From assembly GCA_030646715.1 (NCBI GenBank), contig JAUSLJ010000001.1, positions 1 through 64,000 on the forward strand: a DNA stretch of 64,000 nucleotides. Reading direction: 5' to 3'. The DNA comes from Agitococcus sp. GTDB taxonomy: Bacteria; Pseudomonadota; Gammaproteobacteria; Pseudomonadales; Moraxellaceae. Below, piece by piece: positions 1 through 64,000 of the stretch (positions within the stretch are counted from its first letter, which is position 1; every line of letters starts with the position of its first letter). Both the position numbers and the translations under genes were made by a program. Below the pieces are notes generated by a model. The model worked only from the letters and a program-made list of their open reading frames with translations, searched no databases and was not told the DNA's origin.

Positions 1-126
1 GGTGACAACGTGCAAATGACTGTAGAATTGATTCACCCGATTGCGATGGAAGAAGGCTTGCGCTTCGCTATCCGTGAAGGTGGTCGTACAGTTGGCGCGG
101 GTGTTGTTGCCAAAATCATCAAGTAA
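1..126 (+). CDS. tuf: Elongation factor Tu, 3' end only (first tuf copy)
   Basis: Last 41 codons and stop of EF-Tu, the GTPase that delivers aminoacyl-tRNA to the ribosome; the rest lies before the window. The reading frame starts at base 1 and ends TAA. The coding bases are identical to the end of the complete tuf gene at 26718-26843, and identity stops within a few bases after the stop codon. This is the usual two-copy tuf arrangement of Gammaproteobacteria, one copy before tRNA-Trp/secE and one in the str operon. Identity is probably kept by gene conversion. Confidence 0.97.
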
Positions 127-141
127 GTTGTTTTGATACGC

Positions 142-165
142 AAAGCCCAGCTAAGGTTGGGTTTT
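142..165 (+). terminator. Possible terminator after tuf
   Basis: A stem of about 9 bp (AAAGCCCAG against GTTGGGTTT with G-T pairs) is followed by a short, interrupted T stretch. It lies between the tuf stop and tRNA-Trp. The weak T tract means it may allow partial read-through into the tRNA. Confidence 0.5.
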
Positions 166-187
166 GTTGTCATTACTAAAAAGCTCT

Positions 188-263
188 AGGCCAGTAGTTC
201 AATTGGTAGAGCACCGGTCTCCAAAACCGGGTGTTGGGGGTTCGAGTCCCTCCTGGCCTGCCA
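188..263 (+). tRNA. trpT: tRNA-Trp (anticodon CCA)
   Basis: A cloverleaf can be folded by eye. The acceptor stem AGGCCAG pairs with CTGGCCT, the anticodon stem CCGGT/ACCGG encloses the loop CTCCAAA with anticodon CCA, and the T arm contains GGTTCGAGTCC. The terminal CCA is encoded at 261-263. The position between tuf and secE is conserved in many Gammaproteobacteria. Confidence 0.97.
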
Positions 264-292
264 CTTTCCTGTCTATATCAAGCTGACGGTTT

Positions 293-676
293 ATGACCAC
301 ACAAGCTGAAAGCTCTACAAATAATAGTGTTAACGCCATTAAATGGGTGTTGGCTATTGCTATTCTTATTGCGGCTACCGTAGGTAATCGTTACTCACCA
401 GAATTGTTGCCGCAATTATCCGTTTGGATGCGTGTTGTTATCCTAGTTGTTATGGGTGTGGGCGCGTTAGCGTTAACGTTAATAACAACACAAGGTCAAG
501 CCTTTTTAAAACTCTTGAAAGAAGCACTAGTTGAAGCGCGCCGAGTTGTTTGGCCGACTAAAGACGAAACGATGCAAACAACACTAATTGTTTTTGCTGT
601 CGTAGTGGTGATGTCTTTGGTGTTGTGGGGTGTTGATTCCCTCTTTGGTTGGATGATTTCTGCCGTTATCGGCTAA
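293..676 (+). CDS. secE: Preprotein translocase subunit SecE
   Basis: SecE is the small essential partner of SecY in the inner-membrane protein-conducting channel. The 127-residue protein has the long gammaproteobacterial form: two N-terminal hydrophobic helices (about residues 16-32 and 43-65), an amphipathic linker with [12 protein letters not shown] (about 81-92) and a last helix (about 97-122). The VxWPTxxE signature is the conserved SecE feature. It begins 29 bases after tRNA-Trp and ends 11 bases before nusG, with which it is almost certainly co-transcribed. Confidence 0.97.
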
Positions 677-687
677 AAGAGGCATTT

Positions 688-1227
688 ATGAGCAGTAAGC
701 GTTGGTACATCGTTCATGCCTATTCGGGCTTTGAAAAACAAGTCATGCGTTCCTTGCAAGAGCGTATCAAGCGTACAGAAATGGAGCATTTTTTTGGTGA
801 TGTCTTAGTGCCCACTGAAGAAGTTGTCGAAATTAAAAACGGTGTAAAACGCAAGAGTGAACGTAAATTCTTTCCGGGCTATGTGTTAGTCAATATGGAA
901 ATGAATGATGACTCTTGGCATTTAGTTAAAGACTGTCCAAAGGTGATGGGGTTTATTGGTGGTAAAGCCGATAAGCCTGCACCGATTAGTGATAAAGAGG
1001 CAGATGCGATTTTAAATCGTCTGCGCCAGAATATTGATACGCCACGTCCTAAAACCTTGTTTGAGCCAGGTGAGGTGGTGCGTGTTGCTGATGGGCCTTT
1101 TGCTGACTTTAATGGAGTTGTGGAAGAAGTTCATTATGAGAAGAGTCGCTTGCGTGTTGCAGTGATGATTTTCGGTCGGGCAACACCTGTAGATTTAGAG
1201 TTTAATCAGGTCGAAAAGGCCACTTAA
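688..1227 (+). CDS. nusG: Transcription termination/antitermination factor NusG
   Basis: NusG binds RNA polymerase through its N-terminal NGN domain and contacts Rho or ribosomal S10 through its C-terminal KOW domain. The 179-residue protein starts at the ATG at 688 after an AGAGG site; an upstream in-frame ATG at 649 overlaps secE and is not used. [14 protein letters not shown] marks the NGN domain, and [17 protein letters not shown] (about residues 125-141) marks the KOW domain. It sits between secE and rplK as usual. Confidence 0.98.
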
Positions 1228-1303
1228 GTATAAGTAATCTTCGGGTTGCTTTTAAAATCAACACTAGGGGAGCCTTACGGCGTTTGCACCCAAGGAGTTT
1301 ATC

Positions 1304-1735
1304 ATGGCTAAGAAAATTGAAGCCTATATCAAGCTGCAAATCCCAGCTGGTAAAGCGAATCCATCACCACCCATTGGTCCTGCTTTGGGTCAACGTGGCG
1401 TAAACATCATGGCGTTCTGTAAAGAATTTAACGCCGCGACGCAAAAAATGGATGTAGGTCAGCCTACACCAGTGGTTATTACTGTTTACAGTGACCGTTC
1501 TTTCACGTTTGTGATGAAAACTCCACCTGCGACTTTCTTGTTGAAGAAAGCGGCTGGTATTAAAATGGGTTCTCCACGTGCAAATACTCAAAAAGTCGGC
1601 AAAGTAACTCGTGCGCAATTAGAAGAAATTGCGACGGTGAAAAAAGCGGACATGACTGCTGCTGATATGGATGCTGCCGTGCGTACACTCGCTGGTTCTG
1701 CTCGTTCCATGGGCTTAGACGTAGAGGGTGTGTAA
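1304..1735 (+). CDS. rplK: 50S ribosomal protein L11
   Basis: L11 binds the GTPase-associated region of 23S rRNA and supports factor-dependent GTP hydrolysis. The 143-residue length is normal. The N-terminal domain shows the proline-rich [17 protein letters not shown] segment, and the C-terminal RNA-binding domain includes [12 protein letters not shown]. An AAGGAG site precedes the ATG, and the stop is three bases from rplA. The 76-base gap after nusG probably carries the rplKA leader; no clear promoter could be assigned in it. Confidence 0.98.
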
Positions 1736-1738
1736 GAA

Positions 1739-2434
1739 ATGGCTAAATTAACTAAGCGTCAAAAAGCAATCAAATCAATGGTTGTAGCGGGCAAAGCCTA
1801 CGGTGTTGAAGATGCAGTTAACTTGTTAACAAGTTTGCCTGCGGCTAAATTTAAAGAGTCTATTGATATTGCGGTTAACTTGGGTGTAGATCCACGTAAA
1901 TCCGATCAAGTGGTTCGTGGTGCTTCTGTATTGCCAAACGGCACAGGTAAAACAGTACGTGTTGCTGTGTTTGCTCAAGGTGCTAATGCTGAAGCTGCTA
2001 AAGCAGCGGGTGCGGATGTCGTTGGTTTCGACGATTTGGCAACCAGCATTCAAGGTGGCAATTTAGACTTTGATGTCGTTATTGCAACTCCAGATGCCAT
2101 GCGTGTCGTTGGTAAACTCGGTACGATTTTAGGTCCACGTGGTTTAATGCCTAACCCTAAAGTTGGTACAGTAACCGCTGACGTTGCCACTGCAGTTAAA
2201 AATGCCAAGTCTGGTCAAGTGCGTTATCGCGTTGACAAAGGCGGTATTATTTCTTGCTGCGTCGGCCAAGTCGGTTTTTCTGCTGAAGCCATCAAGCAAA
2301 ACGTTGAAGCGTTAATCTCTGACTTGAAAAAAGCTAAGCCAGCTACATCTAAAGGCATCTACGTCAAGAAAGTCACACTTTCAACGACAATGGGTCCAGG
2401 CTTAGCGATTGATCAAGCAACGATTATTGCTTAA
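1739..2434 (+). CDS. rplA: 50S ribosomal protein L1
   Basis: L1 forms the mobile stalk by the ribosomal E site and, in relatives, represses translation of its own rplK-rplA message. The 231-residue length is standard. [20 protein letters not shown] and MPNPKVGTV, the L1 signature region, lie at about residues 117-143. It follows rplK after three bases, so the two are translationally linked. The L10 leader begins after its stop. Confidence 0.98.
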
Positions 2435-2620
2435 TAAATTTTCTGTGAGTGCAAACTTGCAGAATGGACTTTGATACGCTTTCAAGCGTCAAAGACCTCA
2501 GGCGCAATTGCTTAATAGCGGCGTAAGCCAAAGCCTGCGTAGACGCGGTGTGGTTCAGGTTTTCTGTTCCCCCGCGAATAGCCAGTCGTAAGACTGGCTT
2601 TCAACTCTTAGGAGGTTACA
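2435..2620 (+). promoter_or_regulatory. rplJ leader, probable L10(L12)4 autoregulatory RNA
   Basis: This 186-base non-coding stretch between rplA and rplJ contains several short stems, for example GACTTTGATACGC...GCGTCAAAG near 2467-2494 and GCCAGTCGTAAGACTGGC at 2581-2598. In Gammaproteobacteria the equivalent leader binds the L10-L7/L12 complex and represses rplJL translation. Assignment rests on position and stem content; no specific kink-turn was proven. Confidence 0.55.
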
Positions 2621-3121
2621 GTGACTCTGAAGCTAGAGGACAAAAAAGAAATCGTTGCTGAGGTGAATAAAGTCGCTTCGGGTGCGTTTTCTGCTGTGGT
2701 CGCCGATTATCGCGGTTTGACTGTAGGTCAACTGACTAAGTTACGTACCAAAGCTCGTGATGAAGGTGTGTATGTGCGTGTAATTCGCAACACATTGGCT
2801 CGTCGTGCGCTTGAAGGTACTGGCTTTGCTTGCCTACATGACGCGTTAGTTGGTCCAAGCATTATCGGTTTATCCCTGTCTGAAAACGATATGGGTGCAG
2901 CAGCGCGTTTGTTCAAAGACTTTGCTAAAGACAACCAAAAAATGGAAGTTAAAGCATTGGCTTTGGGTGGCCAATTATATGCAGCGTCAGATATTGACGT
3001 TATTGCTAAGTTGCCAAACCACAAACAAGCTCTGTCTATGTTGTTGTCAGTCATCCAAGCGCCACTCTCGAAGTTTGGCCGTTTGATGACTGCTTTGAAA
3101 GAACAGAAAGAAGCCGCTTAA
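2621..3121 (+). CDS. rplJ: 50S ribosomal protein L10
   Basis: L10 anchors the L7/L12 dimers to the ribosomal stalk and is the usual autoregulator of the rplJL transcript. The 166-residue protein starts with GTG at 2621 behind a strong AGGAGG. ADYRGLTVGQLTKLR (about residues 29-43) and VIRNTLARRALEGT (about 54-67) are the conserved rRNA-binding parts, and the C-terminal helix binds L12. The gap to rplL is unusually occupied by a dispersed repeat. Confidence 0.97.
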   Translation: MTLKLEDKKEIVAEVNKVASGAFSAVVADYRGLTVGQLTKLRTKARDEGVYVRVIRNTLARRALEGTGFACLHDALVGPSIIGLSLSENDMGAAARLFKDFAKDNQKMEVKALALGGQLYAASDIDVIAKLPNHKQALSMLLSVIQAPLSKFGRLMTALKEQKEAA

Positions 3122-3151
3122 TCGCTGCATAATTTTTTGAACCATACCCGT

Positions 3152-3252
3152 AAGACTTACGCATCTTATTAAGACTAGCGCGTTTTACGAGCATGAAGAC
3201 GATCAAAAATCGTCTGAAATGCAAGTAAATAAGCGATAGCCGCGTAAGTTCT
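3152..3252 (+). repeat. Dispersed palindromic repeat, copy A (MITE-like)
   Basis: Non-coding element of 101 bp with terminal inverted repeats AAGACTTACGC and GCGTAAGTTCT. A central hairpin GACGAT-caaaa-ATCGTC is enclosed by GCAT/ATGC and TTTAC/GTAAA pairs. It is the same family as 40927-41025 (reverse orientation) and 47475-47572, sharing the right-arm block ATAAGCGAT..CC.CGTAA. It fills the rplJ-rplL gap. Confidence 0.85.
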
Positions 3253-3277
3253 AAATTGTTGATTGGAGTGTATGAAC

Positions 3278-3646
3278 ATGGCCTTGTCCAAAGACGATAT
3301 CTTGAATGCCGTTGCTGAATTAACAGTAATGGAATTGGTAGACTTAATCTCTGCATTTGAAGAGAAGTTTGGTGTTTCCGCTGCTGTTGGTGTTGCTGCT
3401 GGTCCAGCAGTTGCTGCTGCAGTTGTTGAGGAACAAACAGAATTCAACGTAGTATTGACCAGCTTTGGCGCAAACAAAGTTAGCGTCATTAAAGCGGTTC
3501 GTGAAGTCACAGGTTTAGGCTTGAAAGAAGCTAAAGACTTAGTTGAAGGCGCACCACAAGTGGTTAAAGAAGGCATTCCTAAAGCGGATGCTGACGCGTT
3601 GAAAAAGAAATTAGAAGAAGCTGGCGCGACTGCAGAAATCAAGTAA
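3278..3646 (+). CDS. rplL: 50S ribosomal protein L7/L12
   Basis: L7/L12 is the multi-copy stalk protein that recruits translation GTPases. The 122-residue protein has the N-terminal dimerisation helix region ([15 protein letters not shown]), an alanine/valine hinge (about residues 35-52) and the C-terminal domain with [20 protein letters not shown]. The ATG at 3278 gives the usual MALSKDD start, nine bases after GGAG; an ATG two codons upstream (3272) is possible. The gene lies just downstream of a dispersed repeat. Confidence 0.96.
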
Positions 3647-3695
3647 TTTGCCTGTTACAGGGTGATTACTGCTTTCAGCGAGTAAGCGCGAAATT

Positions 3696-3728
3696 GGCTG
3701 GTGGCTGTTATAAGCTGCTGGCCTTTTT
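3696..3728 (+). terminator. rplL-rpoB attenuator-like hairpin
   Basis: GGCTGGTGGCT (3696-3706) and AGCTGCTGGCC (3713-3723) pair over 11 positions as RNA if G-U pairs are allowed, around a 6-base loop, and five T residues follow. This is the place where partial termination sets the rplJL:rpoBC ratio in enteric bacteria. The many G-U pairs suggest a leaky terminator. Confidence 0.6.
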
Positions 3729-3965
3729 CAGTTTTGGTTATTCGTATTTTTAAGACAGTTTGACAAGAAAAAATTAAGGGCTTTTCTCCACTCGTTAATA
3801 GAAAAGAGTTAGCGGTTTCTTGCAAACGGTTTCACGACGACAAGGATAGTGAAACGGTTGGGGTTTACGATGTAAATCCTACTATCATCATGGATGATAA
3901 GGTCTCGCCATCTTTTTTTTAAAAGTTGGTTATCAATTCGAGTTAGGTCTAGCTGAGGACTCCAG
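3729..3965 (+). promoter_or_regulatory. rpoB leader region
   Basis: The stretch before rpoB holds no credible gene. It contains a TTGACA at 3760-3765 without a convincing -10 partner, a hairpin with a 7-bp stem GTTTCAC/GTGAAAC at 3829-3855, and a T-rich stretch near 3910. It is probably an untranslated leader involved in beta/beta-prime expression control. Confidence 0.45.
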
Positions 3966-6900
3966 ATGGCATACTCATACACCGAAAAAAAACGCATCCG
4001 AAAAAATTTCGGCAAGTTACCCACATTGATGGATGTGCCCTATTTATTAGGCATCCAAGTGGATTCGTACCGCGCGTTTTTGCAGGACGGTAAAAAGCCC
4101 AAACAGCGTGAAGATCTTGGTCTTCAAGCTGCATTTAAATCCGTATTCCCTATTCAAAGCTATTCGGGTAATGCCGCATTAGAATTTGTTGAATACCATT
4201 TGGGGCTTCCTGGCTTTGACGTTCGTGAATGTATTTTGCGTGGCTTAACCTATGCTGCGCCGTTACGCGTCAAAATCCGTTTAGTGATTTATGACCGTGA
4301 AGCATCCACCAAAACCATTAAAGATATTCGTGAACAAGAAGTCTATATGGGCGAAATGCCTTTAATGACCGATAACGGCACGTTTGTTATCAATGGTACT
4401 GAGCGGGTAATTGTGTCGCAATTACACCGTAGCCCTGGCGTGTTCTTCGATCACGATAAAGGCAAAACACACTCATCAGGCAAGCTGTTGTTTAATGCTC
4501 GTGTGATTCCTTACCGTGGTTCATGGTTAGACTTTGAATTTGATGCCAAAGACTTAGTTTATGTGCGGATTGACCGTCGCCGTAAATTACATGCGACGAT
4601 TTTGCTGCGTGCTTTAGGTTATAGCTCTGACCAAATGTTGGCGATGTTCTTCGAGAACAGTCACATCAAACACAGTATGGATGGTTATAAGCTAGACCTC
4701 GTACCTGAGCGTTTACGTGGTGAAACCGCCGCGTTTGATATTGTTTCCGCTGATAAAGTCATTGTTGAAGCAGGTCGTCGTATTACCGCGAAACATATCC
4801 GTGAAATGGAAAAAGCGGGAATTAAAGAGTTAGATATTCCTGCGGATTATCTACACGGCAAAGTCACTGCCAAAACGATTTTACATCCTGCCAATAATGA
4901 ATTGGTGTGTGAATGTAATACCGTGATTACCGCGGAAGTATTAACACGCTTACAGAAAGCAGGTATTTCCCAATTCGATATTTTGTACACCAATGAAATC
5001 GACAAAGGTGCGTTTATTGCCGACACCTTACGTGCGGATGCGTCAACACGTACCGATTTAGATGCTTTGGTTGAAATTTATCGCATGATGCGTCCTGGTG
5101 AGCCACCGACGAAAGATGCGGCTGAAGGCTTGTTTAAAAACTTGTTCTTTACTGCTGAACGTTATGACTTGTCGAATGTCGGTCGAATGAAATTCAACCG
5201 TCGTTTAAGTCGTAAGAGTGATCGTGGTAATGGCGATAGCATGGAAAAAGACGGCGTCTTGTCGAAGTCTGATATCGTTGATGTGTTAAAAACATTGATT
5301 GATATTCGTAACGGCAAAGGCGAAGTCGATGACATCGACCACTTGGGTAACCGTCGTGTGCGTTGTGTCGGCGAGATGACCGAAAACCAATTCCGTGTGG
5401 GTTTAGTGCGTGTTGAACGTGCGGTAAAAGAACGTTTAAGTTTAGCGGAAAGCGAAAACTTAATGCCGCAAGATTTGATCAATGCCAAACCTGTGTCGGC
5501 CGCGATTAAAGAGTTCTTCGGTTCAAGCCAATTATCGCAGTTTATGGATCAAAACAATCCTTTGTCAGAAATCACGCATAAACGTCGTGTATCTGCCCTT
5601 GGTCCTGGTGGTTTGACTCGTGAACGTGCTGGCTTCGAAGTGCGTGACGTGCATCCGACGCATTATGGTCGTGTATGCCCAATCGAAACGCCTGAAGGTC
5701 CAAACATTGGTTTGATCAACTCTTTGGCGGTTTATGCCCGTGCTAACGATTATGGTTTCTTAGAGTCACCGTATCGTAAAGTGGTTAATGGTCAAGTGAA
5801 TGATGACTTCGAATACTTATCCGCGATTGAAGAAAGCTTATGCGTGATTGCGCAGGCTGATTCCGCCGTTGATAGCGAAAATCGTTTGTTGGATGATTTG
5901 GTTGCCGTTCGTCATAAAAACGAATTCACGGTGATGTCACCCGATAAAGTGACGCACATGGACATTTCACCACGTCAAGTGGTATCGGCTGCGGCTTCGT
6001 TGATTCCATTCTTGGAACACGATGACGCGAACCGTGCCTTGATGGGTTCGAACATGCAACGTCAAGCTGTGCCAACACTACGTGCGGACAAACCGCTAGT
6101 AGGAACAGGCATGGAGCGTTCTGTGGCGCGTGACTCTGGCGTATGCGTGATGGCCAAACGTGGTGGTGTCATTGACTACGTTGATGCGGCGCGTATCGTG
6201 ATTCGTGTTGATGAAAGTGAAATGGTGGCTGGTGAGGCGGGTGTAGATATCTATAACCTGACTAAATACACTCGTTCCAACCAAAACACGTGTATCAACC
6301 AACACGCGATTGTCAATCGTGGTGATGTCGTCGCTCGTGGTGATACCTTAGCCGATGGCCCATCCGTTGATATGGGTGAATTGGCTCTTGGTCAAAACAT
6401 GCGCGTGGCGTTTATGCCGTGGAATGGTTACAACTTCGAAGATTCGATTTTGTTATCTGAACGTGTCGTCAAAGAAGACCGTTTTACCTCGATTCATATT
6501 CAAGAGTTGTCGTGTATCGCTCGTGACACCAAATTAGGTTCGGAAGAAATTACTGCCGATATTCCTAACGTCGGTGAAGCCGCATTATCGAAACTTGACG
6601 AATCAGGTATTGTTTACATTGGTGCAGAAGTCAACGCAGGCGATATTTTGGTCGGTAAAGTCACACCTAAAGGTGAGACCCAACTCAGCCCAGAAGAAAA
6701 ACTGTTACGTGCTATTTTCGGTGAAAAAGCGTCTGACGTTAAAGATAGTTCCTTGCGTGTGCCGTCAGGTACTAAAGGCACCATTATTGACGTGCAAGTT
6801 TTCACTCGTGATGGCGTGGACAAAGACAGTCGTGCGTTAGCGATTGAGAAACAACAACTCAACGCTTACCGTAAAGACTTGAAAGAAGAATATCGTATTT

Positions 6901-8060
6901 TTGAATCCGCAGCTCATTCGCGCTTACTGTCGTTATTGGTAGGCCAAGAAGTGAATGGCGGCTCAGGCTTCAAAAAAGGCGACATTCTGACTGAAGAAAA
7001 TCTTAATGCGTTGAGCTTCAACCAATGGTTTGATTTGCGCACGACAGACGAAGCGGTTGCTGATCAACTTGAGCGTGTTCAGGCCTATCTCAAAGAGCGT
7101 CAAATTGAAATTGATGCCAAATTTGAAGATAAAAAACGCAAAATCACTTCAGGCGATGATTTGACACATGGCGTGTTAAAAGTCGTGAAAGTGTATTTGG
7201 CGATTAAACGTCGGATTCAGCCAGGTGACAAAATGGCGGGTCGTCACGGTAACAAAGGTGTGGTCTCGGTGATTATGCCGATTGAAGATATGCCGCATGA
7301 TGCCAATGGTGATCCTGTTGATATCGTCCTGAACCCGCTAGGCGTTCCATCGCGTATGAACGTCGGTCAGATTTTGGAAACTCACTTAGGGTGGGCGGCC
7401 AAAGGTTTGGGTACGAAGATTGGCAAAATGCTCGATGAGCAACGTCAAGCATCTGAGTTACGTGAATTCCTCGACAAAATCTATAACCAGATTGGCGGCG
7501 AGAAAGAAGAGTTAGATACTCTGACCGATAACGAAGTCAAATCCTTAGCGAAAAACTTACGTGGTGGTGTTCCAATCGCAACGCCAGTATTTGACGGTGC
7601 TTTTGAAAGCGAAATCAAAGCGCTGTTAAGACTGGCTGATCAATCGGAAACGGGGCAACAATGGTTATATGATGGCCGTACGGGTGACCGCTTCGACCGT
7701 CCAGTAACCGTTGGTTATATGTACATGCTCAAACTTAACCATTTGGTTGACGATAAAATGCATGCGCGTTCGACAGGCTCTTACTCCTTAGTGACACAAC
7801 AGCCATTGGGTGGTAAAGCGCAGTTTGGTGGTCAACGTTTCGGGGAAATGGAAGTCTGGGCATTAGAAGCCTATGGCGCAACATACACCTTACAAGAAAT
7901 GCTAACCGTCAAGTCTGACGATGTGAATGGCCGTACCCGCATCTACAAAAACATTGTTGATGGCGATCACCGTATGGAACCTGGTATGCCTGAATCCTTT
8001 AACGTGTTAATTAAAGAGATTCGCTCACTGGGTATTAACATCGAGTTGGATCACGAATAA
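3966..8060 (+). CDS. rpoB: RNA polymerase beta subunit
   Basis: Beta forms half of the RNA polymerase catalytic centre. The 1364-residue protein is slightly longer than the E. coli subunit. The rifampicin-binding cluster at about residues 519-550 reads [16 protein letters not shown], then [14 protein letters not shown], with the Q, D, H and S positions associated with resistance all wild type. [15 protein letters not shown] near residue 1087 is the conserved active-site segment, and the C-terminus contains [20 protein letters not shown]. rpoC follows after 79 bases. Confidence 0.99.
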
Positions 8061-8139
8061 GCGTCGCAACACTACGCCATGACGGGAGTGCGCAGAAATG
8101 TCTGCGCCTCCCAATTGAACGCTTGCTGGAGATAAAGCC

Positions 8140-11100
8140 TTGAAAGACTTGCTGAATTTATTGAAAAACCAAGGGCAAGAAGTAGAGTTTGATCGTATTC
8201 GTATCGGGCTTGCTTCCCCCGAAATGATTCGTTCTTGGTCGTATGGTGAAGTCAAAAAGCCAGAGACTATTAACTATCGTACGTTTAAACCAGAGCGTGA
8301 AGGTTTGTTCTGCGCTAAAATCTTTGGACCAATCAAAGATTACGAGTGCTTGTGCGGCAAATATAAGCGCATGAAATTCCGCGGTATTATCTGCGAAAAA
8401 TGTGGCGTTGAAGTGACATTGACGAAAGTTCGTCGTGATCGCATGGGGCATATCGAATTAGCCTCACCAACCGCGCACATTTGGTTCTTAAAATCATTAC
8501 CGTCACGTATCGGCTTGTTGCTGGACATGACCTTGCGTGATATTGAACGCGTTTTGTATTTTGAAAGCTTTGTTGTTATCGAACCGGGTATGACTCCTTT
8601 AGAAAAAGGTCAGTTGTTATCGGATGAAGATTACTATACCGCCTTGGAAGAATACGGCGACGAATTCGACGCGAAAATGGGCGCTGAAGCGATTCAAGGC
8701 TTGTTGAAAGACATCGACTTGAAATCGGAAGTTGAGCGTTTACGCGAAGAAATTCCGAACACGACATCAGAAACCAAACTCAAGAAGTTGTCAAAACGCT
8801 TGAAGTTGGTGGAGTCATTCCTCAATTCGGGTAACAAACCTGAATGGATGGTTATGACTGTATTGCCTGTGTTGCCACCAGACTTGCGTCCTTTAGTACC
8901 GTTAGATGGTGGTCGTTTTGCCACGTCTGACCTCAACGATTTGTACCGTCGTGTCATTAACCGTAACAACCGTTTAAAGCGTTTGTTAGAGTTAAGCGCG
9001 CCTGACATTATCGTTCGTAACGAAAAGCGTATGCTGCAAGAAGCGGTTGATGCCTTGCTTGATAACGGTCGTCGTGGCCGTGCGATTACTGGCAGCAACA
9101 AACGTCCGTTGAAATCTTTGGCTGACATGATCAAAGGTAAACAAGGTCGTTTCCGTCAAAACTTGCTCGGTAAACGTGTCGACTACTCTGGTCGTTCGGT
9201 TATCGTTGTTGGCCCAACATTACGGTTGCATCAATGTGGCTTGCCGAAAAAAATGGCTTTGGAATTATTCAAACCGTTTATTTTTGCCAAGTTAGAAAGC
9301 AAAGGTTTGGCAACAACGATTAAAGCGGCCAAAAAAATGGTCGAGCGCGAAACGCCAGAGGTGTGGGATATTCTCGCCGACGTGATCCGCGAACATCCAG
9401 TGATGTTAAACCGTGCGCCAACACTTCACCGTTTGGGCTTGCAAGCATTTGAGCCTGTGCTGATTGAAGGTAAAGCGATTCAGTTGCATCCCTTGGTTTG
9501 TACCGCGTTCAACGCCGACTTCGATGGTGACCAAATGGCGGTACACGTACCGTTGACCATTGAAGCCCAGCTTGAAGCTCGTGCCTTGATGATGTCTACC
9601 AACAACATCTTATCACCTGCGAACGGTGAGCCAATTATTGTACCGTCTCAAGACGTGGTCTTGGGTTTGTACTACATCTCGCGTGATGCGATTAACGCGC
9701 AAGGCGAAGGCATGATCTTCGCTGACTTCGCTGAAGTCACACGTGCATTGGCGAACAAAGCAGTGGCGATTCATGCGCGTATTAAAGTGCGTGTTCGTCA
9801 AGTGACGATTGATGAAGATGGTAATCGTCATGAATTAAAATTCTTGGCCGACACCACACCAGGTCGTTGTATGTTGTGGAATATCGTCCCTGAAGGCTTG
9901 CCTTACAGTGTCGTTAACCAACCGATGACCAAGAAAAATATCTCTAAACTCATTAACACCTGTTATCGGGTGTTGGGTTTGAAAGATACGGTTATTTTTG
10001 CTGACCAATTGATGTACTTAGGTTTCCGTCAAGCGACGTATTCTGGTGTATCTGTTGGTATGGAAGACATGGTCATTCCTGCACAAAAAGAAACCATCAT
10101 TAATGCCGCTGAAGAAGAAGTTCGTGAAATCGAAAATCAATTCGGCTCGGGCTTAGTGACCGCGGGTGAACGTTACAACAAAGTGGTCGATATTTGGTCA
10201 CGTACCAACGAACTCGTGGCTAAAGCGATGATGGACAACCTGTCCACCGAAAAAGTCATTAATAAACAAGGTGTCGAAGAATCACAAAAATCCTTCAACT
10301 CCATCTTTATTATGGCGGACTCTGGTGCTCGGGGTAGCGCGGCGCAGATTCGCCAATTGGCAGGTATGCGGGGCTTGATGGCTAAGCCAGACGGTTCGAT
10401 TATCGAAACGCCCATTAAAGCTAACTTCCGTGAAGGTTTGACCGTTCTTCAGTACTTCATCTCGACTCACGGTGCGCGTAAAGGTTTGGCCGATACCGCG
10501 TTAAAAACCGCGAACTCAGGTTATTTGACTCGTCGTTTAGTTGACGTGGCACAAGACTTGGTGATTACAGAGCCTGATTGCGGTACACAAGGCGGCTTGA
10601 TGATGACCCCACTGATTCAAGGTGGTGATATTGTTGAACCCTTACGTGAACGCGTCTTAGGTCGTGTAGTTGCGGTTGACGTTTTCCTCCCAGGTACAGA
10701 CGACATTTTTGCCCCAGCAGGTACATTGTTGGACGAAAAATGGGTTGAGCAATTAGAGTTAGCAGGCGTGGACGAAATGATTGTTCGTTCCGCGATTACC
10801 TGTAAAACACGTTTTGGCGTGTGCTCGATGTGTTACGGTCGTGACTTAGCACGTGGCCATCAAGTTAATATCGGTGAATCTGTCGGTGTTATGGCGGCAC
10901 AATCCATTGGTGAACCGGGTACTCAGCTCACCATGCGTACGTTCCATATCGGGGGCGCGGCGAGCCGAGCTTCTGCGATTAGTAATGTGACGGTACGTAA
11001 TGATGGTACTGTGCGTTTGCACAACATCAAAATGGTTCAACACACTAACGGTAACTTAGTGGCTGTTTCTCGTTCGGGCGAAATCGGTGTTGCCGATAGC

Positions 11101-12378
11101 CGTGGTCGTGAGCGTGAACGTTATAAACTGCCTTATGGTGCGGTGATTACGGTTAAAGATGGTCAAGTGGTGAAAGCCAACCAAATCGTCGCTAACTGGG
11201 ATCCACATACCCATCCAATCATCACTGAAGTGGCTGGTCGGGTGAAGTTCGTCCATATGGACGAAGGCATCACTGTTCGTCATCAAACTGACGAGCAAAC
11301 AGGCTTAACCAACATCGAAATTATTGATCCGAAAGATCGTCCAGCAGCGGGTAAAGACTTACGTCCAGCCATTGCCTTGGTCGATAAAAACGACAATTAC
11401 ATTCGTTTGGAAAGTTCTGACCAACCTGTACAGTATTTCTTACCATCCTTAGCGATTACGGGTTTGCAAGACGGTGCAACGGTAGGTGTTGGTGACGTTA
11501 TTGGTCGTATTCCACAAGAATCATCAAAAACACGTGACATCACGGGTGGTCTGCCACGTGTTGCTGACTTGTTCGAAGCGCGTAAGCCAAAAGAACATGC
11601 GATTCTGGCAGAGAAGAGCGGTGTGGTGACGTTTGGTAAAGAAACCAAAGGTAAACATCGTTTAATCATCACGCCAGATGACGGCGCGGAGATTTACGAA
11701 GAACTGATTCCTAAATGGCGTCAAATTAACGTCTTCGAAGGTGAACGTGTGGCACGTGGTGAAGTCATTTCTGACGGCCCGCAAAATCCGCATGACATCT
11801 TGCGCTTAAAAGGCGACACCGCATTGGCGACTTATATCGTTAATGAAGTACAAGACGTTTACCGCTTACAAGGCGTTAAAATCAACGATAAGCACATTGA
11901 AGTGATTATTCGTCAAATGTTGCGCAAAGTAGACATCACTGAAGGTGGTGATACTGGCTTCATTAAAGGCGAACAAGGCGAATATGCGCGTGTCGTTGAA
12001 GAAAACGAAATGTTGGAACAGCGTGGTGAAATGCCTGCGCGCTTTGAACGTATCCTCATGGGTATTACTAAAGCGTCGTTGGCGACTGACTCCTTCATCT
12101 CGGCGGCATCGTTCCAAGAAACGACGCGTGTCTTGACCGAAGCAGCGGTAACAGGCAAAGAAGATGACTTGCGTGGCTTGAAAGAAAACGTCGTGGTTGG
12201 TCGTTTGATTCCCGCAGGTACAGGTTTTGCTTACCATGCTGAACGTCGTCGCTTACGTTTAGAAGCCTTACAACCGAAACCAGCGAAAGTCGTTGAGTTA
12301 GATTCGGAAGTCAGTGCCGATGAATTGGCGAAAGAAGCAGCGGCGCAAGCCTTGTCAGATATGTTGAACTTTGAGTAA
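8140..12378 (+). CDS. rpoC: RNA polymerase beta' subunit
   Basis: Beta-prime carries the catalytic magnesium of RNA polymerase. The 1412-residue protein starts at TTG 8140, eight bases after GGAG and matching the usual MKDLLN start; no ATG in frame fits the family. Features are the N-terminal zinc site ([13 protein letters not shown], about residues 70-88), the absolutely conserved [12 protein letters not shown] (about 457-468), the second zinc site with [13 protein letters not shown] (near 888) and the C-terminal omega-binding end. A repeat remnant and a strong terminator follow. Confidence 0.99.
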
Positions 12379-12382
12379 TCAG

Positions 12383-12412
12383 AAGACTTTCGCATAGCAT
12401 CGCGTAAGTCCT
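12383..12412 (+). repeat. 30-bp remnant of the palindromic repeat family (copy D)
   Basis: AAGACTTTCGC and GCGTAAGTCCT are the two terminal inverted repeats of the roughly 100-bp family, separated here by only 8 bases. It looks like an internal deletion derivative. It lies right after rpoC and before its terminator. Confidence 0.65.
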
Positions 12413-12430
12413 AAAGAAGTTTAACTCAAT

Positions 12431-12467
12431 AAAAAGCCCTGAGTATGCAAATACTTGGGGCTTTTTT
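12431..12467 (+). terminator. rpoC terminator
   Basis: The stem AAAAAGCCCtgAGTAT pairs with ATACTtgGGGCTTTTTT around a GCAA loop and runs into T residues. It is a strong intrinsic terminator that closes the rpoBC transcript before the iron locus. Confidence 0.88.
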
Positions 12468-12513
12468 ATGGGCGGTGTTAAGGGATGGAGGAATCTTTTG
12501 CTTCTACGAGACC

Positions 12514-12558
12514 TTGCCTTTTTCTACGCCAGATACTAAAATGATAATCATTATCATT
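12514..12558 (+). promoter_or_regulatory. Promoter with overlapping Fur box, electron-transfer operon
   Basis: TTGCCT (12514-12519), a 17-bp spacer and TAAAAT (12537-12542) form a sigma-70 promoter. The -10 overlaps AATGATAATCATTATCATT (12540-12558), a near-perfect Fur operator. Repression by Fur-Fe(II) is inferred. Confidence 0.85.
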
Positions 12559-12582
12559 TATATTCTTACTGAGAGAGGTCGC

Positions 12583-13200
12583 TTGGCTAAAGGTTTTTTG
12601 TTAAAAACACTGTATCAATGGCATTGGATCAGCTCCGCTTTGTGTTTAATGGGCATGCTGTTATTTAGTGTCACGGGTATTACCTTAAATCATGCCTCTC
12701 AAATCGAAGCAACGCCACGTGTCACCAGTCAAAAAGCACAAACTCCCGTCTCATTGCAGCAACAATTGACACAGTTAGCCACGCGCTACGATGGAAAAAC
12801 TGCGCCTTTACCGTCTGCCGTACAACAATGGTTAGCCAAAAATCAATCCATTGAGCTCTCCTCTTCCCAAGAAGCGGAGTGGTCCTTAGAAGAAGTCTAT
12901 CTACCATTACCGCGTGCTGGCGGCGACGCATGGCTGCGTTTTTCCTTAACGGATAGCTCATTTGAATATGAATTAACCGATAGAGGGTGGATTTCATTCG
13001 CCAATGATTTGCATAAAGGCCGAAATACGGGTGTAGCGTGGGCATGGTTTATTGATGTTTTTGCTGTTGCTTGTCTGCTGTTTTCCTTGACGGGTTTGTT
13101 GATTCTTAAATTCCATGCCGCCAATCGGCCTTTAGTATGGCCTATTGTTGGTTTGGGCGTGTTATTGCCTGCTTTGCTCGTGATTTTGTTTGTTCATTAA
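12583..13200 (+). CDS. PepSY-associated transmembrane protein
   Basis: Inner-membrane protein of 205 residues of the PepSY-associated TM family. Such proteins often accompany siderophore receptors and are thought to carry electrons or reduce ferric complexes. There is one N-terminal membrane helix (about residues 14-33), a periplasmic domain and two C-terminal helices (about 149-173 and 182-205). The start is taken as TTG 12583 behind GAGAGAGG; a longer reading from 12445 would begin inside the promoter and Fur box. First gene of a Fur-box operon, 11 bases before the DUF2271 gene. Confidence 0.78.
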   Translation: MAKGFLLKTLYQWHWISSALCLMGMLLFSVTGITLNHASQIEATPRVTSQKAQTPVSLQQQLTQLATRYDGKTAPLPSAVQQWLAKNQSIELSSSQEAEWSLEEVYLPLPRAGGDAWLRFSLTDSSFEYELTDRGWISFANDLHKGRNTGVAWAWFIDVFAVACLLFSLTGLLILKFHAANRPLVWPIVGLGVLLPALLVILFVH

Positions 13201-13211
13201 GAGAGAGATTT

Positions 13212-13724
13212 ATGAAATATCGTCTATTGGTGGCTAGTGCGTTGTGGCTGAGTAGCAGTGTTTATGCAGGTGATTTAGCCATTAAGGTAAATCTACCGCA
13301 ATTAAAAGTCGCTGAATATCATCGTCCCTATGTGGCTATTTGGATAGAACAACCGAATCAACAGTTTGTCGCTAATTTATCTGTTTGGTATGACCTAAAA
13401 AAGCGCGATAACGGCGGTACAAAATGGCTAAAAGATTTACGTCAATGGTGGCGTAAAAGTGGTCGTGAATTACAGATGCCTGTTGATGGTGTTTCAGGCG
13501 CAACGCGTGCGGTCGGCGAGCATAGTCTGGTTTTTAAAGGGACAGATGCACCATTAGCAAGCTTAGCGGCGGGCAGTTATCAATTAGTGGTTGAAGCAGC
13601 GCGTGAAGCAGGTGGCCGTGAATTAGTGCGTTTACCGTTTGATTGGCCTGCGAAAAAGCCCGCTCAAGCGAGTGTAAAAGGCCAAGAAGAATTAGGTGTC
13701 GTTAGCTTACAGCTCAAACCGTAA
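13212..13724 (+). CDS. DUF2271 periplasmic protein with flavinylation-type motif
   Basis: Exported protein of 170 residues. The signal peptide ends near SSVYA (residue 19) and a DUF2271 domain follows. Residues 91-99 read VDGVSGATR, matching the D-x-x-S-G-A-T motif whose threonine (here T98) receives covalent FMN from ApbE in NqrC, RnfG and FMN_bind proteins. I infer it is a flavinylated periplasmic electron carrier working with the PepSY protein upstream and the reductase downstream. No apbE is in the window. The ATG at 13212 follows GAGAGAG and precedes the signal peptide; the longer frame upstream overlaps the previous gene. Confidence 0.8.
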   Translation: MKYRLLVASALWLSSSVYAGDLAIKVNLPQLKVAEYHRPYVAIWIEQPNQQFVANLSVWYDLKKRDNGGTKWLKDLRQWWRKSGRELQMPVDGVSGATRAVGEHSLVFKGTDAPLASLAAGSYQLVVEAAREAGGRELVRLPFDWPAKKPAQASVKGQEELGVVSLQLKP

Positions 13725-13739
13725 CAGGAAGAATACATC

Positions 13740-14567
13740 ATGTCAGCCATTATAAAAAAAGTAGTATTGGCCATCGCGTTATTGACCATGTTACCAAGCG
13801 CACAGGCACATCGCCAATGGCTCTTGCCTTCCAGCACTCAAATAGAAGCGAAAGAAGCATGGGTGACGATTGATGCCGCGACTTCAGAAAATTTATTTGA
13901 TTTTGATAGTAATGCTTTGGCTTTAGAGGGTTTGCAAATTACTGCACCTGATGGGGCGATAATTGTGCCTGAAAGCACGTCTAAAGGTAGGTTTCGTAGC
14001 TCGGCAGATGTGAAGTTGCTGCAAAAAGGCACCTACAAAATCAGTTTAGTGTCACAAAGTGTGATGGCGAATTACACCTTAAATGGCGAGCAAAAACGCT
14101 GGCGCGGTACAGAAGATAAAATGGCGACAGAAATTCCCGCCGAAGCTAAAGACCTAAAAGTGTCACGCACCTTTAATCGTTTAGATACCTTTGTTACTTC
14201 TGGTAAACCTAGCGCTTCGGTATTAAAGCCTGTGGGTCAGGGTTTAGAGTTAGTTGCCGTGAGTCATCCTAACGAATTGTTTGCTAAAGAAAAAAGCACC
14301 TTCAACGTATTATTTGACGGCAAACCTTTAGCCAATGCCGTGGTGACTATTGCCGCGGGTAGCGTGCGTTATCGTGGCGTGTTGAATGAAATTACCGCGA
14401 CCACCAATGCCCAAGGCGAATTTAATGTGACGTGGCCATTTGCTGAAATGTATTGGTTGAAGTTAAGCTATCCCGCCGCACCGACAATGAAAATCGAAGG
14501 TATGCCCGCAGAAACGCCTGAAACGCGTTATTCCTATGCCGCAACCTTAGAGGTGTTGCCACAATAA
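13740..14567 (+). CDS. DUF4198 family periplasmic protein
   Basis: Exported protein of 275 residues. The signal peptide is cleaved near SAQA (residue 23), directly followed by H-R-Q-W-L-L-P, the N-terminal His-rich start typical of DUF4198/NikM-like proteins. The C-terminal half (about 180-250) resembles a carboxypeptidase-regulatory or Ig-like beta domain (GKPLANAVVTI, TNAQGEFNVTWP). Members are found beside metal and siderophore uptake genes and may bind metal at the processed N-terminus. The stop shares a base with the next ATG, so the genes are translationally coupled. Confidence 0.75.
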   Translation: MSAIIKKVVLAIALLTMLPSAQAHRQWLLPSSTQIEAKEAWVTIDAATSENLFDFDSNALALEGLQITAPDGAIIVPESTSKGRFRSSADVKLLQKGTYKISLVSQSVMANYTLNGEQKRWRGTEDKMATEIPAEAKDLKVSRTFNRLDTFVTSGKPSASVLKPVGQGLELVAVSHPNELFAKEKSTFNVLFDGKPLANAVVTIAAGSVRYRGVLNEITATTNAQGEFNVTWPFAEMYWLKLSYPAAPTMKIEGMPAETPETRYSYAATLEVLPQ

Positions 14568-15913
14568 TGCTGGCACCGTTAGTAGTAGTAAAAATGCTGT
14601 GGGCGGCTGCATTAGTTTTGGCTTATATCGTCTTGTGTGTGGCGGTATATTGGCAATATCGCCGCCGTCATTCACCTGTGATGGTTGCGCCAAAAACTTG
14701 GCTGATTGCTTACGCCACCCAAACAGGCTACGCCCACCATCTCGCACAACATACCGCTAAAACTTTACGGTTAGCGGGTTTGTCAGTACAAGAATTGCCT
14801 TTGGCGCAACTCACGGCAGCGATGTTGCAGCAAGCAGAGCAACTGTTGTTGATTGTCAGCACTTATGGCAATGGCGAAGCTCCCGATTCAGCACGATTAT
14901 TTGTCCGACGGGTTATGGCACAAGCTTTGCCGTTAACAGGTTTACGCTATGGCTTGTTGGCGTTGGGTAGTCGTCATTATCCGCAGTTTTGTGCCTTTGG
15001 TGGTGAGCTGGATGCGTGGCTACAAACTCAAGGCGCACAAGCGTATTTTGACTATATTCGTGTTGATAATAGTGATAAACAAGCGATTAGCTTATGGGGC
15101 AATGCCATAGCGGAGTGTACGCATTGTCAAAATGTGATGCCTGATGCGTGGCAGCAGTCCGCCTTTAGTTCGTGGATAATTCAAAGCCAAGAATTATTAA
15201 ACCCGAATAGTTTGGGTGCGCCCGTTTATTATCTACAGTTAACACCTGTTAATCCCTCGCATGAAACATGGCAAGCAGGTGATTTAATACAGCTTCATAT
15301 CAACGACCAACAACCATTGCGTGATTATTCCATTGCCAATGTAACGTCCGATCATATTGCCTTATTAGTACGTTTACAGTACCGCCCCGAAGGCGGTTAT
15401 GGTCTTGGCTCTGGCTTGCTTACACAATCCGCTTTGGGTACAGAAGTCGCATTGCGTATTCGTCATAATCCTTCATTTCATATTGCCAACAATCAGCATC
15501 GTCCCTTAATTCTAATTGCTAATGGCATAGGTTTGGCGGGTGTCTTGGCGCATCTTCGTCAACGAGTCTTACAAGCGAGTGCTCGTCCTTGTTGGTTGAT
15601 TTTTGGCGAACGTCAGCGAGCAGTCGATTATTTCTGCCAACAAGAATTAGAACAGTATCAAAGCCAAGGCTTATTGGCGCGTGTAGATGTTGTTTTTTCG
15701 CGTGATGGCGAGTCTTTACGTTATGTGCAAGATGTCTTAATGGCGCAAGCTTCCGAGTTGCAACAATGGTTAACCCAAGATGCCGCTATTTATGTATGTG
15801 GTAGTTTGCAAGGCATGGCACAAGCTGTGGATGACGCATTAAAAGACATCATTGGCCAACAACAGCTCGATATGTTGAGCCAAGAAGGTCGTTATCAGCG
15901 TGATGTTTATTAG
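14567..15913 (+). CDS. Membrane-anchored flavodoxin/FAD reductase (sulfite reductase flavoprotein-like)
   Basis: Protein of 448 residues with an N-terminal membrane helix (about 8-30), a flavodoxin domain (about 42-180; YATQTGYAHHLA and STYGNGEAPD bind FMN) and a ferredoxin-reductase domain with RDYSIAN (FAD), GIGLAGVLAHLRQR (NAD(P)H binding) and CGSLQGMAQAVDDAL. The layout is that of NADPH-flavin-haem-type diflavin reductases tethered to the membrane. I infer that it passes NAD(P)H electrons to the PepSY protein and on to the periplasm for iron reduction. Last gene of the first Fur-box operon. Confidence 0.8.
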   Translation: MLAPLVVVKMLWAAALVLAYIVLCVAVYWQYRRRHSPVMVAPKTWLIAYATQTGYAHHLAQHTAKTLRLAGLSVQELPLAQLTAAMLQQAEQLLLIVSTYGNGEAPDSARLFVRRVMAQALPLTGLRYGLLALGSRHYPQFCAFGGELDAWLQTQGAQAYFDYIRVDNSDKQAISLWGNAIAECTHCQNVMPDAWQQSAFSSWIIQSQELLNPNSLGAPVYYLQLTPVNPSHETWQAGDLIQLHINDQQPLRDYSIANVTSDHIALLVRLQYRPEGGYGLGSGLLTQSALGTEVALRIRHNPSFHIANNQHRPLILIANGIGLAGVLAHLRQRVLQASARPCWLIFGERQRAVDYFCQQELEQYQSQGLLARVDVVFSRDGESLRYVQDVLMAQASELQQWLTQDAAIYVCGSLQGMAQAVDDALKDIIGQQQLDMLSQEGRYQRDVY

Positions 15914-16133
15914 CGGCTGTTGATCTTTTGATGAAAGTCGCCAAAAAGCTGGAGTTCCCCTCTTTGGTAAAGAGGGGGCTAGGTGAGATTTGCTAATCCG
16001 CTCAGCCACCGCAAAAAGCCCCCGAGCGGAGTCGAAGGGCGATGATGTAAGCCCATATTTAACTAATCTTAGCCACTATTTCACCATTGTTTCGCAATTA
16101 TGCACCCATTAAGGATTTCTTGTTGTATATCTA
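15914..16133. other. Intergenic region with two short dispersed repeats
   Basis: No gene is seen. 15957-15977 is a perfect 9-bp hairpin, CCCCTCTTT-ggt-AAAGAGGGG, and 16018-16040 holds the arm-like CCCCCGAGCGGAGTCGAAGG. Both resemble short dispersed repeats common in environmental bacteria. The hairpin could also terminate the upstream operon, though no T tract follows. Confidence 0.55.
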
Positions 16134-16152
16134 AATGATAATTGTTATCATT
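16134..16152 (+). promoter_or_regulatory. Fur box upstream of the TonB receptor
   Basis: AATGATAATTGTTATCATT is a 19-bp near-palindrome matching the Fur operator, with a further CATTATCG half-like extension on its right. It lies about 90 bases before the receptor start, so the receptor operon should be iron-repressed. Confidence 0.85.
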
Positions 16153-16244
16153 ATCGTTATAAGTAGCCAGCGTTAAGTGTGTTTAACCCGCCAATCGATT
16201 TTCTTTCAAAGTTGATGTACCAAACACTGGTCGTGGAGTTTTTT

Positions 16245-18557
16245 GTGAAATCTATTCGTAGTCGTAAGCATGGTTCGTCTTTTTCAACCGTATTTTTAGC
16301 GACATCTTTAGTTGTGCCCGTTGTCGCACAAGCTCAAGATGCGCCAGTATTAAATGAAGTAAAAGTTAATGCTTCCGCCGATGTTCCCTATAAAGCTGAG
16401 AAGTCTGCTTCGCCAAAAATAACGCAACCTTTGGTTGATACGCCGAAGACTATTCAGGTAGTGAAAAAAGAAATGCTACAAGAGCAGGGCGCAATTTCCT
16501 TGACCGATGCCTTGCGTAATACCCCAGGTATTACGATGCAGCTCGGTGAAAACGGTAATACTGCTGCGGGTGATACTTTCCAAATGCGTGGTTTTTCTAC
16601 TCAAGCCTCCACTTTTGTCGATGGTGTGCGAGATTTAGGCGCAGTGACTCGTGATGTTTTTAGTGTTGAACAGGTCGAAGTGATTAAAGGCGCGGCAGGT
16701 GCGGATATTGGTCGTGGCGCAAGTTCTGGTTATATTAATTTAGTATCTAAATTGCCGACCTTAGAAGATGCACATGAAGTGATGTTGTCGCTAGGCACAG
16801 AAGAAAAAAAGCGTTTGACGGTCGATGTGAATAATAAAGTCGATGATAGCAGCGCGTTGCGCTTAAACGTCATGGTGCAAGAAGCGAATGCCGCCGAGCG
16901 TCATGTCGTTAACACACAAGGCGTGGCAATTGCGCCAGCCTTTGCCTTTGGTTTAGATACACCAACGCGCGTTTATATATATTCGCAACATGTGCGCCAA
17001 AATAATGTTCCTGATGGCGGTATTCCTACCATTGGCATGGAAGGTTTTTATAACGCGAACGCCACGATTAAAGCGGGTGCAAAAGTCAGCGCAGAAAATT
17101 TTTACGGTAGTAAACAAGACTACGAAAAAGTCGAAGCAGATATGTTTACTATAAAAGTAGAACATGAGTTAAACGCCAATACGACCATTCGCAATATCAC
17201 CCGTTATGGCCAAACACACATTGATCGAGTATTAACAGGTGTTAATGCTTTGTCAGTTAATGCCACTACTAAAGCCATTGAAGTCGCGCGCACCCGTCAA
17301 CGCCTTGATCAAACGAATGATATTTTGGCCAACCAAACGACTTTAAATACCGCATTTAATACTGCCGCTATTAAACATGATGTGGTGTTGGGTTTAGAGT
17401 TATTAAGTGAAAGCCAACTAACACTCGGTACAACAACAGGTAGCACCACAGGCACTTCCGCAACAACCGTGGTGTTGAATGGTCAAACTTTGCCTGTTTA
17501 TGCTTCTTTAACCAATGTCTATCTGCCGAATGCTAACGATGCTTTATTAGTGCCGTATTTAACAGGTGCCGATACGGACGGCAAAACGACAACGACGGCT
17601 CTATATGCTTTTGATACTTTAACCTTGACTGAAGCACTTAAACTAAATTTTGGTGTGCGTGTTGACCGTTATTCGACAACAACTAAAGTTGGCACATTAG
17701 TGACAGGTGGAACTGGCGGTAATTTAGCATCTCATGCGGGTTACAAAGTCGGTGATGTTGCGCAGTCAGAACTTGAAGACAGCGATACCTTGATTAGCTG
17801 GAATGCAGGTGTCGTATTTAAGCCAACAACCAGTAGTTCATTGTATGCGGCATTGGCTAACTCCGAAACACCGCCAGGTGGTGCAAATTTTGTTTTGTCG
17901 GCAACAGCGGGTAATCAAGCGAATGCCGCACTTGACCCACAAAAAACCACCACAGCTGAGTTAGGGGCGAAGTGGGAACTATTAAACCAGCGTTTAAATG
18001 TATCAGCAGCGGTCTATCGTACTGAAAATGAAGGACAAACGACACAAGACTCATTAGGTGTGGTTTCGCAAGAAGCGAAAACACGTGTTGATGGTGTTGA
18101 GTTAGCGGCGGTCGGTCAATTAACTAATTTCTGGCAATTGTCCGCAGGTATTGGTTTTATGGACAGCGAACAATTAGACCAACGTTCACGTAATGCCACT
18201 ACGGGCATTGTCACCGTTACTGATGCCGTGCGTTGGACTCCCGATGTCACTGCTTCATTATGGACATCTTACACCTTGGATAAATTAACCCTTGGTGGTG
18301 GTGCGCGTTATGTTGCTGAGCAAAAGCGTGTGGTGACTGCCAATTCGAATTTAGCGGTAGAAAATATGCCTGCTATTCCCGCTTACATGGTGGCGGATAT
18401 TATGGCTGCTTACAAAGTGTCCAAAAATGCTACTGTCCGTTTAAATGTCTATAACCTCTTTAATGAAGACTACATTAGCACCTTAAACAACAGTGGTGCG
18501 CGTGCGACATTAGGTGCGCCATTAGCGGCCACACTAACGGCTCAATTTAACTTTTAA
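16245..18557 (+). CDS. piuA: TonB-dependent catecholate siderophore receptor (Fiu/PiuA-like)
   Basis: Outer-membrane 22-strand receptor that imports ferric siderophore using TonB energy. Signal peptide with cleavage near VAQAQ, TonB-box-like segment LNEVKVNA, plug domain with FQMRGFSTQASTFVDGVRD and VEQVEVIKGAAGADIGRG, then the barrel ending in the aromatic TAQFNF. The plug matches the Fiu/PiuA type that takes catecholates and their breakdown products. The start is taken as GTG 16245 with GGAG six bases upstream, giving a clean signal peptide; a GTG at 16179 is the alternative. PiuC follows, as it does in E. coli and Pseudomonas. Confidence 0.88.
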   Translation: MKSIRSRKHGSSFSTVFLATSLVVPVVAQAQDAPVLNEVKVNASADVPYKAEKSASPKITQPLVDTPKTIQVVKKEMLQEQGAISLTDALRNTPGITMQLGENGNTAAGDTFQMRGFSTQASTFVDGVRDLGAVTRDVFSVEQVEVIKGAAGADIGRGASSGYINLVSKLPTLEDAHEVMLSLGTEEKKRLTVDVNNKVDDSSALRLNVMVQEANAAERHVVNTQGVAIAPAFAFGLDTPTRVYIYSQHVRQNNVPDGGIPTIGMEGFYNANATIKAGAKVSAENFYGSKQDYEKVEADMFTIKVEHELNANTTIRNITRYGQTHIDRVLTGVNALSVNATTKAIEVARTRQRLDQTNDILANQTTLNTAFNTAAIKHDVVLGLELLSESQLTLGTTTGSTTGTSATTVVLNGQTLPVYASLTNVYLPNANDALLVPYLTGADTDGKTTTTALYAFDTLTLTEALKLNFGVRVDRYSTTTKVGTLVTGGTGGNLASHAGYKVGDVAQSELEDSDTLISWNAGVVFKPTTSSSLYAALANSETPPGGANFVLSATAGNQANAALDPQKTTTAELGAKWELLNQRLNVSAAVYRTENEGQTTQDSLGVVSQEAKTRVDGVELAAVGQLTNFWQLSAGIGFMDSEQLDQRSRNATTGIVTVTDAVRWTPDVTASLWTSYTLDKLTLGGGARYVAEQKRVVTANSNLAVENMPAIPAYMVADIMAAYKVSKNATVRLNVYNLFNEDYISTLNNSGARATLGAPLAATLTAQFNF

Positions 18558-18573
18558 TCGTCGGTTGTTGCTT

Positions 18574-19254
18574 ATGATGCTGCATATTCCTCAAGTCTTA
18601 ACCTCGGCTCAGTTAAGAGAAATACGGCAGCATCTACAGCAAGCAACATGGCAAAACGGTGCGCTAAGTGCAGGTCAGCAAGCGGCACAACGGAAGCATA
18701 ATTTGCAGTTAGACAGTCGTTCGCCAGCCACGCAACAATTAGCAGAAGTGGTGCGTGCTGCGTTAATGCAGCAGCCTCTGTTTATTTCGGCGGTATTACC
18801 CAAACAGGTGTTAATGCCCTCGTTTAATTGCTATCAAGAGGGTGGACAATACGGTAATCATGTCGATGCTGCGATTCAATACGATGCCTTGACCCGTTTA
18901 CCTGTCCGTACTGATGTATCAACCACCGTCTTTTTATCTGAACCTGAAGAGTACGAAGGCGGTGAATTGATTATTGAAGATACTTATGGTTGTCATGAAG
19001 TGAAATTAGCGGCGGGTGATGCGGTAATTTATTCTGCAACCAGTTTGCACCGTGTTGAGCCTGTTACACAAGGCCAGCGTTTAGCGGCGTTTTTGTGGAC
19101 ACAAAGCATGGTGCGTGATGATTGGCAACGGCACATGCTCTTTAACCTAGATATGACTATTTTACGCTTACGCCAACAACTCCAAGATAGCCCCGAAGTG
19201 ATTGCTTTAACCAGTCATTATCATAATTTATTGCGCCAGTGGACTGAGTTATGA
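18574..19254 (+). CDS. piuC: Fe(II)/2-oxoglutarate dioxygenase, PiuC/YbiX family
   Basis: PKHD-type hydroxylase of 226 residues, the normal YbiX length. The iron triad is H96-x-D98 (YGNHVDA) and H159 (SLHRVEP), and R169 is the likely 2-oxoglutarate anchor. The family sits beside Fiu/PiuA receptors and is thought to modify a siderophore or its product; the substrate is unproven. The start is ATG 18574, giving MMLHIP as in YbiX, although no strong ribosome site is seen, so coupling to the receptor is likely. The stop overlaps the next start by four bases. Confidence 0.9.
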   Translation: MMLHIPQVLTSAQLREIRQHLQQATWQNGALSAGQQAAQRKHNLQLDSRSPATQQLAEVVRAALMQQPLFISAVLPKQVLMPSFNCYQEGGQYGNHVDAAIQYDALTRLPVRTDVSTTVFLSEPEEYEGGELIIEDTYGCHEVKLAAGDAVIYSATSLHRVEPVTQGQRLAAFLWTQSMVRDDWQRHMLFNLDMTILRLRQQLQDSPEVIALTSHYHNLLRQWTEL

Positions 19255-20360
19255 GCCAACCCGCACTGACTGCTATTCCTCAATATATCGTTTCTACAAG
19301 CGATTACCAACAGCAAGCTCGTCATCATTTAGATGATAACGCATGGCATTATTTGGTTGGTGGTGCAGGTGACGAAATTACCGCTAACGCCAATGAAAGC
19401 ACTTTTCAGCAGTATTTATTAAACACGAAAGTCTTGTCCGACGTGCGTGGTGGTCATACCCAACTCTCATTGTTTGGTCGTCACTATCAGCACCCGATTT
19501 TTTTAGCTCCTGTGGCTTATCAAACCCTGTTTCATCCTCAAGGCGAACGCGCCACGGCTTTAGCAGCACACGTAATGAACACGCCCTTTACCGTCAGTAG
19601 TTTGTCGTCCACTTTATTAGAAGATATTCGTTCAGAAGACGAACAAGCGTTGTGGTTTCAGTTGTATTTTCAAGCCGAACGTCAGCAAACCTTATCGTTA
19701 GTAGAACGTGCCGAGCTATTAGGGTATCAGGTGTTAGTCGTCACTGTTGATGCGCCATTGGCAGGTATTCGTAATCGTGAACAGCGTATGGGCTTTCAAT
19801 TGCCGAGCCATGTGCATGCCGTAAATCTCACGCGGTCGAGCGGGGAGGCGAGTCATCATCAAAGTGATAGTTTCGTCTTTAATCAACTGATGGCAAATGC
19901 GCCAACATGGGATGACATAGAGTGGTTGTTATCCGTTAGCCGTTTGCCTATGGTGATTAAAGGCATTTTATCCCCCGAAGATGCTGAAAAGGCAATCAGT
20001 GTTGGCGTGGCAGGAATAGTTGTTTCTAATCATGGTGGTCGCATCTTAGATGGTGTTTTGCCCAGTTTAGCGGCTTTGCCTGACATCATCAAAACAGTTA
20101 ATGGTCGAGTACCTGTATTGTTGGATGGGGGAATGCGTCGTGGCGGGGATGTATTTAAAGCTCTGGCGTTGGGTGCATCAGCCGTGTTTATTGGTCGTCC
20201 TTATATTTATGCTTTAGCCAGTGCAGGGGCATTAGGGGTAGCACATTTAATTCGCACCTTGTGTGAAGAGTTAGAAGTCACGATGGCTTTATGTGGCTGT
20301 AGGGATTTATCGGCCATCACTAGAGCTTGTGTCCTCAAAAAAGGTGAAGCCGATGTCTGA
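19251..20360 (+). CDS. FMN-dependent alpha-hydroxy-acid oxidase/dehydrogenase
   Basis: TIM-barrel FMN enzyme of 369 residues of the LldD/glycolate oxidase family, which oxidises 2-hydroxy acids to 2-oxo acids. SNHGGRILDG (near residues 260-269) holds the catalytic His and Arg; the usual Gln after Arg is Ile here. PVLLDGGMRRGGDVFKALALG and IGRPYIYAL bind FMN phosphate. Early parts ANANESTFQQY and FLAPVAYQTLFHPQGE are family-typical. Its place inside a TonB/siderophore operon, overlapping piuC, is unusual and suggests processing of a hydroxycarboxylate part of a siderophore. The substrate is unknown. Confidence 0.87.
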   Translation: MSQPALTAIPQYIVSTSDYQQQARHHLDDNAWHYLVGGAGDEITANANESTFQQYLLNTKVLSDVRGGHTQLSLFGRHYQHPIFLAPVAYQTLFHPQGERATALAAHVMNTPFTVSSLSSTLLEDIRSEDEQALWFQLYFQAERQQTLSLVERAELLGYQVLVVTVDAPLAGIRNREQRMGFQLPSHVHAVNLTRSSGEASHHQSDSFVFNQLMANAPTWDDIEWLLSVSRLPMVIKGILSPEDAEKAISVGVAGIVVSNHGGRILDGVLPSLAALPDIIKTVNGRVPVLLDGGMRRGGDVFKALALGASAVFIGRPYIYALASAGALGVAHLIRTLCEELEVTMALCGCRDLSAITRACVLKKGEADV

Positions 20361-21072
20361 GTTGACTGCAAAGATATGGCTAAACCAACAACAAGCACCT
20401 ACCGTGCCACATTTTCGTTGGCAAAAACTGGCGGCATTACTGTTGGTATTTTGCCTGCATGGTGTATTGGCATGGCTGGTATTGTTAGGTATGAAGCAAC
20501 CACAGTCTGAACCGACTACGCCGCCAACGATTCAAGCAATGATGATTGTATCAGAAGCTCCGCCTGTACCAGTTGCGCCGCCTATACTTGTAGTTAAGCC
20601 GCCGTTGCCTACGCCTGAAAAACTTGTGACTACTATTCCCCCTGTTAAAAATACGCCACCATCAGAAAAAGCCATTACTCAGCCTGACGTAGCTCCTGTG
20701 GTTGAAAAAACACCGCCAAAAGAAGCAGTTCTACCCGAAGTCGCGCCTCAGCCAGCACCACAGCAGCTTGTCAAAGAGCCTGAAGCGGTTATTCCACCGC
20801 GTAGTGATGCCGCGCATTTGAATAACCCTGCCCCGAGTTATCCGTCAATGTCACGGCGTTTAGCTGAGCAAGGGCGAGTGGTGTTAGATGTGTATATTTT
20901 AGCGAATGGTCGCGTCGGTGAATTGCGTATTAAACAAAGCTCTGGCTTTAAACGCCTAGATGATGCGGCCATGCAAGCGGTGAAAAAATGGCAATATGTG
21001 CCCGCTCGTCGTGGTAATGAAGCTATCTCTTTTTGGTATATCCAACCTTTGTCATTTTCTATAAATCCTTAA
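20353..21072 (+). CDS. tonB: Energy transducer TonB
   Basis: Periplasm-spanning protein of 239 residues that couples the ExbBD proton motor to outer-membrane receptors. One N-terminal membrane helix (about residues 26-47), a long Pro/Glu/Lys-rich spacer (about 55-150) and a C-terminal TonB domain (about 160-239) with SYPSMSRRLAEQGRVVLDVY and a penultimate YIQPLSF. ATG 20353, after AAGGTGAAG, overlaps the preceding gene by eight bases; an upstream frame start at 20293 would lie inside that gene. Dedicated to the receptor at 16245 by context. Confidence 0.95.
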   Translation: MSELTAKIWLNQQQAPTVPHFRWQKLAALLLVFCLHGVLAWLVLLGMKQPQSEPTTPPTIQAMMIVSEAPPVPVAPPILVVKPPLPTPEKLVTTIPPVKNTPPSEKAITQPDVAPVVEKTPPKEAVLPEVAPQPAPQQLVKEPEAVIPPRSDAAHLNNPAPSYPSMSRRLAEQGRVVLDVYILANGRVGELRIKQSSGFKRLDDAAMQAVKKWQYVPARRGNEAISFWYIQPLSFSINP

Positions 21073-21093
21073 TGTCGTCGTACAGGTATTATC

Positions 21094-21798
21094 ATGCACG
21101 AAAATTCTTATGGCTTAGCTGCTTTTTGGCTACAAGGTGACATAGTCATTAAAGTGGTGGCGGTGTTGCTGTTGTTGATGTCGATTGTGTCGTGGTATGT
21201 GATTATCACCCGCGCATGGCAAGCGGTTAAATTACGTGCATCGGCGAAAGTGATGGGTGAGTTTTGGCACTCCCATAGCTTTGAAGAAGGCATTAGTATT
21301 TTACAAAGCCACGACCAACAGAGTCCATTTAGTGCGCTGGCCTTAGGAGGTCAAGCCGCTGTCGAACATCACACGCAAAGTAAAAACGATTTACATGGTC
21401 AACTCAGTTTAGCCGAATGGTTAACCGAAAGTTTGCGTGGCGATATTGATGAAAGCACTGAACGGATGCAAGCAGGCTTGCCAATTTTAGCCTCTGTCGG
21501 TTCAACTGCGCCTTTTATTGGTTTATTTGGCACAGTCTGGGGTATTTATCATGCTTTAGTCAGCATTGGTGCATCGGGTCAAGCCAGCATTGATAAGGTC
21601 GCAGGGCCAGTCGGTGAAGCCTTAATTATGACAGCCTTTGGTTTGGCGGTCGCAATACCTGCGGTCTTAGGCTACAACACCTTAATGCGTACCAATAAAA
21701 CTAATATTAATAAAATGCGCCGTTTTGCGCGCCAGTTACACGCCTACTTTTTAACAGGCTCGCCACGCAACAAAACGAATAAGTCTGCGGGAGCATAA
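21094..21798 (+). CDS. exbB: TonB-system proton channel subunit ExbB
   Basis: Inner-membrane protein of 234 residues of the MotA/TolQ/ExbB family. There are three membrane helices (about 15-36, 130-155 and 175-195); the second contains the conserved PFIGLFGTVWGIYHAL, and GEALIMTAFGLAVAIPAV marks the third. With ExbD it forms the proton-driven motor that powers TonB. It follows tonB and abuts exbD. Confidence 0.96.
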   Translation: MHENSYGLAAFWLQGDIVIKVVAVLLLLMSIVSWYVIITRAWQAVKLRASAKVMGEFWHSHSFEEGISILQSHDQQSPFSALALGGQAAVEHHTQSKNDLHGQLSLAEWLTESLRGDIDESTERMQAGLPILASVGSTAPFIGLFGTVWGIYHALVSIGASGQASIDKVAGPVGEALIMTAFGLAVAIPAVLGYNTLMRTNKTNINKMRRFARQLHAYFLTGSPRNKTNKSAGA

Positions 21799-21799
21799 A

Positions 21800-22213
21800 A
21801 TGTCATTTGATTATGATGAGGGTGACAATGATGATGTCGTCAGCGAAATCAACATGACGCCGTTAGTGGATGTGATGTTGGTGCTGTTGATTATTTTTAT
21901 TATTACTGTCCCTGTATTAACACACTCGGTAAAAATTGATTTGCCACGTGCTAATAATCAAGTGAATCAAGTCAAGCCGAAAACGGTGACTATTTCAGTC
22001 ACACAAGAGGGGCTGTTTTATTGGGACAAGGCGTTATTAAATAAAGAGCAATTAGTCGCTCACTTACAACAAATCGCAGCCCAACAACCACAACCTGAAG
22101 TGCATATTCGTGGCGATAAAAAGGTCAACTATGAGTATGTGATGACGGTGATGGCTGAAGCGCAACGCAGTGGCGTGCACCAGCTAGGCTTTATTACTGA
22201 ACCGTCTTCTTGA
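21800..22213 (+). CDS. exbD: TonB-system subunit ExbD
   Basis: Single-span ExbD/TolR protein of 137 residues. NMTPLVDVMLVLLIIFII contains the essential membrane aspartate that carries protons through the ExbB ring, and the periplasmic domain follows (about 48-137) with VHIRGDKKVNYEYVMTVM. It starts one base after the exbB stop and ends the iron locus. A promoter and hairpin for the str operon lie 105 bases downstream. Confidence 0.96.
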   Translation: MSFDYDEGDNDDVVSEINMTPLVDVMLVLLIIFIITVPVLTHSVKIDLPRANNQVNQVKPKTVTISVTQEGLFYWDKALLNKEQLVAHLQQIAAQQPQPEVHIRGDKKVNYEYVMTVMAEAQRSGVHQLGFITEPSS

Positions 22214-22317
22214 ATATTATGAATGGAGTCCAGTTACCTCGTTGCGGGCTCTAAAATAAATCACCTCTAAATCCATCCCGCGTACAGTAAAAACACCATT
22301 ACTCGCGCTGACGCGCC

Positions 22318-22346
22318 TTGACTACTATGCAAGCTATCCCTAGAAT
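22318..22346 (+). promoter_or_regulatory. Promoter of the str operon (rpsL)
   Basis: TTGACT at 22318-22323 and TAGAAT at 22341-22346 are separated by exactly 17 bases, giving a strong sigma-70 promoter. A start point near 22353 would place the following hairpin at the very 5' end of the rpsL message. Confidence 0.75.
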
Positions 22347-22353
22347 AATCATC

Positions 22354-22388
22354 CCTCAAAAAAGTGTATTTTTTTGAGGTTTTGTTTT
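22354..22388 (+). terminator. Hairpin at the start of the rpsL leader (terminator of exbD or 5' stabilising stem)
   Basis: CCTCAAAAAA pairs with TTTTTTGAGG around a 6-base loop, followed by TTTTGTTTT. For transcripts arriving from exbD it is a good intrinsic terminator. For transcripts from the promoter at 22318 it would sit at the 5' end. Confidence 0.75.
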
Positions 22389-22410
22389 ATCAACGGGAGA
22401 GAGTGCCAAT

Positions 22411-22788
22411 ATGGCAACAACAAATCAACTTATTCGTAAAGGGCGTTCAACCCTTGTCGAAAAATCCAAGGTTCCAGCCTTGCAAGCGTGTCCTCAACGC
22501 CGTGGTGTTTGCACCCGCGTTTATACGACAACACCAAAAAAGCCAAACTCCGCATTACGTAAAGTATGTCGTGTCCGTTTGACTTCTGGTTTTGAAGTGT
22601 CTTCGTACATTGGTGGTGAAGGCCATAACTTGCAAGAACACAGTGTGGTATTAATCCGTGGTGGTCGTGTAAAAGACTTACCGGGTGTGCGTTACCATAC
22701 AGTACGTGGTTCATTAGACTGTGCTGGCGTAAAAAATCGTAAGCAAAGCCGTTCCAAATACGGTGCAAAACGTCCGAAGACTAAATAA
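22411..22788 (+). CDS. rpsL: 30S ribosomal protein S12
   Basis: S12 monitors codon-anticodon pairing at the decoding site. The protein has 125 residues. The [20 protein letters not shown] loop and [15 protein letters not shown] are intact, with lysines at the two classic streptomycin-resistance sites, so a sensitive form is predicted. It is the first gene of the str operon, preceded by GGGAGAG. Confidence 0.99.
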
Positions 22789-22882
22789 TTACGTATTTAA
22801 GTAATTGTTGAGTTGTTCGTGATGTAAGTAAGGCTGGACATTGAGTTCCAGACACCCCTGAAGAAAGTTAAAGGTTATAGAT

Positions 22883-23353
22883 ATGCCAAGAAGACGCGTC
22901 GTAGCAGCCAGAGAAATTCTGCCTGATCCAAAATTCGGAAGCCAAACCGTTGCCAAGTTCATCAACCATGTGATGGATAGTGGTAAAAAATCGGTTGCTG
23001 AAGGTATCGTTTACGGTGCATTAGATCGCGTAGCCCAAAAAGGCAAACCAGATCCAGTCCGTTTTTTTGAAGAAACACTTGAAAAAGTGCGCCCAATGGT
23101 TGAAGTAAAAGCGCGTCGTGTTGGCGGTGCAACTTACCAAGTGCCTATGGAAGTACGTCCCTCCCGTCGTACTGCCCTAGCTATGCGCTGGTTGGTTGAC
23201 TGTGCTGCTAAACGTAGCGAAAAAACAATGGCTTTGCGTTTGGCTGGTGAGTTGTTAGATGCTTACGAAGGCAAAGGCGCGGCGATTAAGAAGCGTGAAG
23301 ATGTTCATCGTATGGCAGAAGCTAACAAAGCGTTCTCTCACTACCGTTTCTAA
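22883..23353 (+). CDS. rpsG: 30S ribosomal protein S7
   Basis: S7 nucleates assembly of the 30S head and is the usual feedback regulator of the str operon through the rpsL-rpsG spacer. The 156-residue length is normal. The N-terminus [19 protein letters not shown] and [15 protein letters not shown] in the middle are family-typical. The 94-base spacer upstream is long enough for the regulatory stem. Confidence 0.99.
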
Positions 23354-23410
23354 TACACAAGGCTTGTTTGTGATCCAAACAAGCCTTCAAGCGACTCTGA
23401 GGTCATTATC

Positions 23411-25540
23411 ATGGCGAGACTTACGCCGCTCGAGCACTACCGTAATATCGGTATTAGTGCGCATATTGATGCTGGTAAAACAACGACGACAGAACGTGTA
23501 TTATACTACACGGGTGTTAGTCATAAAATTGGTGAAGTTCATGAAGGCGCAGCTGTCATGGACTGGATGGAGCAAGAGCAAGAGCGCGGTATTACTATTA
23601 CTTCCGCGGCAACCACTTGCTTTTGGTCGGGCATGGCAAATAATTTTGCTAAACACCGTATCAATATTATTGATACACCAGGTCACGTTGACTTCACCAT
23701 TGAAGTAGAGCGTTCGATGCGTGTGCTTGATGGCGCATGTATGGTGTATTGTGCGGTTGGTGGTGTACAGCCACAATCCGAAACTGTATGGCGTCAAGCT
23801 AACAAATACAAAGTGCCGCGTATTGCATTCGTTAATAAAATGGATCGTACCGGTGCTAATTTCTTCCGTGCTGTCGAGCAAATGAAGACGCGCCTTGGTG
23901 CTAATCCAGTGCCAGTTGCTATTCCAATCGGTGAAGAAGAGCACTTTGAAGGGATTGTTGACTTAGTCAAGATGAAAGCAATCATCTGGGACGAAGCGTC
24001 ACAAGGTATGAAGTTCGAGTATGGTGATATTCCTGCTCATTTAGTTGATACTGCCAACGAATGGCGTGAAAAAATGGTTGAAGCCGCTGCTGAAGCGTCT
24101 GAAGACCTCATGAATGAATATTTGGAAAATGGCGATTTAAGCGAAGATCAAATCTACTTCGGCTTGCGTACTCGTACCATTGCTTGTGAAATCCAGCCAA
24201 TGTTATGTGGTTCTGCCTTTAAAAATAAAGGCGTTCAAGCGATGCTTGATGCGGTGATTCGTTATTTGCCAGCACCAGGCGATGTTCAAGCCATTAAAGG
24301 TATTCTTGACGACAAAGACGAAAGTCAGGGCGAGCGTATTGCTTCTGATGATGAGCCATTTGCCGCACTTGCCTTCAAAATTATGAATGACAAGTTCGTA
24401 GGTTCATTAACGTTTATTCGTGTTTATTCTGGCGTATTAAAAGCAGGTTCTGCAGTTTGGAACCCCGTCAAAATGAAGAAAGAGCGTATTGGTCGTATCG
24501 TCTTGATGCATGCCAATGAGCGTGAAGATGTTGATGAAATCCGTGCGGGTGATATTGCTGCTGTAGCAGGTCTAAAAGACGTGACTACTGGTGATACTTT
24601 GTGTGATGAAAATAACGTCATTACGCTTGAGCGTATGGTGTTCCCAGAGCCTGTAATTTCGTTGGCCGTTGAGCCAAAAACCAAAGCTGACCAAGAAAAA
24701 ATGGGTATCGCTTTGGGTCGCTTAGCGAAAGAAGATCCGTCATTCCGTGTATGGACTGATGAAGAGTCTAGCCAAACGATTATTGCTGGTATGGGTGAGT
24801 TGCATTTAGAAATTCTTGTTGATCGTATGAAGCGTGAATTTGGTGTTGAAGCCAATATCGGTAAGCCTCAGGTTGCTTATCGTGAAACGATTCGTAAAGC
24901 CGTTGAGCAAGAAGGCAAATTCGTTCGCCAAACAGGTGGTCGTGGTAAATTCGGTCATGTATATATCCGTTTAGAGCCGTTAGATACCGAAGTTGCTAAC
25001 TATGAATACGCCGTAGAAGTGGTTGGTGGTACTGTGCCAAAAGAATTCTTCGGTGCGGTTGATAAAGGTATTCAAGAGCGCATGAAAAATGGCGTTCTCG
25101 CGGGTTATCCTGTTGTTGGCATTAAGGCGACATTGTTTGACGGTTCATACCATGATGTTGACTCCGATGAACTGTCGTTCAAAATGGCGGGTTCGATGGC
25201 GTTCCGTCAAGGCTTCATGAAGGCTGATCCTGTATTGCTTGAGCCAATCATGAAAGTCGAAGTGGAAACACCAGAAGATTACATGGGTGACATCATGGGC
25301 GACTTAAACCGTCGTCGTGGTGTGATTCAGGGTATGGATGACTTGCCTGGCGGTACAAAACAAATTCGCGTGGAAGTGCCATTGTCGGAAATGTTTGGTT
25401 ATGCAACGTCCATGCGCTCAATGTCGCAAGGTCGTGCTACTTACTCTATGGAGTTTGTCAAATATTCCGAAACGCCACGTAACGTTGCCGAAGCGATCAT
25501 TGCCAAATTCACAGGCAAAGGTAAAGACGACGACGAGTAA
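23411..25540 (+). CDS. fusA: Elongation factor G
   Basis: Translocation GTPase of 709 residues. The P-loop [13 protein letters not shown] is at about residues 17-29, the switch region [14 protein letters not shown] near 60, [15 protein letters not shown] at about 89-103 and NKMDRTGA near 142-149. Domains II-V follow, including [16 protein letters not shown] typical EF-G1 in the str operon between rpsG and tuf. Confidence 0.99.
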
Positions 25541-25652
25541 TTGTGACAACAACTCTCCCCTTATCTTTCATACAGTTGTAAAAGAAAGAGGGCTTAATGG
25601 CAGGGGAGAGTTTGAAAACTTTTTTGAAAATACGATTTTAGAGGATTGAATT

Positions 25653-26843
25653 ATGGCTAAGGCTAAGTTTGAACGTAGCAAACCGCACGTAAACGTCGGA
25701 ACAATTGGTCACGTTGACCATGGCAAAACCACATTGACAGCGGCAATTAGCTTGATTTGTGCCAAAACTTACGGTGGCGATGTTAAAGCTCTAAACGAGA
25801 TTGACTCTGCTCCTGAAGAAAAAGCACGTGGTATTACCATTAACACCGCGCACGTTGAGTACAACTCACCGATTCGCCATTATGCCCACGTTGACTGCCC
25901 AGGCCATGCTGACTATGTTAAAAACATGATCACAGGTGCTGCCCAGATGGACGGCGCGATTTTGGTTTGTTCCGCTGCTGACGGTCCGATGCCGCAAACA
26001 CGCGAACACATCTTGTTGTCTCGTCAAGTTGGCGTGCCATTCATTGTTGTGTTCTTGAACAAATGCGACATGGTTGACGACGAAGAGTTGTTAGAATTGG
26101 TTGAAATGGAAGTTCGTGATTTGTTAAGCAAATACGACTTCCCGGGTGACGACACGCCAATCATTCGTGGTTCTGCGTTGCAAGCATTGAATGGCGAAAC
26201 AACAGAATTCGGTATCCCAGCGGTATTGAAATTGGTTGAAACGCTTGATGCGTACATTCCAGATCCAGTACGTGCGATTGATCGTCCATTCCTGTTGCCA
26301 ATCGAAGACGTATTCTCGATTTCTGGTCGTGGCACGGTAGTTACAGGTCGTGTAGAGCGCGGCATTGTTAAAGTCGGCGAAGAAGTTGAAATCGTTGGTA
26401 TCAAAGACACCGTAAAAAGTACATGTACAGGTGTTGAGATGTTCCGTAAGTTGCTTGACGAAGGTCGTGCAGGCGAGAACTGTGGTGTGTTGTTGCGTGG
26501 TATCAAGCGTGAAGACATCCAACGTGGTCAAGTATTGGCGAAGCCAGGTACGATCAAGCCGCATACGAGCTTCCAATCAGAAGTTTACGTATTGAGCAAA
26601 GATGAAGGTGGTCGTCATACGCCATTCTTCAAAGGATACCGCCCACAGTTTTACTTCCGTACTACGGACGTAACAGGCTCTATCGAATTGCCAGAAGGCG
26701 TAGAGATGGTTATGCCGGGTGACAACGTGCAAATGACTGTAGAATTGATTCACCCGATTGCGATGGAAGAAGGCTTGCGCTTCGCTATCCGTGAAGGTGG
26801 TCGTACAGTTGGCGCGGGTGTTGTTGCCAAAATCATCAAGTAA
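25653..26843 (+). CDS. tuf: Elongation factor Tu (complete copy)
   Basis: EF-Tu of 396 residues. [14 protein letters not shown] (P-loop), [15 protein letters not shown] and [11 protein letters not shown] form the GTP site, and the C-terminal beta barrels end in [11 protein letters not shown]. The last 126 coding bases equal those at 1-126, so the chromosome carries two tuf genes about 26.7 kb apart in direct orientation. A 112-base gap separates it from fusA, and a terminator follows. Confidence 0.99.
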
Positions 26844-26859
26844 GCTTTTAGCTTGATGC

Positions 26860-26889
26860 AAAAGACCCTGCCATTTGGCGGGGTCTTTT
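26860..26889 (+). terminator. tuf terminator
   Basis: AAAAGACCCtGCC and GGCgGGGTCTTTT form a 13-bp stem, with one T-G pair, around an ATTT loop. The stem runs directly into T residues. It closes the str operon. Confidence 0.88.
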
Positions 26890-27153
26890 GTTGTTTGGCT
26901 TATGAAAATAGCGAAAAATGCTGTGTCCTTACTGAGATAAAATGACGTAATTAATGGCTGGCAACAAATATCAAAAATAACTAATATAGTTCTTGCAATG
27001 GTATAGATGCTGCGTTAATATTCGCCACCCGCTGAGAAGTCGGGTTGTTTTGACAGTTAGGGCATCGTTCCTGACATTGTGTTTTCATGGGCTTTTCGCT
27101 ATTCAAGTAATAGGCGAATATGCTTTTTTATTTTTCGGATTGGAGTTGCTGGT
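26890..27153 (+). promoter_or_regulatory. S10 operon promoter/leader region
   Basis: Non-coding stretch between the tuf terminator and rpsJ. It holds TATAGA-like sequence at 27002-27007, a small hairpin ACCCG/CGGGT at 27027-27045 and TTGACA at 27050-27055 without a good -10. In Gammaproteobacteria this leader can bind L4 to regulate the S10 operon. The exact promoter is not certain. Confidence 0.4.
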
Positions 27154-27465
27154 ATGGCTAACCAGAGAATCCGCATTCGCCTGAAAGCGTTTGATCATCG
27201 TCTGATTGATCAATCTGCACAGGAGATCGTTGAGACCGCCAAGCGCACAGGCGCACAGGTTTGTGGTCCGATTCCGATGCCCACTCGCATCGAGCGTTTC
27301 GATGTATTGACTTCGCCGCATGTGAATAAAGATGCCCGCGATCAATATGAGATCCGCACCCACAAAAGACTGGTTGATATCGTGCAGCCTACAGATAAGA
27401 CTGTAGACGCGTTGATGAAGCTGGATCTAGCTGCTGGTGTTGATGTGCAGATTAGTTTGGGTTAA
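27154..27465 (+). CDS. rpsJ: 30S ribosomal protein S10 (NusE)
   Basis: S10 is a 30S head protein and, as NusE, links transcription to translation through NusG. The 103-residue protein begins [20 protein letters not shown] 27154 follows GGAG, and the longer frame start at 27079 is rejected. [18 protein letters not shown] is the conserved loop. It is the first gene of the S10 operon. Confidence 0.99.
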
Positions 27466-27522
27466 TCGTTTTTCGTATCGCGCTGTTGGTAGCAAGACAG
27501 CGTTAAGAAGAGGTTAGAGGAA

Positions 27523-28161
27523 ATGGCTATTGGTTTAGTCGGTCGTAAATGCGGCATGACGCGCATCTTTACTGAAGCGGGAGTTTCTATTCCTGTGACG
27601 GTGATTGAAGTCGATCCCAACCGCATCACTCAAATTAAAACCTTAGAAACCGACGGCTATCAGGCTGTGCAAGTGACTACTGGTGTGCGCCGTGCTTCTC
27701 GTGTGACTAAGCCAATGGCTGGTCATTTTGCGAAAGCCGAGGTTGCTGCTGGTCGTGGCGTGTGGGAGTTCCGTGTTAACGGAGACGAAGCCGCAAATTA
27801 CACAGTGGGTGCTAATGTTGGTTTGGATCTCTTTGCTGTTGGTCAAGAAGTTGATGTGACTGGCACAAGCAAAGGTAAGGGTTTTCAAGGTCCAGTAAAA
27901 CGCTGGAACTTCCGTACACAAGATGCAACACATGGTAACTCTGTGTCACATCGCGTGCATGGTTCTACAGGTCAAAACCAGTCTCCTGGTCGCGTGTTTA
28001 AAGGCAAGAAAATGGCTGGTCACATGGGTGACGAACGCGTAACAGTACAGGGTTTGGAAGTGATTTCCGTTGATGTCGAACGGTCTGTGCTGTTGGTTAA
28101 AGGTGCGGTTCCGGGGGCAACTGGCTACGATGTGATCGTGCGTCCATCGGTCAAGGCCTAA
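27523..28161 (+). CDS. rplC: 50S ribosomal protein L3
   Basis: L3 reaches the peptidyl-transferase centre with its central loop. The 212-residue protein has [17 protein letters not shown] and [18 protein letters not shown] in the loop, with the glutamine often methylated by PrmB. An AGAGG site lies before the ATG. Second gene of the S10 operon. Confidence 0.99.
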
Positions 28162-28173
28162 GGGGAGTTGAGC

Positions 28174-28776
28174 GTGAATCTGAAGACTGTTTCCGGTGCA
28201 GCCGTTGAGCTGTCCGAAGTTGCCTTCGGCAAAGAATTTAACGAAGCGCTTGTGCATCAAGTGGTTACTGCTTACTTAGCAGGTGGCCGCCAAGGTACTC
28301 GCGCTCAAAAGTCACGTGCTGAAGTGAGTGGTGGTGGTAAGAAGCCTTTTAAGCAAAAGGGTACTGGCCGCGCACGTGCTGGTTCGATTCGTAGTCCGAT
28401 ATGGCGTGGTGGTGGCAAAACGTTTGCTGCTAAACCGCAGGATTGGGAACAAAAAGTTAACCGTAAAATGTATCGCGGTGCGATGCAGTGCATTTTGGCT
28501 GAATTGGTTCGTCAAGATCGTTTGATCTTGGTTGAAGCCTTTACGGTTGATGCGCCGAAAACTAAAGACTTGCTCGCTAAGTTGCAGGCTTTTGGTTTGG
28601 CAAATGTACTGATTATTACGGAAGCTGTTGACGAGAACTTATACCTTGCTGCGCGTAACCTGCCACACGTGGCGGTGATTGATACGTCAGCGGTTGATCC
28701 AGTCAGTTTGATTGGTTTTGACAAGGTGTTAATGTCTGTGCCAGCCGCTAAAAAGTTAGAGGTGGAATTGGGATGA
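28174..28776 (+). CDS. rplD: 50S ribosomal protein L4
   Basis: L4 lines the exit tunnel and in enterics represses its own operon. It has 200 residues. The start is taken as GTG 28174, six bases after GGGGAG; an in-frame TTG at 28168 directly abuts that site and is less likely. The extended loop [20 protein letters not shown] is the tunnel part. The stop overlaps rplW by four bases. Confidence 0.97.
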
Positions 28777-29072
28777 ACAACGAACGTTTATACCAAGTAA
28801 TCCTTGGCCCGCACATCTCCGAAAAAGCAAACGTCGCCGCTGAGACACGTAATCAATATGTCTTTAAAGTGCGTACTGATGCTACCAAGCTGGAGATCAA
28901 AAAAGCTATTGAAATGCTTCTTGGCGTTAAAGTCGAAGGCATCAATACTGTATTGATTAAAGGTAAAACCAAAGGGTTAGGTCGCACACCCGGTCGTCGC
29001 GCGGATATCAAGAAAGCCTATGTAACATTACCGGCTGGTACTGAAATCCAATTAGCAGACGTAGCTGAGTAA
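28773..29072 (+). CDS. rplW: 50S ribosomal protein L23
   Basis: L23 lies at the tunnel exit and docks trigger factor and SRP. The protein has 99 residues. [14 protein letters not shown] at the start contains the conserved PHISEK segment and [20 protein letters not shown] follows. Its start overlaps the rplD stop (ATGA), so translation is coupled. Confidence 0.98.
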
Positions 29073-29088
29073 GGGTGAGGAGCGCGTT

Positions 29089-29913
29089 ATGCCGATTGTA
29101 AAATGTAAACCAACTTCACCAGGTCGTCGTTTTGTCGAGAAAGTCGTCAATCCAGACCTGTACAAAGGTCGCCCTCATGCGCCTTTGGTTGAAAGTAAAA
29201 AAAGAACTGGTGGTCGTAATAACAACGGTCACATCACTACCCGTCATATCGGTGGTGGTCATAAGCAGTTATATCGTTTGGTGGATTTCAAGCGCGACAA
29301 AGACGGCGTACCTGCTGTAGTTGAGCGTTTGGAATATGATCCGAACCGTTCTGCAAATATCGCATTGTTGAAATATGCCGATGGCGAGCGTCGTTACATT
29401 ATCGCAGCTAAAGGTTTAAAAGTCGGCGATCCGGTGCAGTCTGGTGACGATGCCCCGATTAAAGTGGGTAACACCTTACCATTACGTAACATGCCTCTCG
29501 GTGCAACATTGCACTGTATGGAATTAAAAGCTGGCAAAGGTGCTCAATTAGCCCGTGCTGCTGGTACTTCTGTGCAGTTGTTGGGTCGTGATGGCGCGTA
29601 TGCCATTGTGCGTTTGCGCTCTGGTGAAATGCGTAAAATCCATGTGGAATGTCGAGCAACGTTTGGCGAAGTCTCTAACTCTGAACACAGTTTGCGTTCA
29701 TTGGGTAAGGCGGGTGCTAGTCGTTGGCGTGGTATTCGTCCAACCGTTCGCGGTACGGCGATGAACCCAGTTGACCATCCGCACGGTGGTGGTGAGGGAC
29801 GTACGTTTGGTAAGCATCCAACCACTCCGTGGGGCGTGCAAACTAAAGGTTACAAAACCCGTAGTAATAAGCGCACGACAAATATGATCGTCCGCGATCG
29901 TCGCGTCAAGTAA
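29089..29913 (+). CDS. rplB: 50S ribosomal protein L2
   Basis: L2 is a core 23S rRNA-binding protein needed for subunit joining and peptidyl transfer. The 274-residue length is standard. [19 protein letters not shown] near residues 43-61 and [19 protein letters not shown] near 226-244 are the signature segments, the latter with the conserved functional histidine. It follows rplW. Confidence 0.99.
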
Positions 29914-29932
29914 TAGGAAGGGGAGACTAACT

Positions 29933-30208
29933 GTGCCTCGTTCACTTAAGAAAGGCCCGTTTGTAGATACACATCTTTTTGCAAAAATTGAAGCTGCTGT
30001 AGCTGCCAATTCCAGAAAGCCCATTAAAACTTGGTCGCGTCGGTCGATGATTTTGCCAGAAATGGTCACTCTGACCATCGCTGTGCATAACGGCCGTCAG
30101 CATGTGCCTGTTTTAATTAGTGAGCATATGGTTGGCCATAAACTCGGCGAGTTTGCACCTACCCGCACCTATCGCGGCCATGGTGTTGACAAGAAAGCCA
30201 AACGCTAA
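29933..30208 (+). CDS. rpsS: 30S ribosomal protein S19
   Basis: S19 works with S13 at the 30S head. The 91-residue protein begins [11 protein letters not shown] after a GTG start at 29933 preceded by [30 protein letters not shown] is the family motif. Part of the S10 operon between rplB and rplV. Confidence 0.98.
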
Positions 30209-30218
30209 GGGGTGAGTA

Positions 30219-30548
30219 ATGGAAGCTGTTGCTAAACTTCGCGGCGCGCCAATCTCTGCCCAGAAAGCTCGCTTAGTGGCTGATCTGGTGCGTGGTATGC
30301 CCGTAGAGCAGGCGCTGAATACACTAGAATTCAGCACTAAAAAAGCTGCCCAGTTTGTTAAAAAAGTGCTCCAGTCGGCTATTGCCAATGCTGAGCATAA
30401 CAATGGTGCAGATGTGGATGAGCTCAAAATCGCCACGATCTTTGTCGATGAAGGCATTACCTTGAAACGTATCATGCCACGTGCCAAAGGCCGTGCTGAT
30501 CGTATCAGTAAGCGTACGTGCCATATCACCGTCAAAGTCGCGGAATAA
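30219..30548 (+). CDS. rplV: 50S ribosomal protein L22
   Basis: L22 lines the nascent-chain tunnel; its hairpin lies near the macrolide site. The 109-residue length is normal. [18 protein letters not shown] opens the globular part, and the hairpin and end [20 protein letters not shown] are conserved without deletions, so no macrolide-resistance change is evident. Lies 10 bases after rpsS. Confidence 0.98.
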
Positions 30549-30561
30549 GTGGGGTCGGGAA

Positions 30562-31341
30562 ATGGGTCAAAAAGTTCATCCAATAGGCATTCGTCTTGGT
30601 GTTATTAAACGCCACAATGCCAACTGGTATGCTAGTCCAAAAAACTATGCCGATTATTTGCTTGCTGATTTGGCGGTGCGTGAGTACCTCTACAAAAAGC
30701 TAAAAAATGCAGCGATTAGTCGTATTTTGATTGAGCGTCCGTCTGAGACGGCTCGTATCACCATTAGCACCGCTCGTCCTGGTATCATCATCGGTAAAAA
30801 AGGTGAAGATGTCGAACGTTTAGGTCGTGAAGTGGCGAAATTGATGAAGACTCCGGTTCAAATCAATATTGACGAGATTCGCAAGCCGGATCTAGATGCG
30901 CGTTTGGTTGCTGAAAGCATTGCTTCGCAATTAGAAAAGCGTGTCATGTTCCGTCGTGCGATGAAGCGTGCCGTTCAAAACACCATGCGTGCAGGTGCCA
31001 AAGGTATCAAAGTGGAAGTTTCAGGCCGTTTAGGTGGTGCTGAGATTGCTCGCTCTGAGTGGTATCGTGAAGGTCGTGTGCCTTTGCATACTTTGCGTGC
31101 TGACATCGATTATTCGATTATGCGTGCTGAAACCACTTATGGTTGTATTGGTGTAAAAGTTTGGATTTTCAAAGGTGAGATTTTGGGTGGTATGGCTCAG
31201 GCTATGCAACCTGCTCCCATTGAAGAAAACAAACCCACTAAGAAACGTGGTGATCGTGATGATCGCGGCGGTCGTGATGACCGTGGTAGTCGTGATGATC
31301 GCGGTGGTCGCGGTGGTCGCAACTCGGAAGCAAGGGGGTAA
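30562..31341 (+). CDS. rpsC: 30S ribosomal protein S3 with repetitive RDDRGG tail
   Basis: S3 forms the mRNA entry site of the 30S subunit. The first 220 or so residues are ordinary: [20 protein letters not shown], the KH-domain [16 protein letters not shown] and the C-terminal [13 protein letters not shown]. The total of 259 residues exceeds the roughly 233 of E. coli because of a tail with three hexapeptides [12 protein letters not shown] and RDDRGG followed by RGGR. The tail is encoded by 18-bp tandem units at 31255-31317. The start is ATG 30562; the long frame from 30481 overlaps rplV. The tail's function is unknown. Confidence 0.98.
31255..31317 (+). repeat. 18-bp tandem repeat inside rpsC
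   Basis: Three 18-bp units start with CGTGATGA (31255, 31273, 31291) and are followed by half a unit CGCGGTGGT at 31309. They encode the RDDRGG/S hexapeptides of the S3 tail. The units differ mainly at third positions, so they are not a very recent expansion. Confidence 0.85.
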
Positions 31342-31347
31342 TGAACG

Positions 31348-31761
31348 ATGTTACAGCCTAAACGCACCAAGTTCCGTAAGGTTCAAAAAGGCCGTAATAC
31401 TGGCTTAGCTCATCGTGGAAGTACGGTTGCTTTTGGTAGCATCGCGTTAAAATCCCTTGAGCGTGGCCGTCTTACTGCACGTCAAATTGAAGCAGCGCGT
31501 CGGACGATTACTCGTCGTGTGAAGCGTGGCGGTAAAATTTGGATTCGTGTGTTTCCTGACAAGCCAATTACCGAAAAGCCATTAGAAGTTCGGATGGGTA
31601 ACGGTAAAGGTAATGTCGAGTACTGGGTTGCCGAAATCCAGCCAGGTAAGATCCTCTATGAGATTGAAGGTGTCTCTGAGGAATTAGCGCGTCAAGCATT
31701 TGCTTTGGCGGCAGCTAAGTTGCCTGTTAAAACAACCATCGTGATGCGGACGGTGATGTAA
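31348..31761 (+). CDS. rplP: 50S ribosomal protein L16
   Basis: L16 helps place tRNA in the A site. The 137-residue length is normal. [17 protein letters not shown] at the N-terminus and [20 protein letters not shown] in the middle are signature parts, and the arginine in the latter region is the usual YcfD hydroxylation neighbourhood. Its last base is the first base of rpmC. Confidence 0.98.
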
Positions 31762-31952
31762 TGAATGCAATAGAATTGCGTCAGAAGACTGTGGAAGAAC
31801 TGAGCACTACGCTCGATGGCCTTCAGTTGCAGCAATTTAAGCTGCGTATGGCGAAAGCCACTGGCCAACTCGCCAAGACGCATCAGGTAGGGCTAGTTCG
31901 TAAAGAAATTGCCCGTATCAAAACAGTCTTGACTGAAAAACAAGGTGGGTGA
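31761..31952 (+). CDS. rpmC: 50S ribosomal protein L29
   Basis: L29 is a small helical hairpin near the tunnel exit. The 63-residue protein contains [20 protein letters not shown] and the conserved [11 protein letters not shown]-like segment [12 protein letters not shown]. Its ATG shares one base with the rplP stop (TAATG). Confidence 0.98.
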
Positions 31953-31953
31953 G

Positions 31954-32211
31954 ATGACCGAGCAGACCAATACCCAACGGACGTTGACCGGTAAAGTAAT
32001 CAGCAACAAGATGGATAAGTCCATTGTTGTGTTGATTGAACGTCTCGTCAAACACCCGAAGTACGGTAAGTACATTCGTCGCTCCACCAAATTGCATGCA
32101 CATGACGAAAGTAATGTGTGTCATGAAGGCGATATTGTCACCATCGCTGAATGCCGTCCATTATCCAAAACTAAAAATTGGATATTGGTAGCAGTCGTCG
32201 AATCGGTGTAA
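31954..32211 (+). CDS. rpsQ: 30S ribosomal protein S17
   Basis: S17 is an early 16S-binding OB-fold protein. The 85-residue protein has [20 protein letters not shown] and [20 protein letters not shown] 31954 lies one base after the rpmC stop; an in-frame GTG at 31945 is less likely. It ends the S10 part; an 89-base gap precedes rplN. Confidence 0.97.
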
Positions 32212-32300
32212 TAAGACTGATTTTTACTTGTATCCCTAGGCGATATTGGGTAGCATTAGCACCCCGTTCGCGTGGGGTTCTCTAGGTTTGGAGTAGAGCA

Positions 32301-32669
32301 ATGATTCAGACCGAAACAATGCTTGACGTGGCAGACAACAGCGGCGCGCGGCGCGTACAGTGCATTAAAGTGCTGGGCGGATCGCATCGTCGTTATGCTT
32401 CGGTAGGCGATATTATCAAGGTCACGATAAAGGAAGCGATTCCTCGTGGCAAAGTTAAAAAAGGCGATGTGATGAATGCTGTGGTTGTGCGTACCAAATT
32501 TGGTATTCGCCGTCCAGATGGTTCGTTGATTCGTTTTGATGATAATGCTGCGGTGTTGCTGAATAACCAAAAGGCTCCTATCGCTACCCGTATTTTCGGG
32601 CCAGTAACTCGCGAATTGCGTACAGAGCAATTCATGAAAATCATCTCGCTGGCACCTGAAGTGCTGTAA
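32301..32669 (+). CDS. rplN: 50S ribosomal protein L14
   Basis: L14 lies at the subunit interface and binds the silencing factor RsfS. The 122-residue length is normal. [20 protein letters not shown] and [20 protein letters not shown] are conserved. First gene of the spc group, preceded by GGAG. Confidence 0.98.
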
Positions 32670-32680
32670 GGGTGGGACTC

Positions 32681-32998
32681 ATGGCTAAGATTAAAAGAGA
32701 TGACGAAATTATCGTCATCGCTGGTAAAGACAAAGGTAAGCGCGGTACAGTTTTGTCCGTCGCTGATGAACGTGTCATGGTCAGTGGTATCAACTTGGTG
32801 AAAAAACACGTTAAGCCGAATCCGGCACGTGGCACACAGGGCGGTATCGTTGAAAAAGAAGCAACATTGCATATTTCGAATGTGGCTTTGATTAATCCAA
32901 CGACACAAAAAGCAGATCGCGTTGCTTACAAATTGTTGGAAGATGGCACGAAAGTGCGTGTTTTCGTCTCCAACAGTGAAGTAGTTGGCGCAAAGTAA
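32681..32998 (+). CDS. rplX: 50S ribosomal protein L24
   Basis: L24 is one of the first proteins to bind 23S rRNA during 50S assembly. The 105-residue protein starts at ATG 32681 behind [26 protein letters not shown] is the KOW segment, and [20 protein letters not shown] follows. Between rplN and rplE. Confidence 0.98.
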
Positions 32999-33011
32999 TA
33001 GGTTGGTTGAA

Positions 33012-33548
33012 ATGGCCAGACTTAAAGGCGTGTACAAAAACGAGCTCGCTCTGAAATTGAAAGAAGAGTTGGGTCTCGATAACGTAATGCAGGTCCCTCG
33101 CATTACGAAAATTACTCTGAATATGGGAGTGGGCGGTGCTTCACAAGATAAAAAAATTCTTGATGGTGCCGTGGCCGATATGCAGCTTATCTCTGGCCAG
33201 AAACCCATTATTACCCATGCTCGTAAATCCATCGCGGGTTTTAAAGTCCGTGAAGGTTGGCCGATTGGTTGTAAAGTCACGTTGCGTGGCGAGCGTATGT
33301 ATGAGTTTTTAGATCGTTTAATTATGATCACAATTCCTCGTATTCGCGACTTCCGTGGTTTTAGTTCCAAGGCTTTTGATGGCCGTGGTAATTACAGCAT
33401 GGGCATTAAAGAACAGATCGTGTTTCCCGAAATTGATTTCGATAAAATCGCTCAAATTCGTGGTATGGATATTACGGTCACCACCACTGCGGCTACAGAC
33501 GATCAAGGTCGTGCGTTACTGCGTGCCTTCGGCTTTCCTTTTAAGTGA
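33012..33548 (+). CDS. rplE: 50S ribosomal protein L5
   Basis: L5 binds 5S rRNA and touches the P-site tRNA. The 178-residue protein starts at ATG 33012. [33 protein letters not shown] and [16 protein letters not shown] are the conserved segments. Regular spc neighbour order. Confidence 0.98.
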
Positions 33549-33557
33549 GAACGCGCC

Positions 33558-33863
33558 ATGGCTAAAAGAAGCATGATTAACCGCGAAGCCAAACGCGAAA
33601 AAGCGGTTGCTAAGTATTCTGATTTGCGTCAGCAATTAAAAGCAACCATCAAAAATGTAAACGCGACTGATGACGAGCGTTGGGCAGCAATCTTAAAATT
33701 GCAATCATTGCCTCGCAACTCTTCACCATGCCGTTTGCGTAATCGTTGTGGCATTACAGGTCGTCCTCACGGTTTCTTCCGTAAGTTCGGTTTGGCTCGT
33801 ATCAAACTGCGTGAAGCAGTGATGCAGGGCGATGTGCCAGGCGTCGTTAAGGCCAGTTGGTAA
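33558..33863 (+). CDS. rpsN: 30S ribosomal protein S14 (zinc-free form)
   Basis: S14 is part of the 30S head. The 101-residue protein is the long form without the CxxC zinc pair; [20 protein letters not shown] and [16 protein letters not shown] are conserved. Zinc-independent S14 in the main spc group is normal for Gammaproteobacteria. Confidence 0.98.
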
Positions 33864-33875
33864 GAGGAAAGACGC

Positions 33876-34259
33876 ATGAGTATGCAAGATACCGTTGCGG
33901 ATATGCTCACTCGCATTCGCAACGCACAGTTAGCGCGTAAGCAAGCAGTGGCTATGCCAGTGTCAAAACTGAAGCAAGCCATCGCTAACGTATTACTCAA
34001 TGAGGGTTATATTTCCTCCGTAGAAGCAGAAGGTTTGTCTTTAACCTTAGGCTTGAAATACTACGAAGGTAAGCCTGTTATTGAACAAATTAAGCGTGTT
34101 AGTCGTCCTGGCTTACGTGTTTATAAAGGTAAAGATGAGTTGGATCCGGTCAAACAAGGCTTGGGTGTACTCATTATTTCTACTAACAAAGGCATCATGA
34201 CCGATCGTGCCGCTCGTGCAGCGGGTTTGGGCGGTGAAGTGATTGCTCTCGTTTCTTGA
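33876..34259 (+). CDS. rpsH: 30S ribosomal protein S8
   Basis: S8 is a central 16S-binding assembly protein and, in enterics, represses the spc operon by binding near rplE. The 127-residue protein begins [18 protein letters not shown] and ends in the conserved [20 protein letters not shown]. An AGAGG site precedes it. Confidence 0.98.
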
Positions 34260-34269
34260 TAGGTGCAGC

Positions 34270-34803
34270 ATGTCTCGCGTGGCTAAAGCTCCAGTCGTTC
34301 TCCCTAAAGGGGTAGAAGTGACTCTAAACGGCCAAAACCTACAGGTGAAGGGCAGCAAAGGTGCATTGGCACTCACTCTTCACGATCTGGTTGAAGCTAA
34401 ACAGGAAGGTGAACAATTAGTTTTCGCTCCACGTGAAAACACTCAAGCTGGTTGGATGCAAACAGGTACAGCTCGTGCCTTAGCAAGCAACTATGTGAAA
34501 GGTGTAAGCGTTGGTTTTGAGCGTAAACTGCAATTGGTCGGCGTGGGTTATAAAGCGGCTGCTAAAGGTAAGGTATTAAACCTTGCGCTTGGTTTCTCGC
34601 ACCCCATTGATTTTGAATTGCCTGAAGGTGTGACAGCGGAAACGCCAACGCCTACAGAAATCATTTTCAAGTCCATCAATAAACACTTGTTGGGACAAGT
34701 TGCGGCTAACGTCCGTGCTTTCCGTCCGCCAGAGCCTTACAAAGGCAAAGGTGTTCGCTATACGGATGAAGTAGTTCTCCGTAAGGAAGCCAAGAAGAAA
34801 TAA
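34270..34803 (+). CDS. rplF: 50S ribosomal protein L6
   Basis: L6 supports the GTPase-associated region of the 50S subunit. The 177-residue protein starts at ATG 34270. Two homologous halves are visible, with [20 protein letters not shown] and [16 protein letters not shown] as conserved parts. It follows rpsH after 10 bases. Confidence 0.98.
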
Positions 34804-34818
34804 CGCGTGAGGTTCGTC

Positions 34819-35169
34819 ATGAACGAAAAGAAAGTAGCTCGCATACGACGCTCGAAGAGCACTCGTTTAAAGATTCGCGAGCTGGGTGCTGTGCGTCTGT
34901 GTGTCAACCGCACGCCGCGTCATATCTATGCCCAAGTCATTTCTGCCTGTGGTGGTCAAGTCTTGGCGCAAGCCTCAACTTTAGATGCCAGCTTGCGTGA
35001 TGGTGCCACTGGTAACGTCGATGCAGCGAAAAAAGTAGGCTTGTTAGTTGCTGAACGTGCTAAAGCTGTTGGTGTTACCAAAGTTGCATTTGACCGTTCC
35101 GGCTTTCAATATCATGGCCGCATCCAAGCTTTAGCTGATGCTGCTCGCGAAGGCGGTTTGGAGTTCTAA
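34819..35169 (+). CDS. rplR: 50S ribosomal protein L18
   Basis: L18 binds 5S rRNA in the central protuberance. The 116-residue protein starts at ATG 34819, six bases after GTGAGG; an in-frame GTG at 34807 overlaps that site. [17 protein letters not shown] and [20 protein letters not shown] are family signatures. Confidence 0.97.
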
Positions 35170-35170
35170 G

Positions 35171-35668
35171 ATGGCTAAGGTTGAACAAAACGAAGGCTTT
35201 GTAGAAAAGCTCGTTGCCGTAAATCGTGTTGCTAAAGTCGTTAAAGGCGGTCGGATTTTCTCCTTCACCGCTTTGACTGTAGTAGGCGATGGTAAAGGTA
35301 AAGTCGGTTTTGGTCGTGGCAAGGCGCGTGAAGTTCCAGCTGCAATCCAAAAAGCATTAGAAGCCGCTCGTCGCAACATGATCAGTGTTGAATTGAATGG
35401 CTCAACATTGCAACACGAAATCGCTGCTCAGCACGGTGCATCTCGTATCTTCATGCAACCTGCATCTGAAGGTACTGGTGTTATTGCTGGTGGCGCAATG
35501 CGTGCTGTATTAGAAGTTGCAGGCGTACAAAACGTATTGGCGAAGTGCTACGGCTCTACTAATGCCAATAACGTCGTACACGCTACTTTCAAAGGCTTGG
35601 CTTCTATGTCTTCGCCAGAGCAAGTTGCAGCTAAACGCGGCAAAACTGTTGAAGAAATTTTGGGGTAA
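35171..35668 (+). CDS. rpsE: 30S ribosomal protein S5
   Basis: S5 helps control decoding accuracy. The 165-residue protein starts at ATG 35171, one base after rpl[21 protein letters not shown] and the [16 protein letters not shown] loop, the site of spectinomycin-resistance changes, are intact. Confidence 0.98.
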
Positions 35669-35672
35669 TGTC

Positions 35673-35855
35673 ATGACCCAAGCAACTATTAAAGTTACTC
35701 AAGTGCGCTCTAGTGCTCACAAGCTCAAAAATCATAAGCTTTGCTTGCGTGGTTTAGGCTTGCGTCGTATTCGTCACACTGTGGAAGTGTTAGATACACC
35801 AGCCAATCGCGGCATGATTAACATGGTTCATTACCTTGTGAAAGTGGGAGAGTAA
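35673..35855 (+). CDS. rpmD: 50S ribosomal protein L30
   Basis: L30 is a small 23S-binding protein. It has 60 residues: [20 protein letters not shown], then [19 protein letters not shown]. It starts four bases after the rpsE stop, in a different frame from the long unrelated reading that overlaps it. Confidence 0.97.
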
Positions 35856-35858
35856 ACC

Positions 35859-36290
35859 ATGCGCTTAAATGAATTAAGTCCTGCTGAAGGCTCAAAGTTC
35901 AACGAAAGGCGTCCAGGCCGTGGTATTGGTTCTGGCCTTGGTAAAACAGGTGGTCGTGGTGTAAAAGGTCAAACTTCACGCTCTGGCGGCGGCGTTCGCC
36001 CAGGCTTTGAAGGCGGCCAGATGCCTATTTACCGTCGTTTACCGAAGTTTGGTTTTACTTCCATGAAAGCTTTGACAACTGCAGAAGTGCGTTTGTCTGA
36101 GTTGGCTCATGTTGAAGGCGAAGTTACTTTAGCTTCGTTAAAAGCAGCGAATATTGTCCGTAAAGACATGACTCGTGCCCGTATCATCCTGTCGGGTGAA
36201 ATTGATCGTGCAGTAGTTATCAAAGGCATTGTTGTTACTAAAGGTGCTCGTGCTGCGATTGAAGCTGCTGGCGGCAAGATCGAGGAATAG
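35859..36290 (+). CDS. rplO: 50S ribosomal protein L15
   Basis: L15 is a late-assembly 50S protein with a basic glycine-rich N-terminal arm, here [20 protein letters not shown] near residues 20-39. The 143-residue length is normal. It precedes secY by five bases, coupling export and ribosome genes as usual. Confidence 0.98.
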
Positions 36291-36295
36291 TTCTG

Positions 36296-37633
36296 ATGGC
36301 AAATACCCGTAATGAGGCAGCGAAGGCGGCTTTACAGTCGCCTGGTATGCGCAAAGGCTTAGGTGAGCTCTGGGCGCGTATTACATTCTTGTTCGTCGCA
36401 TTAGTGGTATTCCGCCTTGGAGCCCATGTGCCAGTTCCAGGAATTAATCCTGCGAAACTGGCGCAGCTGTTTGAACAAAATAAAGACACGATTCTGAGTT
36501 TGTTCAATATGTTTTCGGGTGGTGCTCTAGAGCGGATGTCTATTCTTGCTTTAGGGATTATGCCCTATATTTCAGCTTCGATTATTATGCAGTTGATGAC
36601 CACAGTCAGTCCTCAACTTGAAGCATTAAAGAAAGAAGGTGAAGCTGGTCGTAGAAAGATAAACCAATACACGCGTTATGGAACGGTGATATTAGGTTTT
36701 GTCCAAGCGATTGGTATGTGTTCTGGTCTGGTGGGTCAGGGCATTACTTTAACTACAGGTATGGCCTTTTTTGTGCCAGCGGTAGTGAGTTTAGTTGCAG
36801 GTACTGTGTTCTTAATGTGGCTTGGTGAACAAATCACAGAGCGTGGCGTTGGTAACGGTATTTCGATGTTGATTTTTGCAGGTATTGTTGCAGGTATTCC
36901 TTCTGCTATTGGTATGTCTTTAGAGGCAACTAGACAGGGGGAGATGAGCATGTTGGCACTATTGGTGTTGTTCATACTTGCAATAGTCGTTGTTGCTGCT
37001 GTCGTCTTTATGGAACGTGGTCAACGTAGAATTACGGTTAACTATGCGCAGCGTCAGCAAGGCCGTCGTATGTACGCGGCACAACAAAGTCACTTGCCAC
37101 TAAAAATTAACATGGCGGGTGTTATTCCTGCTATCTTTGCCAGCTCTTTGTTGTTGTTCCCTGCGAGCTTGGGACAATGGTTTGCCCAGTCGCCTAACCC
37201 AACATGGTTTCAGCGTCTGTTACAAGATATCGCATTAACCTTGTCGCCAGGTCAGCCGTTGTATTTATTGTTGTTTGCGTTATTAATTATTTTCTTCTGT
37301 TATTTCTATACTGCGTTGATGTTTAACCCTAAAGAAGTGGCCGATAATCTCAAACGTTCGGGTGCTTATATTCCTGGAATACGTCCAGGAGAGCAGACCG
37401 CAAAATACATTGATAGTGTGTTGACGCGTTTAACGTTAGTAGGGGCTCTCTATATTACTATAGTGTGTTTATTACCGATGTTATTACAAGTCGCGTTTAA
37501 TGTTCCCTTCTACTTAGGTGGAACATCATTGTTGATTGTGGTGGTGGTAGTGATGGATTTTATGTCTCAAGTGCAAGCGCATTTGATGTCTCATCAGTAT
37601 GAATCACTAATGAAAAAAGCCAATCTTAAGTAA
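36296..37633 (+). CDS. secY: Preprotein translocase channel subunit SecY
   Basis: SecY forms the ten-helix protein-conducting channel with SecE and SecG. The 445-residue protein has the first helix near 26-45 ([20 protein letters not shown]), [16 protein letters not shown] in helix 2, and the cytoplasmic loop [23 protein letters not shown] between helices 8 and 9, here split for brevity: [15 protein letters not shown]. It lies at the end of the spc group before rpmJ. Confidence 0.99.
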
Positions 37634-37689
37634 GTATTCCTACAGGTTTATTTGCTTAAGGCTTTTGTTGAAAGTAAGTAGGTGTATTT

Positions 37690-37806
37690 ATGAAAGTTCG
37701 TGCTTCAGTAAAAAAGATTTGCGGTAGCTGCAAAGTTGTACGCCGCAATGGCACAATCCGCGTTATTTGTAGCGCGGAACCCCGCCACAAACAGCGTCAA
37801 GGTTAA
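37690..37806 (+). CDS. rpmJ: 50S ribosomal protein L36 (zinc form)
   Basis: Very short gene of 38 codons. It starts [15 protein letters not shown] and ends EPRHKQRQG, with the C-x-x-C, later Cys and His of the zinc ribbon complete. It is the normal gene between secY and rpsM. Confidence 0.98.
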
Positions 37807-37815
37807 ACTTCGCTG

Positions 37816-37844
37816 TTGATTTCTGTCAGCTATAGCGATACAAT
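37816..37844 (+). promoter_or_regulatory. Promoter of the alpha operon (rpsM)
   Basis: TTGATT at 37816-37821 and TACAAT at 37839-37844 are 17 bases apart. The 57 bases that follow before rpsM contain GCGCCCTTTCGCGGG and could fold as the S4-binding leader known in relatives. Confidence 0.7.
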
Positions 37845-37901
37845 CGCGCCCTTTCGCGGGTATGGCGGATTATCCAACTGCTTTGTGTGGAGAACAGGTG
37901 A

Positions 37902-38258
37902 ATGGCTCGTATAGCCGGTGTTAATATTCCCGATAACAAACACGCGGTTATCTCATTAACTTATATTTTTGGTATTGGTCGTACTACTTCTGCAAAAATT
38001 CTTGCAGCAGTGGGTATTGCGCCAACAACAAAAATTAAAGAGTTATCAGATAGCCAATTAGATGCCCTTCGTGCTGAAGTGGGTAAGTTGTCTACCGAAG
38101 GTGACTTACGCCGTGAAGTTTCGATGAACATCAAACGATTGATGGACTTAGGCTGCTATCGCGGCTTGCGTCATCGTCGTGGTCTGCCAGTACGTGGTCA
38201 ACGCACGAAGACGAATGCTCGTACTCGTAAAGGTCCTCGTAAGGCGATTAAAAAGTAA
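37902..38258 (+). CDS. rpsM: 30S ribosomal protein S13
   Basis: S13 bridges the 30S head to the 50S and the P-site tRNA. The 118-residue protein has [20 protein letters not shown], the [11 protein letters not shown] helix and the basic end [18 protein letters not shown]. First gene of the alpha operon. Confidence 0.99.
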
Positions 38259-38279
38259 ATAGCCCCCGGAAGCTAAAAG

Positions 38280-38669
38280 ATGGCAAAAGACAATCAGCGC
38301 AATCGGAAAAAGGTCAATCGCACCGTTTCTGAAGGTATGGCGCATATTCACGCTTCTTTTAATAACACCATTGTGACAATTACCGATCGTCAGGGTAATG
38401 CACTGGCCTGGGCCACTAGCGGTGGTCAGGGCTTCCGTGGTTCGCGTAAATCTACCCCCTTTGCTGCGCAGGTTGCTGCTGAAGTTGCAGGCAAAGCTGC
38501 TCAAGAATACGGTCTAAAGAATTTAGACGTGCTCGTGAAAGGTCCAGGGCCAGGTCGTGAATCCGCGGTTCGTGCATTGAATTCAGTTGGTTATAAAATC
38601 AACAGTATTACCGACGTGACGCCAATCCCTCATAATGGTTGTCGTCCGCCTAAGAAACGTCGCGTGTAA
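38280..38669 (+). CDS. rpsK: 30S ribosomal protein S11
   Basis: S11 lies on the 30S platform near the E-site codon. The 129-residue protein has [20 protein letters not shown], then [20 protein letters not shown] and [15 protein letters not shown] at the end. Preceded by GGAAG; rpsD follows after 16 bases. Confidence 0.99.
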
Positions 38670-38685
38670 CCAGGAGACTTGAAGA

Positions 38686-39309
38686 ATGGCTCGTTATATT
38701 GGTCCTAAGTGCAAGCTCTCCCGTCGTGAAGGCACGGATCTTATGCTCAAGTCTGGCGTTCGTGCGCTAGACTCTAAATGTAAAATTGAACAACCACCAG
38801 GCCAGCATGGTGCTTCCCGTAAAGGCAAGCTCTCTGACTATGGTACACAGTTGCGTGAAAAGCAAAAAGTTCGTCGTATTTACGGTGTGCTTGAGCGTCA
38901 GTTCAGCAACTACTACAAAGAAGCAGCGCGCTTAAAAGGTGCTACAGGTGAGAACCTGTTGCAACTATTAGAAAGCCGTTTGGATAACGTCGTTTATCGT
39001 ATGGGTTTTGGTGCTACTCGCTCCGAAGCGCGTCAACTCGTTAGCCACCGCTCGATTACCTTAAATGGTCGTCGTGTGAACATCGCTTCGATGCAGGTTC
39101 AGCCAGGTGATGTGGTTGCTGTTTATGAAAAGTCAAAAACTCAATTGCGTATTAAAAGCGCAACAGAGTTGGCTAGTCAACGCGGTACACCTACTTGGAT
39201 AGCGGTGGATTACACCAAAATGGAAGGTACATTCAAGGCAATGCCTGAGCGTGCAGATCTTCCATCTGAAATCAACGAAAGCTTAATTGTTGAGTTGTAT
39301 TCCAAGTAA
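38686..39309 (+). CDS. rpsD: 30S ribosomal protein S4
   Basis: S4 starts 16S folding and represses the alpha operon in enterics. The 207-residue protein has the zinc-free N-terminal type [19 protein letters not shown] and the S4 RNA-binding domain ([20 protein letters not shown], then [19 protein letters not shown]). Placed between rpsK and rpoA. Confidence 0.99.
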
Positions 39310-39354
39310 GGTATTAACCTGCCCCAGTTTTAAGTGGTTTTGAGGTGGCATTCC

Positions 39355-40359
39355 ATGACGCGCACCAATGAGTTTTTGACTCCCCGTACTATTGCTGTTA
39401 ATGCATTTAGTGCGACCCACGCCAAAGTGATACTAGAGCCGCTGGAACGCGGTTTTGGTCACACGCTTGGTAACGCCTTGCGTCGTATTTTGCTTTCGTC
39501 GTTGCCTGGTGCAGCGGTTGTGGAAGCAGAAATCGAAGGTGTGGATCACGAATACAGCACGCTTGAAGGTTTGCAAGAAGACATCATTGAATTGTTGTTG
39601 AACCTGAAAGGCTTGGCTATCAAACTCTTTGAACAAAATGAGGCTGTTTTGACCGTGGACTTTAAAGGTCCTGGTATCGTAACAGCAGCTGATCTGAGCT
39701 TGCCTCACAATGTTGAATTGGTGAATACCGATCATCACATTGCGACTTTGGGCAGCAACGGTCATTTGAAGATGAAGCTGAAAGTGGCGCGTGGCCGTGG
39801 CTATGAGCCTGTAGATGCACGTTATGCGGAAGGGGAAACTCGTCCTATTGGCCGTTTACAGCTTGATGCAAGTTACAGCCCGATTAAGCGCGTTGCTTAT
39901 GTGGTCGAAAATGCTCGTGTTGAACAGCGTACGGATCTTGATAAGTTAGTTATCGATTTAGAAACTAACGGTACTATTGAGCCAGAAGAAGCTATTCGCC
40001 GTGCAGCGACGATATTGCAACAACAAATCGCGGTGTTTGTTGATTTGCAAAAAGATCATCAGCCTGTTGCTAAAGCAGAGCCAGAGACGGTTGACCCAAT
40101 CCTTCTACGTCCAGTAGATGATTTAGAGTTGACTGTTCGTTCAGCTAACTGCCTCAAAGCAGAAAATATTTACTATATCGGCGACTTGGTTCAACGTACC
40201 GAAGTTGAATTGCTTAAAACACCAAATTTGGGCAAAAAGTCGTTGACAGAAATAAAAGATGTGCTGGCTTCTAAGGGCTTGTCGTTGGGTATGCGTTTAG
40301 ATAACTGGCCTCCAGCTAGTTTGCGTGCTGACGATCGCTTTGCCTATCGTAGCCGCTAA
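39355..40359 (+). CDS. rpoA: RNA polymerase alpha subunit
   Basis: Alpha dimerises to nucleate RNA polymerase assembly and contacts activators. The protein has 334 residues. ATG 39355 follows GAGGTGG; an upstream GTG at 39334 would add seven unrelated residues. The N-terminal domain contains [20 protein letters not shown]. The linker is near 235-245 and the C-terminal domain has [20 protein letters not shown] and [17 protein letters not shown], the UP-element-binding part. Confidence 0.99.
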
Positions 40360-40390
40360 TCGCTTAACTTGATTTTAGGAAGTTTTAGCC

Positions 40391-40768
40391 ATGCGTCATC
40401 GTAATAGTGGTGTAAAGCTCGGTCGTAACAGTAGTCATCGTCATGCAATGTTTCAAAACATGGCGATTTCTTTGTTCGAACACGAGTTGATTCAAACTAC
40501 TTTACCTAAAGCGAAAGAGTTGCGCCGCGTTGCGGAACCTCTCATCACTTTAGCAAAAGTAGATTCAGTTGCTAACCGTCGTTTAGCCTTTGCTCGTACT
40601 CGTAGCAAAGATATCGTAGCCAAGTTATTTAATGTACTTGGCCCACGTTATAAAGAGCGTAACGGTGGTTATTTACGTGTGTTGAAAGCGGGTTTCCGTG
40701 CTGGAGACGCTGCACCAATGGCTTATGTGGAATTGGTCGATCGTCCAATGCCAAAAGCTGCTGAGTAA
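40391..40768 (+). CDS. rplQ: 50S ribosomal protein L17
   Basis: L17 is an early-assembling 50S protein. The 125-residue protein starts [20 protein letters not shown] and ends soon after [15 protein letters not shown]. Last gene of the alpha operon, followed by a strong terminator. Confidence 0.99.
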
Positions 40769-40785
40769 GCACAAGTAATGTGAAG

Positions 40786-40811
40786 AAGCCGACCTAGTGT
40801 CGGCTTTTTTG
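40786..40811 (+). terminator. rplQ (alpha operon) terminator
   Basis: AAGCCGAC pairs with GTCGGCTT around CTAGT and continues into a T run. It is a textbook intrinsic terminator ending the whole S10-spc-alpha block. Confidence 0.92.
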
Positions 40812-40926
40812 TTTTATCGGTTCGAGAAAATTTTGTTAACATTTTTCTACGTTATTTTCATCTCTGCATAATGTACGCACTAGTACACTTCTGTCATTAT
40901 CCCCCGTTATTTGTTAATAGCTTTCT

Positions 40927-41025
40927 AGGACTTACGTGGCAATCGCTTATGTACTCACATATCTGCCGTTTTAGGCGGATTTATGTTCATGAAACGAGCT
41001 ATTTTCGATTAAACACCTAAGTCCT
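40927..41025 (-). repeat. Dispersed palindromic repeat, copy C (reverse orientation)
   Basis: 99 bp, bounded by AGGACTTACG and CCTAAGTCCT. The central stem ATCTGCC/GGCGGAT encloses GTTTTA, with ACAT/ATGT pairs around it. Read on the minus strand it aligns with copies at 3152 and 47475, sharing ACATAA...TAAA..CGGC and ATAAGCGAT..CC.CGTAAG. It lies just before the RND operon, so it may be part of that leader. Confidence 0.85.
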
Positions 41026-41061
41026 TATTTTTTTAAAAATTGCATTTTTAGGGAGACCTTT

Positions 41062-42105
41062 ATGTTTGCTCAAGCAAAAAGCAGCTTGGCAGGTATTGCT
41101 TTGCTTTTATCGTTGCCCTTGATGGTACAAGCAGCCCCTGCTAACAAAAAAGGTCCTCCAACGGTTGAAGTCATGTCTGTGAGTCGTGCATCAGTACCAC
41201 AAGTATTTACTGCAATTGCGACGTTAAGGGCAGATGAAGCCATTACATTGAAATCGGAAGTCGCAGGACGTGTCACCGCTATTCGTTTTTCTGAAGGGCA
41301 ACAGGTTAAAAAAGGACAATTACTAGTCCAATTAGATACTGATTTATTAAATGCGGAATTGGCCCAAGCCAAAGCTAATTTGGATTTAGCCAAATCAGAG
41401 TTTGGTCGTTATCAATCTCTCTACAAAGAGCAGCAAGTCTCTACTATTGATTATGAGCGTAAAAAAGCGGAAGTTGCTCAAACAGAAGCGGCGATGAGTT
41501 TAGTACAAGCCAAATTACGCCAAAAAGAAATTCATGCCCCGTTTACGGGTGTTATTGGCTTACGGCAATTTAGTGTTGGTGATGTGCTGCAAGCCAATCA
41601 AGCCTTAGTTAGTTTAACTAGTTTTAGTCCGTTAAAAGCCGATATTAAAATTCCTGAAACCAGTAGTAGTAAAATCAATCTCAAACAAGCGATTAAGTTT
41701 AGCGTGGATGCGATTCCTAATTTAGTACTCAATGGGCAAGTTGTGGCAATGGAGTCGAGTCTAGATAGCAGTTCGCGTGCAGTTGTCGTCAGAGCTGCGA
41801 TTCCTAAAGGAGATAATCGGATTAAAGCGGGCATGACTGCGCGTGCCAGTGTGCAATTAACAACCCTCAATGAAATTGTGATTCCTGAACAAGCTTTAGT
41901 CGCTCAGCGCGGTAAGTTTGTGGTGTTTACGGTGAAAGGGGATATGGCTACCGCCATGCCTGTTGAAGTCGGTGCAAGACAAACAGGAAAAGTCACCATT
42001 ATTAATGGTTTGCATGAAGGCGATGTCATTGTTGTCTCAGGTCAAAACAAGTTGTCCAAACCTAAAATGCCGATTAAACCTGTGCCGATGCAAGGAGGCT
42101 TGTAA
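41062..42105 (+). CDS. RND efflux periplasmic adaptor (membrane fusion protein)
   Basis: Adaptor of 347 residues that links an inner-membrane RND pump to an outer-membrane channel. The signal peptide ends near MVQAA (residue 24). The lipoyl-like halves are around SEVAGRVTAIRFSEGQQVKK (about 70-89) and HAPFTGVIGLRQFSVGDVLQ (about 157-176). An alpha-helical hairpin lies between them, and a beta-barrel and membrane-proximal domain follow. Its last base is the first base of the pump gene. No outer-membrane factor gene is nearby. Confidence 0.92.
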   Translation: MFAQAKSSLAGIALLLSLPLMVQAAPANKKGPPTVEVMSVSRASVPQVFTAIATLRADEAITLKSEVAGRVTAIRFSEGQQVKKGQLLVQLDTDLLNAELAQAKANLDLAKSEFGRYQSLYKEQQVSTIDYERKKAEVAQTEAAMSLVQAKLRQKEIHAPFTGVIGLRQFSVGDVLQANQALVSLTSFSPLKADIKIPETSSSKINLKQAIKFSVDAIPNLVLNGQVVAMESSLDSSSRAVVVRAAIPKGDNRIKAGMTARASVQLTTLNEIVIPEQALVAQRGKFVVFTVKGDMATAMPVEVGARQTGKVTIINGLHEGDVIVVSGQNKLSKPKMPIKPVPMQGGL

Positions 42106-45100
42106 TGCAATTACCTGCCTTATGTATTAAACGGCCAGTATTAGCAACAGTAATGAATTTGCTGATTGTCTTGGCGGGTTTGTTGGCTTTTGACCGATTA
42201 ACGGTGCGTGAATATCCTAATATTGATATTCCTACCGTGACTGTTGCCATTGATTATTCAGGGGCAAGTGCGGCTATTGTTGAATCAACTGTGACTAAAG
42301 TTTTAGAGGATTCATTGTCGGGTATTGAAGGGGTTGATTATTTATCGTCGATTAGCCGTTCAGGGCGTAGTCAAATTACTTTAGCGTTTAAACAAGGCCG
42401 TGAGATTGATAGTGCTACTTCCGATGTACGTGATCGTGTTTCGCGTGTTCGTGGGCGTTTGCCTGATAACGTTGATGAGCCTGTCATCACCAAAACGGAG
42501 GCCGATGCTCAACCGATTATTTGGTTGGCATTTTCTTCTACAAAACATACGCCGTTGCAAATTAATCAATTTGCCGATAAACAAGTCAAAAATCGCTTAC
42601 AAACATTAGCAGGTGTCGCTGATATTCGTATTTTTGGTGAGCGCAAACCCGCCATGCGAATTTGGCTCAATGCAGCAAAACTCGCCGCATTTAATTTAAC
42701 ACCACAAGATATTGAAGCCGTTTTACGCGCACAAAATGTCGAAATTCCGTCGGGTCGGATTGAAAGTTCTCAGCGTGAGTTTTCGGTATTAGTGGAAACA
42801 GATGTCAATACTCCTGAACAATTCGCCCAGTTAATTGTTCGTCAACAAGACGGTTTATTAATCCGTTTGGGTGATGTTGCGCGTGTCGAAATTGCTCCTG
42901 AAGATGTGCGTCGTATCGCCCGTTTTAATGGCTCGCCTGCAGTGGCATTGGGGGTGATAAAAACCTCAACGGCTAACCCTTTAGAAGTGTCGCAGGAAGT
43001 ACGCGCTGAGTTGCCGCGTATCGAAAAAAATCTGCCTGAAGGTATGCAAGTGCGTTTGGCTTTTGATTCCTCGGTGTTTATTCAAGAGTCCATTAACTCA
43101 GTACAACGCACGATTCTTGAGTCAGTAGTTCTCGTCGTCTTAGTGATTTTCTTCTTTTTACGCAATTTACGCGCAACACTAATACCTTTAGTCACGATTC
43201 CTGTGTCGATGATTGGCGCATTGATTTTTATGCAGTTATTTGGCTTTTCGATTAATACCTTGACCTTGTTGGCGATGGTATTAGCGATTGGTTTGGTGGT
43301 TGATGATGCCATTGTCGTCCTAGAAAACATCTATCGACATATTGAGGAAGGCAAAACACCGATGCAAGCGGCCATACAAGGCTCTAAGGAAATTGGTTTT
43401 GCCGTATTAGCGATGACCTTTACTTTAGCGGCCGTGTTTGCTCCGATTGCCTTTACCGAAGGGCGAACAGGGAAATTATTTGCCGAATTTGCGTTAACCT
43501 TAGCTTCGGCAGTGATTGTTTCAGGTTTTTGTGCTTTAACGTTATCGCCGATGATGAGCTCGAAGTTATTACAACCGCATCAAGGGCAAGGCAATGTCAT
43601 TTATCGGCTCATTGAGCGTGGTTTAGAGGCCTTAACGCGTGGCTATCAGGCGGTATTAGCTCGAATGTTGGCTCTCCGTTGGTTAGTGTTAATACTGGCT
43701 TTTGGCGCGATTGCCGCGATGTTGATGTTATTTCGCACCTTACCTTCAGAGTTATCGCCAACCGAAGACCGAGGGGTGATTGTGTCCATTGGTATTGGCC
43801 CTGAAGGTTCAACACCTGCCTATTTTGACCGTTATGCCAAGCAAGTCGAAGGGATCTATGCCAAGTTGCCAGAACTGTCCTCGACGTTTTTAATTATTGG
43901 TTTTCCTGACGAAACGAAATTTATTAGTTTTAATCGCTTTAAGCCGTGGGCGGAACGTCCGCGCAGTACGCAAGTGATAATGCCTAGTCTTATGCCGCAA
44001 TTGTCAAAAGTGCCAGGCGTAATGGCATTGGCGAGTTTGCCACCGTCATTAGGGCAGGGTACATCCAGTTCGCCTTTAGAGTTTGTCATTCAAACGACAG
44101 GCACGTATGGTGATTTGGGTAAAGTCATTGGCCAATTAATGGAGAAAATTTCTGAAAATCAAGGCATTATTAACCCTACGCCTGACTTAAAACTCAACAA
44201 GCCACAGCTCTCGTTAACGGTTGATCGAGATAAAGCGGCGTTGGTGAATGTCGGTGTTTCGGATGTAGGGAAAACATTAGAGACTTTATTGGGTAGCCGC
44301 AAAGTGACAACCTTTAAGCTGGATGGCGACCAATACGATGTCATTTTGCAGTTAGAAGACGACGGACGACGCACACCCGAGCAATTACAACAGATTTATG
44401 TGCGTAACAGCCAAGGCCAAATGTTGCCACTCTCAACGGTATTAACGATGAAGGAAACGGTCAGCCCTGCGGAGTTAAACCATTTCAACAAGTTACGCTC
44501 AGCAAAAATCACCGCCAGTTTAGCCGAAGGTTATGCTTTAGGTGATGCCGTGACGTTTATGCAAAAGTCGATGGAAGAAATTAACGATCCTGCCATGTCT
44601 TACGATTGGGGTGGGCAAACGCGTGAGTTTTTATCGTCGGGAAGCGCGTTGATGATGGCGTTTGTCTTGGCAGTGTTGTTTATCTATTTAGTGTTGGCGG
44701 CGCAGTTTGAAAGTTTCCGTGACCCATTGATTATCATTTTTTCTGTGCCTTTGGCGATGCTTGGCGCGGTGTTGGCGTTAAAGCTTACGCAAGGAACAAT
44801 CAATGTTTATAGTCAGATTGGTTTAATCACCTTAGTCGGTTTGATTACCAAGCACGGTATTTTATTAGTCGAGTTTGCCAATCAACTACAGGAAAAAGGC
44901 TATAGCAAATTAGAAGCTATTAAAGAGTCGGCAGCGTTACGCTTACGGCCTATTTTAATGACGACAGCCGCGATGGTGTTAGGGGCATTGCCCTTAGCAA
45001 TGGCGGTCGGGGCAGGTTCAGAAGTGCGTCATCCGATTGGCTGGGTAATCGTAGGTGGTATGACAATTGGCACGTTTTTTACCTTGTTTGTGGTGCCATG

Positions 45101-45149
45101 TGTTTATCTGTTGATGGGTAGAGTGCATACGCCTGTACAAGCAAAATAA
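42105..45149 (+). CDS. RND multidrug efflux transporter (HAE1 family)
   Basis: Proton-driven inner-membrane pump of 1014 residues. The N-terminus CIKRPVLATVMNLLIVLAGL is helix 1. The proton-relay helix LAMVLAIGLVVDDAIVVLEN is near residues 385-405, followed by REGRTGKLF-like TEGRTGKLFAEFALTLASA. Twelve membrane helices and two large periplasmic loops fit the family. The substrate cannot be told from sequence; heavy-metal (HME) signatures were not noticed. The TAATG overlap with the adaptor indicates coupled translation. Confidence 0.93.
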   Translation: MQLPALCIKRPVLATVMNLLIVLAGLLAFDRLTVREYPNIDIPTVTVAIDYSGASAAIVESTVTKVLEDSLSGIEGVDYLSSISRSGRSQITLAFKQGREIDSATSDVRDRVSRVRGRLPDNVDEPVITKTEADAQPIIWLAFSSTKHTPLQINQFADKQVKNRLQTLAGVADIRIFGERKPAMRIWLNAAKLAAFNLTPQDIEAVLRAQNVEIPSGRIESSQREFSVLVETDVNTPEQFAQLIVRQQDGLLIRLGDVARVEIAPEDVRRIARFNGSPAVALGVIKTSTANPLEVSQEVRAELPRIEKNLPEGMQVRLAFDSSVFIQESINSVQRTILESVVLVVLVIFFFLRNLRATLIPLVTIPVSMIGALIFMQLFGFSINTLTLLAMVLAIGLVVDDAIVVLENIYRHIEEGKTPMQAAIQGSKEIGFAVLAMTFTLAAVFAPIAFTEGRTGKLFAEFALTLASAVIVSGFCALTLSPMMSSKLLQPHQGQGNVIYRLIERGLEALTRGYQAVLARMLALRWLVLILAFGAIAAMLMLFRTLPSELSPTEDRGVIVSIGIGPEGSTPAYFDRYAKQVEGIYAKLPELSSTFLIIGFPDETKFISFNRFKPWAERPRSTQVIMPSLMPQLSKVPGVMALASLPPSLGQGTSSSPLEFVIQTTGTYGDLGKVIGQLMEKISENQGIINPTPDLKLNKPQLSLTVDRDKAALVNVGVSDVGKTLETLLGSRKVTTFKLDGDQYDVILQLEDDGRRTPEQLQQIYVRNSQGQMLPLSTVLTMKETVSPAELNHFNKLRSAKITASLAEGYALGDAVTFMQKSMEEINDPAMSYDWGGQTREFLSSGSALMMAFVLAVLFIYLVLAAQFESFRDPLIIIFSVPLAMLGAVLALKLTQGTINVYSQIGLITLVGLITKHGILLVEFANQLQEKGYSKLEAIKESAALRLRPILMTTAAMVLGALPLAMAVGAGSEVRHPIGWVIVGGMTIGTFFTLFVVPCVYLLMGRVHTPVQAK

Positions 45150-45156
45150 GTGATTT

Positions 45157-45213
45157 TGTAGGGGCGGTTTTAACCGCCATAAGTACTTATGGGCGAATAA
45201 ATTCGCCCCTACA
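45157..45213. repeat. 57-bp inverted repeat with TGTAGGGGCG ends
   Basis: TGTAGGGGCG and CGCCCCTACA are perfect inverted ends, and the inside holds GGCGGTTTTAACCGCC and GCGAATAAATTCGC, two further palindromes. It is a small dispersed-repeat type seen in many environmental bacteria, here just after the RND gene, where it might also act as a terminator. Confidence 0.8.
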
Positions 45214-45323
45214 GGCCGTCATAAAAGTGTCATTAAATTGCAGTATTTTGACGCAACATCATAATAATAAGGTTCCATGTGTCGCCCATCGTTATCCTCT
45301 CGCTTGCTTCGTTATTCTTCTGC

Positions 45324-45352
45324 TTGACAATCTCTCGTTTGCCTCTACTAAT
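45324..45352 (+). promoter_or_regulatory. Probable promoter of the SBP/TelA/VWA cluster
   Basis: TTGACA (45324-45329), a 17-bp spacer and ACTAAT (45347-45352), or TACTAA with 16 bp, about 50 bases before the first gene of the cluster. Confidence 0.55.
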
Positions 45353-45400
45353 AGCCCTTAAAAATCATGTTCATCAAAAAATAATTAGGAATACTCAGCC

Positions 45401-46516
45401 ATGCTGACACAAAAAATTATCGGGCCGAGTGTGGCGTTGGTTTTAGCGTTGGCTGTGGGCGGGGGTATTTGGTATTCCAATCACCAACTCCCTGCTCAAA
45501 GCGCAGTGAGTGGCATACAAGCAAAACAAATACTGCAATTAAAAGGCTTAATTGGCTCAGAAAAACAAGATTATTTTACCGATTCGCGTGTCGTTGCCCG
45601 TTTAAAAGCATTAGGTATGGCGGTGACGGTGGAAAAAAGTGGCTCACGTGCGATAGTGAGTCAATTTAACCCGAGCCAATATGATTTTGGTTTTCCTTCA
45701 GGCGCACCTGCGGGAGCGCAATTGCAAAAACTGGCAAAAGCGCGTAATACCTATGTGCCGTTTTATACGCCAATGGTGTTGGCCAGTTGGCTACCGATTG
45801 CGACGATTTTAGAAAAAAATGGCATGGTAAAAAAAGAAGGTGATAATTATTTTATCGTGGATTTTCCTGCTTTATTTGCTTTGATGAATGAGCAAAAACG
45901 TTGGAAAGAGTTGAGTCACAGTGAAGCGTTTGCCACCAATAAAGCGGTATTGGTGGCGTCTACCGATGTCAGAACCTCCAATAGTGGCGCGATGTATTTA
46001 GCCTTAGCGAGCTATTTAATCAACAATGAAAATATTGTCCAAAGCCAAGCCGATGTCGATAAGGTCTTGCCACAAGTCAGCCAATTATTTTTGCGTCAAG
46101 GTTTTCAGGAGTCGTCTTCGGCTGCACCGTTTGAGGATTATGTTGCTTTAGGGATGGGCAAAACACCGTTGCTGATGATTTATGAGTCGCAGTTAATTGA
46201 ATTTTGGCTAAAACATCCGCAACGTATTGCCGAAAATATGGTCATGCTCTATCCCAAACCGACAATTTTTTCCAAGCATATTTTTGTGCCATTTAATGCT
46301 AATGCCGAGCGTTTAGGTGAGGCGTTAAGCAATGACCCTGAATTGCAAAGTATTGCTCAAGAGTACGGTTTTAGAACCAATGGTGAGCATAAAAGTACCG
46401 AGCATTGGGCGAAACAAAGCATTATTGCGCCTGATAATTTAGTGGATGTGATAGACCCGCCGAGTTATGAGTGGTTAGAAAAAATGATTAGCGCGATTGA
46501 GGCAAAATTTCATTAA
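45401..46516 (+). CDS. Membrane-anchored substrate-binding-like protein
   Basis: Protein of 371 residues with an uncleaved-looking N-terminal helix (about residues 6-25, VALVLALAVGGGIWY) and a periplasmic domain resembling extracellular solute-binding proteins: QYDFGFPSGAPAG, VASTDVRTSNSGAMYLALAS and LLMIYESQLIEFW occupy the ligand-cleft positions. It is not next to any ABC permease or ATPase. It is followed 22 bases later by a TelA-family gene and then a second binding-protein-like gene fused to VWA. I infer ligand sensing rather than transport. The exact family is not certain. Confidence 0.7.
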   Translation: MLTQKIIGPSVALVLALAVGGGIWYSNHQLPAQSAVSGIQAKQILQLKGLIGSEKQDYFTDSRVVARLKALGMAVTVEKSGSRAIVSQFNPSQYDFGFPSGAPAGAQLQKLAKARNTYVPFYTPMVLASWLPIATILEKNGMVKKEGDNYFIVDFPALFALMNEQKRWKELSHSEAFATNKAVLVASTDVRTSNSGAMYLALASYLINNENIVQSQADVDKVLPQVSQLFLRQGFQESSSAAPFEDYVALGMGKTPLLMIYESQLIEFWLKHPQRIAENMVMLYPKPTIFSKHIFVPFNANAERLGEALSNDPELQSIAQEYGFRTNGEHKSTEHWAKQSIIAPDNLVDVIDPPSYEWLEKMISAIEAKFH

Positions 46517-46538
46517 GGGACATTAATAAGGAATCAGC

Positions 46539-47501
46539 ATGAATCAAGCCTCATCCGCCGAAAATACTCGCCCCGAAAACCTCAATCCGCAATTTGTGCT
46601 AACGGATGCTGAGCGGCAGATATTAGAGGCTCAAGCCAATGAGGTAATTGCGCAATTGCAACAATCATCGGATGCTTGGCAGCAAGTAGAGCGGGGCTTA
46701 CGGCAGTTGGCGGCACAAGAAATGAATGAAGCGGCGCAAATTACTTTATCGGTCGTCGATAAATCTTTAGCTCAAGCCAATACGTCGGTGGATGCGAGTG
46801 CGATAAAACAGCAACTGTCGCAGTTAGAACAACGTTTTCAGCAAATAGAGCCTCAGCAATTTCCCACACAAGCTAAGTTATTCGGTTTAATTCCCTTGCC
46901 GTCACCCTTATCGCGTTATTTTGCCCAGTATCAAGCGATGCAACCGCAGTTCAATCAATTATTGGCGGGCTTACAACACAGTCAAGATGCCTTATTGCGT
47001 GACAATGCCAGTCTTCAACAAGCGCGGCTTCGTTTGTGGGAGGTCATGCTCAAGCTCAATAAATATCAGTATTTAGCGGAATATTTACTTCAACAAACTG
47101 AAAGTATCGACAATCAGCCTCATGTTCAACAAACGATTGTGTCCTTAGTCAAACAAAAGCAGCATGATGTTTTGTTGCAATTATTGGCCAGTTATCAAAG
47201 TGTTTTAAGCTTTGAGTTAATGATGAAAAATAATCAACAGTTATTTGAGGTGCTTGAACGCGTCTCAACATCCACCCTAACAGTGCTACAAACGGCAATG
47301 ATAACAGCACAAACATTGTTAAAACAGCAATGGCTATTAACGCAAATTACCGCGTTACAACAGTCTAGTTCACGATTTTTGCAAGCGAATCAGCGGCTAT
47401 TGGCGCAAGATGAACCGAGCGCATGGTTATCGCTGCAACACAGTTTTCAGCAGTTGTATCACGATTTAGACATCAGGACTTACGCATCGCTCCGCGATTA
47501 G
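46539..47501 (+). CDS. telA: TelA-family toxic-anion-resistance protein, C-terminus altered by repeat insertion
   Basis: Cytoplasmic, almost wholly helical protein of 320 residues. FGLIPLPSPLSRYFAQYQAM (about 113-132), then LLRDNASLQQARLRLWEVM and TVLQTAMITAQTLLKQQWLL match the order of conserved blocks in TelA/KlaA/YceH proteins, which are tied to tellurite and other toxic-anion tolerance. Family members usually run tens of residues further. Here the last eight residues RTYASLRD and the TAG come from the dispersed repeat that starts at 47475, so the native end seems to have been replaced. Glutamine-rich (coiled-coil-like). Confidence 0.8.
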   Translation: MNQASSAENTRPENLNPQFVLTDAERQILEAQANEVIAQLQQSSDAWQQVERGLRQLAAQEMNEAAQITLSVVDKSLAQANTSVDASAIKQQLSQLEQRFQQIEPQQFPTQAKLFGLIPLPSPLSRYFAQYQAMQPQFNQLLAGLQHSQDALLRDNASLQQARLRLWEVMLKLNKYQYLAEYLLQQTESIDNQPHVQQTIVSLVKQKQHDVLLQLLASYQSVLSFELMMKNNQQLFEVLERVSTSTLTVLQTAMITAQTLLKQQWLLTQITALQQSSSRFLQANQRLLAQDEPSAWLSLQHSFQQLYHDLDIRTYASLRD

Positions 47502-47572
47502 CGCGGTTTGCGAACATAAAGCCGCCTAAAGCGGCTGAATGTGAGCAAATAAGCGATAACCGCGTAATTCCT
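47475..47572 (+). repeat. Dispersed palindromic repeat, copy B
   Basis: 98 bp, from AGGACTTACGC to GCGTAATTCCT, with a central hairpin AGCCGC-ctaa-aGCGGCT type (GCCGC/GCGGC), ACAT/ATGT and TTTGC/GCAAA pairs. It overlaps the last 27 bases of the TelA gene and fills most of the gap to the VWA gene. Confidence 0.87.
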
Positions 47573-47610
47573 AAAATAGTAGATTTCAACGCAATACAGG
47601 ATAAAACATT

Positions 47611-49197
47611 ATGATAATCACCCGTTATTTTGCGTATCTGTGTTTGGTGTTGATGTTAGTGGCGTGTAGTCGTCCGTCAACAGAAGACAAAGCGGCAGAA
47701 AGTAAAAGCAATGCCAATGTTTTGTCGGTGGTACTAGGTTCTGAGCTAAAAGACATGGACGCAGCGATGAAAGCGGCGGCTAAACAAGCAGGCATTGAGG
47801 TAAACATTTCTTATGCAGGCACACTAGAGATGGTTGATAAAGTCAACAGTGGTGAAGCCATTGATGCCATCTTACCTGCAAACGGGGCGTATCATAGTTT
47901 AGCCTTGCAAACCAAACCCTTAGCCAAAGAGAAGTTGTTTTACTCACGTATTGCCATTGGTGTAAAACAAGCAAAAGTGAAAGCATTAGGTTGGGATAAA
48001 CACGCACCAACATGGGAGCAAATTGCACAAGTAGCAAAAGCAGGACAGTTTCGCTATGGCATGACCAATCCCATTACCTCTAATACTGGCATGAGCACCT
48101 TGTTTGCGGTGGCTTCGGCAGTGGCGCATAAAACCGAAGATTTAACTGTCGCTGAAGTCAATCAAGGCGTGTTAAAAGATTTTTTATCGGGGCATAAGCT
48201 GACTGCTGGTAGTTCGGGCTGGTTGGTTGATGCCTATTTAAAAGAGCAACAACAATTAGACGGCTTGATTAATTATGAGTCGGTATTACTGCGTTTAAAT
48301 CAGAATCCTGCATTAATAGATAAACTGGCCTTAATCTATCCTGAAGATGGCGTGATTACCGCCGATTATCCATTAATGTTGTTAAAAGAAGCGCAGCGTG
48401 AACGTTTTAATCAATGGGTGGCGGTATTAAAAGGGCGTGATTTTCAACAGCAACACTTAGTCAAAGCCTTTATTCGCCCTAGTCATCCCGATGTTTCTGA
48501 AGATCCCGCATTGGTGAATGATACGGTGGCGGAATTGAGTTTCCCCAACCAATTAAGTGTCATTGATGCGGTATTACAGTCTTATCAAAATCAATTACGT
48601 CGGCCAACGACAGCCATTTATGTGTTAGATATTAGCGGTTCAATGGATGGTCAGCGCATGATGGATATGAAAGAAGCGATGAAACGGCTGACACAACACA
48701 ATAGTCAAACCACGTCTGAGCGGTTATTGGCATTTCATGAGCGTGAATCTGTCATTTTGTTGCCATTTTCGGGCGAGGTTTACCAGAATCAACGCTTTGA
48801 TTTTGCCAATAAAGAATCTGTTAGCAAACAAGCGGCTGCGATTCAACAGGCAGTGCAACAGTTAGAGCCTAGAAGTGGCACAGCGATATACTCCGCTTTA
48901 GATAAAGCCTACGAGTTGGCGTTAAGCGAAGCCAAATTACAACCCAATAACCTCATTACCATTGTCTTGCTGACCGATGGTGAAAATAATGAAGGCATGA
49001 GTTTGTTAGATTGGTTTAATAAACGCGATCGTGCCACGCCTCAAGCCAATATCACGATTCGGACGTTTCCGATTGTGTTTGGTGAAGCAAATCCTGACGA
49101 AATGCAGCAAGTCGCCGTCGCAACGGGTGGTAAAGTGTTTGAAGGCCGACAAGATAATTTAGCCAAAGTCTTTCGTGAAATTAGAGGTTATCAGTGA
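47611..49197 (+). CDS. Lipoprotein fusing a substrate-binding-like domain to a VWA domain
   Basis: Protein of 528 residues with a lipobox (MLVACS, Cys at about residue 19), so it is probably an inner- or outer-leaflet lipoprotein. Residues about 35-290 resemble a type-2 periplasmic binding protein (SYAGTLEMVDKVNSGEAIDA, then MTNPITSNTGMSTLFAVAS). Residues about 330-525 form a von Willebrand A domain with an intact MIDAS: DISGSMDG, the PRSGTAIYSALDKA threonine and TDGENNEG. The combination suggests a ligand-controlled, metal-dependent adhesion or assembly platform. The next gene overlaps by four bases. Confidence 0.85.
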   Translation: MIITRYFAYLCLVLMLVACSRPSTEDKAAESKSNANVLSVVLGSELKDMDAAMKAAAKQAGIEVNISYAGTLEMVDKVNSGEAIDAILPANGAYHSLALQTKPLAKEKLFYSRIAIGVKQAKVKALGWDKHAPTWEQIAQVAKAGQFRYGMTNPITSNTGMSTLFAVASAVAHKTEDLTVAEVNQGVLKDFLSGHKLTAGSSGWLVDAYLKEQQQLDGLINYESVLLRLNQNPALIDKLALIYPEDGVITADYPLMLLKEAQRERFNQWVAVLKGRDFQQQHLVKAFIRPSHPDVSEDPALVNDTVAELSFPNQLSVIDAVLQSYQNQLRRPTTAIYVLDISGSMDGQRMMDMKEAMKRLTQHNSQTTSERLLAFHERESVILLPFSGEVYQNQRFDFANKESVSKQAAAIQQAVQQLEPRSGTAIYSALDKAYELALSEAKLQPNNLITIVLLTDGENNEGMSLLDWFNKRDRATPQANITIRTFPIVFGEANPDEMQQVAVATGGKVFEGRQDNLAKVFREIRGYQ

Positions 49198-49814
49198 ATG
49201 TAATGGCGTTTTGGTTGTACTTGTATAGCACGCGGAATATCGTCGCCTGTTTATTGGCATTGCTTGCGCCGCTATTGTTATTTATGGGCGTGATTCATGA
49301 CTATTGGTTGGCGATTACTGTTGGGTTATATGCGCTAGGTTATGTCATTGTGCCTACACCAGCGGTGAGTATTGATATTTCCAATGAAACGCTGTCGTTT
49401 GAAGCCTTGTTAGCGACCGTGGAACAATTACTTCAACAAAAAAATAGCCATTTACCGCCCGAAGCCGTTCAGCATTTGCAGCGTATTTGTCTGTCTATTC
49501 AAGAGGTGTTGCCGCGCTTACATGAACAATCGATCGTGGATGATAATGTCTTTACCATTCGTCAAACCTTAAGCCAGTATTTGCCTGAAACCTTACATAG
49601 CTATTTGGCGTTGCCAGCGGCTTTTCGGGTGTCTCATGCCTTACAAAATGGCAAAACGGCAAAAGTACTATTAGTTGAACAACTGAGTTTATTGGATGAA
49701 CAAATACAACAAGTAGTGGTCAATATTGCCAAAGGGGATGCTCAAGCCTTGTTGGCAAATGGCCAGTTTTTAGAGCAAAAGTTTAAAGAACGGTCATTTT
49801 TGGTGGTGAGATAA
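49194..49814 (+). CDS. XpaC-like membrane protein
   Basis: Protein of 206 residues with two adjacent membrane helices (about 14-32 and 35-53) and a helical cytoplasmic domain. FTIRQTLSQYLPETLHSYLA and LVEQLSLLDEQIQQVV resemble the XpaC/YceG family (5-bromo-4-chloroindolyl phosphate hydrolysis protein), whose members are commonly adjacent to telA. Similarity is moderate and no enzymatic residues are evident. The start overlaps the VWA gene stop by four bases, so these genes form one unit. Confidence 0.65.
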   Translation: MNVMAFWLYLYSTRNIVACLLALLAPLLLFMGVIHDYWLAITVGLYALGYVIVPTPAVSIDISNETLSFEALLATVEQLLQQKNSHLPPEAVQHLQRICLSIQEVLPRLHEQSIVDDNVFTIRQTLSQYLPETLHSYLALPAAFRVSHALQNGKTAKVLLVEQLSLLDEQIQQVVVNIAKGDAQALLANGQFLEQKFKERSFLVVR

Positions 49815-49902
49815 TAGTGCGAACACAAACTAGGCGTTTACCTGATGCCTATTTTCTGTCAGTTTCAGTTATCACCTAAATAAATTTTTAGATAGAAATA
49901 AT

Positions 49903-50934
49903 ATGACAACTCCTAGCACAAAATCCTATTTTATTCCCACCAAAACCGTCACTAATGAAGTCTGGCAAAAGCCGAAATTAGATATTGTTGCGCCCCATTT
50001 TAATGGTCAGCGTTTTTTTAATCCGTGGGAACGGGAAGACCGCAATCAAGCAGCATTATTCAAATGGATTTTAACGCGCCAAAGTCAAACGTGGCCGCGC
50101 TGGTGTCAAAATCAGCAATTTAGCCTACCCCCTGCTCGCTATAGTGAGAGTTTGAATGCTTGGAAAGTATGGTTTGTTGGTCATGCTACGCTGTTATTGC
50201 AAATAGGCCCGTATAACTTTCTCACTGATCCCGTTTGGGGCGAGCGTTGCAGCCCGTTTAAAAATGCTGGCCCTAAACGTGTTCGTGCCGCAGGCATTGC
50301 CTTGGAAGATTTGCCGCCAATTGACGCGGTATTGCTCAGTCATAATCATTATGACCATTTAGATACCGCTAGCTTGTTATGGCTGCATGAACATCATCAA
50401 ATGCCCATTATCACGGGCTTGGGTAATGGCGTGTATTTACGTCAATATGGCATGAATGTGGTGGAACTGGATTGGTGGCAGTCGCATTCATTTGCCGAAG
50501 GTGTTGATATTCACTATTTGCCCGCTAAGCATTTTTCAGGTCGTGGTGTGCGTGATCGAAACGCGGCGTTATGGGGTGGATTGTCTGTTGTTACACCACA
50601 CGGACATGCCTTTTTTGCGGGTGATACAGGTTATGCGCCACATTTTGAGGAAATAAAACAGCGACTAGGTGCACCTCGCGTTGCTTTATTGCCGATAGGT
50701 GCGTATGAGCCACGAGCGTTGATGAAACAGGTGCATATGAATCCAACGGATGCAGTGCAGGCGCATAAAGATTTAGCGACGCGTAATTCTATTAGTATGC
50801 ACTTTAATACTTTCCAGTTAACTGATGAGTCTATTGATGCTCCTGCTCAGGCGTTAACAGAAGCCTTGCGTCAGCAAGGCGTACCGAGTGAGGAGTTTGT
50901 CGTGATGTTGGAAGGTGAGGGGCGAGTCTGTTAA
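49903..50934 (+). CDS. Metallo-beta-lactamase fold hydrolase (RomA/NAPE-PLD-like)
   Basis: Protein of 343 residues. VWFVGHATLLLQIGPYNFLT begins the MBL fold, HNHYDHLD (about 147-154) is the HxHxDH metal motif, PAKHFSGRGVRDR gives the third histidine and FFAGDTGYAP the bridging aspartate. The spacing and GPYNFLTDPVW are those of the RomA/UlaG/NAPE-PLD group, which includes phospholipase D-type hydrolases. The substrate is unknown. It is convergent with, and overlaps by four bases, the next gene on the other strand. Confidence 0.85.
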   Translation: MTTPSTKSYFIPTKTVTNEVWQKPKLDIVAPHFNGQRFFNPWEREDRNQAALFKWILTRQSQTWPRWCQNQQFSLPPARYSESLNAWKVWFVGHATLLLQIGPYNFLTDPVWGERCSPFKNAGPKRVRAAGIALEDLPPIDAVLLSHNHYDHLDTASLLWLHEHHQMPIITGLGNGVYLRQYGMNVVELDWWQSHSFAEGVDIHYLPAKHFSGRGVRDRNAALWGGLSVVTPHGHAFFAGDTGYAPHFEEIKQRLGAPRVALLPIGAYEPRALMKQVHMNPTDAVQAHKDLATRNSISMHFNTFQLTDESIDAPAQALTEALRQQGVPSEEFVVMLEGEGRVC

Positions 50935-51326
50935 TTCATCATGCCGAATTTAGGCAGGTCATCATTGATTTGCCACCACTCGGCTTTACTATCGCAATAA
51001 ATATGATACGACGGTGTACTGGTGATTTTCGTATCCAGTGTGCCTAAACGTAATCTTAAAACGTCCAATTTATCATCACGTTGGCTATATAACGGACTGC
51101 CGCAGTTAGCACAAAAGACCCGTTTTTTAACGGTGCTAGAATAATAGTTTTTTAGTAGTTCGTGACCTTTAACGATGTGAAATTGCGTGCTTAATAACGG
51201 AGCATTAGCCGCAAAAGCTGAGCCTTGAGCTTTGCGGCATTGGCCGCAGTGACATAATGAGATTTCGTTAATTTCGCCATCATATTGATATTGAATCCCA
51301 CCGCATAAACAACTGCCTGTTAACAT
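50931..51326 (-). CDS. GFA-family zinc protein
   Basis: Protein of 131 residues of the glutathione-dependent formaldehyde-activating (GFA/CENP-V) fold. The cysteine pattern is complete: GSCLCGG, LCHCGQCRKAQG and FCANCGSPLY bind two zinc ions. The start is ATG 51326 behind AGGAG; an upstream ATG at 51359 adds a stretch outside the domain. The GFA activity itself is often not confirmed for such members. Confidence 0.87.
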   Translation of the reverse strand: MLTGSCLCGGIQYQYDGEINEISLCHCGQCRKAQGSAFAANAPLLSTQFHIVKGHELLKNYYSSTVKKRVFCANCGSPLYSQRDDKLDVLRLRLGTLDTKITSTPSYHIYCDSKAEWWQINDDLPKFGMMN

Positions 51327-51491
51327 GACTTTCTCCTGTTGATACCGCAAACATAACACTTCATCGTTATATTAAAAATCTTTATTCAGAAATGTTGATT
51401 ATTTATATCAGTAATACTACTATGCGCAGTCTGTTGAAATTTTGACCATAATGCTGGCGTGTTGGCTAGTAAAACGAGGAGAAAGGGCATC

Positions 51492-51692
51492 ATGCCTAAA
51501 CGTAAAAGTCCGGTGAAGTTACAAGAAAGACCGCGTAATTTGCTGACCTTAGCACCAATTATGCAAAAAGGTGGCGCACATGGCAAAAGCGATAAAGCCT
51601 TACGTCGCGCTGAGCGTCAACATACACAAATGTCCGCACGGGGGGAGTTTTCCTCTCGTGGGGATGGAGTTTTGAGTTTATTAGCGGCTTAG
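51492..51692 (+). CDS. Small conserved basic protein
   Basis: 66-residue protein, very rich in Lys and Arg, with RPRNLLTLAPIMQKGGAHGK followed by SDKALRRAERQ. This MRKxGAHxKSxKALRRAE-type segment recurs in small uncharacterised proteobacterial proteins. ATG 51492 follows AGGAGAAAGGG; the earlier in-frame start at 51459 lacks a ribosome site. The composition suggests nucleic-acid binding, but the function is unknown. Confidence 0.65.
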   Translation: MPKRKSPVKLQERPRNLLTLAPIMQKGGAHGKSDKALRRAERQHTQMSARGEFSSRGDGVLSLLAA

Positions 51693-51723
51693 TTTTATCA
51701 TTATCAAAAATTTTACCATTGAT

Positions 51724-51771
51724 GGTGAGTCTGTCGAACCACTAGCGTAGAACACTTCGACGAGCTCAGTG
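51724..51771. repeat. Imperfect inverted repeat of the TGAG..GTCGAA type
   Basis: TGAGTCTGTCGAA (51726-51738) and TTCGACGAGCTCA (51756-51768) are imperfect inverted arms (10 of 13 match). This TTCGACgagCTCA sequence is a widespread dispersed repeat; a single related arm occurs at 16018-16040. Confidence 0.65.
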
Positions 51772-51896
51772 CAAGCGAACGATATAAAAAATGTCACATT
51801 GGTACTTTCTTCTTTTCGTTTAATAATTTCCGCCATACAAATCCTCGCCTTAGCGGTATCATTAAAGGGAAAGTATCTTTTCAATTAAGGAAAATC

Positions 51897-53042
51897 ATGT
51901 CTCAAAACTATTATAAAACCCATTTTGGGCTGATGTTGACGCTCGCATTATCCGTTTACGCTAATGCAGATGGTTACTTTTTAACGGCTCAACAAAAGCA
52001 AGAATTAGTATTGCGCGGTCAACTCCATGATGAACAACAACGCCTATATGATATTTGGATTGTTCCCGGTTATGTTGTGCCGTTAAATCATGTCGAAAAA
52101 GGTTGGCGTAATGCAGGTGAAGCCTTACAGCATTATGGTGAAGCGAAGTTTTATAACGATATAAAAAAATACTCAAACGAAACATGGCGTTATGGCCATA
52201 AAACGATTCTCAATAAGTACACGTTCACAGGCACAAAAAAGGCGTGGCAAAACGATATGAGGACTGCAAGCCAACGCACACAAAAGCGCGTCTTTGGTTG
52301 GTGGTTAGCGTATCCGTGGGGTATCTTTGAAGCAACAACCGAGTCCGTTTTTCGTTTAGCGACAGGTATTCCTGTCGGGGTGGCGGTGGCGGCATCGGCT
52401 TATACCGTTGTCCCTGCGATAACGATGGCATGGCCTGTGGTCGAAAGTGCAGGTTTTGCCAGTATTCAAGGGGCAGCTTATCCTGTAGTGGCTTCGGCGT
52501 GGAACACCGTAATTGCGCCACCGTTGGCTTTGCTAGGGCAGCAACCTGCGCCGCAACGTGCTGACGGCTTTTGGATGAAACAAGTTGATGACCCCAATTT
52601 ACAAGCCTTAGCGGATGTGGTGATTAAGTGGCAGCGTCAATTAGCTCTCAACAATCCTCATAGCGAAACTGTAGCGACAAAAGATAAAAAAGCACAAATT
52701 CAGCAGCTTTATCAACAAATTAAAGAGCTTGAGCAACAAGTTCAGCAAGATGAAAAGCAACAACAATCACAACAAATCAATCAGTTATTAGTAAACGCTC
52801 AACAGCAAAAACCGCAATTAGAAACAGAGTTACAGTCGAAAGGCTTGTCTTTGGCGATGTTGGCGCGTAATCGTCAGGCGATAAAAGTGAAAATGAGTGT
52901 ACTGAATTTGTCGTTTGAAGATTTGGATAAATTGTTAGATGTGTTGCTAGCCGATGGCGTTCCGCAAAATTTACGAGAACGCTCATCGAATGATAAAGCT
53001 GACCCGTTGCAACGGTCGTTGGATATTTTGCAGCAGCACTAA
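51897..53042 (+). CDS. Uncharacterised exported protein with coiled coil
   Basis: Protein of 381 residues that I do not recognise. The signal peptide ends near YANA (residue 24). A Trp/Tyr-rich region (about 50-140) precedes a long Ala/Val-rich stretch (about 140-205) that may be membrane-active. A Gln-rich coiled coil (about 262-310, IQQLYQQIKELEQQVQQDEK) leads to a charged C-terminus. It is convergent with the lipoprotein gene at 53053 and stands alone on its strand. Confidence 0.6.
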   Translation: MSQNYYKTHFGLMLTLALSVYANADGYFLTAQQKQELVLRGQLHDEQQRLYDIWIVPGYVVPLNHVEKGWRNAGEALQHYGEAKFYNDIKKYSNETWRYGHKTILNKYTFTGTKKAWQNDMRTASQRTQKRVFGWWLAYPWGIFEATTESVFRLATGIPVGVAVAASAYTVVPAITMAWPVVESAGFASIQGAAYPVVASAWNTVIAPPLALLGQQPAPQRADGFWMKQVDDPNLQALADVVIKWQRQLALNNPHSETVATKDKKAQIQQLYQQIKELEQQVQQDEKQQQSQQINQLLVNAQQQKPQLETELQSKGLSLAMLARNRQAIKVKMSVLNLSFEDLDKLLDVLLADGVPQNLRERSSNDKADPLQRSLDILQQH

Positions 53043-53052
53043 TCATCTTGTA

Positions 53053-53874
53053 CTAAGGCGTGAGCGTTATATTGATCGGATACTCTCGCACGCTGTATAG
53101 ACGACTTTGATTTGAAAACTCACTATGTGCTTGAGTTGAGTTTTTGGCTGCTAATTCTATATTCAAGCTGCATTGATTCAGCGTTAATGTCGTGGTTGGA
53201 TAGCGGGTGATGAGTGTTGATTTCATGTCGTTAATTTCATTATTCAGCGATAAGCTCGCGGTGCGTTGGCTACGTTGTATCGTGTCGAGTTCTAACATGT
53301 GATGGCTGTTACTGTTTAATTGATTAACGGTTATCTTTTCTTCGTTGATAACCGCAGGATTAGCCGTCCATGTACATTGATAATCATGGGTTAATGTGAG
53401 TTTTTCACTGTTGACTTTGTTGTCCCACTGAACGTTGAGTATAGGCTGCGAGGTGGCGGAAATAGTTTGCAGGTTGATGGGGAAAACAATGGCAAAACTG
53501 TCGGGAATGACAGGAAAAGTACTGCTGAAAACGGTATTTTGTGTTGGCCGATTTAAGCTAATGCTATAACTATTGAGTAAATTCAGTGGAAGTGTTTGGC
53601 GGTAGTTAATATTATTAATCAGGCTGTCTTGAAACTCCATGATCGATGTCGTTTTACCATCACTGACCTGTAAATAATCTCCCCCATTCAGAACGACAAC
53701 GACAGTTGATTTCTCTTTGCCTAATGCCGCTTTTATTTTGGCGGTGCTACCATCGGCGTACAACGTTGCGGTTAGAATGAGTTTTTCCGTTTGAATATCA
53801 TTCGAGTCGCTCGGGTTACAAGCGGCTAAAAGGCTGAGGCCGCCCCATAACATCAATTGTTGATAAGTCCGCAT
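53053..53874 (-). CDS. Uncharacterised lipoprotein
   Basis: Protein of 273 residues with a lipobox (SLLAACNPS, Cys at about residue 19) and an otherwise beta-rich, Thr/Ser/Asn-rich sequence without a recognised domain. It carries two cysteines in the mature part (YQCTW and NQCSLN) that could form a disulphide. It ends 10 bases from the convergent exported-protein gene. No function is assigned. Confidence 0.6.
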   Translation of the reverse strand: MRTYQQLMLWGGLSLLAACNPSDSNDIQTEKLILTATLYADGSTAKIKAALGKEKSTVVVVLNGGDYLQVSDGKTTSIMEFQDSLINNINYRQTLPLNLLNSYSISLNRPTQNTVFSSTFPVIPDSFAIVFPINLQTISATSQPILNVQWDNKVNSEKLTLTHDYQCTWTANPAVINEEKITVNQLNSNSHHMLELDTIQRSQRTASLSLNNEINDMKSTLITRYPTTTLTLNQCSLNIELAAKNSTQAHSEFSNQSRLYSVREYPINITLTP

Positions 53875-53951
53875 GGTGTTGTCCCTACAAAATAAGTATT
53901 TGTTAAATCATAGTGTGGAATACTTATTTTGTAGAGTAATTTGATGGTTAT

Positions 53952-55148
53952 TTATGCTTGCTGTGGCTTAACCCGTCCTGCCGCTTCACGCGCATTTTCT
54001 CTTGCACTATCCACATCTTGGCTGCGACATAACGCTACACCCATGCGTCGTTTCACAAAACTTTCGGGCTTGCCAAATAGTCGAATATCACTATTAGGCA
54101 CTTGTAAAGCTTCGGCAACGCCTTCAAAAGCAATGCCTTGCGCTTCTAAGCCACCATAAATTACCGCGCTGGCGGCGACACTGTGGACGCTAGTATCGAC
54201 AGGCAAACCTAAAATGGCACGGGCATGAATTTCAAATTCGGATTGATATTGGCTTGCTAGGGTCACTAAGCCTGTATCATGTGGGCGCGGGCTAACTTCG
54301 GAAAACCAAACCTCATCACCTTTCACAAATAACTCCACCCCAAACAGGCCACGTCCACCTAAGTTACTGGTGACTTTTTCGGCAATGTCTTTGGCTTTGG
54401 CAAGAGCAGTTGCGCTCATCGCCTGTGGCTGCCAGCTTTCCACATAATCACCTGCCACTTGTTTATGGCCAATGGCATCACAAAAGAAGGTTTCCACTTG
54501 GCCGCTTGCACCAACAGCACGAACAGTGAGTAAGGTAATTTCAAAATCAAAATTTATCATGCCTTCTAAAATGACTTTGCCATGATTGACGCGACCACTG
54601 GCAATGGCGTACTCCCATGCTGCGGCTAATTCATCCATGCTATCCAGTTTCGATTGACCTTTACCTGATGATGACATCACAGGTTTAATAAAACAGGGAA
54701 AACCGATGTTTTGGGCGGCGGTTTGCAGTTGTTCTAAACTTTCGGCAAAGGCATAAGGGGAGGTGGATAAGCCTAATTCTTCGGCAGCCAAACGACGAAT
54801 GCCTTCGCGGTTCATGGTTAAGTTCACGGCACGCGCGGTGGGAATGACTTCGGCGATGCCTTCTTGCTCAATATTAACTAACACTTGAGTGGCGATGGCT
54901 TCAATTTCGGGAACGATAAAGTGCGGTTTTTCGGCCAAAATTATCGCCCGTAATTCATCGGCATTACTCATATTAATAACATGAGCACGATGCGCCACTT
55001 GGTGCGCGGGTGCATTGGCATAACGGTCAACGGCAATCACTTCTACACCTAGGCGTTGTAAAGAAATAACCACTTCTTTACCCAGTTCGCCTGAGCCTAA
55101 TAACATGACTTTGATTGCATTTGGGCTAAGTGGTGTGCCGAATTTCAT
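53952..55148 (-). CDS. purT: Formate-dependent phosphoribosylglycinamide formyltransferase (PurT)
   Basis: ATP-grasp enzyme of 398 residues that makes formyl-GAR from formate and ATP in purine synthesis. [20 protein letters not shown] starts the N-terminal domain, [20 protein letters not shown] is the ATP-grasp lysine region and [20 protein letters not shown] the metal- and substrate-binding part. The start is ATG 55148, giving [11 protein letters not shown]; an upstream ATG at 55202 adds unrelated residues. It is monocistronic here. Confidence 0.95.
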
Positions 55149-55253
55149 AAGCCAATACTCTGATGAATAAATGTTGGTGCGTATGATAGCGGTTTGTAGC
55201 AAAAGGACAATTATTAACTGGAATTGGCTATCCAGCGACAGCGATATTTAGGC

Positions 55254-56138
55254 TCATTCATACTTTGCCAATTCTAGCTGAAAAACTTCTTCTATGAAGT
55301 CACGCATCGCCAGTACACGCCGACTGCCTTTTAAGTCACGATGATAAAGTAGCCATAACTCCTGTTGCATTGGCACTTGCCCTGTCTCTATGCGTAGGAG
55401 TTTAGTATCGTTGTCACCGATGAAACAGGGTAACAAAGCAGCACCGAGACCACTACTTGCTGCTAAATAATGTGCCTGCATAGTATTACTACGCAGCAGT
55501 GGGGTTTGCTCAGGAAAAAGAGTGCGTAGCCAATCAACCATCGGCAGTTTTACCCAAGCCGCATCCCATGAAATATGGGGTAGTTGTCGCCAGTCTCCTG
55601 CTTGTTCTAGGCTCTCGTGGGTGCAATACAGCTCAAAATTGAACGTGCCAATACAATGGGCAATATAGTCTGGTGCATGGTCACGTTGACGAGGATCGGC
55701 AATGCGTAGGGCTAAGTCGGCTTCGCGGCGCGATAAATCGGCGAGATGGCGATTCACCAGTAATTCTACATGGACTTGCGGATAACGTGCGGTGAAGGCC
55801 GGAAGATGTGGCATAAGTAGATAGTGGGCAATGGATTCAAGTGTCGCCAGTTTGACCTCACCCGCAATCTCGGCGACCGCTGCACCTTGACGCTCCACCG
55901 ACTGCATTGCGCGTTCAACCTCAATCACTTGTTCTAAAATGGAACTGCCTTCGTCGGTAAGCAAATAACCACGCTGTTGGCGTAAAAACAGACGCATATC
56001 TAGCGTAGCTTCCATCGCGTCAATATGGCGAGAAACGGTGGAGGCACTGGTTTTAAGTTGCACGGCGGCGGGTGTCAGCCCACCTGTGCGCGCGACGGCT
56101 AGAAAATATTTTAGATTATTCCAGTCGAGCTTACTCAT
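55254..56138 (-). CDS. LysR-family transcriptional regulator
   Basis: Protein of 294 residues. The helix-turn-helix lies at about residues 3-60 (LDWNNLKYFLAVARTGGLTP then STVSRHIDAME) and the effector domain follows with EVKLATLESIAHYLLMPHLP. It starts at ATG 56138 after GGAAG; a longer frame from 56243 crosses the divergent promoter. It is transcribed away from the EamA gene 97 bases off, the usual arrangement for a LysR regulator and its target. Confidence 0.92.
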   Translation of the reverse strand: MSKLDWNNLKYFLAVARTGGLTPAAVQLKTSASTVSRHIDAMEATLDMRLFLRQQRGYLLTDEGSSILEQVIEVERAMQSVERQGAAVAEIAGEVKLATLESIAHYLLMPHLPAFTARYPQVHVELLVNRHLADLSRREADLALRIADPRQRDHAPDYIAHCIGTFNFELYCTHESLEQAGDWRQLPHISWDAAWVKLPMVDWLRTLFPEQTPLLRSNTMQAHYLAASSGLGAALLPCFIGDNDTKLLRIETGQVPMQQELWLLYHRDLKGSRRVLAMRDFIEEVFQLELAKYE

Positions 56139-56235
56139 TATCACTTCCAAAAATAGAAAATGGTTTTGCTGATGCTGGCATATCTTTGCACGAATGGAAA
56201 TATATAATGTAAGACAGATAAATCGGAGCACGACC
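56139..56235. promoter_or_regulatory. Divergent LysR/EamA promoter region
   Basis: 97-base gap between the divergent LysR and EamA genes. T-N11-A type sequences are plausible here, but I cannot single out one; AT-rich blocks at 56146-56166 and 56203-56222 would serve as -10 regions. Confidence 0.45.
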
Positions 56236-57162
56236 ATGAACAATCAACTCGTCTGGATAAAACTCGGCCTGACGACCTTTTTTTGGGCATTGATGTTTTA
56301 TCTCGGCAAGTATGCGGTGGCCTATATGTCACCTGAGTCGATTAGTGGTTGGCGTTTTTTGCTTGCGGGTCTGGTTCTTGCCCCAGTGGTGGCCATGCGT
56401 GAGGGCTTGGATTGGCAAGGATTGAAGAAAAATGCTGTGCCGCTACTGATTATGGCGGTTGTTGGTATTGGCGGCTTCAATCTCGCGCTGTTTCATGGCT
56501 TGCGTTATACCTCGCCTGTCAATACCTCATTGATTATGGCCTTATGTCCTGCCTTGATTGCTGTCTTTGGTGCATTGCTGACAGGGGAGCGTATTGGCGT
56601 GAGACAACAGGCGGGTCTTGCGCTGGGTATTCTTGGCGTGGTTGTGGTCATTAGTGGCGGATCCTTAGCCGTGTTACTGGCGTTGTCATTTCAGCGCGGC
56701 GATGTGTTCATTTTACTGGCAGCAACCTGTTGGGCGATTTATTCCACCATTCCTAAGCGTTTTATTACGGGATTGCCGTCATTGCAGGTGACGTTAGGAA
56801 CGGTGTCACTCGGCGGTGTGCTACTCAGTGTTTATGCCAGTACCACACATGCCGATTTTTTTACTTTGCCCCCTTTGGGCGTGATTGCGGCTATTGTTGC
56901 CATGAGTTTGTTAGGTTCGGTATTAGCCTATATTTGGTGGAATGATGGCGTACAGCAAGTAGGCGCAGGCATGGCGGCGATGTTTATGAATCTGGTGCCG
57001 ATTTTTGCCGCACTAATTGGTGTGGTGCTAGGGCAAGCTATTACTTTAGCGCAGATTATGGGGGCTGTTCTTGTGGTAGGCGGGGTGTGGTTGGCGACAA
57101 CTCAGTCGGCATCACCTGCGCGATCGCCACTAGAGTTGGATGTCGCTAAACACAAATCCTGA
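56236..57162 (+). CDS. EamA/DMT-family transporter
   Basis: Inner-membrane protein of 308 residues with ten hydrophobic helices in two EamA halves (about 8-140 and 155-295). LTTFFWALMFYLGKYAVAYM begins half one and the second half has LLGSVLAYIWWNDGVQQVGA. Members export amino acids or other small metabolites. ATG 56236 follows CGGAG. It is divergent from a LysR gene that probably controls it; the alpha/beta hydrolase follows at 53 bases. Confidence 0.92.
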   Translation: MNNQLVWIKLGLTTFFWALMFYLGKYAVAYMSPESISGWRFLLAGLVLAPVVAMREGLDWQGLKKNAVPLLIMAVVGIGGFNLALFHGLRYTSPVNTSLIMALCPALIAVFGALLTGERIGVRQQAGLALGILGVVVVISGGSLAVLLALSFQRGDVFILLAATCWAIYSTIPKRFITGLPSLQVTLGTVSLGGVLLSVYASTTHADFFTLPPLGVIAAIVAMSLLGSVLAYIWWNDGVQQVGAGMAAMFMNLVPIFAALIGVVLGQAITLAQIMGAVLVVGGVWLATTQSASPARSPLELDVAKHKS

Positions 57163-57214
57163 ACATTCGGCATGATGATGAACATAAGTTCAATCGGATA
57201 TGAGGAAGAAAACG

Positions 57215-57985
57215 ATGTGGCATTTTATTGAGCAAGGGCAAGGCCGTCTGCTCGTACTTCTCCATGGAATTGGTATGTCTAGCGCAGCATGGAAGCCTGT
57301 GCTGTCGCGATTGGCGGAGTCGCGTCGTGTCATTGCCTTCGATACAGCAGGTTTTGGCCGTAGCCCATTGTTGCCTCAGCACATTCCGCCAACTACCATT
57401 AATCTTGTGCTTGAATTAGGTCATGTATTACGAGAAATGGGCATTGATGAGCCAGTCGATATTGCGGGTAATTCGATGGGCGGATGGATGGCATTGGAAG
57501 CAGCACGACTGGGTATGGCTCGCTCGGTCGTGGCCATTTCTCCTGCGGGTTTATGGCAAAAGCCACCTGCCCATGTAAAACATATTTTCTTTGGCATGCG
57601 TCGCTGCACGCGCACTGCGCCAAACTTGGTCAAGGCGATGTTGCGAGTTAGCATACTACGTGAGTTAATCATGACTGTGCCTTTAACAACGGGTAGCCGA
57701 AATATGCCTGCCGAAGAAGCGATTGCGGCGGCGATGGGGTTTGTTAATGCGGAAGGTTTTGCTGATACATTTGAGCACGCTGAGCAATTTAGAGGCGGGC
57801 AGAAGATTACTTCACCTATCACTGTCGCATATGGAACACACGACTGGTTGATTACACCGAATGCTCGTTTGCGTCATGAATTACCCGCACATGTGCGTTG
57901 GCTAGAACCTCAAGGTTGGGGGCATGTGCCGATGTGGAAAGACCCCGAAGGCGTTGCACGGCTGATTTTAGAGGGTACAAGTTAG
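57215..57985 (+). CDS. Alpha/beta-fold hydrolase
   Basis: Protein of 256 residues. The oxyanion region VLLHGIGMSSAAW is at about 14-26, the nucleophile elbow GNSMGGW at about 84-90, the acid YGTHDWL at about 206-212 and the histidine WGHVPMW near 233-239, so the triad is complete. The ATG at 57215 lies six bases after GAGGAAG; the upstream in-frame ATG at 57200 overlaps that site. Substrate unknown. Confidence 0.87.
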   Translation: MWHFIEQGQGRLLVLLHGIGMSSAAWKPVLSRLAESRRVIAFDTAGFGRSPLLPQHIPPTTINLVLELGHVLREMGIDEPVDIAGNSMGGWMALEAARLGMARSVVAISPAGLWQKPPAHVKHIFFGMRRCTRTAPNLVKAMLRVSILRELIMTVPLTTGSRNMPAEEAIAAAMGFVNAEGFADTFEHAEQFRGGQKITSPITVAYGTHDWLITPNARLRHELPAHVRWLEPQGWGHVPMWKDPEGVARLILEGTS

Positions 57986-58041
57986 TATTGGCTTGTACTT
58001 TGTCCTATAGTTAGCGCGTTCTATTGATTATTGAGACCGTT

Positions 58042-58959
58042 ATGATCGTTCGTCCACGTCAGCATTGGCTGCGCATGTTGTTTATTTGGCGTGGTTCGGT
58101 GTTGCCTCGTATTCTGCCGCAACTCGGCACGGTTACCATTTTAGCGGTAGTAGTAACGATACTACATGGTCAATTATTCCATCTGAAAGTGCCATTAACC
58201 TTTGTGCCGTTTACTTTAATTGGTGTGGCATTAGCGGTGTTTTTGGGCTTTAGAAATAATGCCAGTTATGACCGTTATTGGGAGGGACGAAAACTCTGGG
58301 GTATGATTCTTAGTGAAAGCAGAACCTTGGTACGACAATTCTTAACCCTGCCACAGCAAACAGATGTCACACAACAGCGTCATTTGGTATTGACATTAGT
58401 GGCCATTGCCTACAGTTTACGCCATCAATTGCGCAATACAGACCCGAGTCATGACTTACAACGTCTATTGCCTCCAGAATTAGCGCAGTCAATGCAGTCG
58501 GCACGTTTTATTCCTAATTTATTAGTGTTACAAGTGGCGACGCTATTTCAACAATCCCGTCGGCAGCAACAATTCGACCCCATATTGGCCGCTCAAATAG
58601 AACAACCCCTTGCTCAAATTACTGACGGAATTAGTGGTTGCGAGCGACTCAGTAGTACACCCTTGCCTTATACCTATGTGGTGATTTTGCACCGCACAGC
58701 CTATTTATATTGTTTTTTATTGCCGTTTGGTTTGGTGGATGCGATTGGTTGGATGACGCCGATCATGGTGATGTTCATTGCCTACACATTTTTTGCGCTA
58801 GAAGCGGTTAGTGATGAGTTAGAAGATCCTTTTGGCACAAGTGCGAATGATTTGCCCTTAGATGCTATTTGCGTAATGATAGAAACGACACTGTGTGAAA
58901 TGTTGGGAGATAAAGAACTACCCCAAGCACCGCAGCCAGTTGATTATGTTTTGTTGTAA
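58042..58959 (+). CDS. Bestrophin-family channel (YneE-like)
   Basis: Membrane protein of 305 residues, closely matching the layout of bacterial bestrophins such as E. coli YneE. MIVRPRQHWLRMLFIWRGSV at the start, GVALAVFLGFRNNASYDRYW with the conserved arginine-rich motif, and LEAVSDELEDPFGTSANDLP near the end with the acidic calcium-clasp-like segment. Start ATG 58042; the TTG at 58024 is unlikely. A strong terminator follows. Confidence 0.93.
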   Translation: MIVRPRQHWLRMLFIWRGSVLPRILPQLGTVTILAVVVTILHGQLFHLKVPLTFVPFTLIGVALAVFLGFRNNASYDRYWEGRKLWGMILSESRTLVRQFLTLPQQTDVTQQRHLVLTLVAIAYSLRHQLRNTDPSHDLQRLLPPELAQSMQSARFIPNLLVLQVATLFQQSRRQQQFDPILAAQIEQPLAQITDGISGCERLSSTPLPYTYVVILHRTAYLYCFLLPFGLVDAIGWMTPIMVMFIAYTFFALEAVSDELEDPFGTSANDLPLDAICVMIETTLCEMLGDKELPQAPQPVDYVLL

Positions 58960-59033
58960 TAAAGGCGTAGGATAAATAAAAAGTCTATTGAATTGACCAA
59001 GTAGTCGTGTTGTAAGTGGTTTTTGTGGGTCAT

Positions 59034-59071
59034 AAAAAAAAGCCCTGATTATTGCTAATCAAGGCTTTTTT
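59034..59071 (+). terminator. Terminator after the bestrophin gene
   Basis: AAAAAAGCCcTGATT pairs with AATCAaGGCTTTTTT around ATTGCT, giving a long stem between A and T runs that could act in both directions. The AT-rich mobile element seems to begin just beyond. Confidence 0.88.
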
Positions 59072-59133
59072 AGAATTACGTGCTGGTACGAGAGTCGGAA
59101 TACAGAAATTTAATTAGTTATATGATTTGTATG

Positions 59134-59180
59134 GGTATTTTTATTTATTTTTATTATAAGTACCAACAAAAATACCAACA
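59134..59180. other. Possible attachment-site region of an integrated element
   Basis: GGTATTTTT (59134-59142) and AAAAATACC (59168-59176) are a perfect inverted 9-mer pair, and TACCAACA is repeated directly at 59161 and 59173, 12 bases apart. Such arrangements resemble tyrosine-integrase core or arm sites. The region lies where composition turns AT-rich. No integrase is in the window, so this is tentative. The rest of 59072-59369 shows no gene. Confidence 0.35.
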
Positions 59181-59369
59181 CGTGATAAAAGTGTGGGCTG
59201 AATGATACGCATTGAGTAGCACATAACAACGACAGTGGCCTCTAATTAGTATTTACAAATTGATTTTGAAGTAACTACAAAATAAACATATTTAATCCAA
59301 TAAAAATAGTAAGTTACGAAAATTTTATGTTTTTTATAACGACAATATGGCGTAGAGAAATAGAGCTCG

Positions 59370-60134
59370 TTATGTCTGACTTCGCAAATAGTCCTTTGCA
59401 CTCTCAATCCCCTTTCGGACTATGTCTGAAATAGACCAATTTTCATCAATATGTATTTCATTTGGAATGGCTATTATTCGAGATACCATATCTTCGGACA
59501 GAGCTGATACTTGCGCACAAACTTCAAGTGCCAGAATTACACTTTCGTCTGAGATTGTTCCGTCCGAATTTTTAAGTAAAGGCGACTCATTAATTGGACG
59601 TGGTCCACTGCTAAAAACCAGCTCAGAGTCAATTATTACAAAATCATGCTCTGGTGTATAAAAATATCCACATGGCTCAAGCGCACCAAAAATGTAAATT
59701 GCGATTTCACATCTTAGCAAATCACGAATATTGCCTATTTGAGAGCTAGATAATTTTTCAATGAAACGATTTGTGGGGATACCATTGCGGAGTGGGACAA
59801 GTGGACAGCCCAGAGAACAAGGCATAGCTTGATGTTCTTTCATATACCAATGCACAGCATGAACTTCACTTTCCGCTCTACCAAGCATTTTTGCGCTACG
59901 ACTGTCCAAACAGATAAATGATGAACTTTGAATAGACCAACCTAGCTCTTGTGCTATTCGCGCAAAAACAATTTCGCGATATGCACAGAACGACCCTCGC
60001 AATTTAGTCAGCCAGCGATTTCCTTGTTTGTCTGTGCCAATCCAAAAACCATTCATTGAGTCAGCGGGCTTCCAATCCCATTCCGCACAGTCAACGACGG
60101 CTGGGAGAGATGTCATTTTGGGGTGGGAAGACAT
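59370..60134 (-). CDS. Possible HipA-like kinase-fold protein
   Basis: Protein of 254 residues without a certain family. NRWLTKLRGSFCAYREIVFA (about 38-57) looks like the lysine strand and following helix of HipA-like or PI-kinase-fold proteins, and DFVIIDSELVFSSGPRP (about 163-179) could be the metal-binding acidic segment. The catalytic loop between them is not clear (EIAIYIFGALEPCGYF). The start is ATG 60134, eight bases after GAGG. It is AT-rich compared with neighbours and lies within the putative mobile element, so a cargo (toxin or defence) role is possible. Confidence 0.5.
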   Translation of the reverse strand: MSSHPKMTSLPAVVDCAEWDWKPADSMNGFWIGTDKQGNRWLTKLRGSFCAYREIVFARIAQELGWSIQSSSFICLDSRSAKMLGRAESEVHAVHWYMKEHQAMPCSLGCPLVPLRNGIPTNRFIEKLSSSQIGNIRDLLRCEIAIYIFGALEPCGYFYTPEHDFVIIDSELVFSSGPRPINESPLLKNSDGTISDESVILALEVCAQVSALSEDMVSRIIAIPNEIHIDENWSISDIVRKGIESAKDYLRSQT

Positions 60135-60351
60135 GCGATATACCTCACTTGTGTGTATTTTTATAAAGTCTAATTAGGCTGTCACGCATCTAATTTTGCT
60201 ATTTCTTCCTTCAGTATAACGCTTGGTTTCTTCCTGACGTTCCCTAAAGCAACTGCCTGCTCAAACGCCCAAAATTTACCAGAGATAAAATCCCTTAAAA
60301 AGAAACACTCAATCAGCCTTTAAAACTTTTTGTTGGCTTCGTGCTTTTTTG

Positions 60352-60570
60352 GTGGGAACGGTGGGAACAGTGGGAACATTGTTGTTATATATAGGGTTTT
60401 TCTGTTCCCACCTGTTCCCACCACTCTAAGTAGGTGGGAACACTTTGGTTATTTTTTGTTCTTTTTGTTCCCGCGGTGGGAACAGAGTGGGAACAAGGTG
60501 GGAACATTTTAATCTATTGATATATATAGATATTTAGTAGGTATTTATAGGTTGTTCCCACTGTTCCCAC
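60352..60570. repeat. Iteron array, probable replication origin of the element
   Basis: Twelve copies of GTGGGAAC lie in 219 bases. Forward copies start at 60352, 60361, 60370, 60434, 60476, 60487 and 60498; reverse copies (GTTCCCAC) start at 60404, 60414, 60467 (one mismatch), 60554 and 60563. Local spacing is 9-11 bases, about one helical turn. Two modules have the same design: three forward copies, an AT-rich stretch, two reverse copies (60352-60421 and 60476-60570). The AT-rich parts contain TTATATATAGG and GATATATATAGAT. This fits initiator-binding iterons around unwinding elements, next to a P4-alpha-like gene. Confidence 0.75.
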
Positions 60571-60652
60571 CTGTTTATTGATTTTCTCCAAACCCAATAG
60601 AGTTTCATGATGGCTGATTTTAAGTTTTCTTTTTGGAAACACTTAGAGGCAA

Positions 60653-60676
60653 CAAAGGCGCAATAATGCGCCTTTG
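60653..60676 (-). terminator. Hairpin after the primase/helicase gene
   Basis: CAAAGGCGC and GCGCCTTTG form a perfect 9-bp stem around AATAAT. It is 20 bases downstream of the minus-strand primase gene's stop, and is probably its terminator, although the T tract is short on that strand. Confidence 0.55.
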
Positions 60677-60695
60677 GTTGGGGTCAAGTAGTGGC

Positions 60696-63566
60696 TTAAT
60701 CACCGTCAAATATACGACTACCTAGTAAGGCGTAAATACGAATATTCCCTTCTGGTAATCGCTTTCTCATTTGAGCGTGTTTACCTTCGCCAGTCTTGAG
60801 CCAACCAGCCTCCCTAAGTACTTTGATGGCAAATTCTGTGTCATAGCCTGTAATAATCTCCTTGAACGCTTCAGGCAGGCAATAAAACAAAATGCCGTCG
60901 CTGTCAGGCTCACGGTAGCCGACACGGTTCGTGGTTCTAACGGTGGTATCAGCCTTCAAGCACAAGTCAGAAAAACGACTTTCTCCAAATTGCTCTAAAA
61001 AGGCTTTCACTTGCCGTAACAGGTATTCTTTTTCCATGTTGGCGACACTACCACGCGCTTTCAGCCATGCCTCAAAGCAGATTTTAACCGCTTGCTTGGC
61101 TTCCCCTTGTGACCAGCCAGTAATGCTGTATTGACTAGCTAACTCGCCCGCAATGGCTACCAGTGCAAAGCGTGAGGCCACACGCAACACTTGGCTACCC
61201 GCACCATCAGGCACAATCTCTGCCATAAACGCTTGGCGTAAGGTTTTAAGCTGTTCGCCTAGTTGATGTGCCTGTGGGGTGATGGCCATTAAAAACGCAT
61301 GGCCAGCCGTGCCGTATTGGTCTAGGGTGTGCTGGTTCAGATGTTCTACTAAGTCTTTGCCTGTGGTGAACTGGTGCAAGTGTTCTAGCAAGCCATTGCC
61401 TGATTCAGTGTCGGCGGGAATATCGACTAGGCGAAGTTCTTGACCTGCGCGGATCTTACGTCCACCTGATAGCATATGCTGGCTAAGACTCATTTCTCCC
61501 GATGATAAAAATAACAGCCCCCATGTCAGTATTTTGCGTGGCATAACCGATTTAGAGGCGCGGCTTTTACCTTGACCATTGGCCAGCATATACACGGTTT
61601 CGCCAATGTCTTTGGCCTCGGCTTGGCCTATTTCGTCTAGGACTAATAAACCATCGTTATACATGGCGGCTGTGGCTTCTAGGCCGTTAATCGTGGCACG
61701 CCAGCTTTGTTTATAGTCTCTGTTGCCCCATACCGAACAGGCCGCGTGTTGAGCCGTGCTTTTGCCTAGACTAGAGTCACCGCGTAAATGAAAACCGCCT
61801 GATTCATCGCCTATCAGTTTTAGCAATGTGCCTGCAAAGGCAGTACATACTGAAAATACTAGGCGCGAATTGCCGACACACAAGGCCGCTATATGCTTAC
61901 GCCAAGCCTCTAATGTCCCTTTCTGCTTGTAACCATGCGGCGTATGGCTTTCACTCTGGTAAACCACAGTGTTGGCGTGTTTGCCATAGGTTTGATCGGG
62001 GGTGACATATACAAGGTCTTTTTCGTGTTCTTGCCAGCCCGTTTTTTCGACACACAACACGCGGTCATTGGTGTGCTGAGTTTGAATGTATTGGGCTAAC
62101 AAGGTTCTTGCACTTTGATTCGGTGAGATAAACAGGCCGCCACTCATCAAGTAACCGCGCACTTCTGAGCCATCACCTTTGAACATTTCGGCAGGCATTG
62201 CCCAACGATGCTTATGGTTGTCACGGTCTAGCCATTCCAGTAAATAACCGTGGCCACGGTGATCGGCATTACGGGTCAATGCTAAAATTTTCAAGACACC
62301 ACATATATGCTGTGGGTTGCGCTGGTTGCCTTCTTTGTCCAAACCAACGTAGTACACACCGCGTCTAGTGGTGACAGTATTAGCATCATCCAAATAAAAA
62401 TATGTACCTTTAGTTTCTGTCGCCTCTGTCGTTGCTGCCTTTTCTAATGCTGCGTTAACGGTATCAATCGCCGTTTGCGAAACACTTTCACTTGTTGCTG
62501 GCTCTGCTATACTTGGTGCGTCAATTCTAAGGGCTGTGCTTTCTGTGGTGGGGAGCACGGTCTTTTCCTTTTCAGGCGGTCGTGCTTGTTCTATCGTGGT
62601 ATTCACTGTTGTTAATCCTTCTGTTCGTGCCAAGTCGTTAAAGTCTTTTAAACCCTCGCCTGTACCTGTAAATATTGGATAACTGACTACGCCATTAACG
62701 GCTAAAGCGGCTTTGTGGGCTGCTTCTAGTCCTGTGTTTTTTGGTTTTTCGTGGTCGTTATCGGCACATATAATTAGTGGTGTAGTTGGGTAGGCTGTTC
62801 GTAAGGCAAGGCTGACAGCTAGCAGGTTAGACGCATCAAAGGCAACCGCTACGCTGTAACCTGTGGCTTGGTGAAGGCTTGCGCCTGTGGCGTAACCTTC
62901 ACACACTAAAATACATTCACTATTCCCCGCTATTAGGTAGTAATGGCCTTGTTTATTGCCATTGGGTAAAAAGCGTTTTTCACCTGTAGGGCGAATAAAT
63001 TGCAAGGTATAAATCTTGCCAGTGTTATCGGTGACAGGAATCACTAAGCAGTCTTGGCACGCCATACCACTTATGACTAAATCACCGCTATAGCATCGTA
63101 GGTTAAACGCTTTAACGCCTTTGTTTTGTAGGTAAGGATGGCTGTCGTTTATGTAATGACAGCCTTGCCATAAGCCCTGTGCCGTAAACGCGGTTCGTTC
63201 ATAACGTAAGGCTTTTTCCTGTTCGGCTTGGGAAATATCCGCTTGCTGTTGTTGCTCACGTTCGGCTCGTTGTTGTGGGCTTATAAGTTGCGGTTTATGA
63301 TTTTTATCGTAGGTAAAGCCATGCTTTTTAGCGTAATAAAAAACTGAACCTAGCTTGTTTTTGCCAATTTGTAGCGATTGCCATACGGCTTTAGCATCAC
63401 TCATTTGGTAAGTGTCGGCTGTTTCGCTCCAGTCCGTCCATACGCTAAAACCTGTGTCACCAAGCTCTGTTTTTAGGGCATTACCAATTTTTAACCATAG
63501 TTCACGGTCATTGGCGGGAATGAAGGTAAGGGCACTACGGACTAACTCGGTATTGTCGATAGTCAT
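60696..63566 (-). CDS. P4-alpha-like replication protein: primase (PriCT-2, Toprim) and DUF927 helicase
   Basis: Protein of 956 residues. The N-terminus (about 7-80, FIPANDRELWLKIGNALKTE) is PriCT-2-like. A Toprim fold follows with VCEGYATGASL (near 219) and ICADNDHEK (near 266). A low-complexity Thr/Glu linker occupies about 325-385. A DUF927 ATPase/helicase has Walker A GDSSLGKST (near 594) and Walker B LLVLDEIGQ. The C-terminus (about 860-956) looks like a winged-helix DNA-binding part. This order is that of phage P4 alpha protein, which primes, unwinds and recognises origin repeats. Start ATG 63566 with AGGAGG eight bases upstream. The iteron array lies just past its 3' end. Confidence 0.87.
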   Translation of the reverse strand: MTIDNTELVRSALTFIPANDRELWLKIGNALKTELGDTGFSVWTDWSETADTYQMSDAKAVWQSLQIGKNKLGSVFYYAKKHGFTYDKNHKPQLISPQQRAEREQQQQADISQAEQEKALRYERTAFTAQGLWQGCHYINDSHPYLQNKGVKAFNLRCYSGDLVISGMACQDCLVIPVTDNTGKIYTLQFIRPTGEKRFLPNGNKQGHYYLIAGNSECILVCEGYATGASLHQATGYSVAVAFDASNLLAVSLALRTAYPTTPLIICADNDHEKPKNTGLEAAHKAALAVNGVVSYPIFTGTGEGLKDFNDLARTEGLTTVNTTIEQARPPEKEKTVLPTTESTALRIDAPSIAEPATSESVSQTAIDTVNAALEKAATTEATETKGTYFYLDDANTVTTRRGVYYVGLDKEGNQRNPQHICGVLKILALTRNADHRGHGYLLEWLDRDNHKHRWAMPAEMFKGDGSEVRGYLMSGGLFISPNQSARTLLAQYIQTQHTNDRVLCVEKTGWQEHEKDLVYVTPDQTYGKHANTVVYQSESHTPHGYKQKGTLEAWRKHIAALCVGNSRLVFSVCTAFAGTLLKLIGDESGGFHLRGDSSLGKSTAQHAACSVWGNRDYKQSWRATINGLEATAAMYNDGLLVLDEIGQAEAKDIGETVYMLANGQGKSRASKSVMPRKILTWGLLFLSSGEMSLSQHMLSGGRKIRAGQELRLVDIPADTESGNGLLEHLHQFTTGKDLVEHLNQHTLDQYGTAGHAFLMAITPQAHQLGEQLKTLRQAFMAEIVPDGAGSQVLRVASRFALVAIAGELASQYSITGWSQGEAKQAVKICFEAWLKARGSVANMEKEYLLRQVKAFLEQFGESRFSDLCLKADTTVRTTNRVGYREPDSDGILFYCLPEAFKEIITGYDTEFAIKVLREAGWLKTGEGKHAQMRKRLPEGNIRIYALLGSRIFDGD

Positions 63567-63568
63567 GG

Positions 63569-64000
63569 TTAAGCCTCCTTGTTATGACTAAGGGCTTGGC
63601 GTTTAGCCGCCTCTTTTTTAAAGTCGATAAGATTGGAGGGCTTGGGTGGTGCTTCCAGTTCCTTAACACGCGCTTTCGCCGCTTCAAGCGCATCTTTCGT
63701 CTGTAAAAAGTGCGTTTTCCAGATATATAAATTGCCTAATTCACCTGCGGACATTTCAAAATTGGGTACATTGTGACAATACAAGTGGCCGTCACGGAAA
63801 AAGACTTTATAGCGGCCAAAGTCTTTGTCTGGAATGTAGCCAAAAATCTTCATTTGCAAATAAACCAGCTCGTGTATTTTGAGTGGCCGTTCATCTTGGC
63901 AAATTCTTACTGCTGTTTTAGGCGAGATGTCTAGCATTTCTGCCAGTTCTTGATTCGAAAGGGGAAAGTAAGTCGTTTTATGGAAGGGGTCGGGCAGTTT
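63569..64000 (-). CDS. Phage-type HTH protein with DUF3653-like domain (5' end beyond window)
   Basis: The frame is open to the window edge, so the true start lies beyond base 64000. Visible are a helix-turn-helix (LSNQELAEMLDISPKTAVRI), then FGYIPDKDFGRYKVFFRDGH and MSAGELGNLYIWK, which resemble the phage DUF3653 domain, and a coiled-coil tail. An internal ATG at 63937 would cut the HTH and is not the start. It is two bases upstream of the primase/helicase start, so they are co-translated. Probably a regulator of the element. Confidence 0.72.
   Translation of the reverse strand, partial: KLPDPFHKTTYFPLSNQELAEMLDISPKTAVRICQDERPLKIHELVYLQMKIFGYIPDKDFGRYKVFFRDGHLYCHNVPNFEMSAGELGNLYIWKTHFLQTKDALEAAKARVKELEAPPKPSNLIDFKKEAAKRQALSHNKEA

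Follow-up and report, generated by a model that had tools for sequence, protein, structure and literature searches.

What is the function of a 219-bp stretch of DNA that is packed with copies of one short word, GTGGGAAC, and lies beside a primase-helicase gene? The window, i.e., the whole 64,000-nucleotide stretch that was analysed, which opens a contig of 155.6 kb, contains such a stretch at 60352-60570. Our preferred answer, to which we give a probability of about 0.86, is that an integrated satellite-like element of ~9.5 kb has its replication origin in this array.

The Repeat Array

The array consists of 11 exact copies of GTGGGAAC (seven forward, four reverse) and a degenerate reverse copy, GCGGGAAC, one mismatch away, with start-to-start spacings of 9-11 bp within runs. 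When the degenerate copy is counted, the order of orientations is +++ -- + - +++ --, and the array divides into two modules joined by a pair of linker copies:

60352..60421, no strand: iteron module 1, with GTGGGAAC at 60352+, 60361+, 60370+, 60404- and 60414-
60434..60474, no strand: linker copies, exact at 60434+ and degenerate (GCGGGAAC) at 60467-, in convergent orientation 33 bp apart
60476..60570, no strand: iteron module 2, with GTGGGAAC at 60476+, 60487+, 60498+, 60554- and 60563-

In each module three forward copies face two reverse copies across a start-to-start gap of 34 bp (module 1) or 56 bp (module 2), and the spacers so enclosed are 26 bp of 77% AT and 48 bp of 83% AT, respectively, in an element that is 57% AT overall. 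The count, positions, spacing and two-module layout described in an earlier, sequence-only reading of this DNA were thus all reproduced, the fifth reverse copy being the mismatched one.

That the array is a functionless product of chance or of low-complexity repeat expansion is scarcely credible. The best 7-mer chain numbered 11 copies in the array, 200 rounds of dinucleotide shuffling of the 700 bp around it never gave more than three, and the word, its place and its geometry recurred in unrelated contigs (see below); together, these results refuted a chance expansion. Words of 8 bp do recur in long sequences, and the 37 matches with at most one mismatch in the window equalled the chance expectation. 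Exact copies of GTGGGAAC in the rest of the genome were all isolated, and a paired-pattern search of the 4.2-Mb genome found no second cluster.

The Adjacent Primase-Helicase

The gene whose 3' end faces the array was characterised by Pfam, phmmer, a structure model and Foldseek/VIA:

60696..63566, minus strand: primase-helicase initiator, 956 aa

Its stop codon is ~126 bp from the array edge. The protein has a PriCT_2 domain (residues 10-79), a Toprim domain (219-317) and a DUF927 helicase domain (400-673; Pfam E 2e-89), followed by a predicted C-terminal winged helix. Its closest solved relatives in sequence (phmmer) were the Rep protein of SaPIbov1 (8tch) and the Cch protein of SCCmec (5dgk), and residues 396-956, modelled with AlphaFold2 (mean pLDDT 92), matched the same two proteins, with Z 29.8 over 476 residues at 4.3 A for Cch and Z 27.0 over 455 residues at 7.2 A for SaPIbov1 Rep. 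These matches spanned the full model (residues 1-559/561), including the C-terminal domain, which is predicted as H-H-beta-beta; the next-ranked matches were MCM proteins at Z 13. The NCBIfam Cch1 model gave a partial match of 51.8 bits, far under its equivalog cut-off of 700 bits. Judged by sequence and predicted fold, the motor of the initiator is a SaPI-Rep/Cch-type helicase with a putative DNA-binding domain at its C-terminus.

The sequence-only reading had called this protein P4-alpha-like, a label that did not survive for the helicase. P4 alpha carries a Zn ribbon, Toprim, D5_N, DUF5906 and Pox_D5, whereas the window's protein has DUF927, like SaPIbov1 Rep and Cch, and BLASTP aligned the initiator with P4 alpha mainly over the Toprim part.

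The Element Around the Array

The element occupies positions 59,075-68,582 of the contig, in the order att, ORF254, array, primase-helicase, regulators, alpA, further genes, integrase and tRNA-Leu, and its integrase, alpA, initiator and longer ORFs all run in the same direction. In contig coordinates, its features are as follows (those that start after position 64,000 lie beyond the window):

59075..59101, no strand: attL, a copy of the 3' end of tRNA-Leu(CAA), one base shorter than attR
59370..60134, minus strand: ORF254, 254 aa, between array and attL, with a weak PHROG match only; runs the same way as the initiator gene
63569..64000 and on to ~64366, minus strand: small gene upstream of the initiator, in the same operon direction, with weak HTH matches
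64676-64903: alpA
67171-68400: tyrosine integrase
68555-68582: attR, partner of attL
68564-68650: tRNA-Leu(CAA), adjoining the integrase

The att pair was also detected by blastn, and the AlpA match had an E of 2e-18, a value obtained with a hand-read sequence slightly different from the correct translation of the gene. The integrase, alpA and the att repeat at tRNA-Leu support the earlier proposal of an integrated satellite-like element, for which a satellite life style and dependence on a helper would be expected.

The features in common with PICIs are an integrase, an AlpA-type regulator and a primase-helicase in one direction, with att repeats at the bounds. Among the other ORFs of the element there was no match to packaging or interference families (terS, capsid redirection), PerC and capsid-type genes were not found in it, and PICI membership of the element as a whole is incomplete. 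Its cargo ORFs had no match among defence-gene models. No near-identical copies of the element were found in phage or plasmid records, and a scan of genome contigs with the initiator protein alone returned one distant relative only.

Just past the window, ~12 copies of a different repeat, TGCTTATAGGC/TGCTTATAAGCA (also given as the word TGCTTATA), lie upstream of alpA at contig positions 64960-65451 (8961-9452 of locus L002), with a partial superperiod of 36 bp. They are possibly operators for the regulators or a second cis site.

Comparison with Known Origins

Precedents for an origin in this position exist in both SaPIs and Gram-negative PICIs. The C-terminal domain of SaPI Rep recognises iterons directly 3' of rep, apparently as two hexamers (PMC7581432), and the origins of Gram-negative PICIs lie 3' of pri-rep and always have two iteron sets flanking AT-rich DNA, with the pri-rep-ori of EcCICFT073 working as a replicon and supporting plasmid maintenance (PMC6092414). 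At the window's locus the iterons likewise follow immediately 3' of the initiator gene, two iteron sets enclose AT-rich DNA not once but twice, and the initiator pairs a helicase of the SaPI-Rep/Cch type with a C-terminal domain. By their sequences and the modelled fold, array and initiator very probably form a SaPI/PICI-type rep-ori replicon, i.e., an origin of an already known kind.

The likeness is not complete for any one system. SaPIbov1 shares the DUF927-type helicase with its C-terminal domain, the array directly 3' and the two sets around AT-rich DNA; unlike there, the helicase here is fused to a Toprim/PriCT_2 primase, the iteron word differs, there are two tandem modules, and the element is Gram-negative and has int and alpA pointing the same way. 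The closest solved fold is that of SCCmec Cch, which is not fused to a primase. EcCICFT073 has the same order of int, alpA, pri-rep and ori in one direction, with the array 3' of pri-rep, and the CFT073 sequence 3' of the PICI primase gene has many GGTAGACA/TGTCTACC units, of which GGTAGACA is ACA-ended. However, the annotation of its pri-rep goes no further than a DNA primase family protein, and its first long AT-rich spacer lies between divergent iterons, whereas the window's lies between convergent ones.

P4, whose features were read from its sequence record, offers a different precedent. Its alpha protein is also a Toprim primase-helicase, and its crr also sits just 3' of alpha, in two modules of 120 bp, while its ori lies upstream of orf88/Vis; its iteron, GGTGAACA, resembles GGTGGGAACA. 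By analogy, the window's array could be a crr-like auxiliary or copy-control site with the true origin elsewhere, e.g., at the TGCTTATAGGC/TGCTTATAAGCA repeats, whose place upstream of alpA matches that of P4 ori. We consider this unlikely: P4 uses one word at both of its sites, but the alpA-upstream word is different, largely palindromic and accompanied by no GTGGGAAC, and SaPI Rep, which belongs to the best-matching group of initiators, has its origin in the downstream array. The element does not belong to the P4 family, by its type of helicase and by its iterons: P4 has two separate iteron sites (ori and crr), and the window's element has one cluster of GTGGGAAC. A P4-type pair of ori and crr was likewise rejected, there being no second GTGGGAAC site in the genome; the array itself may combine an origin with a copy-control region, an alternative offered in the sequence-only reading.

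If the array is the origin, its use can be pictured as follows. The integrase would excise the element, with AlpA acting as activator or excisionase, and the primase-helicase would bind the GTGGGAAC iterons through its C-terminal winged helix. The oppositely oriented sets flanking each AT-rich stretch may then position a pair of hexamers head to head; the AT-rich spacer would melt and be unwound by the DUF927 (Cch/SaPI-Rep) motor, and the Toprim/PriCT_2 part would prime replication. The locus would then provide a compact, complete pair of origin and initiator from a Gram-negative satellite-like element, in which a Toprim/PriCT_2 primase is fused to a SaPI-Rep/Cch-type helicase.

Arrays Beside Related Genes

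If the array belongs to the adjacent gene, homologues elsewhere should have arrays of their own. Among 37 loci with DUF927 homologues, 22 had an array 3' of the gene, defined as one 7-mer occurring five or more times between -300 and +600 relative to the stop codon, compared with 10 of 408 control windows drawn from the same 37 loci and none of 740 shuffles; in an independent set of viral loci the figures were 18 of 39 and, for the controls, 10 of 357. The remaining 15 of the 37 were without an array by this simple 7-mer test, some of them having a diverged or displaced array and some none. The words varied (GGGAACA, GGACAC, TGGGACA, GGGGACA, CGTGACA, GGTGACA, TGGAACA, GGTTACA, GGTAACA, TGTAACA and others), the majority of them ending in ACA. 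This comparative evidence that the array belongs to the adjacent primase-helicase lends support to the origin proposed in the sequence-only reading. Since other loci also had arrays of 10-14 copies and mirror modules in duplicate, e.g., +++---+++--- at L128, the doubled array of the window is not unique.

Some individual loci deserve mention. The same genome has a second DUF927 primase-helicase (G000:C6 ~44001-47126) with its own array, which overlaps the 3' end of the ORF and has a different word, CTGTACA/CTGTAACA. One E. coli "plasmid" (NZ_CP148430.1), circular and 12.2 kb long, with an integrase, PerC, a Toprim-DUF927 gene and a 3' array, resembles a PICI-type circle that was excised and then deposited under the name of a plasmid. 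The start of a relative's contig (G645:C14 1-114) has a tandem run of GTGGGAACA with 25 paired-pattern matches, unlike the spaced arrays.

The word GTGGGAAC itself was followed in viral contigs by a scan for GTGGGAACNGTGGGAAC and a close variant, which produced 124 loci, the window's included, 64 of them with multi-copy arrays (at least four copies in 400 bp). Arrays common away from such genes would have told against the earlier proposal, but 48 of the 64 lay directly 3' of primase-helicases (reversed-word control, 1 of 17), and the proposal was not refuted. A further four were on the 5' side of primase-helicases, and of those with no detected helicase some lay at the end of a contig or next to a Toprim gene. 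In one IMG/VR contig (L206), int, AlpA, a Toprim-DUF927 gene and a GTGGGAAC array of 11 copies are ordered as at the window's locus. The suggestion of an undescribed iteron had to be dropped, as the same word is present in scores of contigs. Because the partners of the 48 arrays comprised 25 DUF927, 22 VapE-like and one P4-alpha-like protein, GTGGGAAC is neither rare nor limited to one helicase family.

The VapE-like primase-helicases beside GTGGGAAC include those of L211, L224, L279, L290, L296, L301, L311 and others, and the model of the L311 protein was structurally closest to PriRep1 (7pds). The DUF927 and VapE models both end in a helix-helix-hairpin domain, which does not by itself prove a common origin, and profile-profile alignment of the two C-terminal domains gave no significant match.

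Spacing and Possible Exchange of the Iteron Word

Spacings were compared across 37 distinct arrays, including the window's and de-duplicated by identical spacing only. Same-direction neighbours were mostly 8-12 bp apart (113 of 140), convergent neighbours fell at 32-35, 42-47 or 50-57 bp (39 of 47) and divergent ones at 18-23 or 28-30 bp (30 of 57). The convergent distances formed a ladder of ~11 bp (R 0.63, with 0 of 2000 uniform draws as high), a statistic that is indicative only, the sequences being related. The window's convergent distances of 34, 33 and 56 bp and its divergent distance of 20 bp obey the rule, and the 9 bp between divergent neighbours at the degenerate copy break it; P4 ori, with a convergent pair 22 bp and a divergent pair 43 bp apart, is the reverse. 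The spacing suggests protein on one face of the DNA in opposed sets, which would fit a pair of hexamers placed head to head.

Iterons commonly have a second role in the regulation of initiator genes, and the window's array is located between the initiator and ORF254, so the repeats might be autoregulatory operators for the replication genes or ORF254 and no origin at all. This is very improbable: the initiator operon has the array at its 3' end and not on its promoter side, as was the case for 48 of the 52 gene-linked viral arrays, and AT-rich spacers and a conserved helical ladder of spacings suit an origin better than operators.

For the origin reading, the comparative set bears on the choice of origin by self-loading satellite initiators and, through it, on which satellites can coexist or cross-replicate. 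Tentatively, and with the odds somewhat against it, several satellite helicase families may share one origin grammar (runs at 9-11 bp, a helical-turn ladder of convergent gaps and an ACA-ended word of 7-9 bp) in which the word is exchangeable. The idea of an exchangeable word stems from the sharing of GTGGGAAC by DUF927 and VapE-type partners, and from three loci (L192, L193 and L203) whose proteins are 87-91% identical and whose arrays correspond closely, but whose words differ in concert across the array (GTGGGAACA, GTGGCTACA and GTGGTTACA). Similarity of C-terminal domains and similarity of iterons were weakly correlated overall (Spearman 0.26, from non-independent pairs). If the idea is true, a readable initiator-iteron specificity code would set which satellites are incompatible. 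The C-terminal differences among the three proteins cluster at QRKARLPGMSGSVWAY / QRQVRLPGMGKGMRVY / QRLSRLPGMGKAVRVY, with changes in the C-terminal domain around QRxxRLPGM and the wing, and would confine the specificity residues to a small part of that domain.
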